Of a stretch of DNA of 64,000 nt, positions 1 through 64,000 are shown piece by piece. Both the position numbers and the translations under genes were made by a program. The notes below the pieces were generated by a model. That model ran no database searches. It was not told the DNA's origin and saw nothing but the letters and a program-made list of their open reading frames with translations. Where the stretch lies: positions 1 to 64,000 of the forward strand of contig NZ_ANBB01000061.1 in NCBI RefSeq assembly GCF_000341105.1, given 5' to 3'. The number at the start of each line of letters is the position of its first letter. Position 1 is the first letter of the stretch. This DNA comes from Nocardiopsis potens DSM 45234 (GTDB lineage: Bacteria; Actinomycetota; Actinomycetes; Streptosporangiales; Streptosporangiaceae).

Positions 1-710
1 GCGTCGAACAGCCCGGCGAGGCGGTCGAGGACATCGGTGCGGTCGTCCGCGGTGAGCCCGCGGAGCAGGTCCGCCACGAGGCGCCCCGCCGCCTCCTCCT
101 CCGACGGCTCCCCGTCCGCCCCTCTCCCCTCCGCCGTCACCAGCCGCAACCGGTCGGCGGCCACGTCCAGTTCCCCGGTGCGTTCCGGGTTGTGGTCGTA
201 CCACCAGCGGAGGGCCGTCGCGGGGTCGCTGTAGACCTCCTCGGTGAGCCGCTCGAGATGCCGCAGCCGGGCCAGCAGCTCCTCCTCTTTGAGGGCGTAG
301 CGCGGAATGCACCGCTCCCTGCTCTTGACCAGTTCGACATCGGCCTCGTCCGCTCCGACCCGGACCTCGACACTGCCGATCCTGATGTCTGGGTCGTCGA
401 CGACGCCGTCGGCGAGGAGCCGGCGCGCCAGTTCGGCCTCGGCGAGGCCGTGGTCGGCCACCGAGTGGCCGCGCGCCTCCTCCCGCGCGGCCTCCAGTAC
501 CGCCGCCCGCGCCTTCTGCGCGGCCCGCTCCCGGCGCCTCCCCCGGGCTGCGATGTCCAGCACCAGCGCGAAGTCGGCGTTGAACAGCAGCCCTTCGTCC
601 CTGCTCGGCAGGCGGGCGGAGAATTCCATCGCCTCGCCTCCCGAGCGGAACGCGATGCTCCACGGGGGCACCTCCGCTCCGGGGACGACGCTCCGCATCA
701 GCCAGCTCAT
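1..710 (-). CDS. Unknown protein, third gene of a cyclase-like operon (3' end outside window)
   Basis: An open frame runs on the minus strand from an ATG at 708-710 off the left edge, giving at least 236 residues without a stop. The ATG overlaps the TGA of the preceding gene (ATGA), so the two are probably translationally coupled. The protein begins MSWLMRSVVPG and has a charged Arg/Glu/Ala-rich helical stretch at about residues 55-90, then a run containing RWWYDHNPER near residue 180 and an acidic segment. I recognise no domain, signal peptide or membrane segment. Its place behind a nucleotide-cyclase-like gene and a P-loop-like gene suggests a component of the same system. That is inference from context only. 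Confidence 0.75.
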   Translation of the reverse strand, partial: MSWLMRSVVPGAEVPPWSIAFRSGGEAMEFSARLPSRDEGLLFNADFALVLDIAARGRRRERAAQKARAAVLEAAREEARGHSVADHGLAEAELARRLLADGVVDDPDIRIGSVEVRVGADEADVELVKSRERCIPRYALKEEELLARLRHLERLTEEVYSDPATALRWWYDHNPERTGELDVAADRLRLVTAEGRGADGEPSEEEAAGRLVADLLRGLTADDRTDVLDRLAGLFD

Positions 711-2899
711 ACCTCTCCTCCGACGGACTCGGGGTTCCGGGTGAACGGGTCGTGCGCCGCGATCCGCCCGATCAGCTCCGCCGCCCGGAGGTCGCCCCGG
801 TCGCGCGCTCGCCGGCCGAGGAGTCGGGCGATCCTCACGTTGGCCGCGGGGCTCGCGGACGCGGCGTGCAGCAGTACGGCCTCCAGAGCTGCTCTCTCCC
901 GCCCCCGCGGCGCCAGCGCCGGGGCATCGGCCCAGCCGCCGAGGGCCCGCTCCGCCCCTTCCGGGTCCGCTCCGCTCAGCGCTGCCGCCAGCGCGGCGCC
1001 GACCGCGTCCGCCGGAATCCCGGCCGGTTCGTCCGCGGTCCTCACCAGCAGGAGCGGCAGGCCCCGGCCGTCGGCCGCGGAGAGCATCCGGTAGAGGTGG
1101 CCGCGGGCGAGGTCGGCCCGGCCCCGCTGCTCGGGGTCGTCCGCCCAGGCCGCGAGCTCCCTCAGCACCTCGGCGCAGGGGGCCGGTTCCTCCGCGATGG
1201 AGTCCAGGGCCTCCGAGACGGCCGCCCCGCCGCTCTCCGAAGCCGGTGCCCGGTCGGCGATCAGTCTGAGCCGGACCAGTGCGGAGCCGGGTTCGACCCT
1301 GCCGTACTGGCCGCACACCTGGGCCACGGCGATGTCGGTCGCCGCGCCGCCGCGGCCGCCCTCGGCCAGCCGGTAGAGGTAGGCGCGGACCGCCGGGCCG
1401 AGCCGGCCGTGCACCGCGGCCCGGGCGACCACGGGGACGGCGGCCGGGCGCAGCACCCGGTCCCGCCCCCAGGCGACCAGGAGCCCGTTCACCGGCCCGG
1501 GGTCCCCCTGCCGGTCCGCGAGCCGCAGCCAGCGCTCCGCCACCTCGCCGCGCTCCCGGACGGGGATCTCGCGGACCGCCCGGTTCGACCAGGTGAGCAG
1601 GGATCTGCGCGCCTTGGGGTACTCGTGCCACAAGTGGTCGAGCACCACATCTCCGAACCCGGGCCGCCGGAACCGGATGCGGTCCTCCGCGTCGACGACG
1701 GAGCCCACCTCCGCCAGCATCGCGGTGAGCCCGCCGCCGGAGATCGGCGAGGAGAACTGCACCGGGACCGACCACGCCTTGGCGAGCTCGTCGACCTGCG
1801 GCAGCACGGCGTCGGAGGGGCAGCCTTCCAGGACCGCGACGGCCTCGATCAGAACCCGCTGGTAGTCGCCGGCCCGCAGCTCCTCCCGGCGCTCCGGGCG
1901 GTCCCGGCCGTCCCCGGCGCCGCGCGGCCCGTACCGGTTCCCCTCGGCCTGCGCGGCCGCCTTCTCGTGCTCCTGGAACCACGTGCGGACCTCGGCCGCG
2001 TAGTTCCGGAACACTCCCAGGACTTCTTCGACCTGGACCGCGAAGGCGGATTCGGAGGAGGCGGAGCGCTGGACCTGCTTGGCCATGCGCACCGCCCGGT
2101 CCGGGGTCTCCCCGGTGAGCAGCCCGCGGACCTCCGGGGCGGCGGACCAGCGGGCGGCCCGCTCCTCCCCGATGAGGTGGCGCAGGTGTCCGTGGAAGAC
2201 CCGCTCCGCCGGGACCGGCTCCACCTCCAGGCAGGCGTAGTCGTCGGCGGGGTCCTCCCGCCAGGCCCCGGCGACCACGACCAGCCGCCCTCCGCACGCA
2301 CGCACTCGGCGCGCGTACTCCCGGACCGCGGCCCGCTGCCCGGTGATGTCGCCGAAGGGGGTGAGGTCCAGCAGGTAGGCGTGGTCCGGTTCCGCCGGGA
2401 GCCTCCCCAGCCCCAGGTCCCGCTCCCCGGCCTCCGGGACCGCCTCGCGGAGGGGCAGCCGGGTGCGGTCGAGCGCGTAGACGGCGGTCACCGCCCGGCC
2501 CGCGCCGGAGGGGCCGGCGACCACGCCGACCCGGGCGTCCCGGAACTCCCGCTCGAAGCGGAGGTAGTGCTCGGGGCGGACGAACGAGGCGCGCACCGCC
2601 TCCACCCGCCGGGGGTCGAGCCGGCGCGCCTCCCGGACCAGCCGGGTCGCCTCGGCGCGGCTGTACAGGCCGTCGGCGGGGCCGGTGTGGATGTGCATGC
2701 CGCCGTAGATGACGGCGTCCTGGACCAGCTGCCCGTAGTTGTCCGCGGCGGTGTTGGCCGCCTTCTCCCGCCCGGGCGCGGCCTCGCCCCCGTCCGGCCG
2801 GACGGACGGTTCCCGCTCCGCGCGGCCCTGCTCCTCCTGCTCCGGCTCCGGCGCGGGGGGCTCTTCCGCACCGGGGGCGTCCTGGGGCCGCTCAGCCAC
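707..2899 (-). CDS. Large STAND-like/P-loop-like regulatory protein, 730 aa
   Basis: GTG start at 2897-2899 behind a GGGAGGGG ribosome site; it overlaps the upstream stop by 8 nt (GTGGCTGA). A longer upstream reading is possible but would overlap the neighbour almost completely. The N-terminus is an acidic linker, followed at about residues 50-70 by a glycine/His motif (NYGQLVQDAVIYGGMHIH) also seen in two other proteins of this window. A phosphate-loop-like GPSGAGRA follows near residue 120; the usual lysine is arginine, so ATP binding may be altered. The C-terminal two thirds is Ala/Arg/Leu-rich and helical, compatible with HEAT/TPR-like repeats. The overall architecture resembles STAND-type signalling proteins of actinobacterial conflict systems. 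The role is inferred and no catalytic effector domain is recognised. Confidence 0.8.
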   Translation of the reverse strand: MAERPQDAPGAEEPPAPEPEQEEQGRAEREPSVRPDGGEAAPGREKAANTAADNYGQLVQDAVIYGGMHIHTGPADGLYSRAEATRLVREARRLDPRRVEAVRASFVRPEHYLRFEREFRDARVGVVAGPSGAGRAVTAVYALDRTRLPLREAVPEAGERDLGLGRLPAEPDHAYLLDLTPFGDITGQRAAVREYARRVRACGGRLVVVAGAWREDPADDYACLEVEPVPAERVFHGHLRHLIGEERAARWSAAPEVRGLLTGETPDRAVRMAKQVQRSASSESAFAVQVEEVLGVFRNYAAEVRTWFQEHEKAAAQAEGNRYGPRGAGDGRDRPERREELRAGDYQRVLIEAVAVLEGCPSDAVLPQVDELAKAWSVPVQFSSPISGGGLTAMLAEVGSVVDAEDRIRFRRPGFGDVVLDHLWHEYPKARRSLLTWSNRAVREIPVRERGEVAERWLRLADRQGDPGPVNGLLVAWGRDRVLRPAAVPVVARAAVHGRLGPAVRAYLYRLAEGGRGGAATDIAVAQVCGQYGRVEPGSALVRLRLIADRAPASESGGAAVSEALDSIAEEPAPCAEVLRELAAWADDPEQRGRADLARGHLYRMLSAADGRGLPLLLVRTADEPAGIPADAVGAALAAALSGADPEGAERALGGWADAPALAPRGRERAALEAVLLHAASASPAANVRIARLLGRRARDRGDLRAAELIGRIAAHDPFTRNPESVGGEV

Positions 2900-3752
2900 G
2901 TCCCCTCCCGCGGAAGTCACCGTGCATGCCGCCCTGGAGCGTGCCGCCGAGCACGGCCTGGCCGTGGTTGTCGCCCATCCGCACGCCGCCCGGCGCCGCC
3001 CCCTGGCCGGAGGGCGGCTCCGGGGCGCCGGGCCCGGGCGCGGGCTCGGGCGCGGCTTCCGCCTTCCGCTCCGCCGTCTGGGCGCCTGGGGCACCGGAGG
3101 AGCGCGACTGCACCGGAACGTACAGGTAGCCCTCCTGGGTGAACCCCTTGTCCGGGTGCCGCACCTCCACGCGGCGGAACCGGCGCGGGTTCAGGCCGAC
3201 GAAGCGGCCGACCACCGCCTCCTCGTAGACGCCCCGGGAGACGATCGCCGCGAGGTAGGTGATGTCCCGGTCGGAGGCGCGGAGTTCGTCGCGGAGCGGG
3301 GCGGCGTCCAGCAGCCGGTGGACATCGTTCATCGCGCGGCCGATGCCGGCGGGCCCGGGGCCGGCCCCTCCGCCGTCGGGAAGCGGCCCCACGTCGAGGG
3401 CGACGCGCAGCCGGAGCCGCAGCTCCCGCTCGTGGGCGGCCAGGCGCGACTGGTCGTCCTCGAGCGCGTCCTGCAGGTGCCCGAGCATGGGGTGGACGAG
3501 GAACGGAAGGTGCTCCGGCTCCACTCCGACCACGTACCCGTCCCCGGCGCTCTGCGGGAAGCGGCGCCCGCTCCACACCTCTTCGAGACCGGAGCGGCGG
3601 AACGCCTCTTCCAGCGCCTCCGGGATGGCGGTACTGAGCACCTGCTGGTGGAAGGCGGAATTGCGGGTGTAGCCCTCCGCGTCGACGGCCAGCACCGCGC
3701 GGTAGGGCGGCAGGGGTGAGCTGGTCCGCAGCGGTCGGGGGGTGGCGGCCAT
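2892..3752 (-). CDS. Class III nucleotide cyclase-like protein, 286 aa
   Basis: ATG start with AAGGAAGG upstream. Features of a class III cyclase homology domain are visible in order: AVDAEGYTR (first metal Asp, like the family's DxxGFT), SAGDGYVVG (second metal Asp in the hairpin), LRVALDVGPL (like the family's RxGIHxGP) and AMNDVHRLL, which keeps the N-x-x-x-R transition-state pair. The catalytic set therefore looks intact, unlike many degenerate copies. A Pro/Ala-rich linker leads to a C-terminal tail with GDNHGQAVLGGTLQGGMH, the same motif type as in the next gene. It heads a three-gene coupled operon. Whether it makes a cyclic nucleotide, and which one, cannot be read from sequence. Pycsar-like signalling is a hypothesis only. 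Confidence 0.72.
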   Translation of the reverse strand: MAATPRPLRTSSPLPPYRAVLAVDAEGYTRNSAFHQQVLSTAIPEALEEAFRRSGLEEVWSGRRFPQSAGDGYVVGVEPEHLPFLVHPMLGHLQDALEDDQSRLAAHERELRLRLRVALDVGPLPDGGGAGPGPAGIGRAMNDVHRLLDAAPLRDELRASDRDITYLAAIVSRGVYEEAVVGRFVGLNPRRFRRVEVRHPDKGFTQEGYLYVPVQSRSSGAPGAQTAERKAEAAPEPAPGPGAPEPPSGQGAAPGGVRMGDNHGQAVLGGTLQGGMHGDFRGRGRG

Positions 3753-4175
3753 GGGGTCGCACCTTCCTTACTCTCTCGGGCCGAACCGGCGTTCCGCGAG
3801 GTCGGCGATCACGGGCCCGGGGCGGCCTGCACCGCGCGGCGGCCCAGGCGGTCGCCGCTTCGGCGGCCCGGGTCCCCCGGCGGTGCTCCGGTGCTCCCGG
3901 TGCACTGCCGACCCTCCAGGCCGCCGATGCCGGAGAGTGTCCAGAACCAGACAGAGCGCGCGCATTGCGACCCCGGACACACCCGGTTCCCCGCCCCCGG
4001 AGCGGCGGACCGCCCCGGCCGGGACTCGGGCCGGACCGGCGGCCCGGAAGAGGGGAACGGGGCACCCGATGCGCCCTCCGGGCGGAGCGGGGACCGCCAC
4101 CCGGGCCGGGGGCTCAGGAGGCCGCCGGCCCGCAGGGCGTGTCCGGACGGCCGTTCCCGAGAGGCCGGGACGGCG
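3753..4175. other. Intergenic region upstream of the cyclase-like operon
   Basis: About 420 bp of GC-rich sequence lie between the cyclase-like gene and the convergent end of the kinase gene. Short open frames occur on both strands but they are low-complexity Arg/Pro/Gly shadows with no ribosome site. The cyclase operon promoter should lie here; I see no convincing -10/-35 pair. Confidence 0.4.
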
Positions 4176-6383
4176 TCACTGCACCGGCCAGAGGGAGATG
4201 TGCCCGGCTCCTTCCGCGGGGGGCTCGCCGCCGTCCCCGTCCAGGGACTCCTGCTCGTAGCAGGAGCCGATGGGCTGTCCGGGCTCCCGCCCGCCCACGG
4301 GGACCCAGCCGCAGGTCCAGCCGTCGTATTCACCGAACCCGCCGCTGCCCTGAAGCCGGTCGGGCGGCAGTGCGAAGTAGCCCTCCAGGACCTCGACGGC
4401 CTGCTCGCAGGTGATGCCGGGGGTGGTGGGCTCGACGATGACCTCGCCCGAAGCCCGGTCCGCCACCGGGGAGTCCTCGCAGCGCCCTGCGACGATCTCC
4501 GAGGGTTCCGGGAGGTCCACCTCGACGGGGGCGTTGAAGTCGGAGAACACCGTCTCAGTGGTGTTCTCGCCGCCGGACTCCCCCGCGTCGTAGGAGGACT
4601 CCAGGCGCAGCGGCAGCCCCTCCTCGTCGAGCCAGACGTCGAAGGAGGCCGGATACTCGGTCTCCTCCCCGGACGGGTAAGAGGTGACGGTGACCGTGTA
4701 GTCGCCGCTGTAGTGCGCCGCGGGTTCACCGTCCGGTCCGGTCTCCTCCTCGTGCTCGCGCAGCTCGCCGGAGTCGGCCATCCGCCGCAGCTCCTCGGCC
4801 ACCCACTGGGCGGAGAACTCCTCCTCCGAGTAGAGCGGGACGTCGGTGCCCGGAGGCCGGCGGCTCCAGGTGCCGTCGAACAGGTAGACGGGGCCGTCGG
4901 CGTCGCGCGCGACCGAGGTGACGCCGACGTCCGCCGTCTCGTCGGTGCGCAGGTAGCCGATGGCCGGCTCGGCGCTGAACTCGTGCCGGACGACGCTGGT
5001 GTAGGGCTCCTGCCCCGGCATCTCGGTCCGGAAGGTGGTCTCGGCGCGGAAGCTCTGCGCCTCCGCGGCCAGATCGGCCGCCTGCACCACCGCCTCCTGC
5101 GGGGTGAGCGCGGTCAGGGCGCCGTAGGCCGCGACGCCGCCGACGCCCGCCGCACCGGCGGCGAGCAGGGCGGCGGCCGCGATGCCCGCGGTCTTCAGCC
5201 CGCCGGCCACGCCCCCGGCAGCGGCGGCGCCGCCCACCGCGGAGGACACGGCGCCACCCGCCGCCGCACCGCCCGCCATGCCGCCCGCCGCCGAACCGCC
5301 CGCCATGCCGCCCGCCGTGCCTGCGGCGCCGCCGGCCAGCACCGTCCCACCGACCGCGCCCAGCACCGGGGCGGCCGCCAGCCACAGCTCGGGCCGGTGC
5401 CAGGGGGCGTCGAACCCGCTCCACCCGGTACGCAGCAGGGCGCCGAGGCGGCCGCGGGGATCCTGCTCCGCAGGGAGTTCCCGGGTCTCCGGCGCCTCGG
5501 GGGCGGCCGACAGGGGGCCGCCCGGAGCGGTCCCGGCGGCCGGGGCGGTGCGGGCGAGCACCGCGCGGAACGCCTCCTCGGCCGACGGCCGCGCGCTGGG
5601 ATCGCGGTCGAGGGCCGCGGCCACCAAGGGCAGCAGGCCCTCCGGAACACCTGCGACGTCGGGGGCCTCCTCGCGGGTGCGGCGGAGGAGTTCCTCCGGC
5701 TCGCCCCGCCCGTACGGGGGCCGCCCCGTGGCGGCGAACGCCACCAGGCCTCCCCAGGCGAAGACGTCGTCGGCCGGGACGGGATCGCGGCCCGCGATGC
5801 GCCCCGGACTCATCCAGCCGGGGGAGCCGAAGACCCCGTCGTCCCGGGACGCGGCGACGGGGCGGGCGATCCCGAAGTCGAGCAGGCGGGGGCCGTCCGG
5901 GGCGAGCATCACGTTGGCGGGCTTGACGTCGCAGTGCACCACTCCTGCGGCGTGCACCGCGGCGAGCGCCTCGGCGGTGCCCGCGGCGAAGGCGTGCAGC
6001 ACCTCGCCGCCGAGCGGCCCGTGCTCGCGCACGTACCGGGCGAGAGTGCGGCCGGGAACGAAGCCGGTCGCCACCCACGGCCGCCCGGCCCCGGGGTCCG
6101 CATCCAGTACAGGGGCGGTGCACATCCCGCCGACCCGCCGCATCAGCTCCACCTCGCGGGCGAACGCGGAGCGGAAGCGCCGGTCGGCGGCGAAGCGCTC
6201 GTGCACCACCTTGACCGCGATGCACCGCCCCGCGCCGTCGAGCGCGCCGTAGACGGCGCCCATGCCTCCCGCCCCCAGCCGACCGACCAGCCGGAAGGGG
6301 CCGATGGTCTCGGGGTCGCCCGGCCCGAGGGGGGCGAGCTCCGGGGGAAGCCGCCTCGGGGCGGCAGAGCCCATGTTCGTCAT
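4176..6383 (-). CDS. Membrane Ser/Thr protein kinase with lipoprotein-like extracellular domain
   Basis: Three in-frame ATGs lie at 6392, 6383 and 6374. AGGGGAG sits about 10 nt before the second, so 6383 is chosen (735 aa). Residues 30-290 are a Hanks-type kinase: glycine loop GRLGAGGMG (36-42), Lys58, Glu79, HCDVKPANV (150-158), DFG (169-171). The catalytic loop is HCD rather than HRD, and the activation segment ends SPG rather than APE, so activation may not follow the usual RD route. A Pro/Ala linker and a Gly/Ala/Met repeat region lead to a hydrophobic membrane segment near residues 430-455. The outer domain (to residue 735) resembles LppX/LprG-like or DUF lipoproteins with many short beta strands. 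It may sense an envelope ligand. It follows the MFS gene by 77 bp and could share its transcript. Confidence 0.88.
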   Translation of the reverse strand: MTNMGSAAPRRLPPELAPLGPGDPETIGPFRLVGRLGAGGMGAVYGALDGAGRCIAVKVVHERFAADRRFRSAFAREVELMRRVGGMCTAPVLDADPGAGRPWVATGFVPGRTLARYVREHGPLGGEVLHAFAAGTAEALAAVHAAGVVHCDVKPANVMLAPDGPRLLDFGIARPVAASRDDGVFGSPGWMSPGRIAGRDPVPADDVFAWGGLVAFAATGRPPYGRGEPEELLRRTREEAPDVAGVPEGLLPLVAAALDRDPSARPSAEEAFRAVLARTAPAAGTAPGGPLSAAPEAPETRELPAEQDPRGRLGALLRTGWSGFDAPWHRPELWLAAAPVLGAVGGTVLAGGAAGTAGGMAGGSAAGGMAGGAAAGGAVSSAVGGAAAAGGVAGGLKTAGIAAAALLAAGAAGVGGVAAYGALTALTPQEAVVQAADLAAEAQSFRAETTFRTEMPGQEPYTSVVRHEFSAEPAIGYLRTDETADVGVTSVARDADGPVYLFDGTWSRRPPGTDVPLYSEEEFSAQWVAEELRRMADSGELREHEEETGPDGEPAAHYSGDYTVTVTSYPSGEETEYPASFDVWLDEEGLPLRLESSYDAGESGGENTTETVFSDFNAPVEVDLPEPSEIVAGRCEDSPVADRASGEVIVEPTTPGITCEQAVEVLEGYFALPPDRLQGSGGFGEYDGWTCGWVPVGGREPGQPIGSCYEQESLDGDGGEPPAEGAGHISLWPVQ

Positions 6384-6460
6384 GGGCGCCATGCTCCCCT
6401 GGATCGGTCGTCGGCGCGACTCCGGAGGGCCCGTCCCCGGGGCCGCCGGGCGTTCCCGGG

Positions 6461-7882
6461 TCAGGACGGGGAGTCGTGTTCGGCCGGGGCGGGGGCCGGG
6501 GCGGGGGCACGCAGGGCCGCCGCGATCGCCACCGCGGCGAGGCAGAGCACGGCGCAGCCCGCCCAGATCGCGATGTAGCCGCCCTCGCGGGGGACGTCGG
6601 GGGCGCCCGGGAGGGCCATCCGGTTGAGCACCGTGCCGAAGACCGCGCCCGCGATGCCGCCGGCCAGCGCCTTCAGTGTGTTGTACACGCCGGTGGCGGC
6701 GGCGGTGCGGTCCGCCGGGGTGCGGCGGATGATGAACAGCGGGATGGCGCTCATCGCCAGGCCCACCCCCAGGCCGTTGGCGAGCAGCCCGGCCCCGAAC
6801 TGCCAGGGGTGGCCGTGCAGCAGCGCGATCGCGGCGTAGCCGGCCGCGGAGAGCGCGAACCCGCCGGCCAGCACCGCGCGTTCGCCGAGCAGCCGCGCGG
6901 CCCGGTCCGCCGCCAGCCCGCCGACCAGGATGCCCAGCGCCGAGCACATGCTCACCGCGGAGACGCCCAGGGTGTCCAGGCCCCAGCCGTAGCCGTGCGC
7001 CGGGTCGGTGGCGGCGAAGGTCGGGGCGGAGGTCAGCGACCCGTAGAGGGAGAGCCCCAGCATCATGCTGAGCCAGTACACCGGCGCCAGCGTCCTGCCG
7101 CTCATCACCCGGACGTCGATCAGCGGGTCGGCGATGCGCGCCTCGTAGCGGACGAACAGGACCAGCAGCACCGCCCCGGCCAGCAGCTCGGCGCCGGCCC
7201 GGCCGGGCGAGGAGGCGAGCGCGGCGATCCCGTCGAACGCCAGCCCGAGGCCCAGGGCGACCAGCATGCCGCCGACCCAGTCCACCCGGCCGCGGGAGCG
7301 CACCTCCGACTCCGGGATCAGGAACAGGCTGACCAGCAGGCAGGCGGCGAGCAGGGCGACCAGCACCCACAGCGACACCCGGACCGAGGAGGCCGCGTCG
7401 TCGATCAGGCCGACCGCGAGCGCCCCGAAGGACACGCCGACGGACAGCGCCCCGACGAGCAGGCCGATGGCGGGGCCGGCGCGCTCGGTGCCGAGCCGGT
7501 CCCGGACGATGGCGAACTCCAGCGGCAGCCAGCAGGCCAGCGCGCCGGAGAGGATCCGGCCGAGGATCAGCAGGGCGAAGCCGTCCGCCATCGCCACCAG
7601 CGCGTAGCCGGCCAGCGTGACGACGACGGTAATCTGGATCAGCCTCCGGTGCCCGAAGACGTCGCCGAGCCGGGCGAGCAGCGGCAGGGCGAGGCCCGAG
7701 GCGAGGAGCTCCACGGAGAACGCGGTGCTCAGGTCCCCCGGCCCCAGCCCGAGCTCGGCGCCGATGGCCGGGAGCAGCACCGGGAACCCTCCCTGGAGGA
7801 CTCCGCTGCACAGCTCGATGAAGACGAGGAAGCCGACGAAGGCGGCCGACCGGCGGCCGGCCGCCGGTGTGGAACCGGGCAT
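6461..7882 (-). CDS. MFS drug exporter, DHA2-like, 14 membrane segments
   Basis: 473 aa starting ATG (MPGSTPAAGRR). Hydrophobic helices run from about residue 12 to the end, with the MFS signature region ARLGDVFGHRR near residues 70-80 and the central extra helix pair typical of 14-helix DHA2 proton antiporters. The tail is Ala/Pro-rich. It is divergent from the two-unit Lrp/AsnC regulator, with a 155-bp shared promoter region carrying repeated dyads, so regulation by that protein is likely. The substrate cannot be predicted; a small drug or metabolite is typical for the family. Confidence 0.9.
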   Translation of the reverse strand: MPGSTPAAGRRSAAFVGFLVFIELCSGVLQGGFPVLLPAIGAELGLGPGDLSTAFSVELLASGLALPLLARLGDVFGHRRLIQITVVVTLAGYALVAMADGFALLILGRILSGALACWLPLEFAIVRDRLGTERAGPAIGLLVGALSVGVSFGALAVGLIDDAASSVRVSLWVLVALLAACLLVSLFLIPESEVRSRGRVDWVGGMLVALGLGLAFDGIAALASSPGRAGAELLAGAVLLVLFVRYEARIADPLIDVRVMSGRTLAPVYWLSMMLGLSLYGSLTSAPTFAATDPAHGYGWGLDTLGVSAVSMCSALGILVGGLAADRAARLLGERAVLAGGFALSAAGYAAIALLHGHPWQFGAGLLANGLGVGLAMSAIPLFIIRRTPADRTAAATGVYNTLKALAGGIAGAVFGTVLNRMALPGAPDVPREGGYIAIWAGCAVLCLAAVAIAAALRAPAPAPAPAEHDSPS

Positions 7883-7933
7883 GGGCGATCCTTGCTGATG
7901 GGACGGGGGATGGTGGCGATGCGGTCTGCGTCG

Positions 7934-8027
7934 ACCGAACTCGGTTCAGGATCACCGCGTTGGTGCGGTGCCGCGCCGAACCGCACGGATCGGCCCGTTC
8001 TCCGCTCCCGCTGCACGGATCGGCCGT
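7934..8027. promoter_or_regulatory. Candidate operator cluster between the MFS and Lrp/AsnC genes
   Basis: Two copies of a dyad ACGG-N5/6-CCGT lie at 7985-7998 and 8015-8027, their starts exactly 30 bp apart (about three helical turns). The shared word GCACGGATCGGCC occurs in both. A separate dyad, ACCGAACTCGGT, lies at 7934-7945. A related site is at 12024-12036 before the M20 amidohydrolase gene. Helically phased repeats fit binding by an oligomeric Lrp-family protein; this is inferred. Confidence 0.5.
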
Positions 8028-8037
8028 AGGGGCCGCC

Positions 8038-9042
8038 GTGGACGAGCTGGACCTCTCCCTGGTCGGGGCGCTGCAGCGGGATCCGCGCGCGCCCTGGTCC
8101 GCGCTGGCCGGGCCGCTCGGCGTGGACGCCGCGACGCTGTCCCGCCGCTGGGCCCGGCTGTCCTCCTCCGGGGAGGCGTGGGTGACCTGCTATCCGGGCG
8201 GCGCCGCCGACGGCGGGCCGGCCAGCGCGATGGTGGAGGTGGAGTGCGCGGCGTCGCGGGCCGCCGAGGTCGCCGGCGTGCTCGCGCGCGACCCGCAGGC
8301 CGCCACGGTGGAGGTGCCGGCCGGCCGGGCCGACCTGCTGCTCACCGTGTTCGCGGCGGACCTGCGGGAGCTGACCCGCTACGTCGAGCAGCGCGTCGCC
8401 CGGGTCCCCGGCGTGCTGCGCACCCGCACCGACCCGCTGCTGCACGTGGTCCGGGAGGGCAGCCGGTGGCGGCTGGGCACACTCGACGCCGAGCAGCGCC
8501 AGGCGATCGGGGAGCGGCCGGCCTCCGGGCGCCGCGCCGCCCGGGACCGGCCCCGGGACCGGGAGCTGATGCTGGCGCTGGGCGAGGACGGGCGGATGCC
8601 GCACGCGGAGCTGAGCGAGCGGACCGGGATCCCGGTGACCACCGTCCGCCGCCGGGTCGCCGAGCTGCTCGACTCGGGCCGGGCGGTGCTGCGCTGCGAC
8701 GCGTCGGCCCGGCTGACCGGGTGGCCGGAGACGGCGCTGCTGCGGCTGGACGTCCCCGCCGAGGAGCTGGAGGAGGCCGCGCACGGCCTCGGGCTGCTCC
8801 CCCAGGCGCGGCTGTGCGCGCTGACCGCGGGCCCGGCCAACCTGCTGCTGGTGGTGGTGGCGCGGCGCCTGGTCGACCTGCCCCGGATCGAGGCCCTGGC
8901 GACCCGGGGCCGGCCCCGGATACGGGTGGTGGACCGGCAGCTGACGCTGCGCACGGTGAAGCTGATGGGCCGCCTCCTGGACGAGGACGGCCTGGCCCGC
9001 GCCCGGATCCCGATGGACCCCTGGGCCGCACCGCCCGGCTGA
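8038..9042 (+). CDS. Tandem Lrp/AsnC-family transcriptional regulator, 334 aa
   Basis: GTG start at 8038 behind TAGGGG; a longer frame to 7867 exists but would run through the operator cluster. The protein contains two Lrp/AsnC units in series. The first helix-turn-helix is near residues 1-50 (VDELDLSLVGALQRD), followed by a RAM-like alpha/beta segment. A second AsnC-type HTH (ELSERTGIPVTTVRRRVAEL) begins near residue 180, followed by a second effector domain. Ordinary Lrp proteins have one such unit of about 150 residues, so this is a covalent two-unit form known in actinobacteria. It probably controls the divergent exporter and itself. Confidence 0.85.
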   Translation: MDELDLSLVGALQRDPRAPWSALAGPLGVDAATLSRRWARLSSSGEAWVTCYPGGAADGGPASAMVEVECAASRAAEVAGVLARDPQAATVEVPAGRADLLLTVFAADLRELTRYVEQRVARVPGVLRTRTDPLLHVVREGSRWRLGTLDAEQRQAIGERPASGRRAARDRPRDRELMLALGEDGRMPHAELSERTGIPVTTVRRRVAELLDSGRAVLRCDASARLTGWPETALLRLDVPAEELEEAAHGLGLLPQARLCALTAGPANLLLVVVARRLVDLPRIEALATRGRPRIRVVDRQLTLRTVKLMGRLLDEDGLARARIPMDPWAAPPG

Positions 9043-9065
9043 CCCGCCCGGCTGACCCGCCCCCG

Positions 9066-9700
9066 GGCGATGATCTTGACGTTGTCTCCGTCTCAGACCC
9101 CTTGTCGTCAAGTGGCCGTTGCAACGGGGAACTCGGGGAGGGGCGAGGGACGGAAGGTGCCCCGACCGGGCGCGGCATCTCGCGGAGCGAAGGTCCGAGC
9201 GGGCGGCCACGGCGGGAGGGCAGCGAAGGCAGGAGGGCGTGCCGGCCGGTCGGTCGGGCGCGGCGTCTCGCGGAGTGAAGGTTCAAGCGGCGGCGACGGC
9301 GAAGGCAGGGCGGGGCGCAGGCGATCGCCCGGGCGCGGCGCCCCACGGGGTGAAGGTTAAGGCGGGCAGCGAGGGCGGGAGAGGGGACCGGCCGGTCGGT
9401 CCGGCGCGGCGTCTCGCGGAGTGAAGGTTAAGGCGGGCAGCGAGGGCGGGAGAGGGGACCGGCCGGTCGGTCCGGCGCGGCGCCCCACAGAGCGAAGGTC
9501 AAGACCAGCGGCGACGGCACAGGCAGGGGCGGGGTCCGGCGCCTCACCCGGGCGCTGCGTCTCACGGGGCCGGGGTTCAAACGGGCGGCGAGGGCGAGAG
9601 GGGGACCGGCTGGTCGGTCGGGCGCGGCGCCCCGCAGAGCGAAGGTCAAAGCGGGCAGCGAGGGTGGGAGTCGGGCGGGGCGGCACCGGTGAAGGGGGCG
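9066..9700 (+). repeat. Forward array of repeat module copy 1 (about seven 69-88-bp units)
   Basis: The block opens with a border sequence (GATGATCTTGACGTTGTC, 9069 region) and continues as imperfect units, each containing GGGCGCGGCG, then TCTCGCGGAG or CCCCACGGGG, then TGAAGGTT/CGAAGGTC. Unit landmarks are near 9167, 9255, 9330, 9401, 9472, 9549 and 9618, so spacing is 88, 75, 71, 71, 77 and 69 bp. Two spacer types tend to alternate: one rich in CCGGCCGGTCGGTC, the other GCAGGCGATCGCCCG. All reading frames through it are Arg/Gly/Ala low-complexity, so I do not call genes. The same arrangement recurs at 48.6-49.1 kb. Confidence 0.85.
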
Positions 9701-10165
9701 GGCCGCTCGCCCGGGCCCACCAGGGGGCCTTATCCCTGTATGCCTGGTTCGCGGCGGGGACCGGGCAGGGGCGGGAGTGCCCTGCGCACCGCGAGAGCAC
9801 CCCGATTACATCTACCAGCGAGTAGTAAGCCCCCAGGCCCCCACCACCCCCTCACCGATCACCCAGAGTGGCCAAGGCGGACCCTCCCTGCAGGGCAAAA
9901 GCGACATCTCGCCTTCGTGCCGCCCCTGCCCGGGTTCCGGCCCCCTGCTTTGCGGCCTTGCGGGCGGCTCGAACCCCCGAACACCGGCCCGATCAGGGCC
10001 AATCGGGCCTCCCGGGGCCCGATCCCGCCCAGGGTGCGCGCCCGGGAATCACCGGGGTGCTCTCGCGGTGCGCAGGGCACCCCTCTCCGCCATCACCTTG
10101 CGTATTCGTCCAGGTCGGGGAGGTGCAGTGGTTTCATGGGTAGCCGGCCCCGGCGTCTGGGATGA
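9701..10165. repeat. Conserved core of repeat module copy 1
   Basis: About 465 bp closely similar to 49158-49615. A perfect 25-bp inverted repeat (9779-9803 and 10054-10078, word CTGCGCACCGCGAGAGCACC) encloses about 250 bp. Just inside the left arm lies GATTACATCTACCAGCGAGT (9804 onward), a small dyad with CTAC and GTAG arms. To the right of the arm the minus strand reads MKPLHLPDLDEYAR followed by a stop. The second copy preserves LHL-x-DLDEYA, which may be the relic of a coding end. It could specify a structured RNA or be a mobile or chromosome-organising element; function unknown. Confidence 0.8.
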
Positions 10166-10199
10166 CGCGGGAACGGCGAACCCGCCCTCTCTGCCCGCC

Positions 10200-10690
10200 G
10201 CGACCACTCCCGACCTGCTCTGCCGCGCCCGACCGACCGGCCGGTCCCCTCCACCGCCCTCGTCGCCCGCTTGAACCCTCACCCTGCGAGACGCCGCGCC
10301 CGGGCGACGCCTGCACCCGGCCCCTGCCTCTGCCGTCGCCGCCCGTCTTGACCTTCGCTCCGCGAGGCGCCGCGCCCGGCCGGGGCACCCGCCCCTGCCC
10401 CTTCCTCCGCCGTCGGCTTGAGCCGTCACCCCGTGGGGCGTCGCACCCGACCGACCGGCCGGTTCCCCTCCCGCCATCGCCGCCAGCTTGAACCCCCGCC
10501 CCGCGAGGCGCCGCGCCCGGGTGAGGCGCCCGCCCCGCCCCTGCCTTCGCCGTCGCCGCCCGTCTTGACCTTCGTTCTGCGGGGCGCCGCGCTCGGCCGA
10601 GTGGCCGGTCCCCGCCCGTCCTCTGGCGGGCGGTATTGCAGCGGACGCTGGAGACCGTCGGCTTTGAGACGGCGACAACGTCAAGACCAT
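10200..10690 (-). repeat. Reverse array of repeat module copy 1
   Basis: The same units as the forward array but inverted (landmarks TTGAACCCTCACC, TTGACCTTCGCTCCGCG, and so on, near 10272, 10348, 10418, 10489 and 10564; a partial unit near 10210). The array ends at 10625-10690 with the reverse complement of a border sequence very like that at 9069: read on the minus strand it starts GATGGTCTTGACGTTGTC. The two borders make the whole 1.6-kb module an interrupted inverted repeat. Confidence 0.8.
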
Positions 10691-10720
10691 CGGGGAGAGG
10701 CGGGGAGGAGCGGGGCCGGG

Positions 10721-11950
10721 TCAGCGCGGATCGGCGGTCAGGCGGCGCAGGGCCAGTTCGGCAAGGAGGGCGGCGCCGTCGCCGAGGACCGCATCGTCGA
10801 AGACCGCGTGCGCGGAGTGGTTGAACGGCGCGGCGTCCGGGTCGGCCTGCGGCGGGGCGGCGCCCAGCATCAGGAACGCGGCGGGCACCTGCTCGGCGAC
10901 GAAGGAGAAGTCCTCCGAGGCGGTCATCGGCTCGGGCTGCTCCTCGTAGCGGTCGGCGCCGAACACCTCGCGGACCGTGCGCGCGGCGAAGTCCGCCTCG
11001 GCCGCGTCGTTGACGGTGACCGGGTAGCTCAGCTCGTACTCGGCGTCGGCGCGGAGCCCGTGCGCCTCGGCCACCCCGCGCACCACCCGGGCGGCCTCCC
11101 GCCGCACCCTCTCCCGGCTCTGCGGGGAGAACGAGCGGATCGTCGCCTCGAATTCGGCGCGGTCCGGGATCACGTTGTCGGCGTCGCCCGCGTGGAACCG
11201 GCCGACGCCCACCACGACCGGGTCGAACACGTCGAACCTGCGGGTCACCATCGTCTGCAGCGCGGTGACCATCTCGCAGGCGGCCGGCACCGGGTCCAGC
11301 GCGGTGTGCGGGGCGGAGCCGTGCCCGCCGCGGCCGTGCACCTCGACCGTGAGCCGGTCGGCGGAGGCCATCGCGGTGCCGCCGCGGCAGGCGAACACGC
11401 CGCTGCGGCGCCCGGCCGAGCTCACGTGCAGCGCGTAGGCGGCGACCGGGCGGGACCCGGCGGCCTCCAGCACCCCCTCCTCGATCATCAGGCGGGCGCC
11501 GCCGCCGTCCTCCTCCCCCGGCTGGAACATGAACACCACGTCGCCGGGGAGCTCCGCGCGCCGCTCGGCCAGCAGCCGGACCGCGCCGACCAGCACGGCG
11601 GTGTGCAGGTCGTGCCCGCAGGCGTGCATCCGCCCGGGGAAGCGCGAGGCGTGGTCCAGGCCGGTCTCCTCGTGCACCGGGAGCGCGTCCATGTCCCCCC
11701 GGAGCAGCACCGCCGGGCCGGGGCGGCCGCCGCGCAGCACCGCGGTGACCGAGCTGAGCGAGGTCCCGGTGGTCACCTCCACCGGCAGCCCGCGCAGTGC
11801 CTCGAGCACTTTCGCCTGGGTCAGCGGGAGCTGCAGTCCCAGTTCCGGTTCGCGATGCAGGGCCCGGCGCAGCCGCACCAGGTCGTCCTGGATCGCGGCG
11901 GCGGAGGCGCGGAGGGAGGATGCTGCGAAGGAAGCGGCGGAGGAGGTCAC
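10721..11950 (-). CDS. M20 family metallopeptidase/amidohydrolase (N-acyl amino acid hydrolase-like), 409 aa
   Basis: GTG start at 11950 behind GGGAG; the open frame extends upstream but without family similarity. The M20D fold is shown by LLRGDMDALPV near residue 75, the metal motif MHACGHDLHTAVL, GEEDGGGARLMIEEG containing the catalytic Glu pair, HGRGGHGSAPH in the dimerisation/metal region, and a late NHSAHAVFDD. Family members (hippurate or IAA-amino acid hydrolases) remove acyl groups from N-acyl amino acids in the cytoplasm using a di-metal site. The substrate is unknown. A dyad like the Lrp operators lies 75 bp upstream. Confidence 0.9.
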   Translation of the reverse strand: MTSSAASFAASSLRASAAAIQDDLVRLRRALHREPELGLQLPLTQAKVLEALRGLPVEVTTGTSLSSVTAVLRGGRPGPAVLLRGDMDALPVHEETGLDHASRFPGRMHACGHDLHTAVLVGAVRLLAERRAELPGDVVFMFQPGEEDGGGARLMIEEGVLEAAGSRPVAAYALHVSSAGRRSGVFACRGGTAMASADRLTVEVHGRGGHGSAPHTALDPVPAACEMVTALQTMVTRRFDVFDPVVVGVGRFHAGDADNVIPDRAEFEATIRSFSPQSRERVRREAARVVRGVAEAHGLRADAEYELSYPVTVNDAAEADFAARTVREVFGADRYEEQPEPMTASEDFSFVAEQVPAAFLMLGAAPPQADPDAAPFNHSAHAVFDDAVLGDGAALLAELALRRLTADPR

Positions 11951-12395
11951 TCGGGCTCCCGGAGGTCGGGGACGGTCGGCCGCCCCAGCTTCCCTCCGGC
12001 CCCGCCCGGCCGCCGCGATCTGCACGGATCGTCCGTTTCCGGCCCCTTCCGCTCCGGAAAGGACCGCCCGGGTGCCAGGCGGGAGCCGGGGGCGTAGCCG
12101 GGACCGGTCGGTGAAGCGGGCGCCTGCGGCCGATCCGCGCCGGGTCCGGCGCCGCACGCCGACCGCAGTTCGGTTCGGTGCGCGCCTGCGCTCGGCCTGT
12201 CCCCGCCCCGGCCCTACCGCGCGGGGCCGCTGCACCGACCGCGCTTCCGCCGCTCCGCGGTGCGGTCCGGTGCCGGCGCGGTCGACCGCCGATCCCGCCG
12301 CCGGAGGCGGCGTTCGGGCCGGTCCGGGGCGGCCTCCGCGCCCCCGGCACCGGGCCCGGCCGGGGTTCCGGCTCCCGGGGAGAGAACGGGTGCGC
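11951..12395. promoter_or_regulatory. Amidohydrolase upstream region with Lrp-like dyad
   Basis: A 445-bp gap. At 12024-12036 there is ACGG-N5-CCGT within TGCACGGATCG, an 11-base word also present at 8012-8022 between the MFS and Lrp/AsnC genes. It sits about 75 bp upstream of the GTG. The rest is GC-rich with only low-complexity shadow frames; I see no further gene. Confidence 0.45.
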
Positions 12396-12953
12396 TCAGC
12401 GGCCGGACGGGCCGCCCGGGGCCTCCGGGTAGCGGGGAGCGTCGCCCGGAGGGACGCCGGGCCCCGGCTGCGCGCCGCCGGTCGGGGCGCCGCCGGCCGG
12501 CGGCCAGGAAGAGGGCGGGACGGGCACGCCGCGCCGCCCCTGCACCTGCGGCGACCGCCAGCGCGACGGCCACACCGCCGTCATCAGCAGTACCGGACCG
12601 AGCAGCAGGTAGATCGCCATTCCGCTGCTCATCCACATCGGGTCGAGGTGCAGCAGCGGCCCCAGGCCGCCGCCGAGGCCGAAGAAGGCCAGCTGGCCGA
12701 TCCCGTACAGGGTGAACAGGGCACCGGAGACCAGGCCGGCCACCGGCGACATCCACGGCGCCGTCGCCAGGCCGACCAGGACCGCCCCGGCCACCACCAG
12801 CACCGCTCCGACCAGCGGCTCCCAGTGGGTGAACTGGAACATCACGATCCCCCGCTGGAGCCACCCGAGGCCGGTGCCCAGTACCAGCGGGACCAGGAGC
12901 AGCAGCGCCACCCCGTACACCGCCCCCAGCCCGTGCCGAAGTCCGCCGCTCAT
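12396..12953 (-). CDS. Small membrane protein, unknown function, 185 aa
   Basis: ATG at 12953 (MSGGLRHGLGAVYG) with GGTGGAGG upstream. Four hydrophobic segments are visible: about residues 8-27 (VALLLLVPLVLG), 40-60, 68-90 and 105-125. A Pro/Gly-rich cytoplasmic-type tail of about 45 residues follows. No catalytic motif is visible. It resembles generic four-helix actinobacterial membrane proteins; the role is not predictable. It is monocistronic on present evidence. Confidence 0.75.
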   Translation of the reverse strand: MSGGLRHGLGAVYGVALLLLVPLVLGTGLGWLQRGIVMFQFTHWEPLVGAVLVVAGAVLVGLATAPWMSPVAGLVSGALFTLYGIGQLAFFGLGGGLGPLLHLDPMWMSSGMAIYLLLGPVLLMTAVWPSRWRSPQVQGRRGVPVPPSSWPPAGGAPTGGAQPGPGVPPGDAPRYPEAPGGPSGR

Positions 12954-13183
12954 CCGCCGCCTCCACCCGTCGCTCCGCCGCCGACGGTCCCATGATCGCG
13001 GACCGCCGCCACCGGAACGGCAACGGCGGAGTCCCAGGTCCGTCACGGCCCCCGCGCGCCGGCCCGGGCCCGCCCGCCCGCGCCGGCGGCCTCCGTCCGA
13101 CCGCCGCCCACCGCCCACCTGCTGCCGCCGGCCGCCCGCGCGGCCATACTGGGGTCTTCCGTTACCGAGCAGAGGAGGCCCGA

Positions 13184-13441
13184 ATGCCGCGCACGCCGGA
13201 CCGCCCGCCGGCCTGGGAGCCGGGCCCCTGGGTGCGGAGCAGCCACAGCTCCGCGGAGACCGGGGCCTGCGTGGAGTTCGCCGCGCCGCGCCCGCGCCGG
13301 GGCGCGCTCCTCGGCGGGACCGGCTCCGCCGAGCCGCGGGTGCTGCTCCGGGACTCCCGCCACCCCGGCCTCGCCCGGCTGGCGCTCCCCCTCGGCGAGT
13401 GGGCCGCGCTCGTCCGCTCGGTGCGCGGCGGCGCGCTGTAG
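13184..13441 (+). CDS. DUF397 domain protein, 85 aa
   Basis: ATG behind AGAGGAGG with 5-nt spacing. The whole protein matches the DUF397 pattern: WVRSSHSSAETGACVEFA at the start, VLLRDSRHP in the middle and GEWAALVRSVRGG at the end. Such proteins are abundant in mycelial actinomycetes and usually sit beside an XRE-type regulator that they antagonise. No XRE gene is adjacent here, so this is an orphan. The central Arg/Gly stretch (PRPRRGALLGGTGSAEP) is longer than usual. It converges on the NB-ARC/TPR gene, 8 bp apart. Confidence 0.88.
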   Translation: MPRTPDRPPAWEPGPWVRSSHSSAETGACVEFAAPRPRRGALLGGTGSAEPRVLLRDSRHPGLARLALPLGEWAALVRSVRGGAL

Positions 13442-13449
13442 GCCCCGGC

Positions 13450-15468
13450 TCACCCCTGCCGGCCGGCGCCCTCCCGGGCCGCGCGCTCCTCGGCCTGCGC
13501 CAGCCGCTCGCGGGCCAGCCGGGTGCGGGGGTGGTCCGCGCCGAGGGTCCGCTCCCACCCCTGGGCGACCCCGGCGAAGCCCTGTACCGCGGCGGCCGCG
13601 TCCCCGTTCTCCAGCTCGTTCAGCGCGACGTAGTAGCGGGCGTCCACCGCCTCGGAGTGCTCCGGCCCGTGCAGCCGGTCCTTGACCGCGACGACCTCGG
13701 CGAGTTCGCGCTCGGCGGTCTCCCGCTCGCCCAGCCGGATCGCGGTGAAGGCCAGGTTCTGCCGGGCCTGGAGCAGCACGGGGTGGTCCGCGCCGAACGG
13801 CTCCGCCCCCTGCTCCAGCACGGCGCGGAACCGCTCCGCGGCCGCCGGGAGGTCGCCGCGCCGTACCGCGACCAGCGCGATCTGGTGCAGGGCGCTCAGC
13901 GCCTCGGCGCCCCCTCCGCCGGGGAGGCGGCCGCGCGCCTCGTACTCGGCCCGGTACACCTGCTCGGCCTCGTCCAGCCGGCCGAGCTGGAGCAGGGCGT
14001 CGCCGTGCAGGTGGCACGCGCGCAATGCCACCGGGTGCTCCGGGCCGAGGGCCTGCTCCGCGCGGGCGGCGAGCGCGGCGAGGGCGCGCCGGGCGGCGGC
14101 CGGGTCGCCCCGGACGAGCAGCAGCCGTTCCCGGTCCAGTGCGGCGGCGAGCGCGTCCGGGTGGTCCTCGCCCAGCGCGGCGGCACGGACCTCCGCCACC
14201 GCCCGGTGGGCGGCGTGCTCCATGGCCGGGTCGCGGTCGGGCGCGGCGCGCAGCAGCCGCTCGGCCTGCTCCGCCGCCTCCGCCGCGCCCTCGCCCAGGC
14301 CGGCCCGGACGGTCTCGCCGATCAGCGGGTGCAGGCGGAGCGCGCGCTCCCCGTGCACCTCCACCACGGCGGCCAGGCCGTGCACCGCCAGTGCGTTGAG
14401 CGCGCGGGCCACCGCGGCCTCGTCCAGCGGCCCGGGGCCGGTGTCGGCGCGGCCGCCGCGGAGCAGCCGCACCGGGAGGCGGCGCAGCGGCACCTCCACC
14501 CCTTCGGCACCGAGGAGCGCGAGCAGGTCGAGCAGGGGCTCCGCCTGGGGCGTGCCGGACAGCGCCCGCACCGACGCCCGGAGCGTGCCGGCCAGTGTCG
14601 GGCCCCGCCCGCCCAGCGGGCGGACCAGGTCGTCGATGCGCACCGCCGACGCGGCGAGGTGGCCGCCGAGCTCCCGGAAGCCGGGGAAGAGGGTCGGGTG
14701 GGCGGCCATCGCCCTGCCCGCCAGGGCCAGGGCGAGCGGGAACCCGCCGAGGCGCTCGGCCAGCTCGGCGGCGCCGTCCGCGGCCGCCGCGCCGGCGTGG
14801 TCGGCGAGCACCGCGGCCGCGTCGGCCCCGGCCAGTGGCTCGACCGGGTGCAGCGCCGCGGGCGCCCAGGTGCCCGGGTCGGCCGTTCTGGTGGTCACCA
14901 GCACGGTCCCGCACGGGCTGCCGCGCAGCCAGCCGACGCCCGCGCCGGGCCGGTCGTCCGGGTCGAGCTCCTCGGGGCGGTCGGCGTTGTCGAAGACCAG
15001 CAGCCACGGGCGGTCCGCCGCGTCCAGCAGGTTCCAGGCCCAGCGGGCCGCCCGCCGGGGCGCGCCGGCCAGCCGGGCGGCCTCGTCCGGGTCGCCGCCC
15101 AGCTCGACGGCGGCCTCCAGGACGGACGCGGCCACGCCGCCCGGGCGCACCCACCACACGGTGCGCCCCTGCTCGGCGGCGCGTCGGGCCAGTTCGGCGG
15201 CGACGGTGGACTTCCCGATCCCGCCGGGGCCGGTCAACACCTGCGGCCGGGGGTCGCCGCCGGCCATCGCGCCGGTGAGCGCGGCGAGCAGCCGGTCCCG
15301 CCCGCGGACCCGGGTGGCGGGCCGGGGCGCGTCCAGGCAGACGTCGGCGCGCGGCCCCGACCGCGCGGCGGAGTGGATGTGCACGTCGCCGTGGACGTCG
15401 CCGGCCTGCAGCAGCGAGCCGTAGAGGTCGCCGCGGACGGTGTTCCTGGAGGAGGGGGCGTCGGGCAT
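13450..15468 (-). CDS. NB-ARC ATPase with TPR repeats (STAND regulator), 672 aa
   Basis: ATG at 15468 (MPDAPSSRN); no ribosome site is evident, so it may be leaderless. Residues 10-35 carry the motif GDLYGSLLQAGDVHGDVHIH. The NTPase follows: Walker A LTGPGGIGKSTVAAEL (about residue 80), Walker B WLLVFDNADRP, then a winged-helix region. The C-terminal 280 residues are TPR-like repeats (ALGEDHPDALAAALDRERLL, FGADHPVLLQARQNLAFTAI and similar, each about 42 residues). STAND proteins of this build act as ligand-triggered switches in regulation or immunity. No effector domain is attached, so it may work through a partner or through the His-containing N-terminal motif. Confidence 0.88.
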   Translation of the reverse strand: MPDAPSSRNTVRGDLYGSLLQAGDVHGDVHIHSAARSGPRADVCLDAPRPATRVRGRDRLLAALTGAMAGGDPRPQVLTGPGGIGKSTVAAELARRAAEQGRTVWWVRPGGVAASVLEAAVELGGDPDEAARLAGAPRRAARWAWNLLDAADRPWLLVFDNADRPEELDPDDRPGAGVGWLRGSPCGTVLVTTRTADPGTWAPAALHPVEPLAGADAAAVLADHAGAAAADGAAELAERLGGFPLALALAGRAMAAHPTLFPGFRELGGHLAASAVRIDDLVRPLGGRGPTLAGTLRASVRALSGTPQAEPLLDLLALLGAEGVEVPLRRLPVRLLRGGRADTGPGPLDEAAVARALNALAVHGLAAVVEVHGERALRLHPLIGETVRAGLGEGAAEAAEQAERLLRAAPDRDPAMEHAAHRAVAEVRAAALGEDHPDALAAALDRERLLLVRGDPAAARRALAALAARAEQALGPEHPVALRACHLHGDALLQLGRLDEAEQVYRAEYEARGRLPGGGGAEALSALHQIALVAVRRGDLPAAAERFRAVLEQGAEPFGADHPVLLQARQNLAFTAIRLGERETAERELAEVVAVKDRLHGPEHSEAVDARYYVALNELENGDAAAAVQGFAGVAQGWERTLGADHPRTRLARERLAQAEERAAREGAGRQG

Positions 15469-15620
15469 GGGATCACGGTAGTGCCCGCCCGGCCGGATTG
15501 GAGGGCCCGCCCTCCCCCTCCGGCGCCCCTGCCCGGACGGATCCGCCGCGACTCTGCGAATACCCGTCCGTAACCGGAAAGCGGCCTGGACAGTGGTCTC
15601 CATGCGATCGAGGGGGCAGT

Positions 15621-16239
15621 ATGTCCATCATGAGCATCGGGGAGACGGAGCCGCGGCCGCTGACCGTCGACGACCTGGAGCGGTTGCCCGAGGACGGCAA
15701 CCGCTACGAGCTGGTCTGCGGGAGGCTTGACGTGTCTCCGGCCCCCAAGCCCGCGCACGGCCGCGCCGAGCACCGGCTGGCCTGGTGCCTGGAAACCGCC
15801 TGCCCGCCGGGATTCGAGATCTTCCAGGGAACCGGGATCGACCTCAATGCGGACCGGACCCACCACCGCATCCCGGACCTTTCAGCTTTCAGCCTTCAGA
15901 GAGCAGAGCAAAGATAAGAGCCTTCCGGCCTCCGGTCATTTCGCGGATCCACCGGCCCTGGCCGTCGAAGTGGTCTCCCCGGAGAGCCGGTTCCGCGACC
16001 ACCACACCAAGAGGAACGAATACGCCGCTTTCGGCGTCGAGTCGTACTGGATCGTCACGCCGGACCCGCTCGCCCCGAGCATCATCGAGTTCCGCCTGGA
16101 CGGCGGGGCCTACCGCGGCGCCTCCGAGTCCGTGGACTTCGACCTCTTCGAGACCGACGCCCCCTTCCCGGTGAAGCTGGTGCCGCACTGGCTCACCGCC
16201 GACGATTCCACCTGGAAGAGGCGGATCGGCGGCGGGTGA
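15621..16239 (+). pseudogene. Uma2-family (PD-(D/E)XK) endonuclease gene, frameshifted by a 7-bp duplication
   Basis: ATG at 15621 behind GAGGGGG. The first frame reads a Uma2 N-terminus (LTVDDLERLPEDGNRYELV, then HRIPDLS) and stops at 15915-15917. The rest of the family domain (PPALAVEVVSPESRFRD, then KRNEYAAFGVESYWIV) continues in the next frame to 16239. At 15879-15899 the sequence is CTTTCAG CTTTCAG CCTTCAG. Removing one 7-bp unit restores a continuous frame reading IPDLSAFREQSKDK and then on into the nuclease core. The lesion is therefore a slipped-strand duplication, recent or reversible. Active residues (Asp in IPDL, Glu in VEVVSP) are otherwise kept. Confidence 0.88.
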
Positions 16240-16284
16240 GCGCGGCCCGCCCCTCATCGCACTCCGGATCGCCCTCCGGGCGGG

Positions 16285-16851
16285 TCAGGCCTCGGAGACG
16301 AGGACGGCGGCCGTGCCGGGTTCGAGGGCGCGGAAGACGTGGGGTTCGTCGCCGGGGTAGCAGAGGTAGTCGCCGGGGGAGAGTTCGGACGGGGAGTCGG
16401 CGGGGCCGACCGAGGCGCGGCCGGAGACCAGGACCACGTGCTCGACGGTGCCCTCGGGGTGCGGGGCGGATTCGCGCTGGTCCCCCGGTTCCGCCTCGAC
16501 CAGGTAGATGTCGCGGCGGGCGCCGGACGCGCCGGAGGAGAGCAGGGCGGCGGTGTAGTCGGCCCGCCCGGAGGGGACGGCCGGGGCCTCCCCGCGACGG
16601 ACCAGCCGGGTGCGCGGCATCGGCGGGTCGACCAGGCGGGAGAACGGGATGCCGAGGGCGGTGCTGAGCGCCCACAGGGTCTCCACGCTCGGGTTGCCGG
16701 CGCCGGCCTCCAGCTGGGAGACGGTCGACTTGGACACCTCGGCGCGGCGGGCCAGCTCGGAGATGCTGTACCCGGTTCGGGCGCGCTCGCGCTTGAGGGC
16801 CGCCGCGATGAGGCCGCTCAGCGGCCCGGACTCCACCATGCCGTCCAGCAT
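16285..16851 (-). CDS. XRE-family HTH regulator with C-terminal cupin, 188 aa
   Basis: ATG at 16851 (MLDGMVESGPL); AAGGAG lies 14 nt upstream, and an in-frame ATG at 16839 is an alternative. Residues 20-75 are a Cro/CI-type helix-turn-helix (YSISELARRAEVSKSTVSQLEAGAGNPS), and residues 110-188 a cupin barrel with EHVVLVSGRASV and SPGDYLCYPGDEPHVFRA. Proteins of this type often control divergent AzlCD or other amino-acid transporters. That arrangement is seen here, with azlC starting 48 bp away on the other strand. Confidence 0.88.
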   Translation of the reverse strand: MLDGMVESGPLSGLIAAALKRERARTGYSISELARRAEVSKSTVSQLEAGAGNPSVETLWALSTALGIPFSRLVDPPMPRTRLVRRGEAPAVPSGRADYTAALLSSGASGARRDIYLVEAEPGDQRESAPHPEGTVEHVVLVSGRASVGPADSPSELSPGDYLCYPGDEPHVFRALEPGTAAVLVSEA

Positions 16852-16858
16852 AGCGATC

Positions 16859-16878
16859 GTTCGTTCTCCTTGACGAAC
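16859..16878. promoter_or_regulatory. Dyad GTTCGT-N8-ACGAAC over the regulator's ribosome site
   Basis: The inverted repeat lies between the XRE-cupin start and azlC and contains the regulator's AAGGAG in its spacer. It is a plausible operator for autoregulation and azlCD control. Confidence 0.45.
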
Positions 16879-16899
16879 AACCGCGATGCGGCCAACATA

Positions 16900-17595
16900 A
16901 TGGACATGCGTTCGCCACAGAGAACACTTTCCGGGGCCGGACTCGGGGACGCGGCGGCCGTCGCCGGGGCGGTGGCGCTCGTCGGCGCCTCCTACGGGGC
17001 GATCGCCCAGGCCGCGGGGTTCCCCCTGTGGCAGGTGGCGGCGCTGGCCGCGGCGGTGCTCGCCGGCTCCGCCGAGCTGGTCCTCGTCGGCCTGCTGGCC
17101 GCCGGCGCCGCCCCGCTGCTCGCCGCGGGGGCGGCGCTGCTGGTCAACACGCGCAACTTCGCCTACGGGATGGCCGTCGCGCCGTTCCTGCGGCGGGGCC
17201 CGTCCCGGGCACTGGCGGCGCACTTCGTCAACGACGAGACGGTGGCGCTCTCCCTGGCCCGACCGGACGGGGCGGGGCGGCGGGCCGCGTTCTGGGCCGG
17301 GGGCCTCGCCATCGCCGCCGCCTGGCCCGGGGGCGCCCTCGCCGGCTACGCACTGGGGTCGCTGACCGGCGACCCCGCCGCGCTCGGCCTGGACGCCGTC
17401 TTCCCGACCATCCTGCTCGCCATGGTCGTCCCGGCGCTGCGCGACCGGCGGACCGCGGCCGCCGTCATCGCCGGCGCGCTGATCGCCGCGGCCTGCACCC
17501 CCTTGCTCCCGGCCGGCGCCGCCCCACCCGCGGCCCTGCTCGGCCTGGCCGCGATCCCGCTGCTGCGCCCCCTGGAGCGGAGGTTCCGCCGATGA
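16900..17595 (+). CDS. azlC: AzlC-family branched-chain amino acid permease subunit, 231 aa
   Basis: Two in-frame ATGs at 16900 and 16906; neither has a strong ribosome site. The protein has the AzlC pattern: an early GASYGAIAQAAGFPLWQVAALA segment, the family signature NTRNFAYGMAVAPFL near residue 80, HFVNDETVAL, and about five to six membrane helices. AzlC is the large subunit of a two-component amino acid exporter with AzlD. The following azlD overlaps by ATGA. Confidence 0.92.
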   Translation: MDMRSPQRTLSGAGLGDAAAVAGAVALVGASYGAIAQAAGFPLWQVAALAAAVLAGSAELVLVGLLAAGAAPLLAAGAALLVNTRNFAYGMAVAPFLRRGPSRALAAHFVNDETVALSLARPDGAGRRAAFWAGGLAIAAAWPGGALAGYALGSLTGDPAALGLDAVFPTILLAMVVPALRDRRTAAAVIAGALIAAACTPLLPAGAAPPAALLGLAAIPLLRPLERRFRR

Positions 17596-17912
17596 GCACC
17601 ACGGCCTTCCTGACCGCCCTCGCCGTGCTGGCGGTGGGCACCTACGCCCTGCGCGCCGGAGGGCTGCTCCTCCGCGACCGGCTGCCGCTCTCCCCCGGAA
17701 CCGACGAGACGCTGAACCGCGCGGTCGCCGTGCTGCTCGCCGGGGTACTGGTCTCCACCACCCTCTTCGACGGCACCGAGCCGGCCGGAACCGCCCGCCT
17801 GGCCGGGGTCGCCGCCGGCGGCCTGTGCACGCTGGCCCGCCTCCCTCTGGCCGCCGCCCTGCTCACCGCGGCGGGCTGCACCGCGGCCCTGCGCCTGCTC
17901 GGCATCGACTGA
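17592..17912 (+). CDS. azlD: AzlD-family amino acid transport subunit, 106 aa
   Basis: ATG overlaps the azlC TGA. The short protein has four hydrophobic helices: MSTTAFLTALAVLAVGTYALRAGG at the N-terminus, AVAVLLAGVLVSTTLF near the middle, and two at the C-terminus. Size and partner identify it as AzlD, the small subunit of the branched-chain amino acid exporter. Confidence 0.92.
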   Translation: MSTTAFLTALAVLAVGTYALRAGGLLLRDRLPLSPGTDETLNRAVAVLLAGVLVSTTLFDGTEPAGTARLAGVAAGGLCTLARLPLAAALLTAAGCTAALRLLGID

Positions 17913-18052
17913 CCGGGGGCGGGAGCGCACCGCTTCGGGAAGGTGTACGCCGTGCCCGCGCGAGGGGACGGGGTTCTCTTCCTTCTCGGCCCTCCCCCGG
18001 GTCGTCCGCGGCGGGGCCCGAAGTACCGGACCGCCTGTCAGGCACTCCTTTC

Positions 18053-18095
18053 GGAGGCTTCTGCCCGGCGCCGAGGACGCCGGGCAGAAGCCTCC
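18053..18095. terminator. Strong hairpin between azlD and the caspase-helicase gene
   Basis: GGAGGCTTCTGCCCGGC (18053-18069) pairs perfectly with 18079-18095, giving a 17-bp stem and a 9-nt loop. It lies between convergent genes and probably terminates both transcripts. There is no long T-tract, as is common in GC-rich actinomycetes. Confidence 0.75.
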
Positions 18096-18142
18096 ACGTC
18101 CGGCAGGAGACGGCGTCCCGCCCTGCACGGCGGCATTCCGGT

Positions 18143-21100
18143 TCAGCCGGCCCTCCGGACCAGTTCGGCGGCGACGGCTTCCGGCTCCGTCCAGCAGCGC
18201 CAGACCGGGACACGGACCGTGCGCGTCCCCGACACCGCTTCGAAGAGCGCGGCCTCGTCCAACGCCCGCAGGAGCGTCCGCCCTGCCTCAGGCGCCGCCG
18301 GGTCGCCGACGCCGGCACGGTCGATGATCACGGCGACTTCCCCGTCGGCCCCGGAGACCACGAGGTCACAGGCGTATCCGTGCACGGCCCTGCCGACCTC
18401 GACCGCGGCTCCGCACGTCTCCAGCGCCCCGAACAGCCGGCCTCGGGCCCCATCGGGCGCCTCCTCCGTTCCCGCCGGCCGCGCCCCGAGTGCGAAGTCG
18501 GCCAGCAGGCCCTCCTGCTCCGACCAGTACCTCTGATCCCCGACCAGGTAGAGACGGGAGCGGGCCCTGGTCACGGCGACATTCCACAGGTTCTCCCCCC
18601 GTGCTGCCCACTGCCCCGGTCCTCGGGCGACCCCGGTCGCGGCCGCCGGGGACACGACCATGACGTCTCGCTCCCCGCCTTGGAACGTGTGCACGGTACC
18701 GACCCGGATGCGCTCTCCCGCCCCGCTGAGGCGGCCCTCCAGCTCGCGCTTCTGCGCCGTGAAAGGGGTGGCGACCCCGATGTCCGCGTCCGGCGGCAGC
18801 TCGGTCCAGAGCCGACGCAGCAGCCGGACGACCTCGTCCGCCTCGCCGGTGTTGCGGCACGAGCGCCCGCCGGGCCGGTCGGTGGCCCCCTGGACGTCGA
18901 TCCACTGGACGGCCTGCCGGGCCGGCGCCGCCAGGCCCGGCGTGCGGGTGCGCACCGCGAGCCTGTTCCCGTAGAAGCGCCTGTTCACCGGCGCGACGAT
19001 GTCGGGGTGGCAGCGGTAGTGCTCATCGAGCCAGAGGACCTCGCGGTCGGCGCGGGCGAGGGCCGCGGCGGAGGCGTGGTAGGCGGACGATCGCGTATAG
19101 GCCAGTGAGCGGTCGTCAAGCCATTCCTCATCCAGTCCACTGGCCGTTTGGAGTCGGCGGTCCTCCTTCGCGCCCAGCGGGTTGACGGGCTGAAGCTGGT
19201 GAGGGTCGCCGATCACGAGGGCGCGCTCGGCCCGGAAGAGCAGCGGAAGGACGTCGGCGATCGTGCACTGGCTCGCCTCGTCCACGACGACCAGGTCGAA
19301 CAGGGCCGGTTTCGGCGGGAACACCCGGGCGGAGCGAGACGTGACGGCCCATGCCCGGGCCACCCGGATGAGGCGGCCCATGCCCACCCACGTGGACCCC
19401 CGTGACGCCAGGTGGTCCAGCCTCTCGTCGAGCACGCCTCCTCCCTCGGCGAGTGCGCGGGCCACCTGCGCCGCGAGGTACCGCCGGCCGTCCTCTCGGC
19501 GCTTCTCTCGGACGTCGGCGATGCGGGCGTGCACCTCCTCCGGGATCCCGCCCCGCTCCAGGCGCATCCGGGTTTCGCACCATTCGAGCTCGGTCCCCAG
19601 GAACTCCGCGAGCGCCGCCAGCTCCCCATCGTCGCGCCCGTACCGGAGGCTCCGGCGCACCCACCACCGGTACAGCGGAGCCGTCCACCCCCGCCCGATC
19701 GCCGCGTCCACGCGGCGGCGCCACTTGCGGACGGCCTCGGCATCGGGGAAGAGCCGGTCCACCGCGACCTCTGCGGCGACGCGCGCCCGGTCCTGATCGC
19801 GCACGGGCGCCGACACGGCCAGGCGGCGCTCCGCCGCCCCCGCCTCTTCCAGGATCGCCTGCGCGTCGGCGAGGCCGCGCTGGTGGAGGTCGAGCCGCTC
19901 GGCCCCGGTGCGCCCGTTCGCGGCCTCCAGGCGCACCGTCCGCAGGCGGGTGAGGATCTCCGCTTCGTTCTTCTGCTTCTCCGCGTTACCGGTACGGACG
20001 ACGAGGTCCACGCCGGGCAGCAGTCCGTTCGCCCGGCGGACGACCTCATCGACCGCCGTGTTGTTGGTGGAGGCGACCAGGACGGACTCCCCGGCGGCGA
20101 CCGCGGTGGTGACCACTGACGTGATCAGCTCGCTCTTGCCCGTACCCGGCGCGCCGGTCGCGACCGTGAGCCTCTCCCGCATCGCCGATTCCAGGATGCG
20201 CTCCTGCGCCGCATTGCCGTGCCCGGTGACCACCGGGCGCACCTCGCCCCGGTGCACGGGCCGGACGGCTCCCGGATCGGCGAAGGACGCCAGCGCCGTG
20301 GAGGCGATCCCTTCCGGCTTCATGCCGTTCTTGGAGCGGTGGTCCAGGTCCGCGACCAAAGCGCCGATCGACCGGGCCCCGGGGTCGGCGGCATGGAGCA
20401 TCGCGGCGTTCCGGGCGCCGCTGCGGAATGGAGGCCCCGCCTCCAAGCGCCCGTCGAGGCGCCCGGCGACCAGGTCCTGGACCTGCTCCAGCCCCAGGCG
20501 CCCGCAGAGGGCGCGCGCCCTGTCCGCCAGGCCCGCCGCCCCCGTTCCTCCCCAATCGGCTTCGAACCAGGCGAAGAGGTCCTCGACCGCCTCTTCATCG
20601 AATTCGGCGGCGGTGAGGAGGAGTTCCCGGTTGAGCTCGGGCTCTCCCGCCGCGAGCAGCTCGTATCCGCCGTCGTCGCGCTTCCGCGCCTCCACGTCCA
20701 TAACCAGCAGCGGGGCGGCCTTGTAGCCCTTCCGGTCCCGCCCCTTCTCTTGGACGGGAGCGAAGAGGACCGCCGGGTATCCGTAGCGCAGGGGCCGCTT
20801 CTCCTTCAGTGAGGATTCGGCGATCCGCGCGGCGGCGCCCGTCAGCGGGATCCTCTCCGCTTCACCGCTGAGGATCCGCTCGCGTTCCGCCTCGAGGACC
20901 GCGAACTCCCCGCCGGCGACGTCGGGGAGCTGCTGCAGCACGCTCTGCCGGCTGAGGCAGGCGCTGTAGTAGTCGAACAGGGCCTTCCAGCGCCGCGTGT
21001 CCCACCGGTCTCCCTCCCCTCCATCGGAAGGCCGGAAGGCTCCCTCGGCGGAGAGGGCATCGGGCCCGGGCGCCCCGCCCCGGTCAGCGCTCCGCTCAAC

Positions 21101-21910
21101 CCCCGGGGCCTCCGCCGCCCCCTGGCCGGCCGGCTCGTCCAGCACCACTGCGGTCGAGGCGCCGACGTGGCGGGCCAGCTTCATCGCGCCCTGCGCCGCC
21201 AGCGAGAAGCCGGTGACGTGCTGTCCGCCGTGCCTGTCGACCGACTTGTACACGTACTGGTACAGATCGACCGTGTCGATCCATCCGTCGCCGTCGGAAT
21301 CGGCCGCGGCGCCGGAGAGCCCGCGCACCACGGCGGCGGTGAAGGGCGAAGGCTCGATCTTCGTCGTGTTGTCGCCTTCGTAGGCCGGTTCGATCGCCCC
21401 CGACGCGGCGAGGACATAGGTTCCCGCCGAGTCGTCTCCACCCATCTGGCGCTGGAAGTCCGGATGATCACCGGCCCCCTGGGCACTGCGGGTGGCGAAC
21501 CCGTCGGCGAAGGCACCGCTGTAGCAGCAGTCGAGCAGCAGGACCTTCTTCGCCACCCGCGAGTCCTTGAACAGGCGCTGGAGCGTTTCCGCGGAGACCG
21601 CCGTCGATTCGAGCCTGTCCGGCCGGGTGTCGCCGAAGGCGAGGTGGAGCCTGCCGCGCCGGTTGGTCAGGCCGTGCCCGGAGAAGGAGACCAGCACCAG
21701 GTCTCCGGGCCTGCCTTCCACCAGCGGCTCTTCGATCGCCTCCAGCGCCTCCCTCTTTCCCGGGTCGTACAGGGAGCGCACGCGGTCGAAATGGCCGTTG
21801 GCCTTGAGCACCGCTTCCAGCCGGTCGACGTCCGCACGCGGAGAACGCAGGTCGGCGAGCGCCCCGTCCCGGTAGGAGGTGACTCCGAGCAGAATCGCCG
21901 TCCGCGTCAC
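18143..21910 (-). CDS. Caspase-like protease fused to SF1 helicase and nuclease-like C-terminus, 1255 aa
   Basis: GTG at 21910 behind GGGGAGGAG, overlapping the EACC1 stop (GTGA). Residues 1-260 are a caspase/metacaspase fold: AILLGVTSYRDGALADL, LVSFSGHG (catalytic His) and LLLDCCYSGAF (catalytic Cys). After a linker and a unique middle region, an SF1 (Dna2/UPF1-like) helicase follows: ATGAPGTGKSELI (motif I), VASTNNTAVDEV (Ia), VVVDEASQ (II), VIGDPHQLQPV (III), DEHYRCHPDIV (IV), GTVHTFQGGERDV (V) and VAVTRARSRLYLVGD (VI). The last 100 residues resemble a VSR/DUF559-type nuclease but the active-site Glu-x-Lys is not clear. Such fusions are predicted conflict or suicide effectors: nucleic-acid sensing coupled to proteolysis. 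Confidence 0.9.
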   Translation of the reverse strand: MTRTAILLGVTSYRDGALADLRSPRADVDRLEAVLKANGHFDRVRSLYDPGKREALEAIEEPLVEGRPGDLVLVSFSGHGLTNRRGRLHLAFGDTRPDRLESTAVSAETLQRLFKDSRVAKKVLLLDCCYSGAFADGFATRSAQGAGDHPDFQRQMGGDDSAGTYVLAASGAIEPAYEGDNTTKIEPSPFTAAVVRGLSGAAADSDGDGWIDTVDLYQYVYKSVDRHGGQHVTGFSLAAQGAMKLARHVGASTAVVLDEPAGQGAAEAPGVERSADRGGAPGPDALSAEGAFRPSDGGEGDRWDTRRWKALFDYYSACLSRQSVLQQLPDVAGGEFAVLEAERERILSGEAERIPLTGAAARIAESSLKEKRPLRYGYPAVLFAPVQEKGRDRKGYKAAPLLVMDVEARKRDDGGYELLAAGEPELNRELLLTAAEFDEEAVEDLFAWFEADWGGTGAAGLADRARALCGRLGLEQVQDLVAGRLDGRLEAGPPFRSGARNAAMLHAADPGARSIGALVADLDHRSKNGMKPEGIASTALASFADPGAVRPVHRGEVRPVVTGHGNAAQERILESAMRERLTVATGAPGTGKSELITSVVTTAVAAGESVLVASTNNTAVDEVVRRANGLLPGVDLVVRTGNAEKQKNEAEILTRLRTVRLEAANGRTGAERLDLHQRGLADAQAILEEAGAAERRLAVSAPVRDQDRARVAAEVAVDRLFPDAEAVRKWRRRVDAAIGRGWTAPLYRWWVRRSLRYGRDDGELAALAEFLGTELEWCETRMRLERGGIPEEVHARIADVREKRREDGRRYLAAQVARALAEGGGVLDERLDHLASRGSTWVGMGRLIRVARAWAVTSRSARVFPPKPALFDLVVVDEASQCTIADVLPLLFRAERALVIGDPHQLQPVNPLGAKEDRRLQTASGLDEEWLDDRSLAYTRSSAYHASAAALARADREVLWLDEHYRCHPDIVAPVNRRFYGNRLAVRTRTPGLAAPARQAVQWIDVQGATDRPGGRSCRNTGEADEVVRLLRRLWTELPPDADIGVATPFTAQKRELEGRLSGAGERIRVGTVHTFQGGERDVMVVSPAAATGVARGPGQWAARGENLWNVAVTRARSRLYLVGDQRYWSEQEGLLADFALGARPAGTEEAPDGARGRLFGALETCGAAVEVGRAVHGYACDLVVSGADGEVAVIIDRAGVGDPAAPEAGRTLLRALDEAALFEAVSGTRTVRVPVWRCWTEPEAVAAELVRRAG

Positions 21911-22377
21911 CGCTCCTCCCCTGCACCGTCCCCTTCGGCGCGGTCCTCGGCGCCTCGTCCGCCACCGGAGGACCGAGACCCGCCCTCCTCCCCGCTCCGC
22001 TCCGCCAGCAGCGCCGAGAGGAACGCCTCGACCTGCTCCGGGCGTACATGGTGCCCCTCCAGGGTCACCTTGGCCCCGTCGGCCTCCACCGTCACCGACT
22101 TCTGCGCACGGGTCCTCAGCCACTCCTGAACGATCGCGGCGATGTGCGGAACGGCCTGGCGCACCGCGACCCCGGCCAGCAGAATCGCACCGGCGACCGC
22201 CGCCGGATCACCGGCGCGCACCCCCGGGGGCACCGCGCCCGGCGCCCTCACGAGATCAACCCGGTCGGCGTCGACGCGCTCCACGAGCTCGAGCAGATCC
22301 CGGGTATGCTCCTCGGCCTCTTCCGGAGTCGTGTCCTCCTGGAAACCGATCCTGAGCCGCAAGTCGGTCACGCGCAT
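21907..22377 (-). CDS. EACC1-type (effector-associated constant component) protein, 156 aa
   Basis: ATG at 22377 (MRVTDLRLRIGFQ) with GAAGGTGGGA just upstream. It shows the EACC1 layout: a beta-alpha N-terminal unit (about 1-45), a Pro-rich stretch, one hydrophobic membrane-like helix (PAAVAGAILLAGVAVRQAV, about 60-80), a short C-terminal beta unit (KSVTVEADGAKVTLEGHH, about 95-112) and a charged Gly/Ser tail. In actinobacteria this small protein is coupled to caspase- or trypsin-type effectors of conflict systems, as here (GTGA overlap with the caspase-helicase). It may anchor or restrain the protease; the mechanism is unproven. Confidence 0.8.
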   Translation of the reverse strand: MRVTDLRLRIGFQEDTTPEEAEEHTRDLLELVERVDADRVDLVRAPGAVPPGVRAGDPAAVAGAILLAGVAVRQAVPHIAAIVQEWLRTRAQKSVTVEADGAKVTLEGHHVRPEQVEAFLSALLAERSGEEGGSRSSGGGRGAEDRAEGDGAGEER

Positions 22378-22696
22378 TCCCACCTTCGACGAGCCCTGAC
22401 AGAGCGATCCGCTCGGTGATCGAACGACCACATTCCGAACCCGCCACATATAGCACCGGAGAGATCGCGATATCCCCGAGTCCACCCGGATGACCGTTCT
22501 CGGCCAACGCACACCGTTCCGGCGGCGCCCGCCGCGGCACCACCTCCCGGAACTAGGGGCAGAGCAGGCCGCCCCGGGCGGGAGGGAGTGCGATCGGACC
22601 CGCCCCGGACGTCGCACCGCAGGCCCGCGCCACCGGCGGCCCGGAGGCGGGCCCCTCGCGGGGATCTTTCCGACTGGTCGGTCTAAACTCGCCGGT
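22378..22696. promoter_or_regulatory. Divergent promoter region, EACC1 operon and penicillin acylase
   Basis: 319 bp. For the acylase, TAAACT at 22684-22689 is a good -10 placed so that transcription would begin at or next to its ATG (leaderless). Overlapping it is the dyad CCGACTGGTCGG (22670-22681), TetR-like in size. On the minus strand a TATATG-like -10 lies near 22449 for the EACC1 operon. No gene is seen inside. Confidence 0.5.
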
Positions 22697-25276
22697 ATGG
22701 CCCGTGTCACACCCCGCGTGAAGCGGTGGATCATCATCCCCCTGTCCGTTCTCCTCTCCCTCGGGCTGGTCGCCGCGGGGCTCGGGTATTGGACCGTTCG
22801 GCGTGCGTTTCCCCAGGTCGATGGGGAGATGGTGGTGCCGGTGCTGGACGGTGAGGCCACCGTGCACCGGGACGCCGACGGGGTTCCGCAGATCTATGCC
22901 GACACCCCCGCGGACCTGTTCCGGGCGCAGGGGTTCGTGGACGCCCAGGACCGGTTCTGGCAGATGCACTTCAACCGGATGACCACCGCCGGGCGGCTGG
23001 CCGAGCTGTTCGGCGAGGAGCAGGTGGAGACCGACGTCTACCTGCGGACGCTGGGCTGGCGGCACGTCGCCGAGCAGGAGTACGAGCTGCTGGAGCCGGA
23101 GACCCGGGCCTACTTCGACGCCTACGCCGAGGGGGTCAACGCCTACCTCGCGCAGCGCGAGACCGGGGAGCTCGGGCTGGAGTTCTCCGTGCTGGGCGCG
23201 ATGAACGGCGGCGCGGAGGTCGAGGAGTGGACCGCGGTGGACAGCCTCGCCTGGCTCAAGGCGATGGCCTGGGACCTGCGCGGGAACATGGAGGACGAGA
23301 TCGAGCGGGCCGGCCTGCTGGCCGCCGGGATCGACCGGGAGCGGGTGGAGGAGCTCTACCCCGCCTACCCCGAGGAGGAGCACCCGGTCATCGTCGAGGA
23401 CGGCGAGGTGCGCGGCGGCGCCTTCGAGCCCGGGGAACCGGAGGAGGACGGCGGGGACGGCGCGGACGAGGCGCAGGCCCCCGCGCCCCCGGAGGGGGCG
23501 GCGGCCGCCCTGGAGCGGGTCTCCGACGGGCTCGGGTCCGTCCCCGAGCTGCTCGGGCCGTCCTCCCCTGAGCTGGGCTCGAACTCCTGGGTGGTCTCCG
23601 GGGAGTTCACCGAGTCGGGGATGCCGCTGCTGGCCAACGACCCGCACCTGGGGGCGCAGATGCCCAGCGTGTGGCACCAGACCGGGCTGCACTGCACCGA
23701 GGTGTCCGCGGAGTGCCCGTTCGACCTGACCGGGTTCGGCTTCCCCGGCCTGCCCGGGATCATGATCGGCCACAACGCCGACATCGCCTGGGGCTTCACC
23801 AACCTCGGCCCCGACGTCGCCGACCTCTACCTGGAGCGGATCGAGGGGGACGCCGCGATCGTCGACGGCGAGGAGGAGCCGCTGGAGACCCGGACCGAGA
23901 CCGTCGCCGTGGCCGGCGGGGAGGACGTGGAGTTCACCGTGCGCTCCACCCGGCACGGGCCGCTGCTCTCCGACGCCGAGGCCGCCGCCGACCTGCGCGC
24001 GTTCGGTGAGAACGCGCCGGTGGACGCGGACGGCGAACCGGTCGGCGAGGCCGAGGATGCCTCCTACGGGGTGGCGCTGAGCTGGACCGCGCTGGAGCCG
24101 GGCGGCACCGCCGACGCCATCTTCGCCATCGCCGCCGCCGGCGACTTCGCCTCCTTCCGGGAGGCCGCCCGCTCCTTCGAGGTGCCCGCGCAGAACCTGG
24201 TCTACGCCGACACCGAGGGGAACATCGGCTACCAGGCGCCGGGGGTGATCCCGGTGCGCGGCGAGGGCGACGGCCGCTGGCCCGCCCCCGGCTGGGACTC
24301 CGACTACGACTGGGACGGCACGGTCCCGTTCGAGGAGCTGCCCTACGCGGAGAACCCCGCGTCGGGGATGATCGTCACCGCGAACCAGGCCGCGGTCGGC
24401 TCGGAGTACCCGCGGATGCTCACCGCCGACTGGGACTACGGCTACCGGGCGGCGCGCATCCGCGACCTGCTGCAGGAGGCGGCCGCCGAGGGCGGGCTGA
24501 CCGCGGAGGACATGGTCGCGATCCAGATGGACGCGGAGAACGGCGCCGCCCGCGCGGTCGTCCCGCACCTGCTGGAGGCCGGCGCCGAGGGGACCGCCGC
24601 CGAGGCCCGCGACCTGCTCGCCGACTGGGACTTCCAGCAGGACGCCGGCTCCGCGCCGGCCGCGTTCTACAACGCCACCTGGAACCACCTGCTCGACCTG
24701 CTCTTCGACGAGCTCGGCCCGGACCACCGGATCGACGGGGGCTCCCGCGCCTGGCTGGTGGTCTCCCGGCTGCTGGAGGAGCCCGGTTCCGCGTGGTGGG
24801 AGGGGTCGGAGGCGAGCGGGCGCGACGCGGTGCTCTCCACCGCGATGCAGCGGGCCGCCGACGAGCTGTCCGACCGGCTCGGCCCCGACCCCGCCGACTG
24901 GCGCTGGGGCGACCTGCACACCTTCACCCCGGTGCACCCCTCGTTCGGCACCTCCGGCATCGCCCCGGTGGAGTGGCTGTTCAACGGCTCCCCGGTGCCG
25001 GCCTCCGGCGGCTCCAGCACGGTCAACGCCACCGGCTGGGAGCGCACCGAGGGCTACGCGGTGTCCACCGTCCCGTCCATGCGGATGGCGATCGACCTGG
25101 CCGACTTCGACGCCGCCCGGTGGATCGACCTGACCGGCCCCTCCGGGCACGCCTTCCACCCGCAGCGGCAGAACATGACGGAGAAGTGGGCCGCCGGGGA
25201 GACGGTCCCGATGCCGTTCACCCCCGGCGCGGTTGCGGAGGCCGCGGAGGACACCCTGGTGCTGCGCCCCGAGTGA
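22697..25276 (+). CDS. Penicillin acylase-family (Ntn) amidohydrolase, 859 aa
   Basis: ATG at 22697, probably leaderless. Residues 10-32 form a signal-anchor (WIIIPLSVLLSLGLVAAGLGYW). The alpha chain follows (ADLFRAQGFVDAQDRFWQM), then an acidic Asp/Glu/Ala-rich spacer near residues 240-270, then LGSNSWVV, where Ser295 is expected to be the nucleophile exposed after self-cleavage. The beta chain contains NDPHLGAQMPSVWH, PGIMIGHNADIAWGFTN and the closing TVNATGWERTEGYAVSTVPSMRMAIDL. Family members hydrolyse beta-lactam side chains or acyl-homoserine lactones outside the membrane. The substrate here is not known; quorum quenching or self-modification of a product are options. Confidence 0.93.
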   Translation: MARVTPRVKRWIIIPLSVLLSLGLVAAGLGYWTVRRAFPQVDGEMVVPVLDGEATVHRDADGVPQIYADTPADLFRAQGFVDAQDRFWQMHFNRMTTAGRLAELFGEEQVETDVYLRTLGWRHVAEQEYELLEPETRAYFDAYAEGVNAYLAQRETGELGLEFSVLGAMNGGAEVEEWTAVDSLAWLKAMAWDLRGNMEDEIERAGLLAAGIDRERVEELYPAYPEEEHPVIVEDGEVRGGAFEPGEPEEDGGDGADEAQAPAPPEGAAAALERVSDGLGSVPELLGPSSPELGSNSWVVSGEFTESGMPLLANDPHLGAQMPSVWHQTGLHCTEVSAECPFDLTGFGFPGLPGIMIGHNADIAWGFTNLGPDVADLYLERIEGDAAIVDGEEEPLETRTETVAVAGGEDVEFTVRSTRHGPLLSDAEAAADLRAFGENAPVDADGEPVGEAEDASYGVALSWTALEPGGTADAIFAIAAAGDFASFREAARSFEVPAQNLVYADTEGNIGYQAPGVIPVRGEGDGRWPAPGWDSDYDWDGTVPFEELPYAENPASGMIVTANQAAVGSEYPRMLTADWDYGYRAARIRDLLQEAAAEGGLTAEDMVAIQMDAENGAARAVVPHLLEAGAEGTAAEARDLLADWDFQQDAGSAPAAFYNATWNHLLDLLFDELGPDHRIDGGSRAWLVVSRLLEEPGSAWWEGSEASGRDAVLSTAMQRAADELSDRLGPDPADWRWGDLHTFTPVHPSFGTSGIAPVEWLFNGSPVPASGGSSTVNATGWERTEGYAVSTVPSMRMAIDLADFDAARWIDLTGPSGHAFHPQRQNMTEKWAAGETVPMPFTPGAVAEAAEDTLVLRPE

Positions 25277-25341
25277 CGCCCCGAGTGGCGCCCCCGGGCG
25301 GCGGGCCGCGCCGGCCCGCCGCCCGGGGCGCGCGCCGGGGC

Positions 25342-25379
25342 GGTGCGGCGGTGTCCCGCCGGCGGGACGCCGCCGCACC
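25342..25379. terminator. Bidirectional hairpin terminator
   Basis: A 19-bp near-perfect stem without a loop gap (arms GGTGCGGCGGTGTCCCGCC and GGCGGGACGCCGCCGCACC) lies between the convergent acylase and methyltransferase genes. It is long enough to terminate both. Confidence 0.75.
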
Positions 25380-25382
25380 CCG

Positions 25383-26414
25383 TCAGACCGGGGTCCCGTG
25401 CACGATCGAGTACTGCGGGAACTCGGAGAGCGGGACGACCCGGTCCAGCCGGAAGCCCGCGGAGGCCAGCAGCGCCTCGTACTCCCGGGCGCTGCGCTCC
25501 TTGCCGCCCGTGGTCACCAGCATCTCGAAGTCGCCGATGACCGCGATCGCGTCGTCGGGGGTGACCCGCTCGGGGACGATCGGGGCGACGATGAGCAGGC
25601 GCCCCTTCCGGTCCCCCAGCGCCTCGCGGCACTTGCCCAGGATCCTCAGCACGTCCTCGTCGTTCCAGTCGTTGAGCAGGTTCTTGAGCAGCACCGCCCC
25701 CTCGAACTCGGGGACGGAGTCGAAGAAGCTGCCCGCCCGGACCTCGCAGCGGTCCGCGACGCCGGCCGCCTCCAGCACCGGCCCGGCCTCGGCCACCACG
25801 TCGGGGAGGTCGTAGAGCACGCCCCGGATGCCGGGGTCGGCGGCCAGGATCGAGGAGAGCAGGACCCCGCTCCCGCCGCCGACGTCCATGACCGCCCCGT
25901 CCCCGGAGAAGTCGCAGTCCTTGACGATGGCCGGCGAGATCAGCCCGCTGTTGCCCGCCATGACGCCGTCGAACGCGCGGCCGAACTCCGGCTCCTCCTC
26001 CAGGTAGTCGAAGAGGCCCTTGCCGTTGGCGGCCCGGAACGCGTCGCCCCCGGTCCGCACCGCCTCCTCCGTCCCCGACCAGGCCCGCCAGATCCCCGGG
26101 GAGGCGGCCATCAGCGCGTACGGGCGGACCGACCCCTCCACGTCGGACCGGAACCAGCGGCCCGCCTCGGTGAGCCGGTACTCCCCCGGGGCCGCCTCCT
26201 CGGTCAGGCCGATCACCACCAGGGCGCGGAGCATCCGCTGCAGCGGCCCCTCCGCGCAGCCGAGCTCCTCGGCGACCTCCCCGGCGGGCCGGGTGCCCTC
26301 GCCGAGCGCGTCCGGGACGCCGAGGACGACCGACGCGCTGACGATGCGCGAGGTGATATAGCCGAAAACCAGCGACGGAAGAAGGGATTTGATATCGAAT
26401 TCAGTGTCGGCCAT
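25383..26414 (-). CDS. SAM-dependent O-methyltransferase, family 2, 343 aa
   Basis: ATG at 26414 with AGGGGAG at 7 nt. Residues 10-95 are the winged-helix dimerisation domain (LVFGYITSRIVSASVVLGVPDAL). The SAM fold follows with VMDVGGGSGVLLSSIL (motif I), DLPDVV, RAGSFFDSVPEFEGAVLLKNLLNDWNDED (the family's K-x-x-L-H-D-W region, with Asn where most members have His) and a C-terminal FEMLVTTGGKERSAREY. The His-to-Asn change at the catalytic base position is notable: some family members with altered bases do not methylate. It is divergent from an FAD monooxygenase, so both probably tailor one aromatic or polyketide product. Confidence 0.88.
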   Translation of the reverse strand: MADTEFDIKSLLPSLVFGYITSRIVSASVVLGVPDALGEGTRPAGEVAEELGCAEGPLQRMLRALVVIGLTEEAAPGEYRLTEAGRWFRSDVEGSVRPYALMAASPGIWRAWSGTEEAVRTGGDAFRAANGKGLFDYLEEEPEFGRAFDGVMAGNSGLISPAIVKDCDFSGDGAVMDVGGGSGVLLSSILAADPGIRGVLYDLPDVVAEAGPVLEAAGVADRCEVRAGSFFDSVPEFEGAVLLKNLLNDWNDEDVLRILGKCREALGDRKGRLLIVAPIVPERVTPDDAIAVIGDFEMLVTTGGKERSAREYEALLASAGFRLDRVVPLSEFPQYSIVHGTPV

Positions 26415-26463
26415 GACACGACTCCCCTGACAATGAAACGGTCACCACATGTTCCGGAAACCG

Positions 26464-26475
26464 GATGCTAGCATC
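26464..26475. promoter_or_regulatory. Perfect palindrome GATGCTAGCATC in the divergent promoter
   Basis: It lies in the 132-bp gap between the methyltransferase and monooxygenase genes. The central TAGCAT reads as a possible -10 on both strands, so a bound regulator could shut off both genes. The MerR gene downstream of the monooxygenase is a candidate regulator. Confidence 0.45.
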
Positions 26476-26546
26476 GCGACCATCAATTCATCAGACCCGG
26501 AGCGGGAAATCAAGACGCGCTCCGCAATTGCAGAGCAGGGGTTCTT

Positions 26547-28040
26547 TTGAGCGACATCGACCGCGCCCCCACACTGATCATCGGCGCAGGTCCGGTCGGG
26601 CTCGTCCTGGCACTGGCCCTGTCCCACCAAGGAATCCGCAGCACCATCGTGGAGCGCGATCCCGACGCGGTCCGCGAATCCCGCGCATTGAATTTCTGGC
26701 CCCGCACCCTGGAGACCTTCCGCAATCTCGGTTTTCTCGGCGACTTGATGGAGAGGGGAACGTTCGTCACCCGGCTGGAGCCCCTCGACCCGCGCAGCGG
26801 GCGCCCGCTGCTGCGCCTGGACTTCACCGGGCTGGAAGAGCTCTCACCGGTTTCGGGGACGCTGATGTGCCCGCAGAACACCGCCGAGGAGGTGCTCCGG
26901 GAGCGGGTGGCCGGCGACCCGCTCATCACCGAGGTCGCCGGCGAGTGCGTCCGCATCGAGCAGGACGCCTCGGGGGTGTCGGCCGAGGTGGAGCGGGACG
27001 GCCGCCGGCTGCTGCTCACCGCGGACTACCTGGTCGGGACGGACGGCGCGCGGAGCACCGTGCGGCGCTGCGCGGGCGTCCCGATGGAGGGGGAGACCAG
27101 CGACGACCGGATGCTCCTCTCCGACGAGCTGATCTCCCCCTCCCCCGAGGGCTGGCTCCGGTTCGCCCTGGACGAGCCCGGTTTCCTGGTCGGCATCCGG
27201 TTCGGCCCGGAGCAGTGGCGGATCATGGGGAGCACGCCCCCGGAGGGGGCCGACGAGGAGGCCGCCGCCCGGCACCGGGTCCGGGCGCTCTTCGGGGACG
27301 TCTCCTCGACCACCACCTGGGCCAGCACCTTCAACGTGCACCGGAGGGTGGCCGGCCGCTACCGGGTCGGCCGGGTCCTCCTCGCGGGCGACGCCGCCCA
27401 CCTGATCAGCCCGATCGGCGGCCAGGGGCTCAACGCCGGCATCAACGAGGCGGAGAACCTGGCCTGGAAGCTCGCGGAGGCCTTCGCCGGGGGCGACGCC
27501 GACCTGCTCCTGGACAGCTACGAGGAGGAGTGCCGGGGGCTGATGACCAGCAGCATCTCCCAGCAGATCGACGCCGGCACCCGGGCCGAGATGTCGACCC
27601 CCCGGTGGGCCAAGAAGCTGATGGTCAAGGGGCTGTCCGTGGCCATGTCCTTCCCCCGGATGAACCTGAGCATGGCCCGCAGCCTGTCCATGCTCAACTC
27701 CGCCTACCCCTCGTCCGGGTCGCTGATGGTCGGCGACCACGGCCTGGTCGGCTCCCGGCTGAGCGACCCGCGGATCTCCGGGGAGCGCCGGCTCAGCGAC
27801 TCCCTGGCCGGCCGCGCGGCGTTCGTGCTCTGCGGGCGGGGGCCGGACCTCCCCTCCGCCGCCGGCCTGCCGGTGGTCCGGGTGCCCGACCCGCCCGGGC
27901 AGTGGGGGCTGCGCGGCGAGAGCGTGCTGGTGGTGCGCCCGGACCGGCACGTCGGGGCGATCGCCCCCGCCGACATGGGGGCGGAGGACCTGAACACGCT
28001 CTCCCGGATCGTCCTCGGCCACCAGCGGGCCGCCGCCTAG
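26547..28040 (+). CDS. FAD-dependent aromatic monooxygenase, 497 aa
   Basis: The only suitable start is a TTG at 26547 (CAGGGG upstream), so translation may be weak. The FAD_binding_3 fold is clear: LIIGAGPVGLVLALALSHQGI at residues 9-30, DYLVGTDGARSTVR near 160, and GDAAHLISPIGGQGLNAGIN near 285. The C-terminal thioredoxin-like domain of the Rox/PgaE group is present (to residue 497). These flavoproteins hydroxylate aromatic rings or inactivate antibiotics using NADPH and O2. The divergent O-methyltransferase suggests hydroxylation followed by methylation, or resistance. Confidence 0.9.
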   Translation: MSDIDRAPTLIIGAGPVGLVLALALSHQGIRSTIVERDPDAVRESRALNFWPRTLETFRNLGFLGDLMERGTFVTRLEPLDPRSGRPLLRLDFTGLEELSPVSGTLMCPQNTAEEVLRERVAGDPLITEVAGECVRIEQDASGVSAEVERDGRRLLLTADYLVGTDGARSTVRRCAGVPMEGETSDDRMLLSDELISPSPEGWLRFALDEPGFLVGIRFGPEQWRIMGSTPPEGADEEAAARHRVRALFGDVSSTTTWASTFNVHRRVAGRYRVGRVLLAGDAAHLISPIGGQGLNAGINEAENLAWKLAEAFAGGDADLLLDSYEEECRGLMTSSISQQIDAGTRAEMSTPRWAKKLMVKGLSVAMSFPRMNLSMARSLSMLNSAYPSSGSLMVGDHGLVGSRLSDPRISGERRLSDSLAGRAAFVLCGRGPDLPSAAGLPVVRVPDPPGQWGLRGESVLVVRPDRHVGAIAPADMGAEDLNTLSRIVLGHQRAAA

Positions 28041-28049
28041 CGGCATGGC

Positions 28050-28055
28050 CATAAT
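28050..28055 (+). promoter_or_regulatory. -10 element CATAAT for the MerR gene
   Basis: CATAAT ends 5 nt before the ATG at 28061 and no ribosome site precedes that ATG, the arrangement of a leaderless transcript. Confidence 0.5.
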
Positions 28056-28060
28056 GGGGC

Positions 28061-28852
28061 ATGCTCACCATTGGAGAGGCCGCCCGGCTCCTCGGAACGA
28101 CACCGCGCACCCTCCGCTTCTACCATGAGCGCGGCGTCGTCCCCGAGCCCGGCCGCGACGAGCTGGGCCACCGCAGGTACGACATCGGGACCGTGCACAC
28201 GCTGAAGCGCGTCCTCGCCCTCCGCGAGCTGGACCTGCCCCTCGACCGGTGCGCCGAGCTCCTCGACGCCGACGACGAGGACCTCGGCACGGCCCTCCGG
28301 GAGTGGGAGGAGGAGATCGCCCGGCAGCAGCGCGAGCTCGAGCAGCGGCGGCTGATGATCGCGCGGCTGCGGGCCGAGCACGACCGGTCCGGCGAGGAGA
28401 GCGGCGGCCCGGTCTGGACCGGGTGGGCGCACGTGCTGGCCGAGCACGGGGTCGCCCCGGACCTCATCGACCAGGAGCGGACCGCGGCCCAGCTCCTCTC
28501 GCTGATGGTGGAGGAGGAGTCCTCCCTCCGCCCGCCGTCCCCCTCCCCCGGCGGCGGCGCCGGCCCGGGCGGGGAGGGGATCGGCGGGGTCATGGCGCGC
28601 TTCGTCGACCTGGCGCACGCCGACCCGGGCCGCGCCGAGACCGACCGGCTCGTCGACGACCTGGTAGAGCTGGCCCGGCCGCTCATGTCCGCGGTGCCGG
28701 CCCCGGAGTCCGCCGAGGCCGCGGGGAAGCTCGCCTCCGGGCTCCTCGACTCCTTCCCTCCCGCGCAGCGCCGCGTCATCCGCGCGGTGATGCTCCGCCT
28801 CGGCGGCGAGGGCGAGGGGGCGGAAGGGGGCGGGGCGCGCCCCGCGCCCTGA
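28061..28852 (+). CDS. MerR-family transcriptional regulator, 263 aa
   Basis: ATG at 28061, probably leaderless. The N-terminus is a typical MerR winged helix (MLTIGEAARLLGTTPRTLRFYHERGVV, then HRRYD). It is followed by a coiled coil (EEEIARQQRELEQRRLM, about 85-105) and an effector domain of about 150 residues with a Pro/Gly linker. The C-terminal domain resembles TipA-like/albicidin-binding folds only in size. It lies 20 bp after the monooxygenase and may regulate that gene or the adjacent operon. Confidence 0.9.
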   Translation: MLTIGEAARLLGTTPRTLRFYHERGVVPEPGRDELGHRRYDIGTVHTLKRVLALRELDLPLDRCAELLDADDEDLGTALREWEEEIARQQRELEQRRLMIARLRAEHDRSGEESGGPVWTGWAHVLAEHGVAPDLIDQERTAAQLLSLMVEEESSLRPPSPSPGGGAGPGGEGIGGVMARFVDLAHADPGRAETDRLVDDLVELARPLMSAVPAPESAEAAGKLASGLLDSFPPAQRRVIRAVMLRLGGEGEGAEGGGARPAP

Positions 28853-28876
28853 CCGGGCCGCCCCGCGCCTTCCCCC

Positions 28877-28966
28877 GTGTTGATCTTGGACTTGTCGACC
28901 GGTCCCGCTCCGCGGACCTGCGCAGGTGAGCACTCCTTGACCGGTCGACAAGTCCAAGATCAACAC
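28877..28966. repeat. 28-bp perfect inverted repeat with 34-nt loop (terminator or small mobile element)
   Basis: The arms at 28877-28904 and 28939-28966 are exact complements (begin GTGTTGATCTTGGACTTGTC). The loop contains a second palindrome, ACCTGCGCAGGT (28916-28927). It separates the convergent MerR and HopA1-like genes, and the HopA1-like stop codon lies inside the right arm. The words TGATCTTG and TTGTC also occur in the borders of the 9-10.7 kb repeat module, so it may belong to a dispersed family. Confidence 0.8.
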
Positions 28967-29961
28967 AGAGGCGGGGCCAGCCCGGGTTCGAGGTAGGGGC
29001 GGTGCGGGTCCACCCCTGCGGCCCGCAGCGAGGCGAGGACGCCCTGGAGCCGGTCGGCCGGGGTGCGGGCGCCGGCCCGCCAGGCGGCCACCAGGCCCCG
29101 GGCGACCAGCGCGGAGCGGCCCCGGCCGAAGCTCGGGGAGCCGGGGCGGGCCCGGTCGACGGCGACCGCCCACCCCGGCCGCACCCGCAGCGCCAGGCAG
29201 GGCGCCTCCCCGGACAGCGCGTCCGCGAACCGCTCGCACACCGCGGCGACCGCGCCCCGGGCCCGGTCCCATTCGGCGACCGGGAGGTAGGCGACCGCGG
29301 CGTCGGCGCGCTCGTACCCGTCCGGGTGCGAGGCGAGCTTCAGCTGGAAGCGGGCGCCCAGCGCGTTCAGCTCCCCGGTCAGCCCGGCGGTGAGCCCCGC
29401 GGCGGCGTCCGCGGCCGGGCGGAGGTAGCAGCGGACCACGTCCTCGGGGCGGGGGCCGCCGGTGCAGGCGTCGCCCACCACGAGGAGGCGGCCGCGCTGG
29501 AGGTAGCGGCGGTAGGGCGGGAAGCGCACGGCCGCCTCGCCGCCCGCGCGCAGCCGTCCCGCCCAGCGCAGCCCGGAGCGGTGCGCGCGCAGGCGCAGCC
29601 CGTACCCGGCGAGGTCGGCGCGGTCGCCGTCCACCGCGGCCACGCCGAACCCCTCCACCAGGTACCCCTCGCCGGCGATGCCCGCGATGAGCTTCTCCGC
29701 GAAGCCGGGGTCCTCCCCCCGCCAGAGCGCCCCGCGGGCGGGTCCGCCGGAGAGCGCCTCGACCAGCCCGCGCCGGTCCCGGGCGTGGTAGTGGAGGTAG
29801 AGGACCGTGGTCAGGAACCGCTCCGCCCGCTCGGCGGAGCCGGCCTCCCCGGCGCCGTCCGGCACGGGGAGCCGGCCGAGCTCGGTGTGCGCGACCGCGT
29901 CCGCGCCGAGGACCCGGGTCTCCTCCGCGATCCGCTCCAGGGCCCGGAGGGGCGCGCTCAC
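28960..29961 (-). CDS. HopA1-like thioamitide biosynthesis protein, 333 aa
   Basis: GTG at 29961 overlapping the kinase stop (GTGA). The protein shows HopA1 effector-family features: LTTVLYLHYHARD near residue 55, WRGEDPGFAEKLIAG, RYLQRGRLLVVGD and FQLKLASHPDGYERADAAVAYL. In class V lanthipeptides and thioamitides a HopA1-like protein acts with a kinase-like partner in Ser/Thr dehydration or cyclisation. The partner is the immediately upstream intact kinase. It is the last gene of the operon, ending within an inverted repeat. Confidence 0.85.
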   Translation of the reverse strand: MSAPLRALERIAEETRVLGADAVAHTELGRLPVPDGAGEAGSAERAERFLTTVLYLHYHARDRRGLVEALSGGPARGALWRGEDPGFAEKLIAGIAGEGYLVEGFGVAAVDGDRADLAGYGLRLRAHRSGLRWAGRLRAGGEAAVRFPPYRRYLQRGRLLVVGDACTGGPRPEDVVRCYLRPAADAAAGLTAGLTGELNALGARFQLKLASHPDGYERADAAVAYLPVAEWDRARGAVAAVCERFADALSGEAPCLALRVRPGWAVAVDRARPGSPSFGRGRSALVARGLVAAWRAGARTPADRLQGVLASLRAAGVDPHRPYLEPGLAPPLC

Positions 29962-31085
29962 CGGAGCAGTCCGGGCCCGAAGAGCGTGTCCGCCATGGCC
30001 TCGGGGTCGCGCAGGATCCGCTGCCCGACGCGGAGCGAGAGCCTGCCGATCTCGCCCAGCGAACCGATCCGCTCCACCCGGAACAGGGCGCTGAGCAGCT
30101 GGATCAGCCCGCAGAACCGGACCGCCCGGGCCACCTCGGCGGCCGGCAGGTCCCGGGTGAGCCGGTACCCCTGGACGACCCGGGCGGCGCCGGCGGGCCG
30201 GGCGGCCCCGCCCGCCCCGGACGCGTCCCGCAGGTGGCCCGAGACCATGTGGCCCAGGACGTGCCCGAGGTCGTAGGCGGGGTCCCCCAGCCCGGCCATC
30301 TCCCAGTCGATCAGCGTGACCGGGTGCTCGGCCGCGCCGGTGGCGTCCAGTAGGACGTTGTCCGGGCTGAGGTCGAAGTGGACCAGGGTGCGGGCCCTCC
30401 AGGTGGACCGCAGCTCCAGCAGCTCCGGCTCGACCTCCTGCAGGGAGGCCGCGTAGTGGTCGAAGTCGAGCCCGCACCCGTGGGCGTACTCGTCCGGGGT
30501 GAGGTGGAGGCCGTCCGGGATGGGGACGTGCGGGCGCCACCCGGGGTCGTCCCGGACCTCGGCGGGGACCGGGAGCCCGTGCAGCAGGCCGAGGACCGCG
30601 CCGAAGTGGAGCAGGTGGGCGCCGTCGGCCCCGCCCGCGCTGCGGGACGCCTCCGCCATCGTCTCGGCCCCGGGCACGGCCTCGATGACGGTCAGGCCGT
30701 CCGCGTCGCCGCCGAGCAGCCGGGGCAGCGCCCCGCGCAGGACCGGGTCCTCCGCCGCCGAGTCGAGCATCTCCAGGGTGCGGCGCTCGTTGTCGCTGTT
30801 CAGGTCGGCGTCGTAGTGGGGCCACTTCACGATCAGCGGAGGGCCGTCGGCGAACTCGGCGCGCACCACCGGGCGCCGGGCCGTGTAGCGGTGGGTGCGC
30901 AGGACCGGCCCCCGGGCCGCCCCTGCGGCGCGCAGCCGCTCGCCCAGCTCGGCGGGGTCGATCTCGTCCTCGGCGGAGCTCACCACGGCGTCGGTGCCCG
31001 GGACGACGTCGGCCGGCGGGTAGCGCACCCCCATGATCCAGCGCCGCAGGGAGCTCTCGTCCTCGGCCTTCAGCGACGGGGTCAC
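29958..31085 (-). CDS. Aminoglycoside phosphotransferase-like kinase (thioamitide dehydration), 375 aa
   Basis: GTG at 31085 in GTGA overlap with the protease gene. Kinase residues are complete: LIVKWPHY (Lys), a following Glu-containing helix, VHFDLSPDNVLL (catalytic loop with Asp and Asn) and LIDWEMAGLGDPAYDLGH (metal Asp). Related kinase/HopA1 pairs phosphorylate core Ser/Thr and eliminate phosphate to give dehydroamino acids. Here residues Ser1 and Ser8 of the core are the expected targets. The other kinase homologue in this operon has lost these residues, so this one is probably the active enzyme. Confidence 0.87.
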   Translation of the reverse strand: MTPSLKAEDESSLRRWIMGVRYPPADVVPGTDAVVSSAEDEIDPAELGERLRAAGAARGPVLRTHRYTARRPVVRAEFADGPPLIVKWPHYDADLNSDNERRTLEMLDSAAEDPVLRGALPRLLGGDADGLTVIEAVPGAETMAEASRSAGGADGAHLLHFGAVLGLLHGLPVPAEVRDDPGWRPHVPIPDGLHLTPDEYAHGCGLDFDHYAASLQEVEPELLELRSTWRARTLVHFDLSPDNVLLDATGAAEHPVTLIDWEMAGLGDPAYDLGHVLGHMVSGHLRDASGAGGAARPAGAARVVQGYRLTRDLPAAEVARAVRFCGLIQLLSALFRVERIGSLGEIGRLSLRVGQRILRDPEAMADTLFGPGLLR

Positions 31086-31990
31086 TCTCTTTCGCCTCCA
31101 CTCGCGGCGTGCACCGACGCCTTCTCGGGTTCCTCCGGGAGCGCCCCCGGCACGCCGGGGACGATCCAGCTGTCCTTGACCAGCCCCTCCCGCACCAGGG
31201 CGTAGGGGATCCGGCCGTAGCCGAGGTCGCCCCAGCCCGGGCCCCAGCTGTTCTGGAAGCGCAGCGCGCCCTCCCCCGCCGCCCCGGCCGGGCGGGCGGT
31301 GTCGTCGTAGCCGGACAGCAGGACGGCGTGCCTGGCGACCAGGGGCTCGCCGGGGCCGGGCGGTACGACGTCGCCGGTGCCGAACGACAGCAGGATGCTC
31401 GGGTGGAGCGGGATCTCCAGCGAGACCGGCAGGCCCAGCGCGAGCGCGGTCCGGATCGCGTCCAGGTAGGCGGGGCAGGGGCCGGGGCAGCGGTCCAGCC
31501 TGCCGTAGTGGGGCTGGCGCCACTCCCGCGCCCGCTCGAAGCACCCGGCCGGGGGGTCGGTGTCCAGCCGGTCCGGGTCGAAGGGCCAGTGCTCCTCCTC
31601 GACCAGGCCGTACTCGCTCCACGCGCGCAGGGCGTGCAGCGTGGTCGACCCCCAGCGGTCGGGGCTGCCGCTGTAGCGGCGCGAGGTCCGGTAGTTGAAC
31701 AGCAGCGACGGGGTGCGCGCGCGGCCGCGGCGGCGCTCGGCGTACCCGGCGAACCCGGCGACGACGGCGGCCGTGCACAGCGGGCGCTCCGCCTGGTCCG
31801 CGACGCCGGGCAGCCAGGCGCTCAGGTCGGCGCGGGGCGGCGGGGCGCCGCTCCACCGCGCCCCGGGCGGGCGGGCCCAGGCCAGGGCGGCGGCCCGGTC
31901 CGCGAGGGCGCGCGCCGCCCGCGCGGTGGCGCACGGCGGGGCGGCCCCGCCGTGCGCCACCGCCGGGCCGGGCCCGTCGGCGGCCGTCAC
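31082..31990 (-). CDS. Papain-like (C1A) cysteine peptidase, thioamitide cluster, 302 aa
   Basis: GTG at 31990 (GTGA overlap). The C1A triad is visible: Cys in ERPLCTAAVVAGF near residue 75, His in VARHAVLLSGYDD near 230, and Asn in RFQNSWGPGWGDLGYGRI near 255. The oxyanion Gln is in ADQAERP. There is no signal peptide or propeptide, so it acts inside the cell. In thioamitide clusters the C1A protease is the candidate for removing the leader before Ser1 of the core. An Ala/Arg-rich N-terminal segment of about 45 residues precedes the fold. Confidence 0.88.
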   Translation of the reverse strand: MTAADGPGPAVAHGGAAPPCATARAARALADRAAALAWARPPGARWSGAPPPRADLSAWLPGVADQAERPLCTAAVVAGFAGYAERRRGRARTPSLLFNYRTSRRYSGSPDRWGSTTLHALRAWSEYGLVEEEHWPFDPDRLDTDPPAGCFERAREWRQPHYGRLDRCPGPCPAYLDAIRTALALGLPVSLEIPLHPSILLSFGTGDVVPPGPGEPLVARHAVLLSGYDDTARPAGAAGEGALRFQNSWGPGWGDLGYGRIPYALVREGLVKDSWIVPGVPGALPEEPEKASVHAASGGERE

Positions 31991-32841
31991 CCCGGCCCCG
32001 GTGCGCCGGCCGTTCCCTCCCTGGTGCGCTCCACCCGCAGCCGGGTCGCGGCCATGGCGCGGCGCACCTCCTCCTGGCCGAAGCCGGCCTCGGGGGCCTG
32101 CTCGGGCCGGAACCGGCCGTGGTCCGCGCCGCTGACCAGCAGCGCGCTGTCCGGGGTCGCGGGCACCACCTTCGGGGAGACGTAGTCCACCGCGAAGTTG
32201 AGCCGGTCCTCGCCGCTGGTGTTCTCCCCGGAGCAGTGCGCCACCAGCATGCTGTGCATCGACGCCTGGCCGGCGCGCAGCTCGACGGCGACCTCGCTGC
32301 CCGGGTCGATGTCGATGCGCACCTCCTCGCCGCGCATCTTGTCGGCGAGGGTGTCGCCGCCGAAGGCGTGCTCCTGCGGGCCGAGCAGGTGGGAGCCGCG
32401 GGAGAAGCGCAGCGTCCCGTTGGCCTCGTTGGCGGGGGTGAGGGCGACCCAGACCCGGACGGCGTGCTCCTCGACGCCGTCGAGCCCGTAGTAGACGGAG
32501 TCCTGGTGCCAGGCGAGCGAGGAGCCGCCGCCGGCCTTCCGCTGGAACAGCTCGCTCCCCCACACCAGCACGTCCGGGCCGATCAGGCTGCGCACCGCCG
32601 CCAGGATGCGCTCGTTCCGGGCGATCTCGTAGGCCCACATGTTGAACAGGTGGATCTTGGGGAAGTAGCGGTACACGGAGAGGAACCCGCCGACGCGGTC
32701 GACGATGCCCAGGTACTCCTCGCAGTCGGCGCGGGCGGCCGCGGCCTCCTTCTCGGTCAGCGGTTCGATCGGGAAGTGGAAGCCGTCCCGCCGCATGGCC
32801 GCGACCTCTTCGGGGGCGAGCCCCTCCCCGGCGGCGGTCAC
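31987..32841 (-). CDS. tvaJ: 2-oxoglutarate/Fe(II) oxygenase, PhyH family (His beta-hydroxylation), 284 aa
   Basis: GTG at 32841 overlapping the TfuA-like stop. The PhyH fold has the iron motif WHQDSVYYGL (His and Asp, near residue 115), distal His in MLVAHCSGEN near 205 and an Arg in the following DRLNFAVDY that would bind 2-oxoglutarate. The thioviridamide homologue hydroxylates the methylated histidine at the beta carbon. The core here keeps that His at position 12. Confidence 0.88.
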   Translation of the reverse strand: MTAAGEGLAPEEVAAMRRDGFHFPIEPLTEKEAAAARADCEEYLGIVDRVGGFLSVYRYFPKIHLFNMWAYEIARNERILAAVRSLIGPDVLVWGSELFQRKAGGGSSLAWHQDSVYYGLDGVEEHAVRVWVALTPANEANGTLRFSRGSHLLGPQEHAFGGDTLADKMRGEEVRIDIDPGSEVAVELRAGQASMHSMLVAHCSGENTSGEDRLNFAVDYVSPKVVPATPDSALLVSGADHGRFRPEQAPEAGFGQEEVRRAMAATRLRVERTREGTAGAPGPG

Positions 32842-33527
32842 GACGGCACCTCCTCGGCGGCCCGTGCGGCGCGGTCGGCCTCGACCGCCGCGTTGAGGGC
32901 GAGGATCAGCTCCTCGGCGTCGCGGTGCTTCTGGTCCGGCACGTCCGGGCCGGTGAGGAAGGCGAACAGGCGCGCGTGCTCCTCTTCGGGGAGCTCGCCG
33001 CGGGTGGCCAGCCTCAGGTTCGGGTAGCTGCGGTCCGGGAAGTACATCGCCTTGGCCGCGGCCAGGACCTTCTCCGCGGTGGCCGGCGAGGCGTGCCCGG
33101 CGGCGACGGCCTCGGCGACGGCGACGCGGATGTTGGCCATCGGCTCCGAGATCGGCCTCAGGGTGTCCGACTCGTAGCTGATCGCGACCTCGTCGTCGGC
33201 GTAGAGCACGCCGTCCCGGTACATCCGGAAGATCTCGCCGATGCCGGTCATGCCGAACGGCGCGCACTCGGTCCCGCGCAGCGCGCCCATGCTGGAGGCG
33301 CCGTAGACCGAGATCCCCCGGTAGATGCAGTTGAGCACCTCCTTGGGCGCCACCGAGAGCGCGTGCAGGAACTGGCCGTCGACGATGCCGATGTGCCGCG
33401 GCGGCTCCGGGCGGTTCATCAGCTCGGGCAGGTCGCCCCGTTTGATCGGGGGCCGGATCTCGCCGCCGAACAGCGATCGGACCTTCTCCATCGGCATGCT
33501 CGGGCCGATGAACAGTACGGCTGTCAT
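32838..33527 (-). CDS. tvaI: TfuA-like thioamidation partner protein, 229 aa
   Basis: ATG directly abuts the YcaO stop (TGAATG). The TfuA pattern is clear: VLFIGPSMPMEKVRSLF at the start, PPIKRGDLPEL, IGIVDGQFLHALSVAPKEVLNCI and YGASSMGALRGTECAPFGMTGIGEIFRMYRDG. TfuA proteins work with YcaO enzymes to install thioamides, probably by delivering or activating sulfur. Together with YcaO it is the diagnostic pair of the thioamitide pathway. Confidence 0.94.
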   Translation of the reverse strand: MTAVLFIGPSMPMEKVRSLFGGEIRPPIKRGDLPELMNRPEPPRHIGIVDGQFLHALSVAPKEVLNCIYRGISVYGASSMGALRGTECAPFGMTGIGEIFRMYRDGVLYADDEVAISYESDTLRPISEPMANIRVAVAEAVAAGHASPATAEKVLAAAKAMYFPDRSYPNLRLATRGELPEEEHARLFAFLTGPDVPDQKHRDAEELILALNAAVEADRAARAAEEVPS

Positions 33528-34883
33528 TCACACACCCTCTCGGACTGGTTCTTCCGCCTGGTCGCACGCGCGCCGGATCTCGCCGAGCGTCCCCTCCCAC
33601 AGCCGCGCGGCGCGCGGCCCGAGCTTGGTCCGGTCGATGATCCACGACTCGATGCCGGGGACGATCACCCTGACCACGCTCACCGGGACCCCCGGGGGCG
33701 AGAGGTCCACCACGACCACCCGGTCCAGCCCCCGCTCGCGCAGGCGCCCCATCATCAGGTCGATGTCGGCGACGATGTCGTCGGAGGGGTGGTGCGGCAG
33801 CTCGTCGAAGCGGATCAGGCTCTCGGAGGGCTTGAACGCCCAGGCCTCCTTGTTCACCTGGCCGCTCCGGCGGACGTGGAAGAAGAACTTCTCCACCTCC
33901 TCGCCGGGGAGGGTGATGTCCTCGCGGAGCGCGTTGATGTCCACGGCGCGGCTCTGCGCGACCTCGCACAGGGCCCGGCAGACCGCGGTCTCGGCGTCGG
34001 GGTGGGTGCCCATGCCCATGTGGCTCTGCGAGAAGGTGTTCGCGATGTTCTCCGCCACCAGCGCCAGCACGGTGCACACGCCCGTCTCCGAGCTCACGTC
34101 CTTCAGCGACACCTCCAGCCCGGCGTCCCGGTACATCTGCACGTACCGCTGCGCGCTGGGCGGGAGGGTGTCCAGGTCGACGTTGCGGTGGCGCTCGTGC
34201 AGCCAGCGCAGGACGGGCCCGGTGGCGGAGCCGAAGGTGCCCCTGCCGACCAGCCGGCTCATCCGGTTGCCGATGAGGTCGGCCATGGTCCAGTCGTCCC
34301 GCTCGATCAGCTCGCACAGCGCGTGGCAGACCGCCTCCTCCACGGAGTTGCCGGAGGCGATGCCGTTGGTGGTGCCGAGGCGGTGGCTGGGCACCTCGTG
34401 GTAGCGGGAGTAGTAGCCGGCCAGGTAGAGCGGGACCAGCACCTCCTCGTCCCGGGCCAGGTCGTGCCCCTTCACCCAGGAGATCGGGGTGTCGGGGCCG
34501 CAGACGTGGAACGGCTCCAGGTTGACCTCGTCGGGGGCGACGATGGCGCGCCCGGCGGCGCGCAGCTCGCCGACGCTCGCGACCTCTTCGGGCCGCATCG
34601 GCAGCGCCGCGGCGAACCGCTCGACCGCCTCCATGATGGCGGAGGTCTTGGCGGCCAGGTCGGTGCCGCCCTTGCCGTTGTACACCGAGATCATGTCGTG
34701 CGAGGAGGGGCAGATGGTGTTCCAGACCGGGATGCCGATCCGGTCCAGCCCGGTGATGTCGGACAGCCGGGTGATGCCGACCCTGCGCATGTGCGGGACC
34801 ACCCGCTCGTAGGTGGTCTCGACGGCCACCTCTCGGTGCGCGCCGACCCCGTCGATCTTGGGGATCCGGTTCCGGAGCTTCAT
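33528..34883 (-). CDS. tvaH: YcaO-domain thioamide synthetase, 451 aa
   Basis: ATG overlaps the methyltransferase stop by one base (TGATG). YcaO features: AKTSAIMEAVERFAAALP (ATP-binding helix with Glu pair, near residue 80), SGNSVEEAVCHALCELIERDD (near 200), HPDAETAVCRALCEVAQSRA (near 290) and a long C-terminus with VPVSVVRVIVPGIESW. The enzyme phosphorylates backbone amides with ATP so that sulfide can replace oxygen. With TfuA it should convert several core amides (Val/Met/Ala region) to thioamides. The length is typical for TfuA-linked members. Confidence 0.95.
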   Translation of the reverse strand: MKLRNRIPKIDGVGAHREVAVETTYERVVPHMRRVGITRLSDITGLDRIGIPVWNTICPSSHDMISVYNGKGGTDLAAKTSAIMEAVERFAAALPMRPEEVASVGELRAAGRAIVAPDEVNLEPFHVCGPDTPISWVKGHDLARDEEVLVPLYLAGYYSRYHEVPSHRLGTTNGIASGNSVEEAVCHALCELIERDDWTMADLIGNRMSRLVGRGTFGSATGPVLRWLHERHRNVDLDTLPPSAQRYVQMYRDAGLEVSLKDVSSETGVCTVLALVAENIANTFSQSHMGMGTHPDAETAVCRALCEVAQSRAVDINALREDITLPGEEVEKFFFHVRRSGQVNKEAWAFKPSESLIRFDELPHHPSDDIVADIDLMMGRLRERGLDRVVVVDLSPPGVPVSVVRVIVPGIESWIIDRTKLGPRAARLWEGTLGEIRRACDQAEEPVREGV

Positions 34884-36103
34884 CAGGAGGCCTTTCCGCT
34901 GTCGGCGGTGCCGGCGCGGGCCAGGTCGACCCGCCCCTCACCGGCGTAGTCGAATCGGATGTCGATCTGGTCCCCGGGGCGGACCGGGACGGCCTCGGGC
35001 AGCAGCCACACGCAGCTGTACCAGTGGCTCTCCGGGCCGCCGGTCCACGGGGAGGAGGTGAAGTCGACCGAGGGGGAGAGGGAGGCGCGGAAGTGGACCA
35101 CCACGCCGTTGGCCCGCCCGGCCCGGGTCGCGGTCAGGGTGCGCCGCTCGGAGAGCCGCCGGGGCGGCTCGGACAGGTCGACCTCGTAGAGGGGGTCGGC
35201 GCCGCTCAGCGCGGTCCAGGTGCCGACCGTCTCCGGGCGCTCGTAGAAGGAGGAGGACCGCCCCTGCTGGGCGTCGCGGAACGGCGCGAAGTCGATGCCG
35301 TACCACCGCCGCCACCGGTCCAGCTGCGCTTCGTCGATGCGCTGCGCGGCGACCGCCTCGTCCGGGACGTCGACGAGCGTGGCCAGGCCGTCCAGCCGGC
35401 CGGGGAGGAGGCGGGCGTCCGGGGTGAGCAGGCGCCTGCGGGCGTCGTCGACGGTCTCCCAGATGAGCATGTCCATCGCCTCGTTGCCGACGATGTCCGT
35501 GGTGAGCAGGGTGGCCTTCTCCGGGAGCCGCAGGGAGTGCGACCACTCCTGGAGGAACTCGATCCGGTCGGCGACCCCGTTGTGCACGGCCAGCTTCTCG
35601 GCCAGGTGCACCATGCCGGCGGGTTCGACCGCGTAGACCTTGCGGGCCCCGCTCTGCGCCGCGGCGATGGCGAGGATGCCGCTGCCGGTGCCCAGGTCCA
35701 GCACGACGTCGTCGGGGCGGACCAGCTCCCGGACGGCCTGGACGAAGGCGGGCTTGCGGATCGTGTCGTTGAGGATGAACTGGTGCACGTAGGAGGTGTC
35801 GTAGCCGTACACCGGCCCCTTGGAGAACCGGGCGTCGGGCTCGGTGCGCACCACCCCGCCCTCCACCAGCTGGGAGGCGGTGGCCAGGATCAGCTCGGTG
35901 CTCCTGGCGCCGGTGATCCGGGGGGCGCAGAACCGCAGCAGCTCGGTGACGGTGCGGGGCGAGCGCAGCGCGTCCAGGACCGACAGGGTCTCGGGGCCGA
36001 GTTTGAGGACGCGCCCCTGGTGGTGGAGGCGGACCGACCCGCCGGAATCCACCCGGAGGTCGAGCTCCCGCTCCCGGTACAGCCGCGTCTCAGGGGTGAG
36101 CAT
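34883..36103 (-). CDS. tvaG: PRMT-like SAM methyltransferase (histidine N-methylation), with N-terminal RRE-like domain, 406 aa
   Basis: ATG at 36103; the frame overlaps the decarboxylase gene by 14 nt. Residues 20-90 (VRLHHQGRVLKLGPETLSVL to ASQLVEGGVV) look like a PqqD/RRE-type winged fold that could bind the leader. Residues 130-300 are a PRMT-type SAM domain: VVLDLGTGSGILAIAAAQSG (motif I), YAVEPAG, and a Glu-bearing loop TTDIVGNEAMDM. A beta-barrel-like C-terminus follows. The thioviridamide homologue bis-methylates the core histidine to a dimethylhistidinium. Confidence 0.87.
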   Translation of the reverse strand: MLTPETRLYRERELDLRVDSGGSVRLHHQGRVLKLGPETLSVLDALRSPRTVTELLRFCAPRITGARSTELILATASQLVEGGVVRTEPDARFSKGPVYGYDTSYVHQFILNDTIRKPAFVQAVRELVRPDDVVLDLGTGSGILAIAAAQSGARKVYAVEPAGMVHLAEKLAVHNGVADRIEFLQEWSHSLRLPEKATLLTTDIVGNEAMDMLIWETVDDARRRLLTPDARLLPGRLDGLATLVDVPDEAVAAQRIDEAQLDRWRRWYGIDFAPFRDAQQGRSSSFYERPETVGTWTALSGADPLYEVDLSEPPRRLSERRTLTATRAGRANGVVVHFRASLSPSVDFTSSPWTGGPESHWYSCVWLLPEAVPVRPGDQIDIRFDYAGEGRVDLARAGTADSGKAS

Positions 36104-36758
36104 GGGCGGTGGTCTCCTTCGCTGGGCTTCCGTCGTCCGGGGGTCCGCCGTCCGGGGGTCCGCCGGCGGAGGGGGCCGGGGTGCGGGCGGCGACCGCCTT
36201 GGCCAGGGCGCGGACCACGATGGGGCGGAAGTCGCCCATGGAGCCGGTCCCGCGCCCCTGGTCGGCGACGACGAGCCCGGCCTTGGGCTCGACCACGTCC
36301 ACCCCGTCCTCCCTGAGCCGGGCGATGTTGCGCTGCACGGCGGGCTTGGCCAGCATCGCCCCGTTGGTCGAGGGGACGGCGATGACCGGGACCTCCGCCG
36401 CCAGGACGACCGAGGTGAGCAGGTCGTCGGCGATGCCGTTCGCCGCCTTGCCCAGGAAGTTCGCGGTCGCGGAGAGCACCAGGACGACCTCCGCCCAGCG
36501 GGCGAGCTCGACGTGCGGGACCGCGAGGCCGGTGTCGTCCCAGCCGGTGAGGACCGGGTGCGGGGTGAACGGCCGGATCGCGCCCGGGCCGATGATCTCG
36601 GCGGCCCTCCGCGTCATCACGACGCGGGGGACCACACCGGTGAATCCGCTGAGCGGGAGCCAGGCCAGGATGTGCGGGACGGCGACGGCCGACACCGACC
36701 CGCAGACCCCGATCAGCAGCCTGACCTCCTCGCCTTCGGCGGGGGCGGCCTCGGTCAT
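36090..36758 (-). CDS. tvaF: HFCD flavoprotein, peptidyl-cysteine decarboxylase, 222 aa
   Basis: ATG overlaps the pseudokinase stop (TGATG). This is a phosphopantothenoylcysteine-decarboxylase-like flavoprotein: LLIGVCGSVSAVAVPHI at residues 12-28, VPHVELARWAEVVLVLSATANFLGKAANGIADDLL with the conserved His and flavin-binding residues, and VPSTNGAMLAKPAVQRN as substrate loop. In thioamitides it oxidatively decarboxylates the C-terminal Cys to an enethiol, which adds to a dehydroalanine to form the AviCys ring. The core ends in Cys13 as required. The Pro/Gly-rich tail is dispensable-looking. Confidence 0.93.
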   Translation of the reverse strand: MTEAAPAEGEEVRLLIGVCGSVSAVAVPHILAWLPLSGFTGVVPRVVMTRRAAEIIGPGAIRPFTPHPVLTGWDDTGLAVPHVELARWAEVVLVLSATANFLGKAANGIADDLLTSVVLAAEVPVIAVPSTNGAMLAKPAVQRNIARLREDGVDVVEPKAGLVVADQGRGTGSMGDFRPIVVRALAKAVAARTPAPSAGGPPDGGPPDDGSPAKETTAHAHP

Positions 36759-37684
36759 CAGGTTGTTCCTCCCTCGGTTGCGGTGAGCAGGGCGGCGAAC
36801 GGGCCGTCGCAGCGGAGCAGCAGCCCCAGCGGCCCCCTGGTTCCGCCGCCGAAGACGGCGTTCAGGGCCATGTGCTCGGTGATGCGGTGGGCGGCGGCGT
36901 ACCGCAGTTCGGCGCGCTCGGCGGCGGACGGCGGCCGCCCGGCGCCCCGCCCGTACCCCGCGAGCAGGGCTCGGCCGAGGCCCAGCAGCCGCCGCCGGCG
37001 CCCTTCCTCGGCGGCCCCGGCGAGTTCGACCAGTTCGGCGGCCATGAACGCCAGGTCGGCCATGGGCCGGCCCCACCCGGCCTCCCGCCAGCCGAGCAGC
37101 GCCGGCGCGTCCCCCGGGACCACCAGGGCGGTGGAGAACCGGCCGTGGACCAGGGCGGACGGGCCCCGGGCGGGCGGGGCCGCCAGGGCTTGGGCCAGCG
37201 CGGGCCCGGCCCGCTCGGCCAGGAGGCCGCGGATGCGGTGCACGTCCGCGGCGGGCCCGGGGAGGGCCCCGGTCCACGCCGCCCCGCGGGTGCGGTCCGG
37301 CAGCCCGGGCGGCACCCGGTCGGGTGCCACCCGGTGCACCGCGGCCAGGAGCCGGCCGAGCCCCTCGAAGGCCCGCTCGGCGCCGGCCGGGGGCCCCTCC
37401 GGGGCGGTGAGGTCGTCGAACAGCAGCGCGCGGGTGGGCACGGCGGGCCACACGGCCCGCTCCGGCGCCCCGGGGTCGGGGATCCGCGGCACCAGGCACC
37501 CGGCCCGGCCGGGCAGGACGCGCTCCAGCGCGCGCAGCCGGTCCTCCGGCAGGTAGGCGGTGTGGTCGCCGCGGACGGTCTCCTCCCACACCTGCTCCGC
37601 GCCGGTCCCGGCGCACCTGCGGGCGGCGATCGGGCCGTCCAGGACGCGCGGGGCCCGCACCCCGGGCGCGGCTCCGGTGCTCAT
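36758..37684 (-). CDS. Phosphotransferase-like pseudokinase of the thioamitide operon, 308 aa
   Basis: ATG overlaps the HopA1-like stop (ATGA). The overall aminoglycoside-phosphotransferase fold is recognisable, but the catalytic loop reads LVHGRFSTALVV where active members have HGDxxxxN, and the metal-binding segment is LLGWREAGWGRPMADLAF where Asp would be expected. Both catalytic Asp residues therefore appear lost. It could bind the precursor or scaffold the adjacent HopA1-like protein rather than phosphorylate. The second kinase of the operon (29958-31085) keeps all residues. Confidence 0.8.
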   Translation of the reverse strand: MSTGAAPGVRAPRVLDGPIAARRCAGTGAEQVWEETVRGDHTAYLPEDRLRALERVLPGRAGCLVPRIPDPGAPERAVWPAVPTRALLFDDLTAPEGPPAGAERAFEGLGRLLAAVHRVAPDRVPPGLPDRTRGAAWTGALPGPAADVHRIRGLLAERAGPALAQALAAPPARGPSALVHGRFSTALVVPGDAPALLGWREAGWGRPMADLAFMAAELVELAGAAEEGRRRRLLGLGRALLAGYGRGAGRPPSAAERAELRYAAAHRITEHMALNAVFGGGTRGPLGLLLRCDGPFAALLTATEGGTT

Positions 37685-38682
37685 GCCACCTCCCGGCCGC
37701 TCGGTCGGGCGGGGCGGTAGGGCTCGCGGACGTCCAGGCCCTCGGCGGCGTAGCGGCGCTCGATCGCGGCGAACCGCTCCTCCGGGCCGTCGGCGCCCGC
37801 GGTGTAGGCCTCGATCAGGGCGTCGGCGATCAGGGTGGCGTGGAACTGGCCGTAGCTGACCGCCCCGGGCCCCGCCGCGGCGGCCGGCTCCGGGGCGTCG
37901 TGCCACCCCCTTCCCCGCCGCCTGGCCAGGGAGGGGCCCTCGTCGCGCAGGTCGGCGGCGAAGTCCGCGTGCACGGCCTGCAGCAGCGGGGCGGCCCGGC
38001 GCTCGTGCCGCTCGCCGACGTAGAACACGAACGGGTCGAGCCGGTGGTAGCCGCTCGGGGAGTTGAGGAGCTTGAGCTGCCAGGGGAAGGCGAACCCCGG
38101 GTCGCCGACGAAGCGGCGGAGCAGCCGCACCGCCGCCTCCGCCCCGGAGGGGGTGAAGTAGTGCCGCCGGAGCGGGCCGTCGTCCTTACCGGGCGGGCCG
38201 GCCTCCGACAGGGCCGTGAACCAGCGGGCCTCGGTGTAGTGCCGGTGGGCGGGCAGCCTCAGCCGCACGCCCTCCCCGCCCGGATCCGGGAGGACGTCGG
38301 CGGGGTCGGCCCTGAGCCGGACGCCGTTCCGCCGGACCTCGACCCGGCCGCCCTCCTCGGAGGCGATGCTCCAGCCCCGGCTCAGGAAGGTCCGGCCGGC
38401 GCTGATCTCCCGCAGCCGCCTGCCCAGTTCGGGGGCCTCCCAGTCGGTGACCGCGGTGACCCGCCGGACGCCCTGCATGAGGATCGCCGCGGCCTCCAGG
38501 TCCCCGCAGTAGTAGTGGAGGTAGAGGAACCTCCAGAGGTGCTGGCGCACCGGGAGGTCGCCGCGCAGGTCCAGCACGCGGACGGGGGCGTTGGAACCAT
38601 AGGAGGCCTGCTCGAACAGGTCGGGGGAGACCACCTTCACCTGTTCGGCGATGCTTCTGAAGACTCTCTCGTACCGGTCCAC
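37681..38682 (-). CDS. HopA1-like protein directly after the precursor, 333 aa
   Basis: GTG at 38682 (weak GGGG upstream). Shares the HopA1 pattern with the operon's last gene: LWRFLYLHYYCGDLEAA near residue 50, RHYFTPSGAEAAVRLL, WQLKLLNSPSGYHRLDPFVFYV and a C-terminal helical region. It is of equal length (333 aa) to the distal copy but of different sequence, and it is coupled to the pseudokinase. The operon therefore has two kinase-like/HopA1-like pairs, one with an intact kinase and one without. Confidence 0.83.
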   Translation of the reverse strand: MDRYERVFRSIAEQVKVVSPDLFEQASYGSNAPVRVLDLRGDLPVRQHLWRFLYLHYYCGDLEAAAILMQGVRRVTAVTDWEAPELGRRLREISAGRTFLSRGWSIASEEGGRVEVRRNGVRLRADPADVLPDPGGEGVRLRLPAHRHYTEARWFTALSEAGPPGKDDGPLRRHYFTPSGAEAAVRLLRRFVGDPGFAFPWQLKLLNSPSGYHRLDPFVFYVGERHERRAAPLLQAVHADFAADLRDEGPSLARRRGRGWHDAPEPAAAAGPGAVSYGQFHATLIADALIEAYTAGADGPEERFAAIERRYAAEGLDVREPYRPARPSGREVA

Positions 38683-38758
38683 GGAACCCCATCGGTCTGT
38701 ACTTGGTGTGCTGGCCGCGCCGGGTGCGCGGGCGGTGTGCGCGGGCCGGGGCCCGGGT

Positions 38759-38788
38759 GTGCTGCGGGGCGGTGCCGCCCCGCAGCAC
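38759..38788 (-). terminator. Attenuator-like hairpin after the thioamitide precursor gene
   Basis: A perfect 14-bp stem (GTGCTGCGGGGCGG with CCGCCCCGCAGCAC) and 2-nt loop lies in the 216-bp gap between the precursor and the first enzyme gene. There is no T-tract. Such hairpins commonly reduce read-through so that precursor mRNA exceeds enzyme mRNA. Confidence 0.65.
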
Positions 38789-38898
38789 GGCCCGGGCCCG
38801 GTGCGCGGTGCTCACCGAGGGTTCGGGGGCGCGGTGCCGGCCCGGCCGGCGCCGCAGGTCATGGTGCCCCGCCGCCCTCGGTGGTCACGCCGGTCCGA

Positions 38899-39123
38899 TC
38901 AGCAGTGCGCGGCCACGGAGGCGGCGGCCGCCATGACGGACCCCTGGGCGTCCTCGTCGGCGGAGATGCCGCTCTTGGACTCCAGCAGGGTCTGCAGCTC
39001 GGCCTCGTCCAGCCCGGTGAGGCTGGACAGGTCGAGCGCCTCGCCCTGGTCGGCGACGACCTCGGCCTCGGCGGCCTTGATCTGCGCGGCGAGCTCTTCG
39101 ATGTTCTGCGTGACGGCAGGCAT
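38899..39123 (-). CDS. tvaA: Thioamitide precursor peptide, core SVMAAAASVAAHC
   Basis: 74 aa, ATG at 39123 preceded by GGAAAGGGGTAGGA. The acidic helical leader (MPAVTQNIEELAAQIKAAEA through SADEDAQG, 61 residues) is followed by the 13-residue core SVMAAAASVAAHC. Thioviridamide's core is SVMAAAATVAFHC, so position 8 is Ser rather than Thr and position 11 Ala rather than Phe. Expected processing: Ser1 dehydration, several thioamides in residues 2-6 and nearby, Ser8 dehydration and cyclisation with decarboxylated Cys13 (AviCys without the extra methyl), and hydroxylated dimethyl-His12. Assignments beyond the sequence come from the known family. Confidence 0.95.
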   Translation of the reverse strand: MPAVTQNIEELAAQIKAAEAEVVADQGEALDLSSLTGLDEAELQTLLESKSGISADEDAQGSVMAAAASVAAHC

Positions 39124-39186
39124 TCCTACCCCTTTCCTTTGGTGGTGCTTTCATCGCCGGCGGTCGCTGTCTCCGACGACTCCAGA

Positions 39187-39217
39187 ACATTAGCCAGGCG
39201 GTGCGAACGCCAGTCAA
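39187..39217 (-). promoter_or_regulatory. Promoter of the thioamitide operon
   Basis: On the minus strand TTGACT (39212-39217) and TAATGT (39187-39192) are separated by 19 bp (18 if CTAATG is used). The predicted transcript start leaves a 5' leader of roughly 55 nt before the precursor ATG. Confidence 0.5.
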
Positions 39218-39382
39218 GACGATTTCCGCCTTTCCCGGCAGCACCCCCGAAAAAACGCGCACCCGGGCGGGCGCACACCCCGAAGCTCCCCTCTGATCAG
39301 CCCTGACGGCCCACCGCCAGTGTCCCGCCAGCGGTACAGCCGCCGCGGCGAAGGGCCGTCGCAGAACAGCGGAAAGCAGGTT

Positions 39383-39429
39383 TGAAAAAGAAGGGATAAC
39401 AGCGTTCCGCACCCCGAACGCCTTTTTCG
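39383..39429. terminator. Hairpin with A/T tracts between precursor and glycosyltransferase
   Basis: GCGTTC (39402-39407) pairs with GAACGC (39416-39421), followed by CTTTTTC and preceded by GAAAAAG. This could be a bidirectional terminator or attenuator in the 380-bp divergent region. The rest of the gap holds the two promoters and, next to the glycosyltransferase start, an imperfect palindrome CTAGACGTCTGG (39480 region). No gene is seen in the gap. Confidence 0.45.
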
Positions 39430-39502
39430 TGCCGACCCCGGAGACATTCGGTGCACCCCCTGGTAGCATCCACCGGCCTTCTAGACGTCTGGAGATGCCG
39501 CC

Positions 39503-40753
39503 ATGCGCGTGTTGTTCACCAGTTACGCCGAGCCTTCGCATTTTCGGAATATGGTCCCGCTGGCCTGGGCGTTCCTCGCGGCCGGGCACGAGGTGCGGGC
39601 GGCGGGCCCGCCGGAGCTGATGGAGACGGTCACCGGCGCCGGGCTGACCGGGGTGCCGGTGGGCCGGGACAGCGTCATCCGGTCCTTCCTGGGGCGCCGC
39701 CCCCACCTGTCCCGGATGACCCGCGCGGACGACCAGCCGCCGTTCGGCCGGGGGGACGCCCCGGAGGAGGAGATCGGCTGGGAGTACCTGCACTCGGGGT
39801 ACGCGAACTCGGTCAACTGGCTCTTCCGCATGGTGAACGACCCGATCATCAACGACCTGGTGGAGTTCACCCGGGAGTGGCGGGCCGACCTGGTCGTGTG
39901 GGAGCCCGGCACCGTCGCTGGGGCGATCGCGGCGAAGGCCGCCGGGGCGGCGCACGCCCGCATCGTCCTCGGCCTCGACTTCTACGGCCGGATGCGCGAG
40001 CTGTTCGTCAAGCGCCGCGACGAGGAGGCCGGCCGGCCCGACCCCCTGGCGGAGTGGATCTCCGCCCGGGTGGGCAGGTTCGGCGGGGAGTTCTCCGAGG
40101 ACATGACCACCGGTATGGCGACCGTCGAGCAGTCGCCCGAGGCCATGCGGATGCCCACCGGGCGCCCGGTCGTCCCGGTGCGCTACGTCCCCTACAACGG
40201 GAGGTCGGAGGTGCCCCGGTGGCTGTGGCGGGCCCCCGAGCGCCCCCGGATCTGCTTCAGCCTGGGCGGTTCGGTCAAGGACCCGGTCGCGCCCTCGGCG
40301 GTGCGCATCCCGGAGATCCTGGAGGCCCTGGCCGACCTGGACGCCGACGTCGTCGCGACCTTCCCCGCCGAGGACGTGGGGCCGCTGCCCGCCAACGTGC
40401 ACCCGGTGGGCTTCGTCCCGCTGAACGCGCTGCTGCCGCACTGCTCGGTCTCGGTCAACCACGGCGGCTTCGGCTCGCTCAGCACGGCGCTGATCAACGG
40501 CCTCCCCCAGCTCGTGATCCCCGAGTTCTTCGACGCTCCGGCGAAGGGGCGGCGGATCTCCGCGCTGGGGGCGGGGCTCACCCTCACCGCGGAGGAGGCG
40601 ACCGGGGACGCGGTCCGCAAGAGCCTGGAGGAGCTGCTGGCCGGCCCCGGCTACCGGGCCCGGGCGGCGGAGCTGCGGGAGGCGTCGGAGCGGATGCCCT
40701 CCCCCGCCGAGGCCGTCCCGCGCCTGCTCGGCCTGGCCGGCGAGCGGATCTGA
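39503..40753 (+). CDS. Macrolide-type (GT1, GT-B) glycosyltransferase, 416 aa
   Basis: ATG with CTGGAG about 6 nt upstream. The N-terminus MRVLFTSYAEPSHFRNMVPLAWAFLAAGHEV is typical of EryCIII/DesVII-like antibiotic glycosyltransferases. The nucleotide-sugar site is SVNHGGFGSLSTALINGLPQLVIP near residues 315-340, and RICFSLGGSVKD is near 250. These enzymes transfer NDP-deoxysugars to polyketides or peptides. The five aminodeoxysugar genes at 43.5-48.6 kb presumably supply its donor. No P450-like helper (DesVIII type) is seen. The acceptor could be the PKS product or, more speculatively, the thioamitide encoded divergently. Confidence 0.9.
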   Translation: MRVLFTSYAEPSHFRNMVPLAWAFLAAGHEVRAAGPPELMETVTGAGLTGVPVGRDSVIRSFLGRRPHLSRMTRADDQPPFGRGDAPEEEIGWEYLHSGYANSVNWLFRMVNDPIINDLVEFTREWRADLVVWEPGTVAGAIAAKAAGAAHARIVLGLDFYGRMRELFVKRRDEEAGRPDPLAEWISARVGRFGGEFSEDMTTGMATVEQSPEAMRMPTGRPVVPVRYVPYNGRSEVPRWLWRAPERPRICFSLGGSVKDPVAPSAVRIPEILEALADLDADVVATFPAEDVGPLPANVHPVGFVPLNALLPHCSVSVNHGGFGSLSTALINGLPQLVIPEFFDAPAKGRRISALGAGLTLTAEEATGDAVRKSLEELLAGPGYRARAAELREASERMPSPAEAVPRLLGLAGERI

Positions 40754-40768
40754 GAGGAAGGGAGAACC

Positions 40769-41068
40769 ATGGGCACGACCGACAGCGGCGTCCGGGCCAG
40801 GGTCCGGACCCTGGCACTGGACGTGAAGGACATGACCGTCGGCCTGGAGCCGGGCGAGCGGGAGGCGCCCGGAGGGGCGGGGCTGGCCGCCCTGGACGAG
40901 TTCGGGCTGGTCCACCTCGTCCTCTACATCGAGGAGGAGTTCGACCTGGCGGTCCTGGAGCGGGTCGGCTCCGCCGACTGGGCGACCTCCGACGACATCG
41001 CCGACTTCCTCGTCCGCGAGTTCCCGGAGCTCGCCGCCGCGGCCGCGGAGGGCCCGGACTTGCCCTGA
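40769..41068 (+). CDS. Acyl-carrier-like protein lacking the phosphopantetheine serine, 99 aa
   Basis: ATG behind AGGAAGGGAG, 15 bp after the glycosyltransferase. The second half reads LDEFGLVHLVLYIEEEFDL, then TSDDIADFLVREFPEL, matching the helix II-III pattern of a stand-alone acyl carrier protein. The attachment motif D-S-L/F is D-E-F, so the serine that would carry phosphopantetheine is replaced by glutamate. It may therefore be a structural or regulatory carrier-fold protein rather than a true carrier. The N-terminal 35 residues are ordinary for the family. Coupling to the glycosyltransferase suggests a shared task. Confidence 0.7.
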   Translation: MGTTDSGVRARVRTLALDVKDMTVGLEPGEREAPGGAGLAALDEFGLVHLVLYIEEEFDLAVLERVGSADWATSDDIADFLVREFPELAAAAAEGPDLP

Positions 41069-41126
41069 CGCGGCGTGAAGCCCTCAGTGTGGGGTCCGAC
41101 GGACTCCGCTTCGAGACGAGGGACTC

Positions 41127-41972
41127 ATGCTCCGCCACCCCCGGGTCGCCGCCTTCCTGCGCTGGCTGCCGTTCATCATCATCGCCGCCAACCTGTTCCT
41201 GGTGTTCGCGGGCGTGGTGAACGTGGCGCAGGCCGCGGTGCTGATCGCGGTCCTGGAGGCGTGCCTCCTGGGGGTGGTCATCGCCGAGTTCGCCGCCATC
41301 CGCATCGCCTTCCGCAAGGCCCGGGCCCGCGGGGCGAGCCGCGTCCAGGCCGCCATGGCGAGCCTGGACGCCTGCCTCCCGCCGAGCGTGGCGTTCCTGG
41401 TCAAGCAGGAACTGCTGGTGACGCTGGCCTTCCCCCGCCTGTTCCGGCGGCGTTCCCCTGACCCCGGGACGACCGCTCTCCCCTCCTCCGGGCCGACGGG
41501 CGCGATCTCGATCGGCATGCTGGCCGTCACCGTGCCCGGCTGCGCGCTGTCCCTGCTGTTCGTCGGCGGACCCGACTGGCTCCGCTGGGTGCTGTTCGGG
41601 GTCTCGCTCTACTTCGCCTTCTACGCGGTGGGCCTGTGGGCGCTCTACGACTCCAACGGGCACCTGGTCGGCCCGCGGACGCTGCGGGTGCGGCACGGGG
41701 CCACCACCGACGTGGCCTTCCCGCTGGACGAGGCGGCCTCCGTCCGCGTCTCCCCCGAGGCGCACCGGAGCGGGCCGGTCTCGGTCGACGGCGGCACCCT
41801 CACCGTCACCATGTTCGGCAGGACCAACGTCGCCGTCGAGTTCGCCTCCCCCGTTCCGGCGGTCTTCTTCGACCGGGACGAGGCCGCGGTGACCCGGGTC
41901 CGGTTCTTCGCCGACTCCCCGGAGAGGGCCGTCGCCGCCATCGAGGAGCGCCTCTCCCGCACTTCCCGGTGA
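41127..41972 (+). CDS. Unknown membrane protein, 281 aa
   Basis: ATG with GAGGGA upstream. Two hydrophobic helices lie near residues 12-32 (LPFIIIAANLFLVFAGVV) and 35-55, and two more near 125-145 and 150-172 (WVLFGVSLYFAFYAVGLWALYD). The C-terminal 110 residues are soluble beta-rich sequence (PRTLRVRHGATTDVAF, VDGGTLTVTMFGRTNVAVEF). I do not recognise a family. It is the third gene of the short glycosyltransferase operon and could be immunity, transport or membrane-sensing related. Confidence 0.72.
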   Translation: MLRHPRVAAFLRWLPFIIIAANLFLVFAGVVNVAQAAVLIAVLEACLLGVVIAEFAAIRIAFRKARARGASRVQAAMASLDACLPPSVAFLVKQELLVTLAFPRLFRRRSPDPGTTALPSSGPTGAISIGMLAVTVPGCALSLLFVGGPDWLRWVLFGVSLYFAFYAVGLWALYDSNGHLVGPRTLRVRHGATTDVAFPLDEAASVRVSPEAHRSGPVSVDGGTLTVTMFGRTNVAVEFASPVPAVFFDRDEAAVTRVRFFADSPERAVAAIEERLSRTSR

Positions 41973-42504
41973 CGCGCCGGCGCACCGGTTCCCACCGCTC
42001 CGATCCGAGGGAGGAAATGCGCCTGCGGCGGAGGCGCGAAGTCGGGCCGGCTCCCCCGTCCCGACTCGATTGAAAAAGCGTTCGGATTCATCCGCCCGCT
42101 CATATTACCGGGTTTCCGAGGGTCGTCCGTGCACATCGCTCCGCCTTGCCGGTGCGCATTGGACAGCGAATGCGACCCTCGCGCATTCCCATGCGCATTT
42201 ACGTTTTCAAACCGCCCTGGAAGTGCTCGGCAAGGGAGTGCAACCGCAACCCCTAGAGTCGGGGCGCCCCCTGGAATAAGGGCCCCTATTTTCCACTCGG
42301 TGAATCTAGGGGGAACGGCGGTCCAGGCATGCCTCACACTCGGTAGCGGCCTTTGATTAAGAACGTTTTTGCAGTTCGCACGGGAGATTTCGGCACTTGG
42401 AGAAGGCGATGTACCACAACGTGGAACCGACTGGAAGCCCGGTGGACAAATCGCCGCCGGCTCGGCCAGACTTGCCCGTGGCCCGACCCCGGACGAGCAT
42501 CCTC
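41973..42504. other. AT-richer regulatory gap upstream of the LmbU gene
   Basis: About 650 bp without a gene before 42626, lower in GC than the surroundings. Four GCGCAT/ATGCGC words occur at about 42150-42205, and CTAG-containing words (CCTAGAGTCGGGG, ATCTAGGGGG, CTCTAGACA) at about 42250-42510. This is a likely landing zone for cluster regulators. No RNA family was recognised. Confidence 0.45.
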
Positions 42505-42533
42505 TAGACACGGTCGCAGTTGATTTGTATAGT
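42505..42533 (+). promoter_or_regulatory. Promoter of the LmbU gene
   Basis: TAGACA (42505-42510), a 17-bp spacer and TATAGT (42528-42533) form the best housekeeping-type promoter in the window. It lies about 90 bp before the LmbU start. Confidence 0.65.
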
Positions 42534-42625
42534 TCAACAAAAATCCGGGATGTCCAGTTTGGGAAGATTGCCATTGACTGTTGTCGCGAACAGGCGACCC
42601 CCGACCCGCAATAAAGGGAATGGTG

Positions 42626-43360
42626 ATGTTATTGTCTCGGTCGAGCTCGAGCGGAGTCCGTGTCCCAAGCGATGTCGACTCGGGCTTCTCCGATGTTAAC
42701 TCCAATGATGTTTTCTGGGAACCGCCCGCGGGGGATTCCCTGTCCTCATTCCTCGGCAAACTGGGGGTCGATTCGACCGGCCTCCTCGCCGGCACTTCGC
42801 TGATAATTCCGCAGCAGCTCTCCATCGAGGAGTGGGAGGAGCTGGGCGACCGGCTCTTCGCCTGCTGGGAGTCGATGAGCTGGTGGATCGGCGACTGGCT
42901 GGTCTACGGGCAGGACAACTACCCCGACCGCTACAAGGTGGCCGTCCAGAGGACCGGGCTGAGCTACCAGACCCTGCGGAACTACGCCTGCGTCGCCCGG
43001 AAGTTCGGCACCGACCGGCGCCGGCAGGGCCTGAGCTTCCAGCACCACGCCGAGGTGGCCGGCCTGCCCCCGGAGGAGCAGGACCGCTGGCTGGACCGCG
43101 CGGCGAAGTTCGCCTGGTCCCGGAACGAGCTGCGCCGCCGGATCAAGGCCTACCAGCTCAACGGCGCCAAGGGCGAGTCCCGCGACGTCCGGTTCCAGGT
43201 CCAGGCCAGCCCCGACATGAAGCAGCGCTGGGTGATGGCGGCGAAGGCGCACAACGAGAGCCTCGACTCGTGGATCGTCAAGGTCCTCAACCAGGCCGCG
43301 TCCGCCGTCGGCGAGTACGGCCCGGCCCCCGTGCCGGCCGACGGGCCCGCCGGCGGCTGA
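42626..43360 (+). CDS. lmbU: LmbU-family pathway activator with TTA second codon, 244 aa
   Basis: ATG at 42626 is chosen because AAGGGA lies 6 nt upstream; another ATG at 42620 has no room for a ribosome site. LmbU-family features: LIIPQQLSIEEWEELGDRL near residue 70, SWWIGDWLVYGQDNYPDRY, TGLSYQTLRNYACVARKF (predicted helix-turn-helix) and SFQHHAEVAGLPPEEQDRWL. LmbU activates lincomycin synthesis; relatives control other antibiotic clusters. The second codon is TTA (42629-42631), the rare leucine codon read by bldA tRNA, so expression should be tied to development. It sits at the head of the sugar genes and next to the glycosyltransferase. Confidence 0.9.
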   Translation: MLLSRSSSSGVRVPSDVDSGFSDVNSNDVFWEPPAGDSLSSFLGKLGVDSTGLLAGTSLIIPQQLSIEEWEELGDRLFACWESMSWWIGDWLVYGQDNYPDRYKVAVQRTGLSYQTLRNYACVARKFGTDRRRQGLSFQHHAEVAGLPPEEQDRWLDRAAKFAWSRNELRRRIKAYQLNGAKGESRDVRFQVQASPDMKQRWVMAAKAHNESLDSWIVKVLNQAASAVGEYGPAPVPADGPAGG

Positions 43361-43564
43361 CGGCCGGCGACGAGCATCCGCGCCGGGCGCCGGACCCGCC
43401 GGGCGAGGGGGCGGAGCGGCCCGGTCCCCCGGGCCGAGCGGTTCGAACAGGGCGGGGACTCTGACCACGTCCCCTGCCCGCGCCTCACGGCCGACGTCCT
43501 TCCGCAGCGCCGAGGAGCGCGGCGGCCCGACCGTCGGTACGGCCACCGCGCAGGGAGAGGGCAC

Positions 43565-44914
43565 ATGTTCACCGATCTGAGCGAGTTCCACGCCTGGTTC
43601 GCCCACCGGCACCGGGAGCAGAGGCACCGGGTCACCAGGATCGACCTGGACCGGATCGAGGGGTGGTCCGCCGACCCCGTGACCGGGAACCTCTCCCACC
43701 GCACCGGCCGGTTCTTCACCGTGGAGGGACTGGACCTGACCGGCTCCGGGCGCGGGGCGGAGGCCTGGCAGCAGCCGATCATGGTCCAGCCGGAGCGGGG
43801 CGTCCTCGGCATCCTGGTCAAGGACTTCGGCGGCACCCCGCACTGCCTGCTCCAGGCGAAGATGGAGCCGGGCAACGTCAACGGCCTCCAGCTCTCACCG
43901 ACCGTGCAGGCCACGGAGAGCAACATCTCCGGGGTGCACGGCGGCAGGGCGGTGCCCTACCTGGACCACTTCGCCGCCCCCAGGAGCGGCCGGGTGCTCT
44001 CCGACGTCCTCCAGTCCGAGCAGGGCTCGTGGTTCCTCACCAAGCGCAACCGGAACATGATCGTCCGGGTCGACGAGGACGTCCCCGTCCTGGACGACTT
44101 CTGCTGGCTGAGCTTCGCCCAGATCGGCGCCCTCCTCCGGGTGCCCGACCTGGTCAACATGGACGTCCGCACCGTCCTCGCCGGCGCCGCGGCCCTGCGG
44201 CTGCGGGAGGGCGGCGCGGCGGCGGGCACCTTCCGCGGCGCGCTGGCCCGCTCCTGGCGGGCGGAGTACTCCCTGCACTCGATGGTGGAGGTGCTCAGCT
44301 GGTTCACCGAGGCGAAGGGGCGGTGCACCCTGACCCGGCGCTCCGTCCCCCTCGCGAAGGTCGAGGGCTGGCGGCACCGGGACGGCGCCATCGTGCACGA
44401 GCGGGGCCTGCACTTCTCCGTCATCGGCGTGTCCGTGGAGGGCGGCGGCCGCGAGGTGCCCGGCTGGCAGCAGCCGATGTTCGAGCCCCGGGGCCAGGGC
44501 GTCATCGCCATGCTGGTGCGGCCCATCGGCGGCGTGCTGCACCTCCTGGTCCAGGCCCGGATCGAGACCGGCTCCCTGGACGGCGTGGAGATGGCGCCCA
44601 CGGTCCAGTGCCGGCCGGAGAACTACGACGGGCTCCCGGAGGAGCGCCGCCCCCTGTTCCTGGACGAGGTCCTGGGCGCGCCGGCCGAGCGGATCCGGTT
44701 CGACGCCGTCCTCTCCGAGGAGGGCGGGCGCTTCTACCACGCGCGCAACCGCTACCTCATGGTCGAGGCCGGGGACGGCTTCCCGCTCGACGTCCCCGAC
44801 GACTACGCCTGGATCACCCTGCGGCAGATGACCGAGTTCGTGAAGTACGGCCACCACCTGAACGTCGAGGCCCGGAGCCTGCTGACGTTCTGCGGGTTCT
44901 ACGAGGAGGAATGA
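43565..44914 (+). CDS. NDP-hexose 2,3-dehydratase, 449 aa
   Basis: ATG with GGGAGAGG upstream. It is built of two homologous halves: VEGLDLTG to WQQPIMVQPERGVLGILVKDFGG in the first, and FSVIGVSVEGGGREVPGWQQPMFEPRGQGVIAML in the second, with LSPTVQATESN and MAPTVQCRPENY at equivalent places. This duplication is diagnostic of EvaA/TylX3-type 2,3-dehydratases, which remove the C2 hydroxyl of dTDP-4-keto-6-deoxyglucose. It is the first committed step to 2-deoxysugars. It forms an operon with the next genes (3-nt gap). Confidence 0.93.
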   Translation: MFTDLSEFHAWFAHRHREQRHRVTRIDLDRIEGWSADPVTGNLSHRTGRFFTVEGLDLTGSGRGAEAWQQPIMVQPERGVLGILVKDFGGTPHCLLQAKMEPGNVNGLQLSPTVQATESNISGVHGGRAVPYLDHFAAPRSGRVLSDVLQSEQGSWFLTKRNRNMIVRVDEDVPVLDDFCWLSFAQIGALLRVPDLVNMDVRTVLAGAAALRLREGGAAAGTFRGALARSWRAEYSLHSMVEVLSWFTEAKGRCTLTRRSVPLAKVEGWRHRDGAIVHERGLHFSVIGVSVEGGGREVPGWQQPMFEPRGQGVIAMLVRPIGGVLHLLVQARIETGSLDGVEMAPTVQCRPENYDGLPEERRPLFLDEVLGAPAERIRFDAVLSEEGGRFYHARNRYLMVEAGDGFPLDVPDDYAWITLRQMTEFVKYGHHLNVEARSLLTFCGFYEEE

Positions 44915-44917
44915 CGA

Positions 44918-46042
44918 GTGACCACCCAGGTCTGGGACTACCTCCCGGAGTACGGGACGGAGCGGGAGGACATCCTCGACGCGGTGCGGAAGGTCTTCGC
45001 CAGCGGCCGCCTCGTGCTCGGGGAGAGCGTGCGGGGCTTCGAGGAGGAGTTCGCCGCCTACCACTCCGCCGCGCACTGCGTCGGCGTGGACAACGGCACC
45101 AACGCCGTGCGGCTGGCGCTGGAGGCGCTCGGGATCGGCCGCGGGGACGAGGTGATCACCGTCTCCAACACCGCGGCGCCCACCGTGGTCGCCATCGACG
45201 GGACCGGGGCCGTGCCCGTCTTCGCCGACGTGCGCGCCGAGGACCACCTGATCGACCCCGCCCTGGTCGAGGCCGCGGTCACCCCGCGCACCAAGGCCCT
45301 CGTCCCGGTCCACCTGTACGGGCAGTGCGCCGACATGGAGCCGCTGCTGGACATCGCCCGCCGGCACGGGCTGGCGGTGGTGGAGGACTGCGCGCAGGCG
45401 CACGGCGCGCGCCGGAACGGGGCGCTCGCCGGGACGCTGGGCGACGCCGCGGCCTACTCGTTCTACCCGACCAAGGTCCTGGGGGCCTACGGGGACGGCG
45501 GCGCCGTGCTGACCGGCGGCGCGGAGACCGCGGCCGCCCTCCGCCGGCTGCGCTACTACGGGATGGAGGACGTCTACCACGTCGAGCGCCTCCCCGGCCA
45601 CAACAGCAGGCTCGACGAGGTGCAGGCCGAGATCCTCCGGCGCAAGCTCACCCGGCTGGACTCCTACATCGGGCGCCGCCGGGAGGTCGCCCGCCGCTAC
45701 GAGGAGGGGCTCGGCGACGTCTGCGGGCCCGGCGGCCTCGAACTGCCGGCGACCTCCCCCGGCAACGAGCACGTCTACTACGTGTACGTCGTCCGCCACC
45801 CGCGGCGCGACGAGATCCTCCGGCGGCTGCGGGAGGAGTACGACATCGCGCTGAACATCAGCTACCCGTGGCCGGTGCACACCATGCGCGGCTTCGCCCA
45901 CCTGGGGATCGCGGAGGGCTCCCTGCCGGTGACCGAGTCGCTGGCGCGGCGGATCTTCTCGCTCCCGATGTACCCCTCGCTGCCCGAGGCGGTCCAGGAC
46001 CGGGTGATCGCCTCCCTGCGCGAGGTCCTGCGGACCCTGTAG
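44918..46042 (+). CDS. DegT/DnrJ/EryC1 sugar aminotransferase, 374 aa
   Basis: GTG at 44918 with GAGGAGGA upstream. PLP-fold motifs: [19 protein letters not shown] near residue 55, [12 protein letters not shown] near 155, and the lysine segment [18 protein letters not shown] near 185, followed by [12 protein letters not shown]. In this context (after a 2,3-dehydratase and before an N-methyltransferase) it should aminate C3 of the 3-keto intermediate, like EvaB or the L-rhodosamine aminotransferases. Confidence 0.93.
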
Positions 46043-46101
46043 GGCCCCGAGGCCGAGACCGCGGGGGCGGGACCCCCTCAGGAACGAGTGAAGGTGAGAG
46101 C

Positions 46102-46845
46102 GTGTACGGAGCGGAATTCACCGAGATCTCCGATCTCGTGTACCGGGGCCGGGGCAAGGACTACCGGGCCGAGGCCGAGTACATCGGGGGGCTGGTCCGC
46201 GGCAGGATGCCGGGCGCGGCCTCGCTGCTCGACGTCGGCTGCGGGACCGGCGCCCACCTGGAGGCGTTCGAGGAGTCGTTCGGCGACGTCGCGGGGCTCG
46301 ACGCGTCCAAGGACATGATCGAGGCCGCGCGGGCGAAGGGCCTGCGGGCCGCCCTGCACCAGGGGGACATGTGCGACTTCGACCTCGGCCGGTCGTTCGA
46401 CGCGGTGACCTGCCTGTTCGGGTCGATCGGCCACCCCGAGTCGTTCGACCGGCTGGCCGATGCGCTGCGCTGCTTCGCCCGGCACCTGGCCCCCGGGGGC
46501 GTGGCGGCGGTCGACCCCTGGTGGTTCCCGGAGACCTTCCTGGACGGGTACGTCTCCGCCGACGTCGTCACCGAGGGGGAGCGGACCGTCGCCCGGGTCT
46601 CGCACTCCGTGCGCGACGGCGGCGGCTCGCGGATGGAGGTGCACTACACCGTCGCGGACCGGGGGTCGGGCGTCCGGCACTTCTCCGAGACCTACACGGC
46701 CCGGCTGTTCACCAGGGCGCAGTACGAGGCCGCGTTCGCGGGCGCGGGCCTCGACGCCGAGTACATCGAGGGGGTCCAGCAGGGCCGCGGCCTGTTCCTG
46801 GCGGTGCGCCGCCCGGCCCCCGCCCCCGAGTCCACCGAAGACTGA
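46102..46845 (+). CDS. Sugar N-methyltransferase (DesVI/TylM1-like), 247 aa
   Basis: GTG at 46102 with AAGGTGAG close upstream. The SAM-binding motif is LLDVGCGTGAHLEAFEE (residue 44 onward), then GLDASKDMIEAARAKG and LHQGDMCDFDLG. Further features are typical of NDP-aminohexose N,N-dimethyltransferases: VTCLFGSIGHP and AAVDPWWFPETFLDGYV. It probably converts the 3-amino group to dimethylamino. Confidence 0.92.
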   Translation: MYGAEFTEISDLVYRGRGKDYRAEAEYIGGLVRGRMPGAASLLDVGCGTGAHLEAFEESFGDVAGLDASKDMIEAARAKGLRAALHQGDMCDFDLGRSFDAVTCLFGSIGHPESFDRLADALRCFARHLAPGGVAAVDPWWFPETFLDGYVSADVVTEGERTVARVSHSVRDGGGSRMEVHYTVADRGSGVRHFSETYTARLFTRAQYEAAFAGAGLDAEYIEGVQQGRGLFLAVRRPAPAPESTED

Positions 46846-46862
46846 GCGAAAGGCGGAACGAC

Positions 46863-47549
46863 GTGTCCGACCACGTGTCCGATGACGTGTCCGGGGCCCG
46901 GCGGCCGCAGCGGCCGCACTCCCCCGCCCTGGTGGAGACCGAGACGATGAGCGCGCGGGCGCTGGAGGTCGAAGGGGCCTTCGAGTTCACCCCGAAGGCC
47001 TTCCCGGACGAGCGCGGCGTCTTCGTCGCCCCGTTCCAGGAGCCGGCCTTCACCGAGGCCGTGGGCGGCCCCCTGTTCCCCGTGGCCCAGTCGAACCACA
47101 GCAGGTCGAAGCGGGGCGTCGTGCGCGGGGTCCACTTCACCGCGACTCCCCCGGGGACCGCCAAGTACGTCTACTGCCCGCGCGGGAGGGCTATCGACAT
47201 CGTGGTCGACATCAGGACCGGCTCCCCGACGTTCGGCCGGTGGGACTCGGTCCTGCTCGACCAGGACGGCTTCCGGGCGATGTACCTCCCCGTGGGCGTG
47301 GGCCACGCGTTCATCGCGCTGGAGGACGACACCGTGATGTCCTACCTGCTCTCCGGCTCCTACGTGGCCGAGAACGAGCTGGCGGTCTCCCCGCTGGACC
47401 CCGGGCTCGGCCTGCCGATCCCGGAGGACGTCGCCCCGGTCCTGTCCGCCCGCGACCGGGCCGCGCCCACCCTCGCCGAGGCCGAGGCCCGCGGCCTGCT
47501 CCCCTCCTACGCCCGCTGCCGGGAGATCGGGGAGGAGCTGTGGCGGTGA
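46863..47549 (+). CDS. dTDP-4-keto-6-deoxyhexose 3,5-epimerase (RmlC/EvaD-like), 228 aa
   Basis: Start assigned to GTG 46863 (AAAGGCGG upstream). The N-terminus VSDHVSDDVSG comes from three near-direct GTGTCCGA repeats, and family similarity begins only at an ATG, 46947 (MSARALEVEGAFEFTPKAF), which has GGAG nearby; either start is possible. RmlC motifs: DERGVFVAPFQEPAF, QSNHSRSKRGVVRGVHF with catalytic His, and YCPRGRAIDIVVDIRTGSPTFGRW. It inverts C5 (and perhaps C3), giving an L-sugar. Confidence 0.92.
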   Translation: MSDHVSDDVSGARRPQRPHSPALVETETMSARALEVEGAFEFTPKAFPDERGVFVAPFQEPAFTEAVGGPLFPVAQSNHSRSKRGVVRGVHFTATPPGTAKYVYCPRGRAIDIVVDIRTGSPTFGRWDSVLLDQDGFRAMYLPVGVGHAFIALEDDTVMSYLLSGSYVAENELAVSPLDPGLGLPIPEDVAPVLSARDRAAPTLAEAEARGLLPSYARCREIGEELWR

Positions 47550-48565
47550 CCGACCCCCAGTCCCGGTCCCGGCCCCTGATCGCCGTCCTCGGCGCCTCGG
47601 GCTTCATCGGCTCCTGGGTCGCCGAGGAGCTCTCCCGGCGGCCGGTCCGGCTCAGGCTCGTGGCGCGGGGGCCGGTGCCCGAGCCCTCCGGCGGCGCGGC
47701 CCGCGTCGAGGTGCGCAGCGCCGACCTCACCGCCGGCGGCGAGCTCGCCCGCGCCGTCGAAGGCGCCGACGCGGTCGTCCACCTGGCGGCCAGGCTCGGC
47801 GGCGCGACCGGCTGGCGGGCGGCCGGCGGCGACGGCGGCGCCGAGCGGGTGAACGTCGGCCTGATGCACGACCTGATCGCCGCGGTGCGCGACCGCCGCA
47901 CGGCGGGCCCGCCGCCGGCGGTCGTGTTCGCGGGGACGACGACCCAGGTCGGCCTCGCCGACCGGACCCGGCTCGACGGCACCGAGCCGGACCGGCCCCG
48001 GAGCGCCTACGACCGGCACAAGCTCTCCGCCGAGCAGGCCCTGAAGGCGGCCACCGCCGAGGGCGCGGTCCGCGGCGCCTCCCTGCGGCTGCCGACCGTG
48101 TTCGGGCAGGCCCGCCACCCGGCGGCGCGGGACCGGGGGGTGGTCTCCTCGATGGCCCGCCGCGCGCTGGGCGGCGAGGCCCTGACCATGTGGAACGACG
48201 GCACCGTGCTCCGCGACCTGGTGCACGTCCGCGACGTGGCGCGCGCCTTCGCGGCCGCACTGGACCACGCCGACGCCCTCGCGGGCGGGCACTGGCTGGT
48301 CGGTACCGGCCGCGGGGCCCGGCTCGGGGACGTCTTCTCCGACATCGCCCGGCTCGTCTCCGAGCACGCCGGCCGTCCCCCCGTCCCGGTCCTCTCGGTC
48401 GAACCGCCCGCCCAGGCCGAGGAGACCGATTTCCGCAGCGTGGAGATCGACCCGTCGAGATTCCACACCGCCACCGGCTGGCACCCCGAGATCCCCCTGC
48501 AAGAGGGACTCCGCCAGACCGTCTCCGCCCTCGCAGCCCAGGACACCCGGACACCCCACCCGTAA
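47546..48565 (+). CDS. NDP-hexose 4-ketoreductase (SDR), 339 aa
   Basis: GTG at 47546 in GTGA overlap with the epimerase stop; GGAGGAG is 8 nt upstream (a GTG at 47540 is less well spaced). Rossmann motif IAVLGASGFIGSWVAEEL at residues 12-30; catalytic S-Y-K region FAGTTTQ with SAYDRHKLSAEQAL near residue 155. It corresponds to EvaE/TylCIV-type reductases that act last, setting C4 of the deoxysugar. The pathway genes present leave only NDP-glucose synthase and 4,6-dehydratase to be supplied from elsewhere. Confidence 0.92.
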   Translation: MTDPQSRSRPLIAVLGASGFIGSWVAEELSRRPVRLRLVARGPVPEPSGGAARVEVRSADLTAGGELARAVEGADAVVHLAARLGGATGWRAAGGDGGAERVNVGLMHDLIAAVRDRRTAGPPPAVVFAGTTTQVGLADRTRLDGTEPDRPRSAYDRHKLSAEQALKAATAEGAVRGASLRLPTVFGQARHPAARDRGVVSSMARRALGGEALTMWNDGTVLRDLVHVRDVARAFAAALDHADALAGGHWLVGTGRGARLGDVFSDIARLVSEHAGRPPVPVLSVEPPAQAEETDFRSVEIDPSRFHTATGWHPEIPLQEGLRQTVSALAAQDTRTPHP

Positions 48566-48589
48566 CCGGGCACGACGCCCCCAGGGCGA

Positions 48590-49150
48590 GGTTCACCCAA
48601 GCAGCAGCGACGGAAGGGGGCGGCCGGCCGGCCGGTTGGGCGCGGCGCCCCGCGGGGCCGGGGTTCAGGCCGGCGGCGAAGGCGTCGGTGGGCACCGGCC
48701 GGTCGGTCCAGCGCGGCACCTCACGGAGCGAAGGTCAAGACCGGCAGCGGCGGCGGGAGAGGGACCGGCCGGTCGGTTGGGCACGGCGCCCCGCGGAGTA
48801 CAGGTCAAGACAGGCGGCGACGGCAAGGGTAGGGCCGGGGCGCAGACCTCGCCCGGGCGCGGCGCCTCACGGGGTGACGGTTCAAACCGGCAGCGACGGC
48901 GAAGGCAGGGGCGGGGCGCAGGCGGTCGCCCGGGCGCGGCGCCCCACGGAGCGAAGGTCCAAGCGGGCAGCGAAGGCGAGGAGTGGAGACCGGCCAGTCG
49001 GTCGGGTGCGGCGTCTCGCGGAGTGCAGGTCCAGACGGGCGGCGACGGCAGCGGTAGGGGCGGGGCGAGGGTGGTCGCCCGGGCGCGGCGCCCCGCAGGG
49101 CGGGGGTTCAAGCAGGCGGCGAAGGCGGGAGCGGAGTGGTGCCCCGGCGC
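48590..49150 (+). repeat. Forward array of repeat module copy 2 (about seven units)
   Basis: Units with the GGGCGCGGCGCC, CGGAG or CGGGG and GAAGGTC/GGGGTTC landmarks near 48635, 48705, 48775, 48853, 48929, 49002 and 49079 (spacing 70-78 bp). The GGCCGGTCGGTC and GGTCGCCCGGGC spacer types recur as in copy 1. It begins directly after the sugar operon; the border word of copy 1 (GATGATCTTGACG) is not seen here. Confidence 0.85.
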
Positions 49151-49157
49151 AGGGAGC

Positions 49158-49615
49158 CGGCCCGCTTGCCCGGGCCCGCCAGGGGGTCTTATCCCTATAT
49201 GCCTGGTTTGCGGCGGGGATCGGGCGGGAGCGGGGGCGCCCTGCGCGCCGCGAGAGCACCCCGATTACATCTACCAGCGAGTAGTAAGCCCCCAAGCCCC
49301 CACCATCCCCTCACCGATCACCCAGAGTGGCCAAAGCGGGTCCTTCCAGGAGAGCAAAAGCGACATCTCGCCCTCGCGCCATCCCTCCCCGGGTTCCGGC
49401 CCCCTGCTTCCCGGCCTTGCGGGCGGCTCGAACCCCCGAACACCGGCCCGACCGGGGCGATTCGGGCCTCTCGGGGGCCGATCCGGGCCGGGATGCGCGC
49501 CCGGGAATCACCGAGGTGCTCTCGCGGTGCGCAGGGCGCCCCACCCCACCATCACCCTGCGTATTCATCCAGGTCAAAGAGGTGTAGCGATTTCAGAGGC
49601 GGTCGGCCCCGGCGC
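49158..49615. repeat. Conserved core of repeat module copy 2
   Basis: Aligns along its length with 9701-10165, including CTTATCCCTATATGCCTGGT, GATTACATCTACCAGCGAGT (49263 onward) and GAACCCCCGAACACCGGCCC. The bounding inverted repeat (49238-49262 with 49513-49537) has two changes from perfect. One is a G facing T, which would still pair as G-U in RNA. The minus strand again ends in LHLFDLDEYAG and a stop. Confidence 0.8.
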
Positions 49616-49659
49616 CCGGGCGACACGGAAACGGCGAACCCGCCACCCCGGCCCGCCCC

Positions 49660-50245
49660 GACCGCCCCACCCCGCTCTGCCGCACCCGACCGACCAGCCG
49701 GTTCCCCTGCCCGCCGTCGCCGCCCGCTTGAACCCTCACCCCGTGGGGCCCGTGCCCGGGCGACCGCCTCCACCACGCCCCTGCCGCTGCCGTCGCCGCT
49801 GCTTGAACCTTCGCTTCACGGAGCGCCGCGCCCGACCGACCGGCCGGTGTCCACCGCTGCCCTCGCTGCCCGTTTGAGCCCCCGCCCCGTGAGGCACCGC
49901 GCCCGGCCAGGGCGCCCGACCGCGCCCCTGCCTACGCCGTCGCCGCCGGTCTGAACCTTCGCTCCGCGAGACGCCGCACCCGACCGACCAGCCGGTGCCC
50001 ACCGCCGCCGTCGCCGCCCGCTTGAACCCTCACCCCGTGGGGCCCGCACCCGACCGACCAGCCGGTCCCCACCGCCGCCGTCGCCGCCGGTCTGAACCTT
50101 CGCTCCGTGAGGCGCCGCGCCCGGGCGACCGCCTTCGCCCCGCCCCTGCCTGCGCCGTCGCCGCCCGCTTGAACCCTGGCCCCGTGGGGCGCCGCGCTCG
50201 AGTGGGGGCTCCCGCTCTTCTCCCCTTCCCCTCTTTCCTCTTGCG
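49660..50245 (-). repeat. Reverse array of repeat module copy 2
   Basis: Inverted units near 49678 (partial), 49730, 49803, 49874, 49950, 50020, 50092 and 50168, spacing 70-76 bp. It ends about 40 bp before the stop of the LAL regulator gene. All frames are Arg/Pro-rich low complexity. Confidence 0.83.
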
Positions 50246-50284
50246 GTGATGTTGATGTCGGGGATCAGGGAGGGGCGGGCGGGG

Positions 50285-53254
50285 TCAGGGGGCCAGGGTG
50301 CCCTCTTGGTGGATCAGGTCGGTGGGGAGGTCGCGCCGGCGGGCCACCTTCAGTTTTCGGTAGACACGGGTCAGGTGCTGCTCGACCGTGCTGACCGTGA
50401 TCCACAGCCGGTTGGAGATCTGCCGGTTGGTCAGCCCGCGGGCCGCGAGGGCGGCCACCCGCAGTTCGGCCTCGGAGAGCGTCTCGCTGTAGGGGGCGCC
50501 CCGGCCCGGGCCGTTCGCCGGGGCGGACTCCGGGAGGGCGCCCTTCCCGGGGTCCTGGAGCGCCGCGCCCGGGCGGGCCTCGGCGCCCGCTTCGCCCGGC
50601 TCGGCGCCGCCGGGCCGCGCCGCGGCGCCCGGCAGGATCTCCTCGCGCAGGACCCGGGCCCCGCAGGCGTCCGCCGTCTCCCAGGCCGCGCGCGCCGTCG
50701 TGTGCGCCCTGCGGGTGTCCCCGCTCCCCTGCTGGAGGCGGCTCAGGTCGTGCAGTGCGCGGGCCAGCTCCAACCGGTCACCGCCCACCCGCAGCGCCTC
50801 GACGGCCTCGGTGAGCAGCCGCTCGCGGTCGCCGGGGTCCGCGCACTCCGCGAGCAGTCGGAGGGTCGCGCCGCGGGTGCGGTGCTGCCCGGCCCCGATC
50901 CGGCCGGACTGCGCCCCGATCAGGCGCCGCGCCTGCTCCCGGTCGCCCAGCCGCAGCTGCACCTCGGCGGCCGCGGCCCGCCACGGCACCACCGAGGGCC
51001 GGTCCATGCCCCAGTCGAGCATGTACTCCCCGCACTGCATGAACTCGCCCAGCGCCGCGCGGTTCCGGCCGGTCGCCGCCCAGTACCGGCCGCGCGCGTA
51101 CATGTAGTGCAGGCCGGGGCGGGAGACCAGCATCTCCTCGGCCACCGGCCGCTGCAGCAGCCGCTCGGCCTCGTCGTACTCGCCGACCGCGGTGTGGGCC
51201 ATGACCATGACCGCCATCGGGCCGCCCACCGCCAGGCCGCTGCTCTCCGGCGTGATGTAGGTCAGCGAGAACCGGGCGTTGGCCATCGCGCTGCGCAGGT
51301 CGCCCTGGCGCAGCGCCACCTCCGCGCGGACCGCCGCGAAGATCGCCTCCCAGCCGGGCGACCGGCGCTCCGCCGCCTCGTCGCGCAGCGAGTCCGACCA
51401 GTAGGCGGCCCGCTCCAGGCGGTCCGAGTAGACCATCGCGAGCAGGGCCGACTCCACCGCGGCGTAGGTCTTCTCCGACAGCCGCGACCGCTCCAGCACC
51501 TGTTCGGCGCGGACCAGCACCGACCCGTCGGGGTCGCCGTACAGCACGTCGTGCAGCGCGGAGAAGGCGGTGAACCGGAGCCCGGAGGAGCGCACCGCGC
51601 CCGTCTCGGCGCCCATCCGGGCGCTGACGAACGTCCCGCCGCCGCCCCCGGCGCGCGGCGGCGCGGCCGGGGGCTCCGCGCGGGACGCGCCGGCGGACCG
51701 GGCGGGCAGCCTCCGCAGCAGCAGCGGCACCCAGCAGGACAGCCACATCTCGGCGATGCGGAACTCCGGGTCGTCCTGCGCGTCGGCGTCCGCGCCGATG
51801 TCGATCAGCGCCTTGCGCGCCTCCGCGATGCGGCCGTACCAGACCAGGCAGACCACCAGCAGCAGCGCCTGCGGGGTGCCCAGCAGGCCGCGCTCCCAGA
51901 GCCGGTCCAGCAGGGCGAAGCGGCGCGCGGCCACCGCCGGGGCGCAGCGCCAGGACGCGGCGATGAGCAGGGCGCCCAGGCGGATCAGGGTGTCGTCCTC
52001 GGTCGCCGAGTGCACCGCCTGGTCCAGGCAGCTCACCGCCAGGTCGATCCGGTCCTCGGCCATGGCCTGCTCGGCGGCCCGCTCCAGCGCCGCCAGCGCC
52101 CACGGCGCGTCGCCCCACTTGGCGGCGACCAGGTGCGTGGCGACCAGCAGCGCGGACTCGCCCTCCTCGTGCAGCAGCTCGGCGGCGCGCAGGTGCATGT
52201 CCTGCCGGGCGTCCTCGGGGATGTCGCCGAGGACGGCGTCGCGCGCGGCGGGGTGGCAGAGCTCGTCCCCGTCGAGCAGCCCCATCGCGGTCAGTTCGTG
52301 CAGGTGGCGGCTGACGGAGCCGCCCTCGATGCCTTCCAGCCGCTCGATGAGCGGGGCCCCGACCGGGCCGGCGACCGCCAGCCAGCGGGCGGTGCGCAGC
52401 GCGCCGGGCTCGCTGCGGTAGAGGCAGGTGAGGACCGCCTGCGCGTAGGCCTCGCCGGTGACCAGGGCGCCGTCGCAGCCGTCGTGGCAGCCGTCCTCCC
52501 CCGGCCCGCGCAGGCCGCGCTCGGCCTCGTGGTCCTGTACCAGCGCGCGCACGAACAGCGGGCTGCCGCCGCTGGCGTCGTGGTAGGCGGGCGCCTGGCG
52601 GGCCGCCGCCTCCTCGGGGAAGGAGTCGGCCAGCACCCGGCGGACCCCGTCCGGCGACAGGCGGGGCAGCCACAGCGCGTGGCAGTTGGGCATCCGCATG
52701 AGCGCGCTGCGGAACATCTGGTACTCCGGCCACGAGCCCACCCGCTCGCTGAACAGGAACCCGAGCGGGCGCGAGAGCCCGTTCTGGGCGAAGTGCATCA
52801 GCACCTGCCGGGAGGCCGGGTCGACGTGGTGGATGTCGTCGGCGACGAGCAGCACCGGGGCGTTGGAGGGCGACCTCAGCAGCCTGCACATATCGCGCAG
52901 GTGGTGGGCGTGGAGCGGCTCCTCGGCGGAGCAGGGGGCCTCCTCCGCGGCCCTCGCCGCCTCTTCGACCGCCCGGGCGGCCTTCTCCGCCTCTTCGGGC
53001 GTCATGGCCGCGCCGCTGATGAGCTGTTCGATGAAGGCGAGGGGGAGGCGGCGGTCGGCCACGGCCCCCTGGCCCGCGATGACGTTGCCCCCGACCGAGC
53101 GCGCGTATCCCCGCGCCTCGCGCAGGAGCTCGGTCTTTCCGCTTCCGGCGGCGCCCGAGACGAGGGCGATCTGACCGTCACCGGCGAAAGAGGCGTCGAT
53201 GACAGATCTCAGCGAATCGAGTTCACGCGACCGTTCGACGAGCCTCACCAACAC
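50285..53254 (-). CDS. LAL-type LuxR transcriptional regulator of the PKS cluster, 989 aa
   Basis: GTG at 53254 (GGAGG 4 nt away; in-frame TTG 53251 and GTG 53248 are alternatives with better spacing). The N-terminal AAA domain has ALVSGAAGSGKTELLREA (Walker A, residues 29-46) and VLLVADDIHHVDP (Walker B). The middle 600 residues are helical TPR-like. The C-terminal LuxR HTH is SEAELRVAALAARGLTNRQI with VSTVEQHLTRVYRKL. Large ATP-binding LuxR regulators are the usual pathway activators of modular PKS clusters. It is divergent from the PKS gene. Confidence 0.93.
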   Translation of the reverse strand: MLVRLVERSRELDSLRSVIDASFAGDGQIALVSGAAGSGKTELLREARGYARSVGGNVIAGQGAVADRRLPLAFIEQLISGAAMTPEEAEKAARAVEEAARAAEEAPCSAEEPLHAHHLRDMCRLLRSPSNAPVLLVADDIHHVDPASRQVLMHFAQNGLSRPLGFLFSERVGSWPEYQMFRSALMRMPNCHALWLPRLSPDGVRRVLADSFPEEAAARQAPAYHDASGGSPLFVRALVQDHEAERGLRGPGEDGCHDGCDGALVTGEAYAQAVLTCLYRSEPGALRTARWLAVAGPVGAPLIERLEGIEGGSVSRHLHELTAMGLLDGDELCHPAARDAVLGDIPEDARQDMHLRAAELLHEEGESALLVATHLVAAKWGDAPWALAALERAAEQAMAEDRIDLAVSCLDQAVHSATEDDTLIRLGALLIAASWRCAPAVAARRFALLDRLWERGLLGTPQALLLVVCLVWYGRIAEARKALIDIGADADAQDDPEFRIAEMWLSCWVPLLLRRLPARSAGASRAEPPAAPPRAGGGGGTFVSARMGAETGAVRSSGLRFTAFSALHDVLYGDPDGSVLVRAEQVLERSRLSEKTYAAVESALLAMVYSDRLERAAYWSDSLRDEAAERRSPGWEAIFAAVRAEVALRQGDLRSAMANARFSLTYITPESSGLAVGGPMAVMVMAHTAVGEYDEAERLLQRPVAEEMLVSRPGLHYMYARGRYWAATGRNRAALGEFMQCGEYMLDWGMDRPSVVPWRAAAAEVQLRLGDREQARRLIGAQSGRIGAGQHRTRGATLRLLAECADPGDRERLLTEAVEALRVGGDRLELARALHDLSRLQQGSGDTRRAHTTARAAWETADACGARVLREEILPGAAARPGGAEPGEAGAEARPGAALQDPGKGALPESAPANGPGRGAPYSETLSEAELRVAALAARGLTNRQISNRLWITVSTVEQHLTRVYRKLKVARRRDLPTDLIHQEGTLAP

Positions 53255-53961
53255 ACGTCCTCCGTGTCCGTCCGAGGCGTTCCACGATTACCTGGGGTTA
53301 AATGGGCTGGGCGAATCGACTCTACCCACACGTGTCGAAGCGGCGGCGGATATGAATTGGCGGGTGAATGCGGGGGCGGCGCCGAACGGAGCGCACCAAG
53401 AGGGAGAATGCGGATCCGTGTCCGAGCGGTCACCGAACGTGCGTTCATGGCCGCTTTCGGTCGTGTGGCTTCGGTCACATCTACTGTAGAGTCGCCACCG
53501 AACCCTCACCACACCGGCCCCACCGCGTCAAGTTCTCCCTCCCGCACCGGGTTCCGGGCGACCGATCGGCACCGGGACCCGCTCTCCGGACACCACCCCG
53601 CCCGGTGTTCCACCCCCACACCCCGATCCGCACCGCGGAAAACGACACCCCCTATTCCCCGGCCCCGGATAGGGGTGCCTGAGGGGTTGCCCCCGAAGCC
53701 GACAGGTCACGCGGGAAGCCGCTGGTTAGGGGTTGTCCGGCCGCCCCCGACTCCGTAGCGTCCGGTGGCGGCGATAACGGAATGGCGCGCCCCCGACCCC
53801 GAGGCCGGAGGCGCCCCTCCGAAGGCGGAGAAACACCGGAGCGAACAATTCCTTTCGAAATGAATAAGGAATACCCCGGCGCGGAACCGCGGACCGGCGG
53901 GCGCGAATTCCGCGAATCGCCGAACTGCGTCCCGAGCGGATCGATGGGGGTCTGGAAAGCG
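53255..53961. promoter_or_regulatory. Regulator/PKS divergent region with hairpin
   Basis: 707 bp without a credible gene. At 53646-53677, CACCCCCTAT and ATAGGGGTG form a 9-bp stem (one bulged C) around a CCCCGGCCCCGG loop. CTACTGTAG near 53483 is a small dyad. Both PKS and regulator promoters should lie here; I could not fix a -10/-35 pair with confidence. Confidence 0.45.

Positions 53962-64000
<10,039 letters not shown>

Follow-up and report, generated by a model that had tools for sequence, protein, structure and literature searches.

The Foldback and Galileo transposons of eukaryotes carry long inverted terminal repeats that are themselves built of tandem subrepeats and that enclose a middle domain. 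Among bacterial repeats, the BOX elements have a modular boxA-boxB-boxC anatomy; they are much smaller than the repeat described below and, unlike it, have no core set between opposed arrays. BrickBuilt, a MITE of Porphyromonas gingivalis that contains a minisatellite, was reported to be present in 19 copies in ATCC 33277, with one array of 23-nt tandem units that sits between a leader and a tail, and the same account gives 50-1000 bp as the usual size of bacterial MITEs (PMC4596501).

The window analysed here is a stretch of 64,000 nucleotides from Nocardiopsis potens DSM 45234 (genome G000; assembly GCF_000341105.1, contig NZ_ANBB01000061.1, positions 1 to 64,000), which was compared with a sister species of the same genus (genome G004). 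Two modules made of an array, a core and an inverted array were confirmed in the window, at 9127-10617 and 48622-50201. A preliminary description of this DNA had given the layout as a forward array, a core and an inverted array, which is real at both sites; the core that it placed at about 460 bp exists as well, but its length by profile is nearer 520 bp (9706-10233 and 49164-49690). The features of the two copies are as follows.

9069..9097, + strand: copy 1, left half of a small palindromic repeat (hairpin arm of the GATGATCTTGACGTTG type), from the sequence; the copy is classed as split, that is, with the left arm outside the left array and the right arm outside the right array.
9097..9150, + strand: copy 1, terminal segment T1, profile match from 9097, common to other copies; end approximate.
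9127..9690, + strand: copy 1, forward array of seven 70-77-bp units directed towards the core, from unit search and profile.
9706..10233, + strand: copy 1, conserved core, from profile.
10222..10617, - strand: copy 1, inverted array of the same units directed towards the core, from unit search and profile.
10618..10660, - strand: copy 1, terminal segment T2, profile match ending at 10657; start approximate.
10665..10691, - strand: copy 1, right half of the small palindromic repeat, from the sequence; split class.
48622..49144, + strand: copy 2, forward array of seven units, from unit search and profile.
49164..49690, + strand: copy 2, core, from profile.
49641..50201, - strand: copy 2, inverted array, seven units by profile, from unit search and profile.

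The half-arms of copy 1 (about 9069-9097 and 10665-10691), which had not been separated before, are inverted-complementary at 26 of 28 bases, and its core contains an internal inverted repeat of 31 bp (9774-9804 and 10053-10083; self matches, 97%). No recognisable hairpin arms were found at copy 2 (~48.6 kb). Most array units follow one another at intervals of 76-77 or 70-71 bp and their orientation is strict, as around 105 distinct cores in the examined stretches (113 core records before duplicates were removed) none of 1021 units points outward and all point inward, whichever way the core lies. The sense strand of the units is G-rich, with a skew of +0.30 (sd 0.07, 889 unit records) against -0.01 for coding sense, and since the arrays face inward, two converging transcripts would both enter the units in the same G-rich sense. 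In the examined stretches the arrays are accompanied by a core, the exceptions being one interrupted copy in the sister species and one core-less remnant in N. potens (L270). The anatomy was read directly: tandem subrepeats form an inverted array at either end, a middle domain lies between the two arrays, and this is the foldback arrangement.

The outer ends of the element carry soft labels, as 19 of the 36 T1 matches overlap a T2 match. By best-scoring profile in N. potens, T1 lies to the left of the core in 9 copies and to the right in 6 (one of these outward), and T2 to the left in 8 and to the right in 11, which suggests, within the softness of these labels, that core orientation is not fixed relative to the T1 and T2 ends. 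Recent copies in the sister species are without fixed ends, their arrays breaking off at different phases, which is unusual for a transposon. A third type of end segment (...GCCGGGTATGCGGTCGACTC...), unlike T1 and T2, was seen in both genomes at the outer ends of L146, L131, L126 and L197.

When 3 mismatches were allowed, a motif of 26 nt from the core was found at 61 + 64 = 125 places in N. potens, the reversed-motif control giving 0 + 0. A profile of 177 positions found 128 copies there, whereas the four other congeners, with 150 candidates scored per genome, had none. The two copies reported in the preliminary description are therefore both present, but are 2 of about 125-128 in the genome, and its worry that the genome might hold no further copies is excluded by the ~125 found. 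At ~1.6 kb per copy, some 125 copies come by arithmetic to about 3% of a genome of 6.9 Mb. Identity to the core of the window copy is 84-100% among its 40 best matches, and the median core identity within N. potens is 83-86%. In the sister species the same core profile gave at least 58 copies, probably a lower bound (150 candidates scored), while 800 contiguous kb of that genome held 9 copies, which scales to ~80 per genome.

Copy number and the restriction of the family, within the set of genomes searched, to two sister species are direct observations: a degenerate motif was present in 2 of 341 family genomes, these being N. potens and its sister species. Under stricter filters, a profile scan of 200 genomes with 13 candidates scored per genome gave one weak match in each of two further members of the family (E 4e-4 and 8e-4); no unit, core or hairpin match accompanied them, and they were taken as chance. 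Genome and viral contigs scanned for exact occurrences had no match, in a collection from which near genomes were possibly left out. The plasmids and phages searched gave no match, and a plasmid or phage origin was rejected on these searches. No description of a repeat family with this anatomy was recognised among the open-access PMC papers listed.

High GC allows frame +0 to be stop-free in 59% of the 109 core records with the motif (110 longer core records examined, repeats included), but no reading frame is kept through indels in the 101-copy core alignment, where a length divisible by three was found for only 9 of 306 internal gaps; a protein-coding core was rejected on these indels. The statement that the modules do not match insertion sequences holds, as the cores are non-coding and encode no transposase of their own. 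In the interrupted copy of the sister species (L132), an insert at 5730-7840 holds a transposase-like gene, which we take to be ISL3-like, together with another small gene, and part of the transposase DNA occurs there a second time. The transposase-like gene looks like a later insertion, and an autonomous version of the element was rejected on the same ground, L132 being the only interrupted copy seen and appearing to carry an inserted element, presumably of the ISL3 type. A CRISPR array, already dismissed in the preliminary description, does not fit units that are head-to-tail, diverged, without unique spacers and set in two opposed arrays.

Like MITEs, the family is non-coding, dispersed and present in many copies (125-128). 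Inverted ends of 28 bp are seen at copy 1 (26/28) and arms at 22 of 60 N. potens copies, the partner sought among resident transposons being Y1 only. No partner transposase was found in this search for Y1 (PF01797), which gave 0 matches in N. potens and in the sister species and matches in 5 of 14 control genomes. A REP or REPIN family mobilised by a RAYT was rejected, since the Y1 (RAYT-type) transposase is absent from both carriers. Y1 matches were seen in all four non-carrier congeners (G001, G002, G003 and G005, two of them weak), in a set of six genomes only.

It was also proposed that the module might be a structured RNA locus. Against Rfam no match reached the gathering score, two matches falling far below it (E up to 5), and no convincing covariation was detected in the core and units, the strongest coupled columns being mostly non-Watson-Crick or following the subfamilies, although one short palindrome of the core (columns 338-358) does keep pairing. 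The proposal was not upheld by these results.

The position of the copies, mostly at gene 3' ends, was observed directly with a codon-usage gene caller, by which 60 of 64 N. potens cores had a called gene on both sides and 4 lacked one neighbour. The genes on either side converge at 32 of 60 copies in N. potens, whereas of the 508 other gene pairs from these stretches 79 do so (P 4e-10); they diverge at 4 of 60 copies, compared with 104 of 508 pairs (P 0.008), and are in tandem at 24 of 60. The sister species gave 17 of 40 convergent vs 39 of 258 other pairs (P 2e-4), 0 of 40 divergent vs 56 of 258 (P 3e-4) and 23 of 40 tandem. Relative to tandem genes, core orientation was the same in 16 and opposite in 8 copies in N. 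potens, and the same in 10 and opposite in 13 in the sister species. Of 104 cores, a single one falls within a called gene, and the median intergenic gap in N. potens is 1601 bp with the element vs 120 bp for other gaps.

Spacing was examined for the 99 of 128 N. potens copies that lie on 43 contigs of known length. The copies were over-dispersed, with 2 of 56 gaps below 10 kb vs 13.7 expected, and 0 of 5000 simulations were as low; the rarity of close pairs could reflect target immunity or selection against neighbouring copies that would recombine, and the draft assembly may account for part of it. The 44 known copies of the sister species showed no over-dispersion (3 gaps below 10 kb vs 2.5 expected). 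The suggestion that the module is a chromosome-organising site is thus weakly supported, the over-dispersion in N. potens speaking for it and its absence from the sister species, together with the turnover of sites, speaking against it.

Comparison of sites between the two species led to a second repeat, a palindrome of 62 bp (GATGATCTTGACGTTGCGG...AGAGC|GCTCT...CCGCAACGTCAAGATCATC), which probably acts as a bidirectional terminator. Its arm motif (up to 1 mismatch) occurs at 200 places in N. potens, 79 in the sister species and 0 in the four other congeners, and once each in 3 of 35 other relatives. Sixteen solo hairpins were found in 800 kb of the sister species, 11 of them between convergent genes vs 101 of 604 pairs overall (P 4e-6), a placement of small palindromes at gene 3' ends that is also seen in REPINs. 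In 23 distinct well-formed hairpins the inner pairs vary among C-G, G-C, A-T and T-A and are mostly still complementary, a pairing partly built in, as the 24 well-formed records (23 distinct) were chosen from 45 for complementarity. What appears to be one more palindromic family, a long inverted repeat of the GACGACG... type, lies between genes at L272 (G000 C37:130400-131900) and also near 1992479 in the sister species.

Arms on the large copies (up to 3 mismatches of 16) were classed in N. potens as left and right in 6, left only and on the left in 8, right only and on the right in 6, reversed in 0 and as a whole hairpin beside the element in 2, so that 20 of 60 copies have hairpin halves on the correct outer side. 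By visual reading, at most legible junctions the arm stops at AGAGC, the hairpin centre, and T1 or T2 follows. In the sister species arms were recognisable in 3 of 40 copies, and the link between hairpin and element therefore rests mainly on N. potens.

Seven N. potens sites have flanks within the 800-kb stretch of the sister species, which is without the element at five of them (window copy 1, L184, L189, L216 and L217). At the site of window copy 1 the same two genes (93-94% identical) stand ~100 bp apart with no element, and at L184, L189 and L216 a hairpin is found in place of the element. Neither element nor hairpin is present at the sites of window copy 1 and L217, the latter having 1.8 kb of other sequence between the flank matches. 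The occurrence of hairpins at three of four element-lacking sites has a P of 7e-5, or ~2e-4, calculated by hand, with L217 as the fifth. At L215 the element is present in the sister species too, and window copy 2 gave a one-sided match, with ~25.3-50.2 kb of the window missing there.

That missing segment (25300-50250) contains YcaO and HopA1-domain genes and ends at copy 2, and its neighbours lie ~700 bp apart in the sister species. The modules had been said to flank a thioamitide region, which tells little in a genome with ~125 copies, though copy 2 does lie at the edge of a segment absent from the sister species. Further along the window, the called open frame at 53860-63999 runs off the window end and has a long frame on the other strand as well; this stretch has several matches in the sister species, and they keep the register of internal repeats.

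In the reverse direction, nine element sites of the sister species were looked up in N. potens. Four are occupied (one truncated, two inferred across contig ends), one is a core-less array remnant, one could not be classed and three are without the element: 1919282, with a hairpin instead, 2130390, with 54 bp, and 2137983, with 965 bp of other sequence. The four occupied sites and the fifth with its remnant indicate that part of the family predates the split, and the homologous left junctions of the shared site L197/L126 (visual reading) that some insertions are ancestral. The 16 hairpin sites of the sister species hold in N. potens the element in 3 cases, a hairpin of other inner sequence in 2 and neither, by profile, in 11; among the latter, one looks on inspection like a hairpin in decay and another contains a different insert, of 2.3 kb. 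A comparison of strains for presence, absence and target-site duplication had been proposed in the preliminary description. Sites do differ between the two species in both directions, and no clean duplication was read at the compared sites, where element-lacking positions hold diverged intergenic DNA or a hairpin.

In the part of the core tree that was read (101 copies, 3 of 104 cores being omitted as too short), most N. potens copies cluster, while those of the sister species fall into many subfamilies whose members are nearly identical although their sites are unrelated. The cores of L127 and L129, at unrelated sites in the sister species, are identical, with a full-length alignment of 90.5%, and L142 and L144 are 96% alike over 1.3 kb. 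Between the two species, core identity at nine shared sites is 66-83% (pairwise alignment gives 72-86% for six of these), and at seven of the nine the flanking genes are 86-97% identical. Gene conversion and re-insertion were not separated by the identity of the outer arrays, which was compared for six of seven sites common to both species, with one skipped.

Taken on the sequences compared, the family is probably a non-autonomous, foldback-type composite interspersed repeat, akin to MITE, REPIN and BOX repeats. Its anatomy is that of a foldback element, its behaviour that of a non-autonomous interspersed repeat, and its setting, with hairpins and 3' ends, that of REP-type repeats. Among the earlier guesses a non-autonomous mobile element fits best, given the two-way site differences and the identical or near-identical cores at unrelated sites; movement itself we infer from the comparison of the two genomes. 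Copies at new sites would be made by a trans-acting enzyme, none having been identified here, with the hairpin serving either as a landing site or as a terminal repeat of the large element. Recombination between copies may then replace cores and could flip them through the inverted arrays, and copies may persist at gene 3' ends because they would do least harm there. It is a more speculative and rather unlikely proposal that the whole forms a bacterial foldback system without a dedicated transposase, in which hairpin terminators would be landing sites, inter-copy recombination would refresh and invert the cores, inward G-rich arrays would insulate convergent genes and a second copy would be excluded within ~10 kb.

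In a variant of the mobile-repeat reading, the hairpin arms belong to the large element as its terminal inverted repeats, and solo hairpins of 62 bp are derived from it by internal deletion. That hairpin and element share the same two-species distribution, that an arm found alone never occupies the wrong outer side (8 left, 6 right, 0 reversed) and that, by visual reading, about 7 of 9 copies with both ends legible have arms of the same inner type are consistent with it. However, junctions mostly at the hairpin centre AGAGC|GCTCT equally fit insertion into an existing hairpin, and 37 of 40 elements of the sister species have no recognisable arm, so that we hold this variant to be possible, with perhaps one chance in a few. 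The module could alternatively serve the host, as a bidirectional terminator or insulator at convergent genes or as an array for a nucleoid protein, for which the convergent enrichment and divergent depletion, the strictly inward units with their skew, the spacing in N. potens and the core blocks conserved across diverged subfamilies would argue. Such a role is unlikely, as the element is absent from four congeners, its sites differ between the sister species, the spacing pattern does not recur in the second genome and many copies lie between tandem genes (24/60 and 23/40).

Old, fixed insertions kept alike only through gene conversion, with no present mobility, would explain why shared sites carry non-orthologous cores and why L197 and L126 have homologous left junctions (visual reading). 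Presence and absence in both directions make this account a little more doubtful still than a host function, though loss could explain some of the differences. A structured RNA gene family would draw on the conserved blocks of the core, but with no Rfam match at the gathering score and with coupled columns that are mostly non-Watson-Crick or linked to subfamily it is very improbable. Simple segmental duplication of one locus, which two copies in one window might have suggested, has next to no probability and is already refuted by 125-128 copies at unrelated sites.

The preferred reading, a non-autonomous foldback-type repeat, can be set against the described systems. With ~1.5 kb of non-coding DNA per copy, ~3% of the genome, strictly opposed arrays and fast turnover between sister species, the family falls outside the usual sizes of MITE and REP repeats, and it may offer a test case for the spread of non-coding repeats without a resident RAYT. 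Like Foldback and Galileo, it has inverted arrays of tandem subrepeats flanking a middle domain, a likeness of anatomy; unlike them, it resides in a bacterial host and no related transposase is known here. It may in this sense be the bacterial counterpart of the eukaryotic foldback elements. The small hairpin resembles REPINs in being palindromic with a bias to 3' ends and convergent genes, but differs from REP and REPIN sequences in its 62 bp, in having no visible unpaired GTAG/CGTC end tag and in the lack of Y1 in either carrier (PMC3733652). Like BOX of Streptococcus pneumoniae, which was judged parasitic, the large repeat is dispersed and nearly confined to its species group (PMC3049150). 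Similar to BrickBuilt, it is non-autonomous, intergenic and bacterial, with variable tandem units and no transposase inside, and it departs from BrickBuilt in its two opposed arrays of 70/77-bp units, its ~500-bp core, its ~125 copies and its GC-rich composition (PMC4596501).
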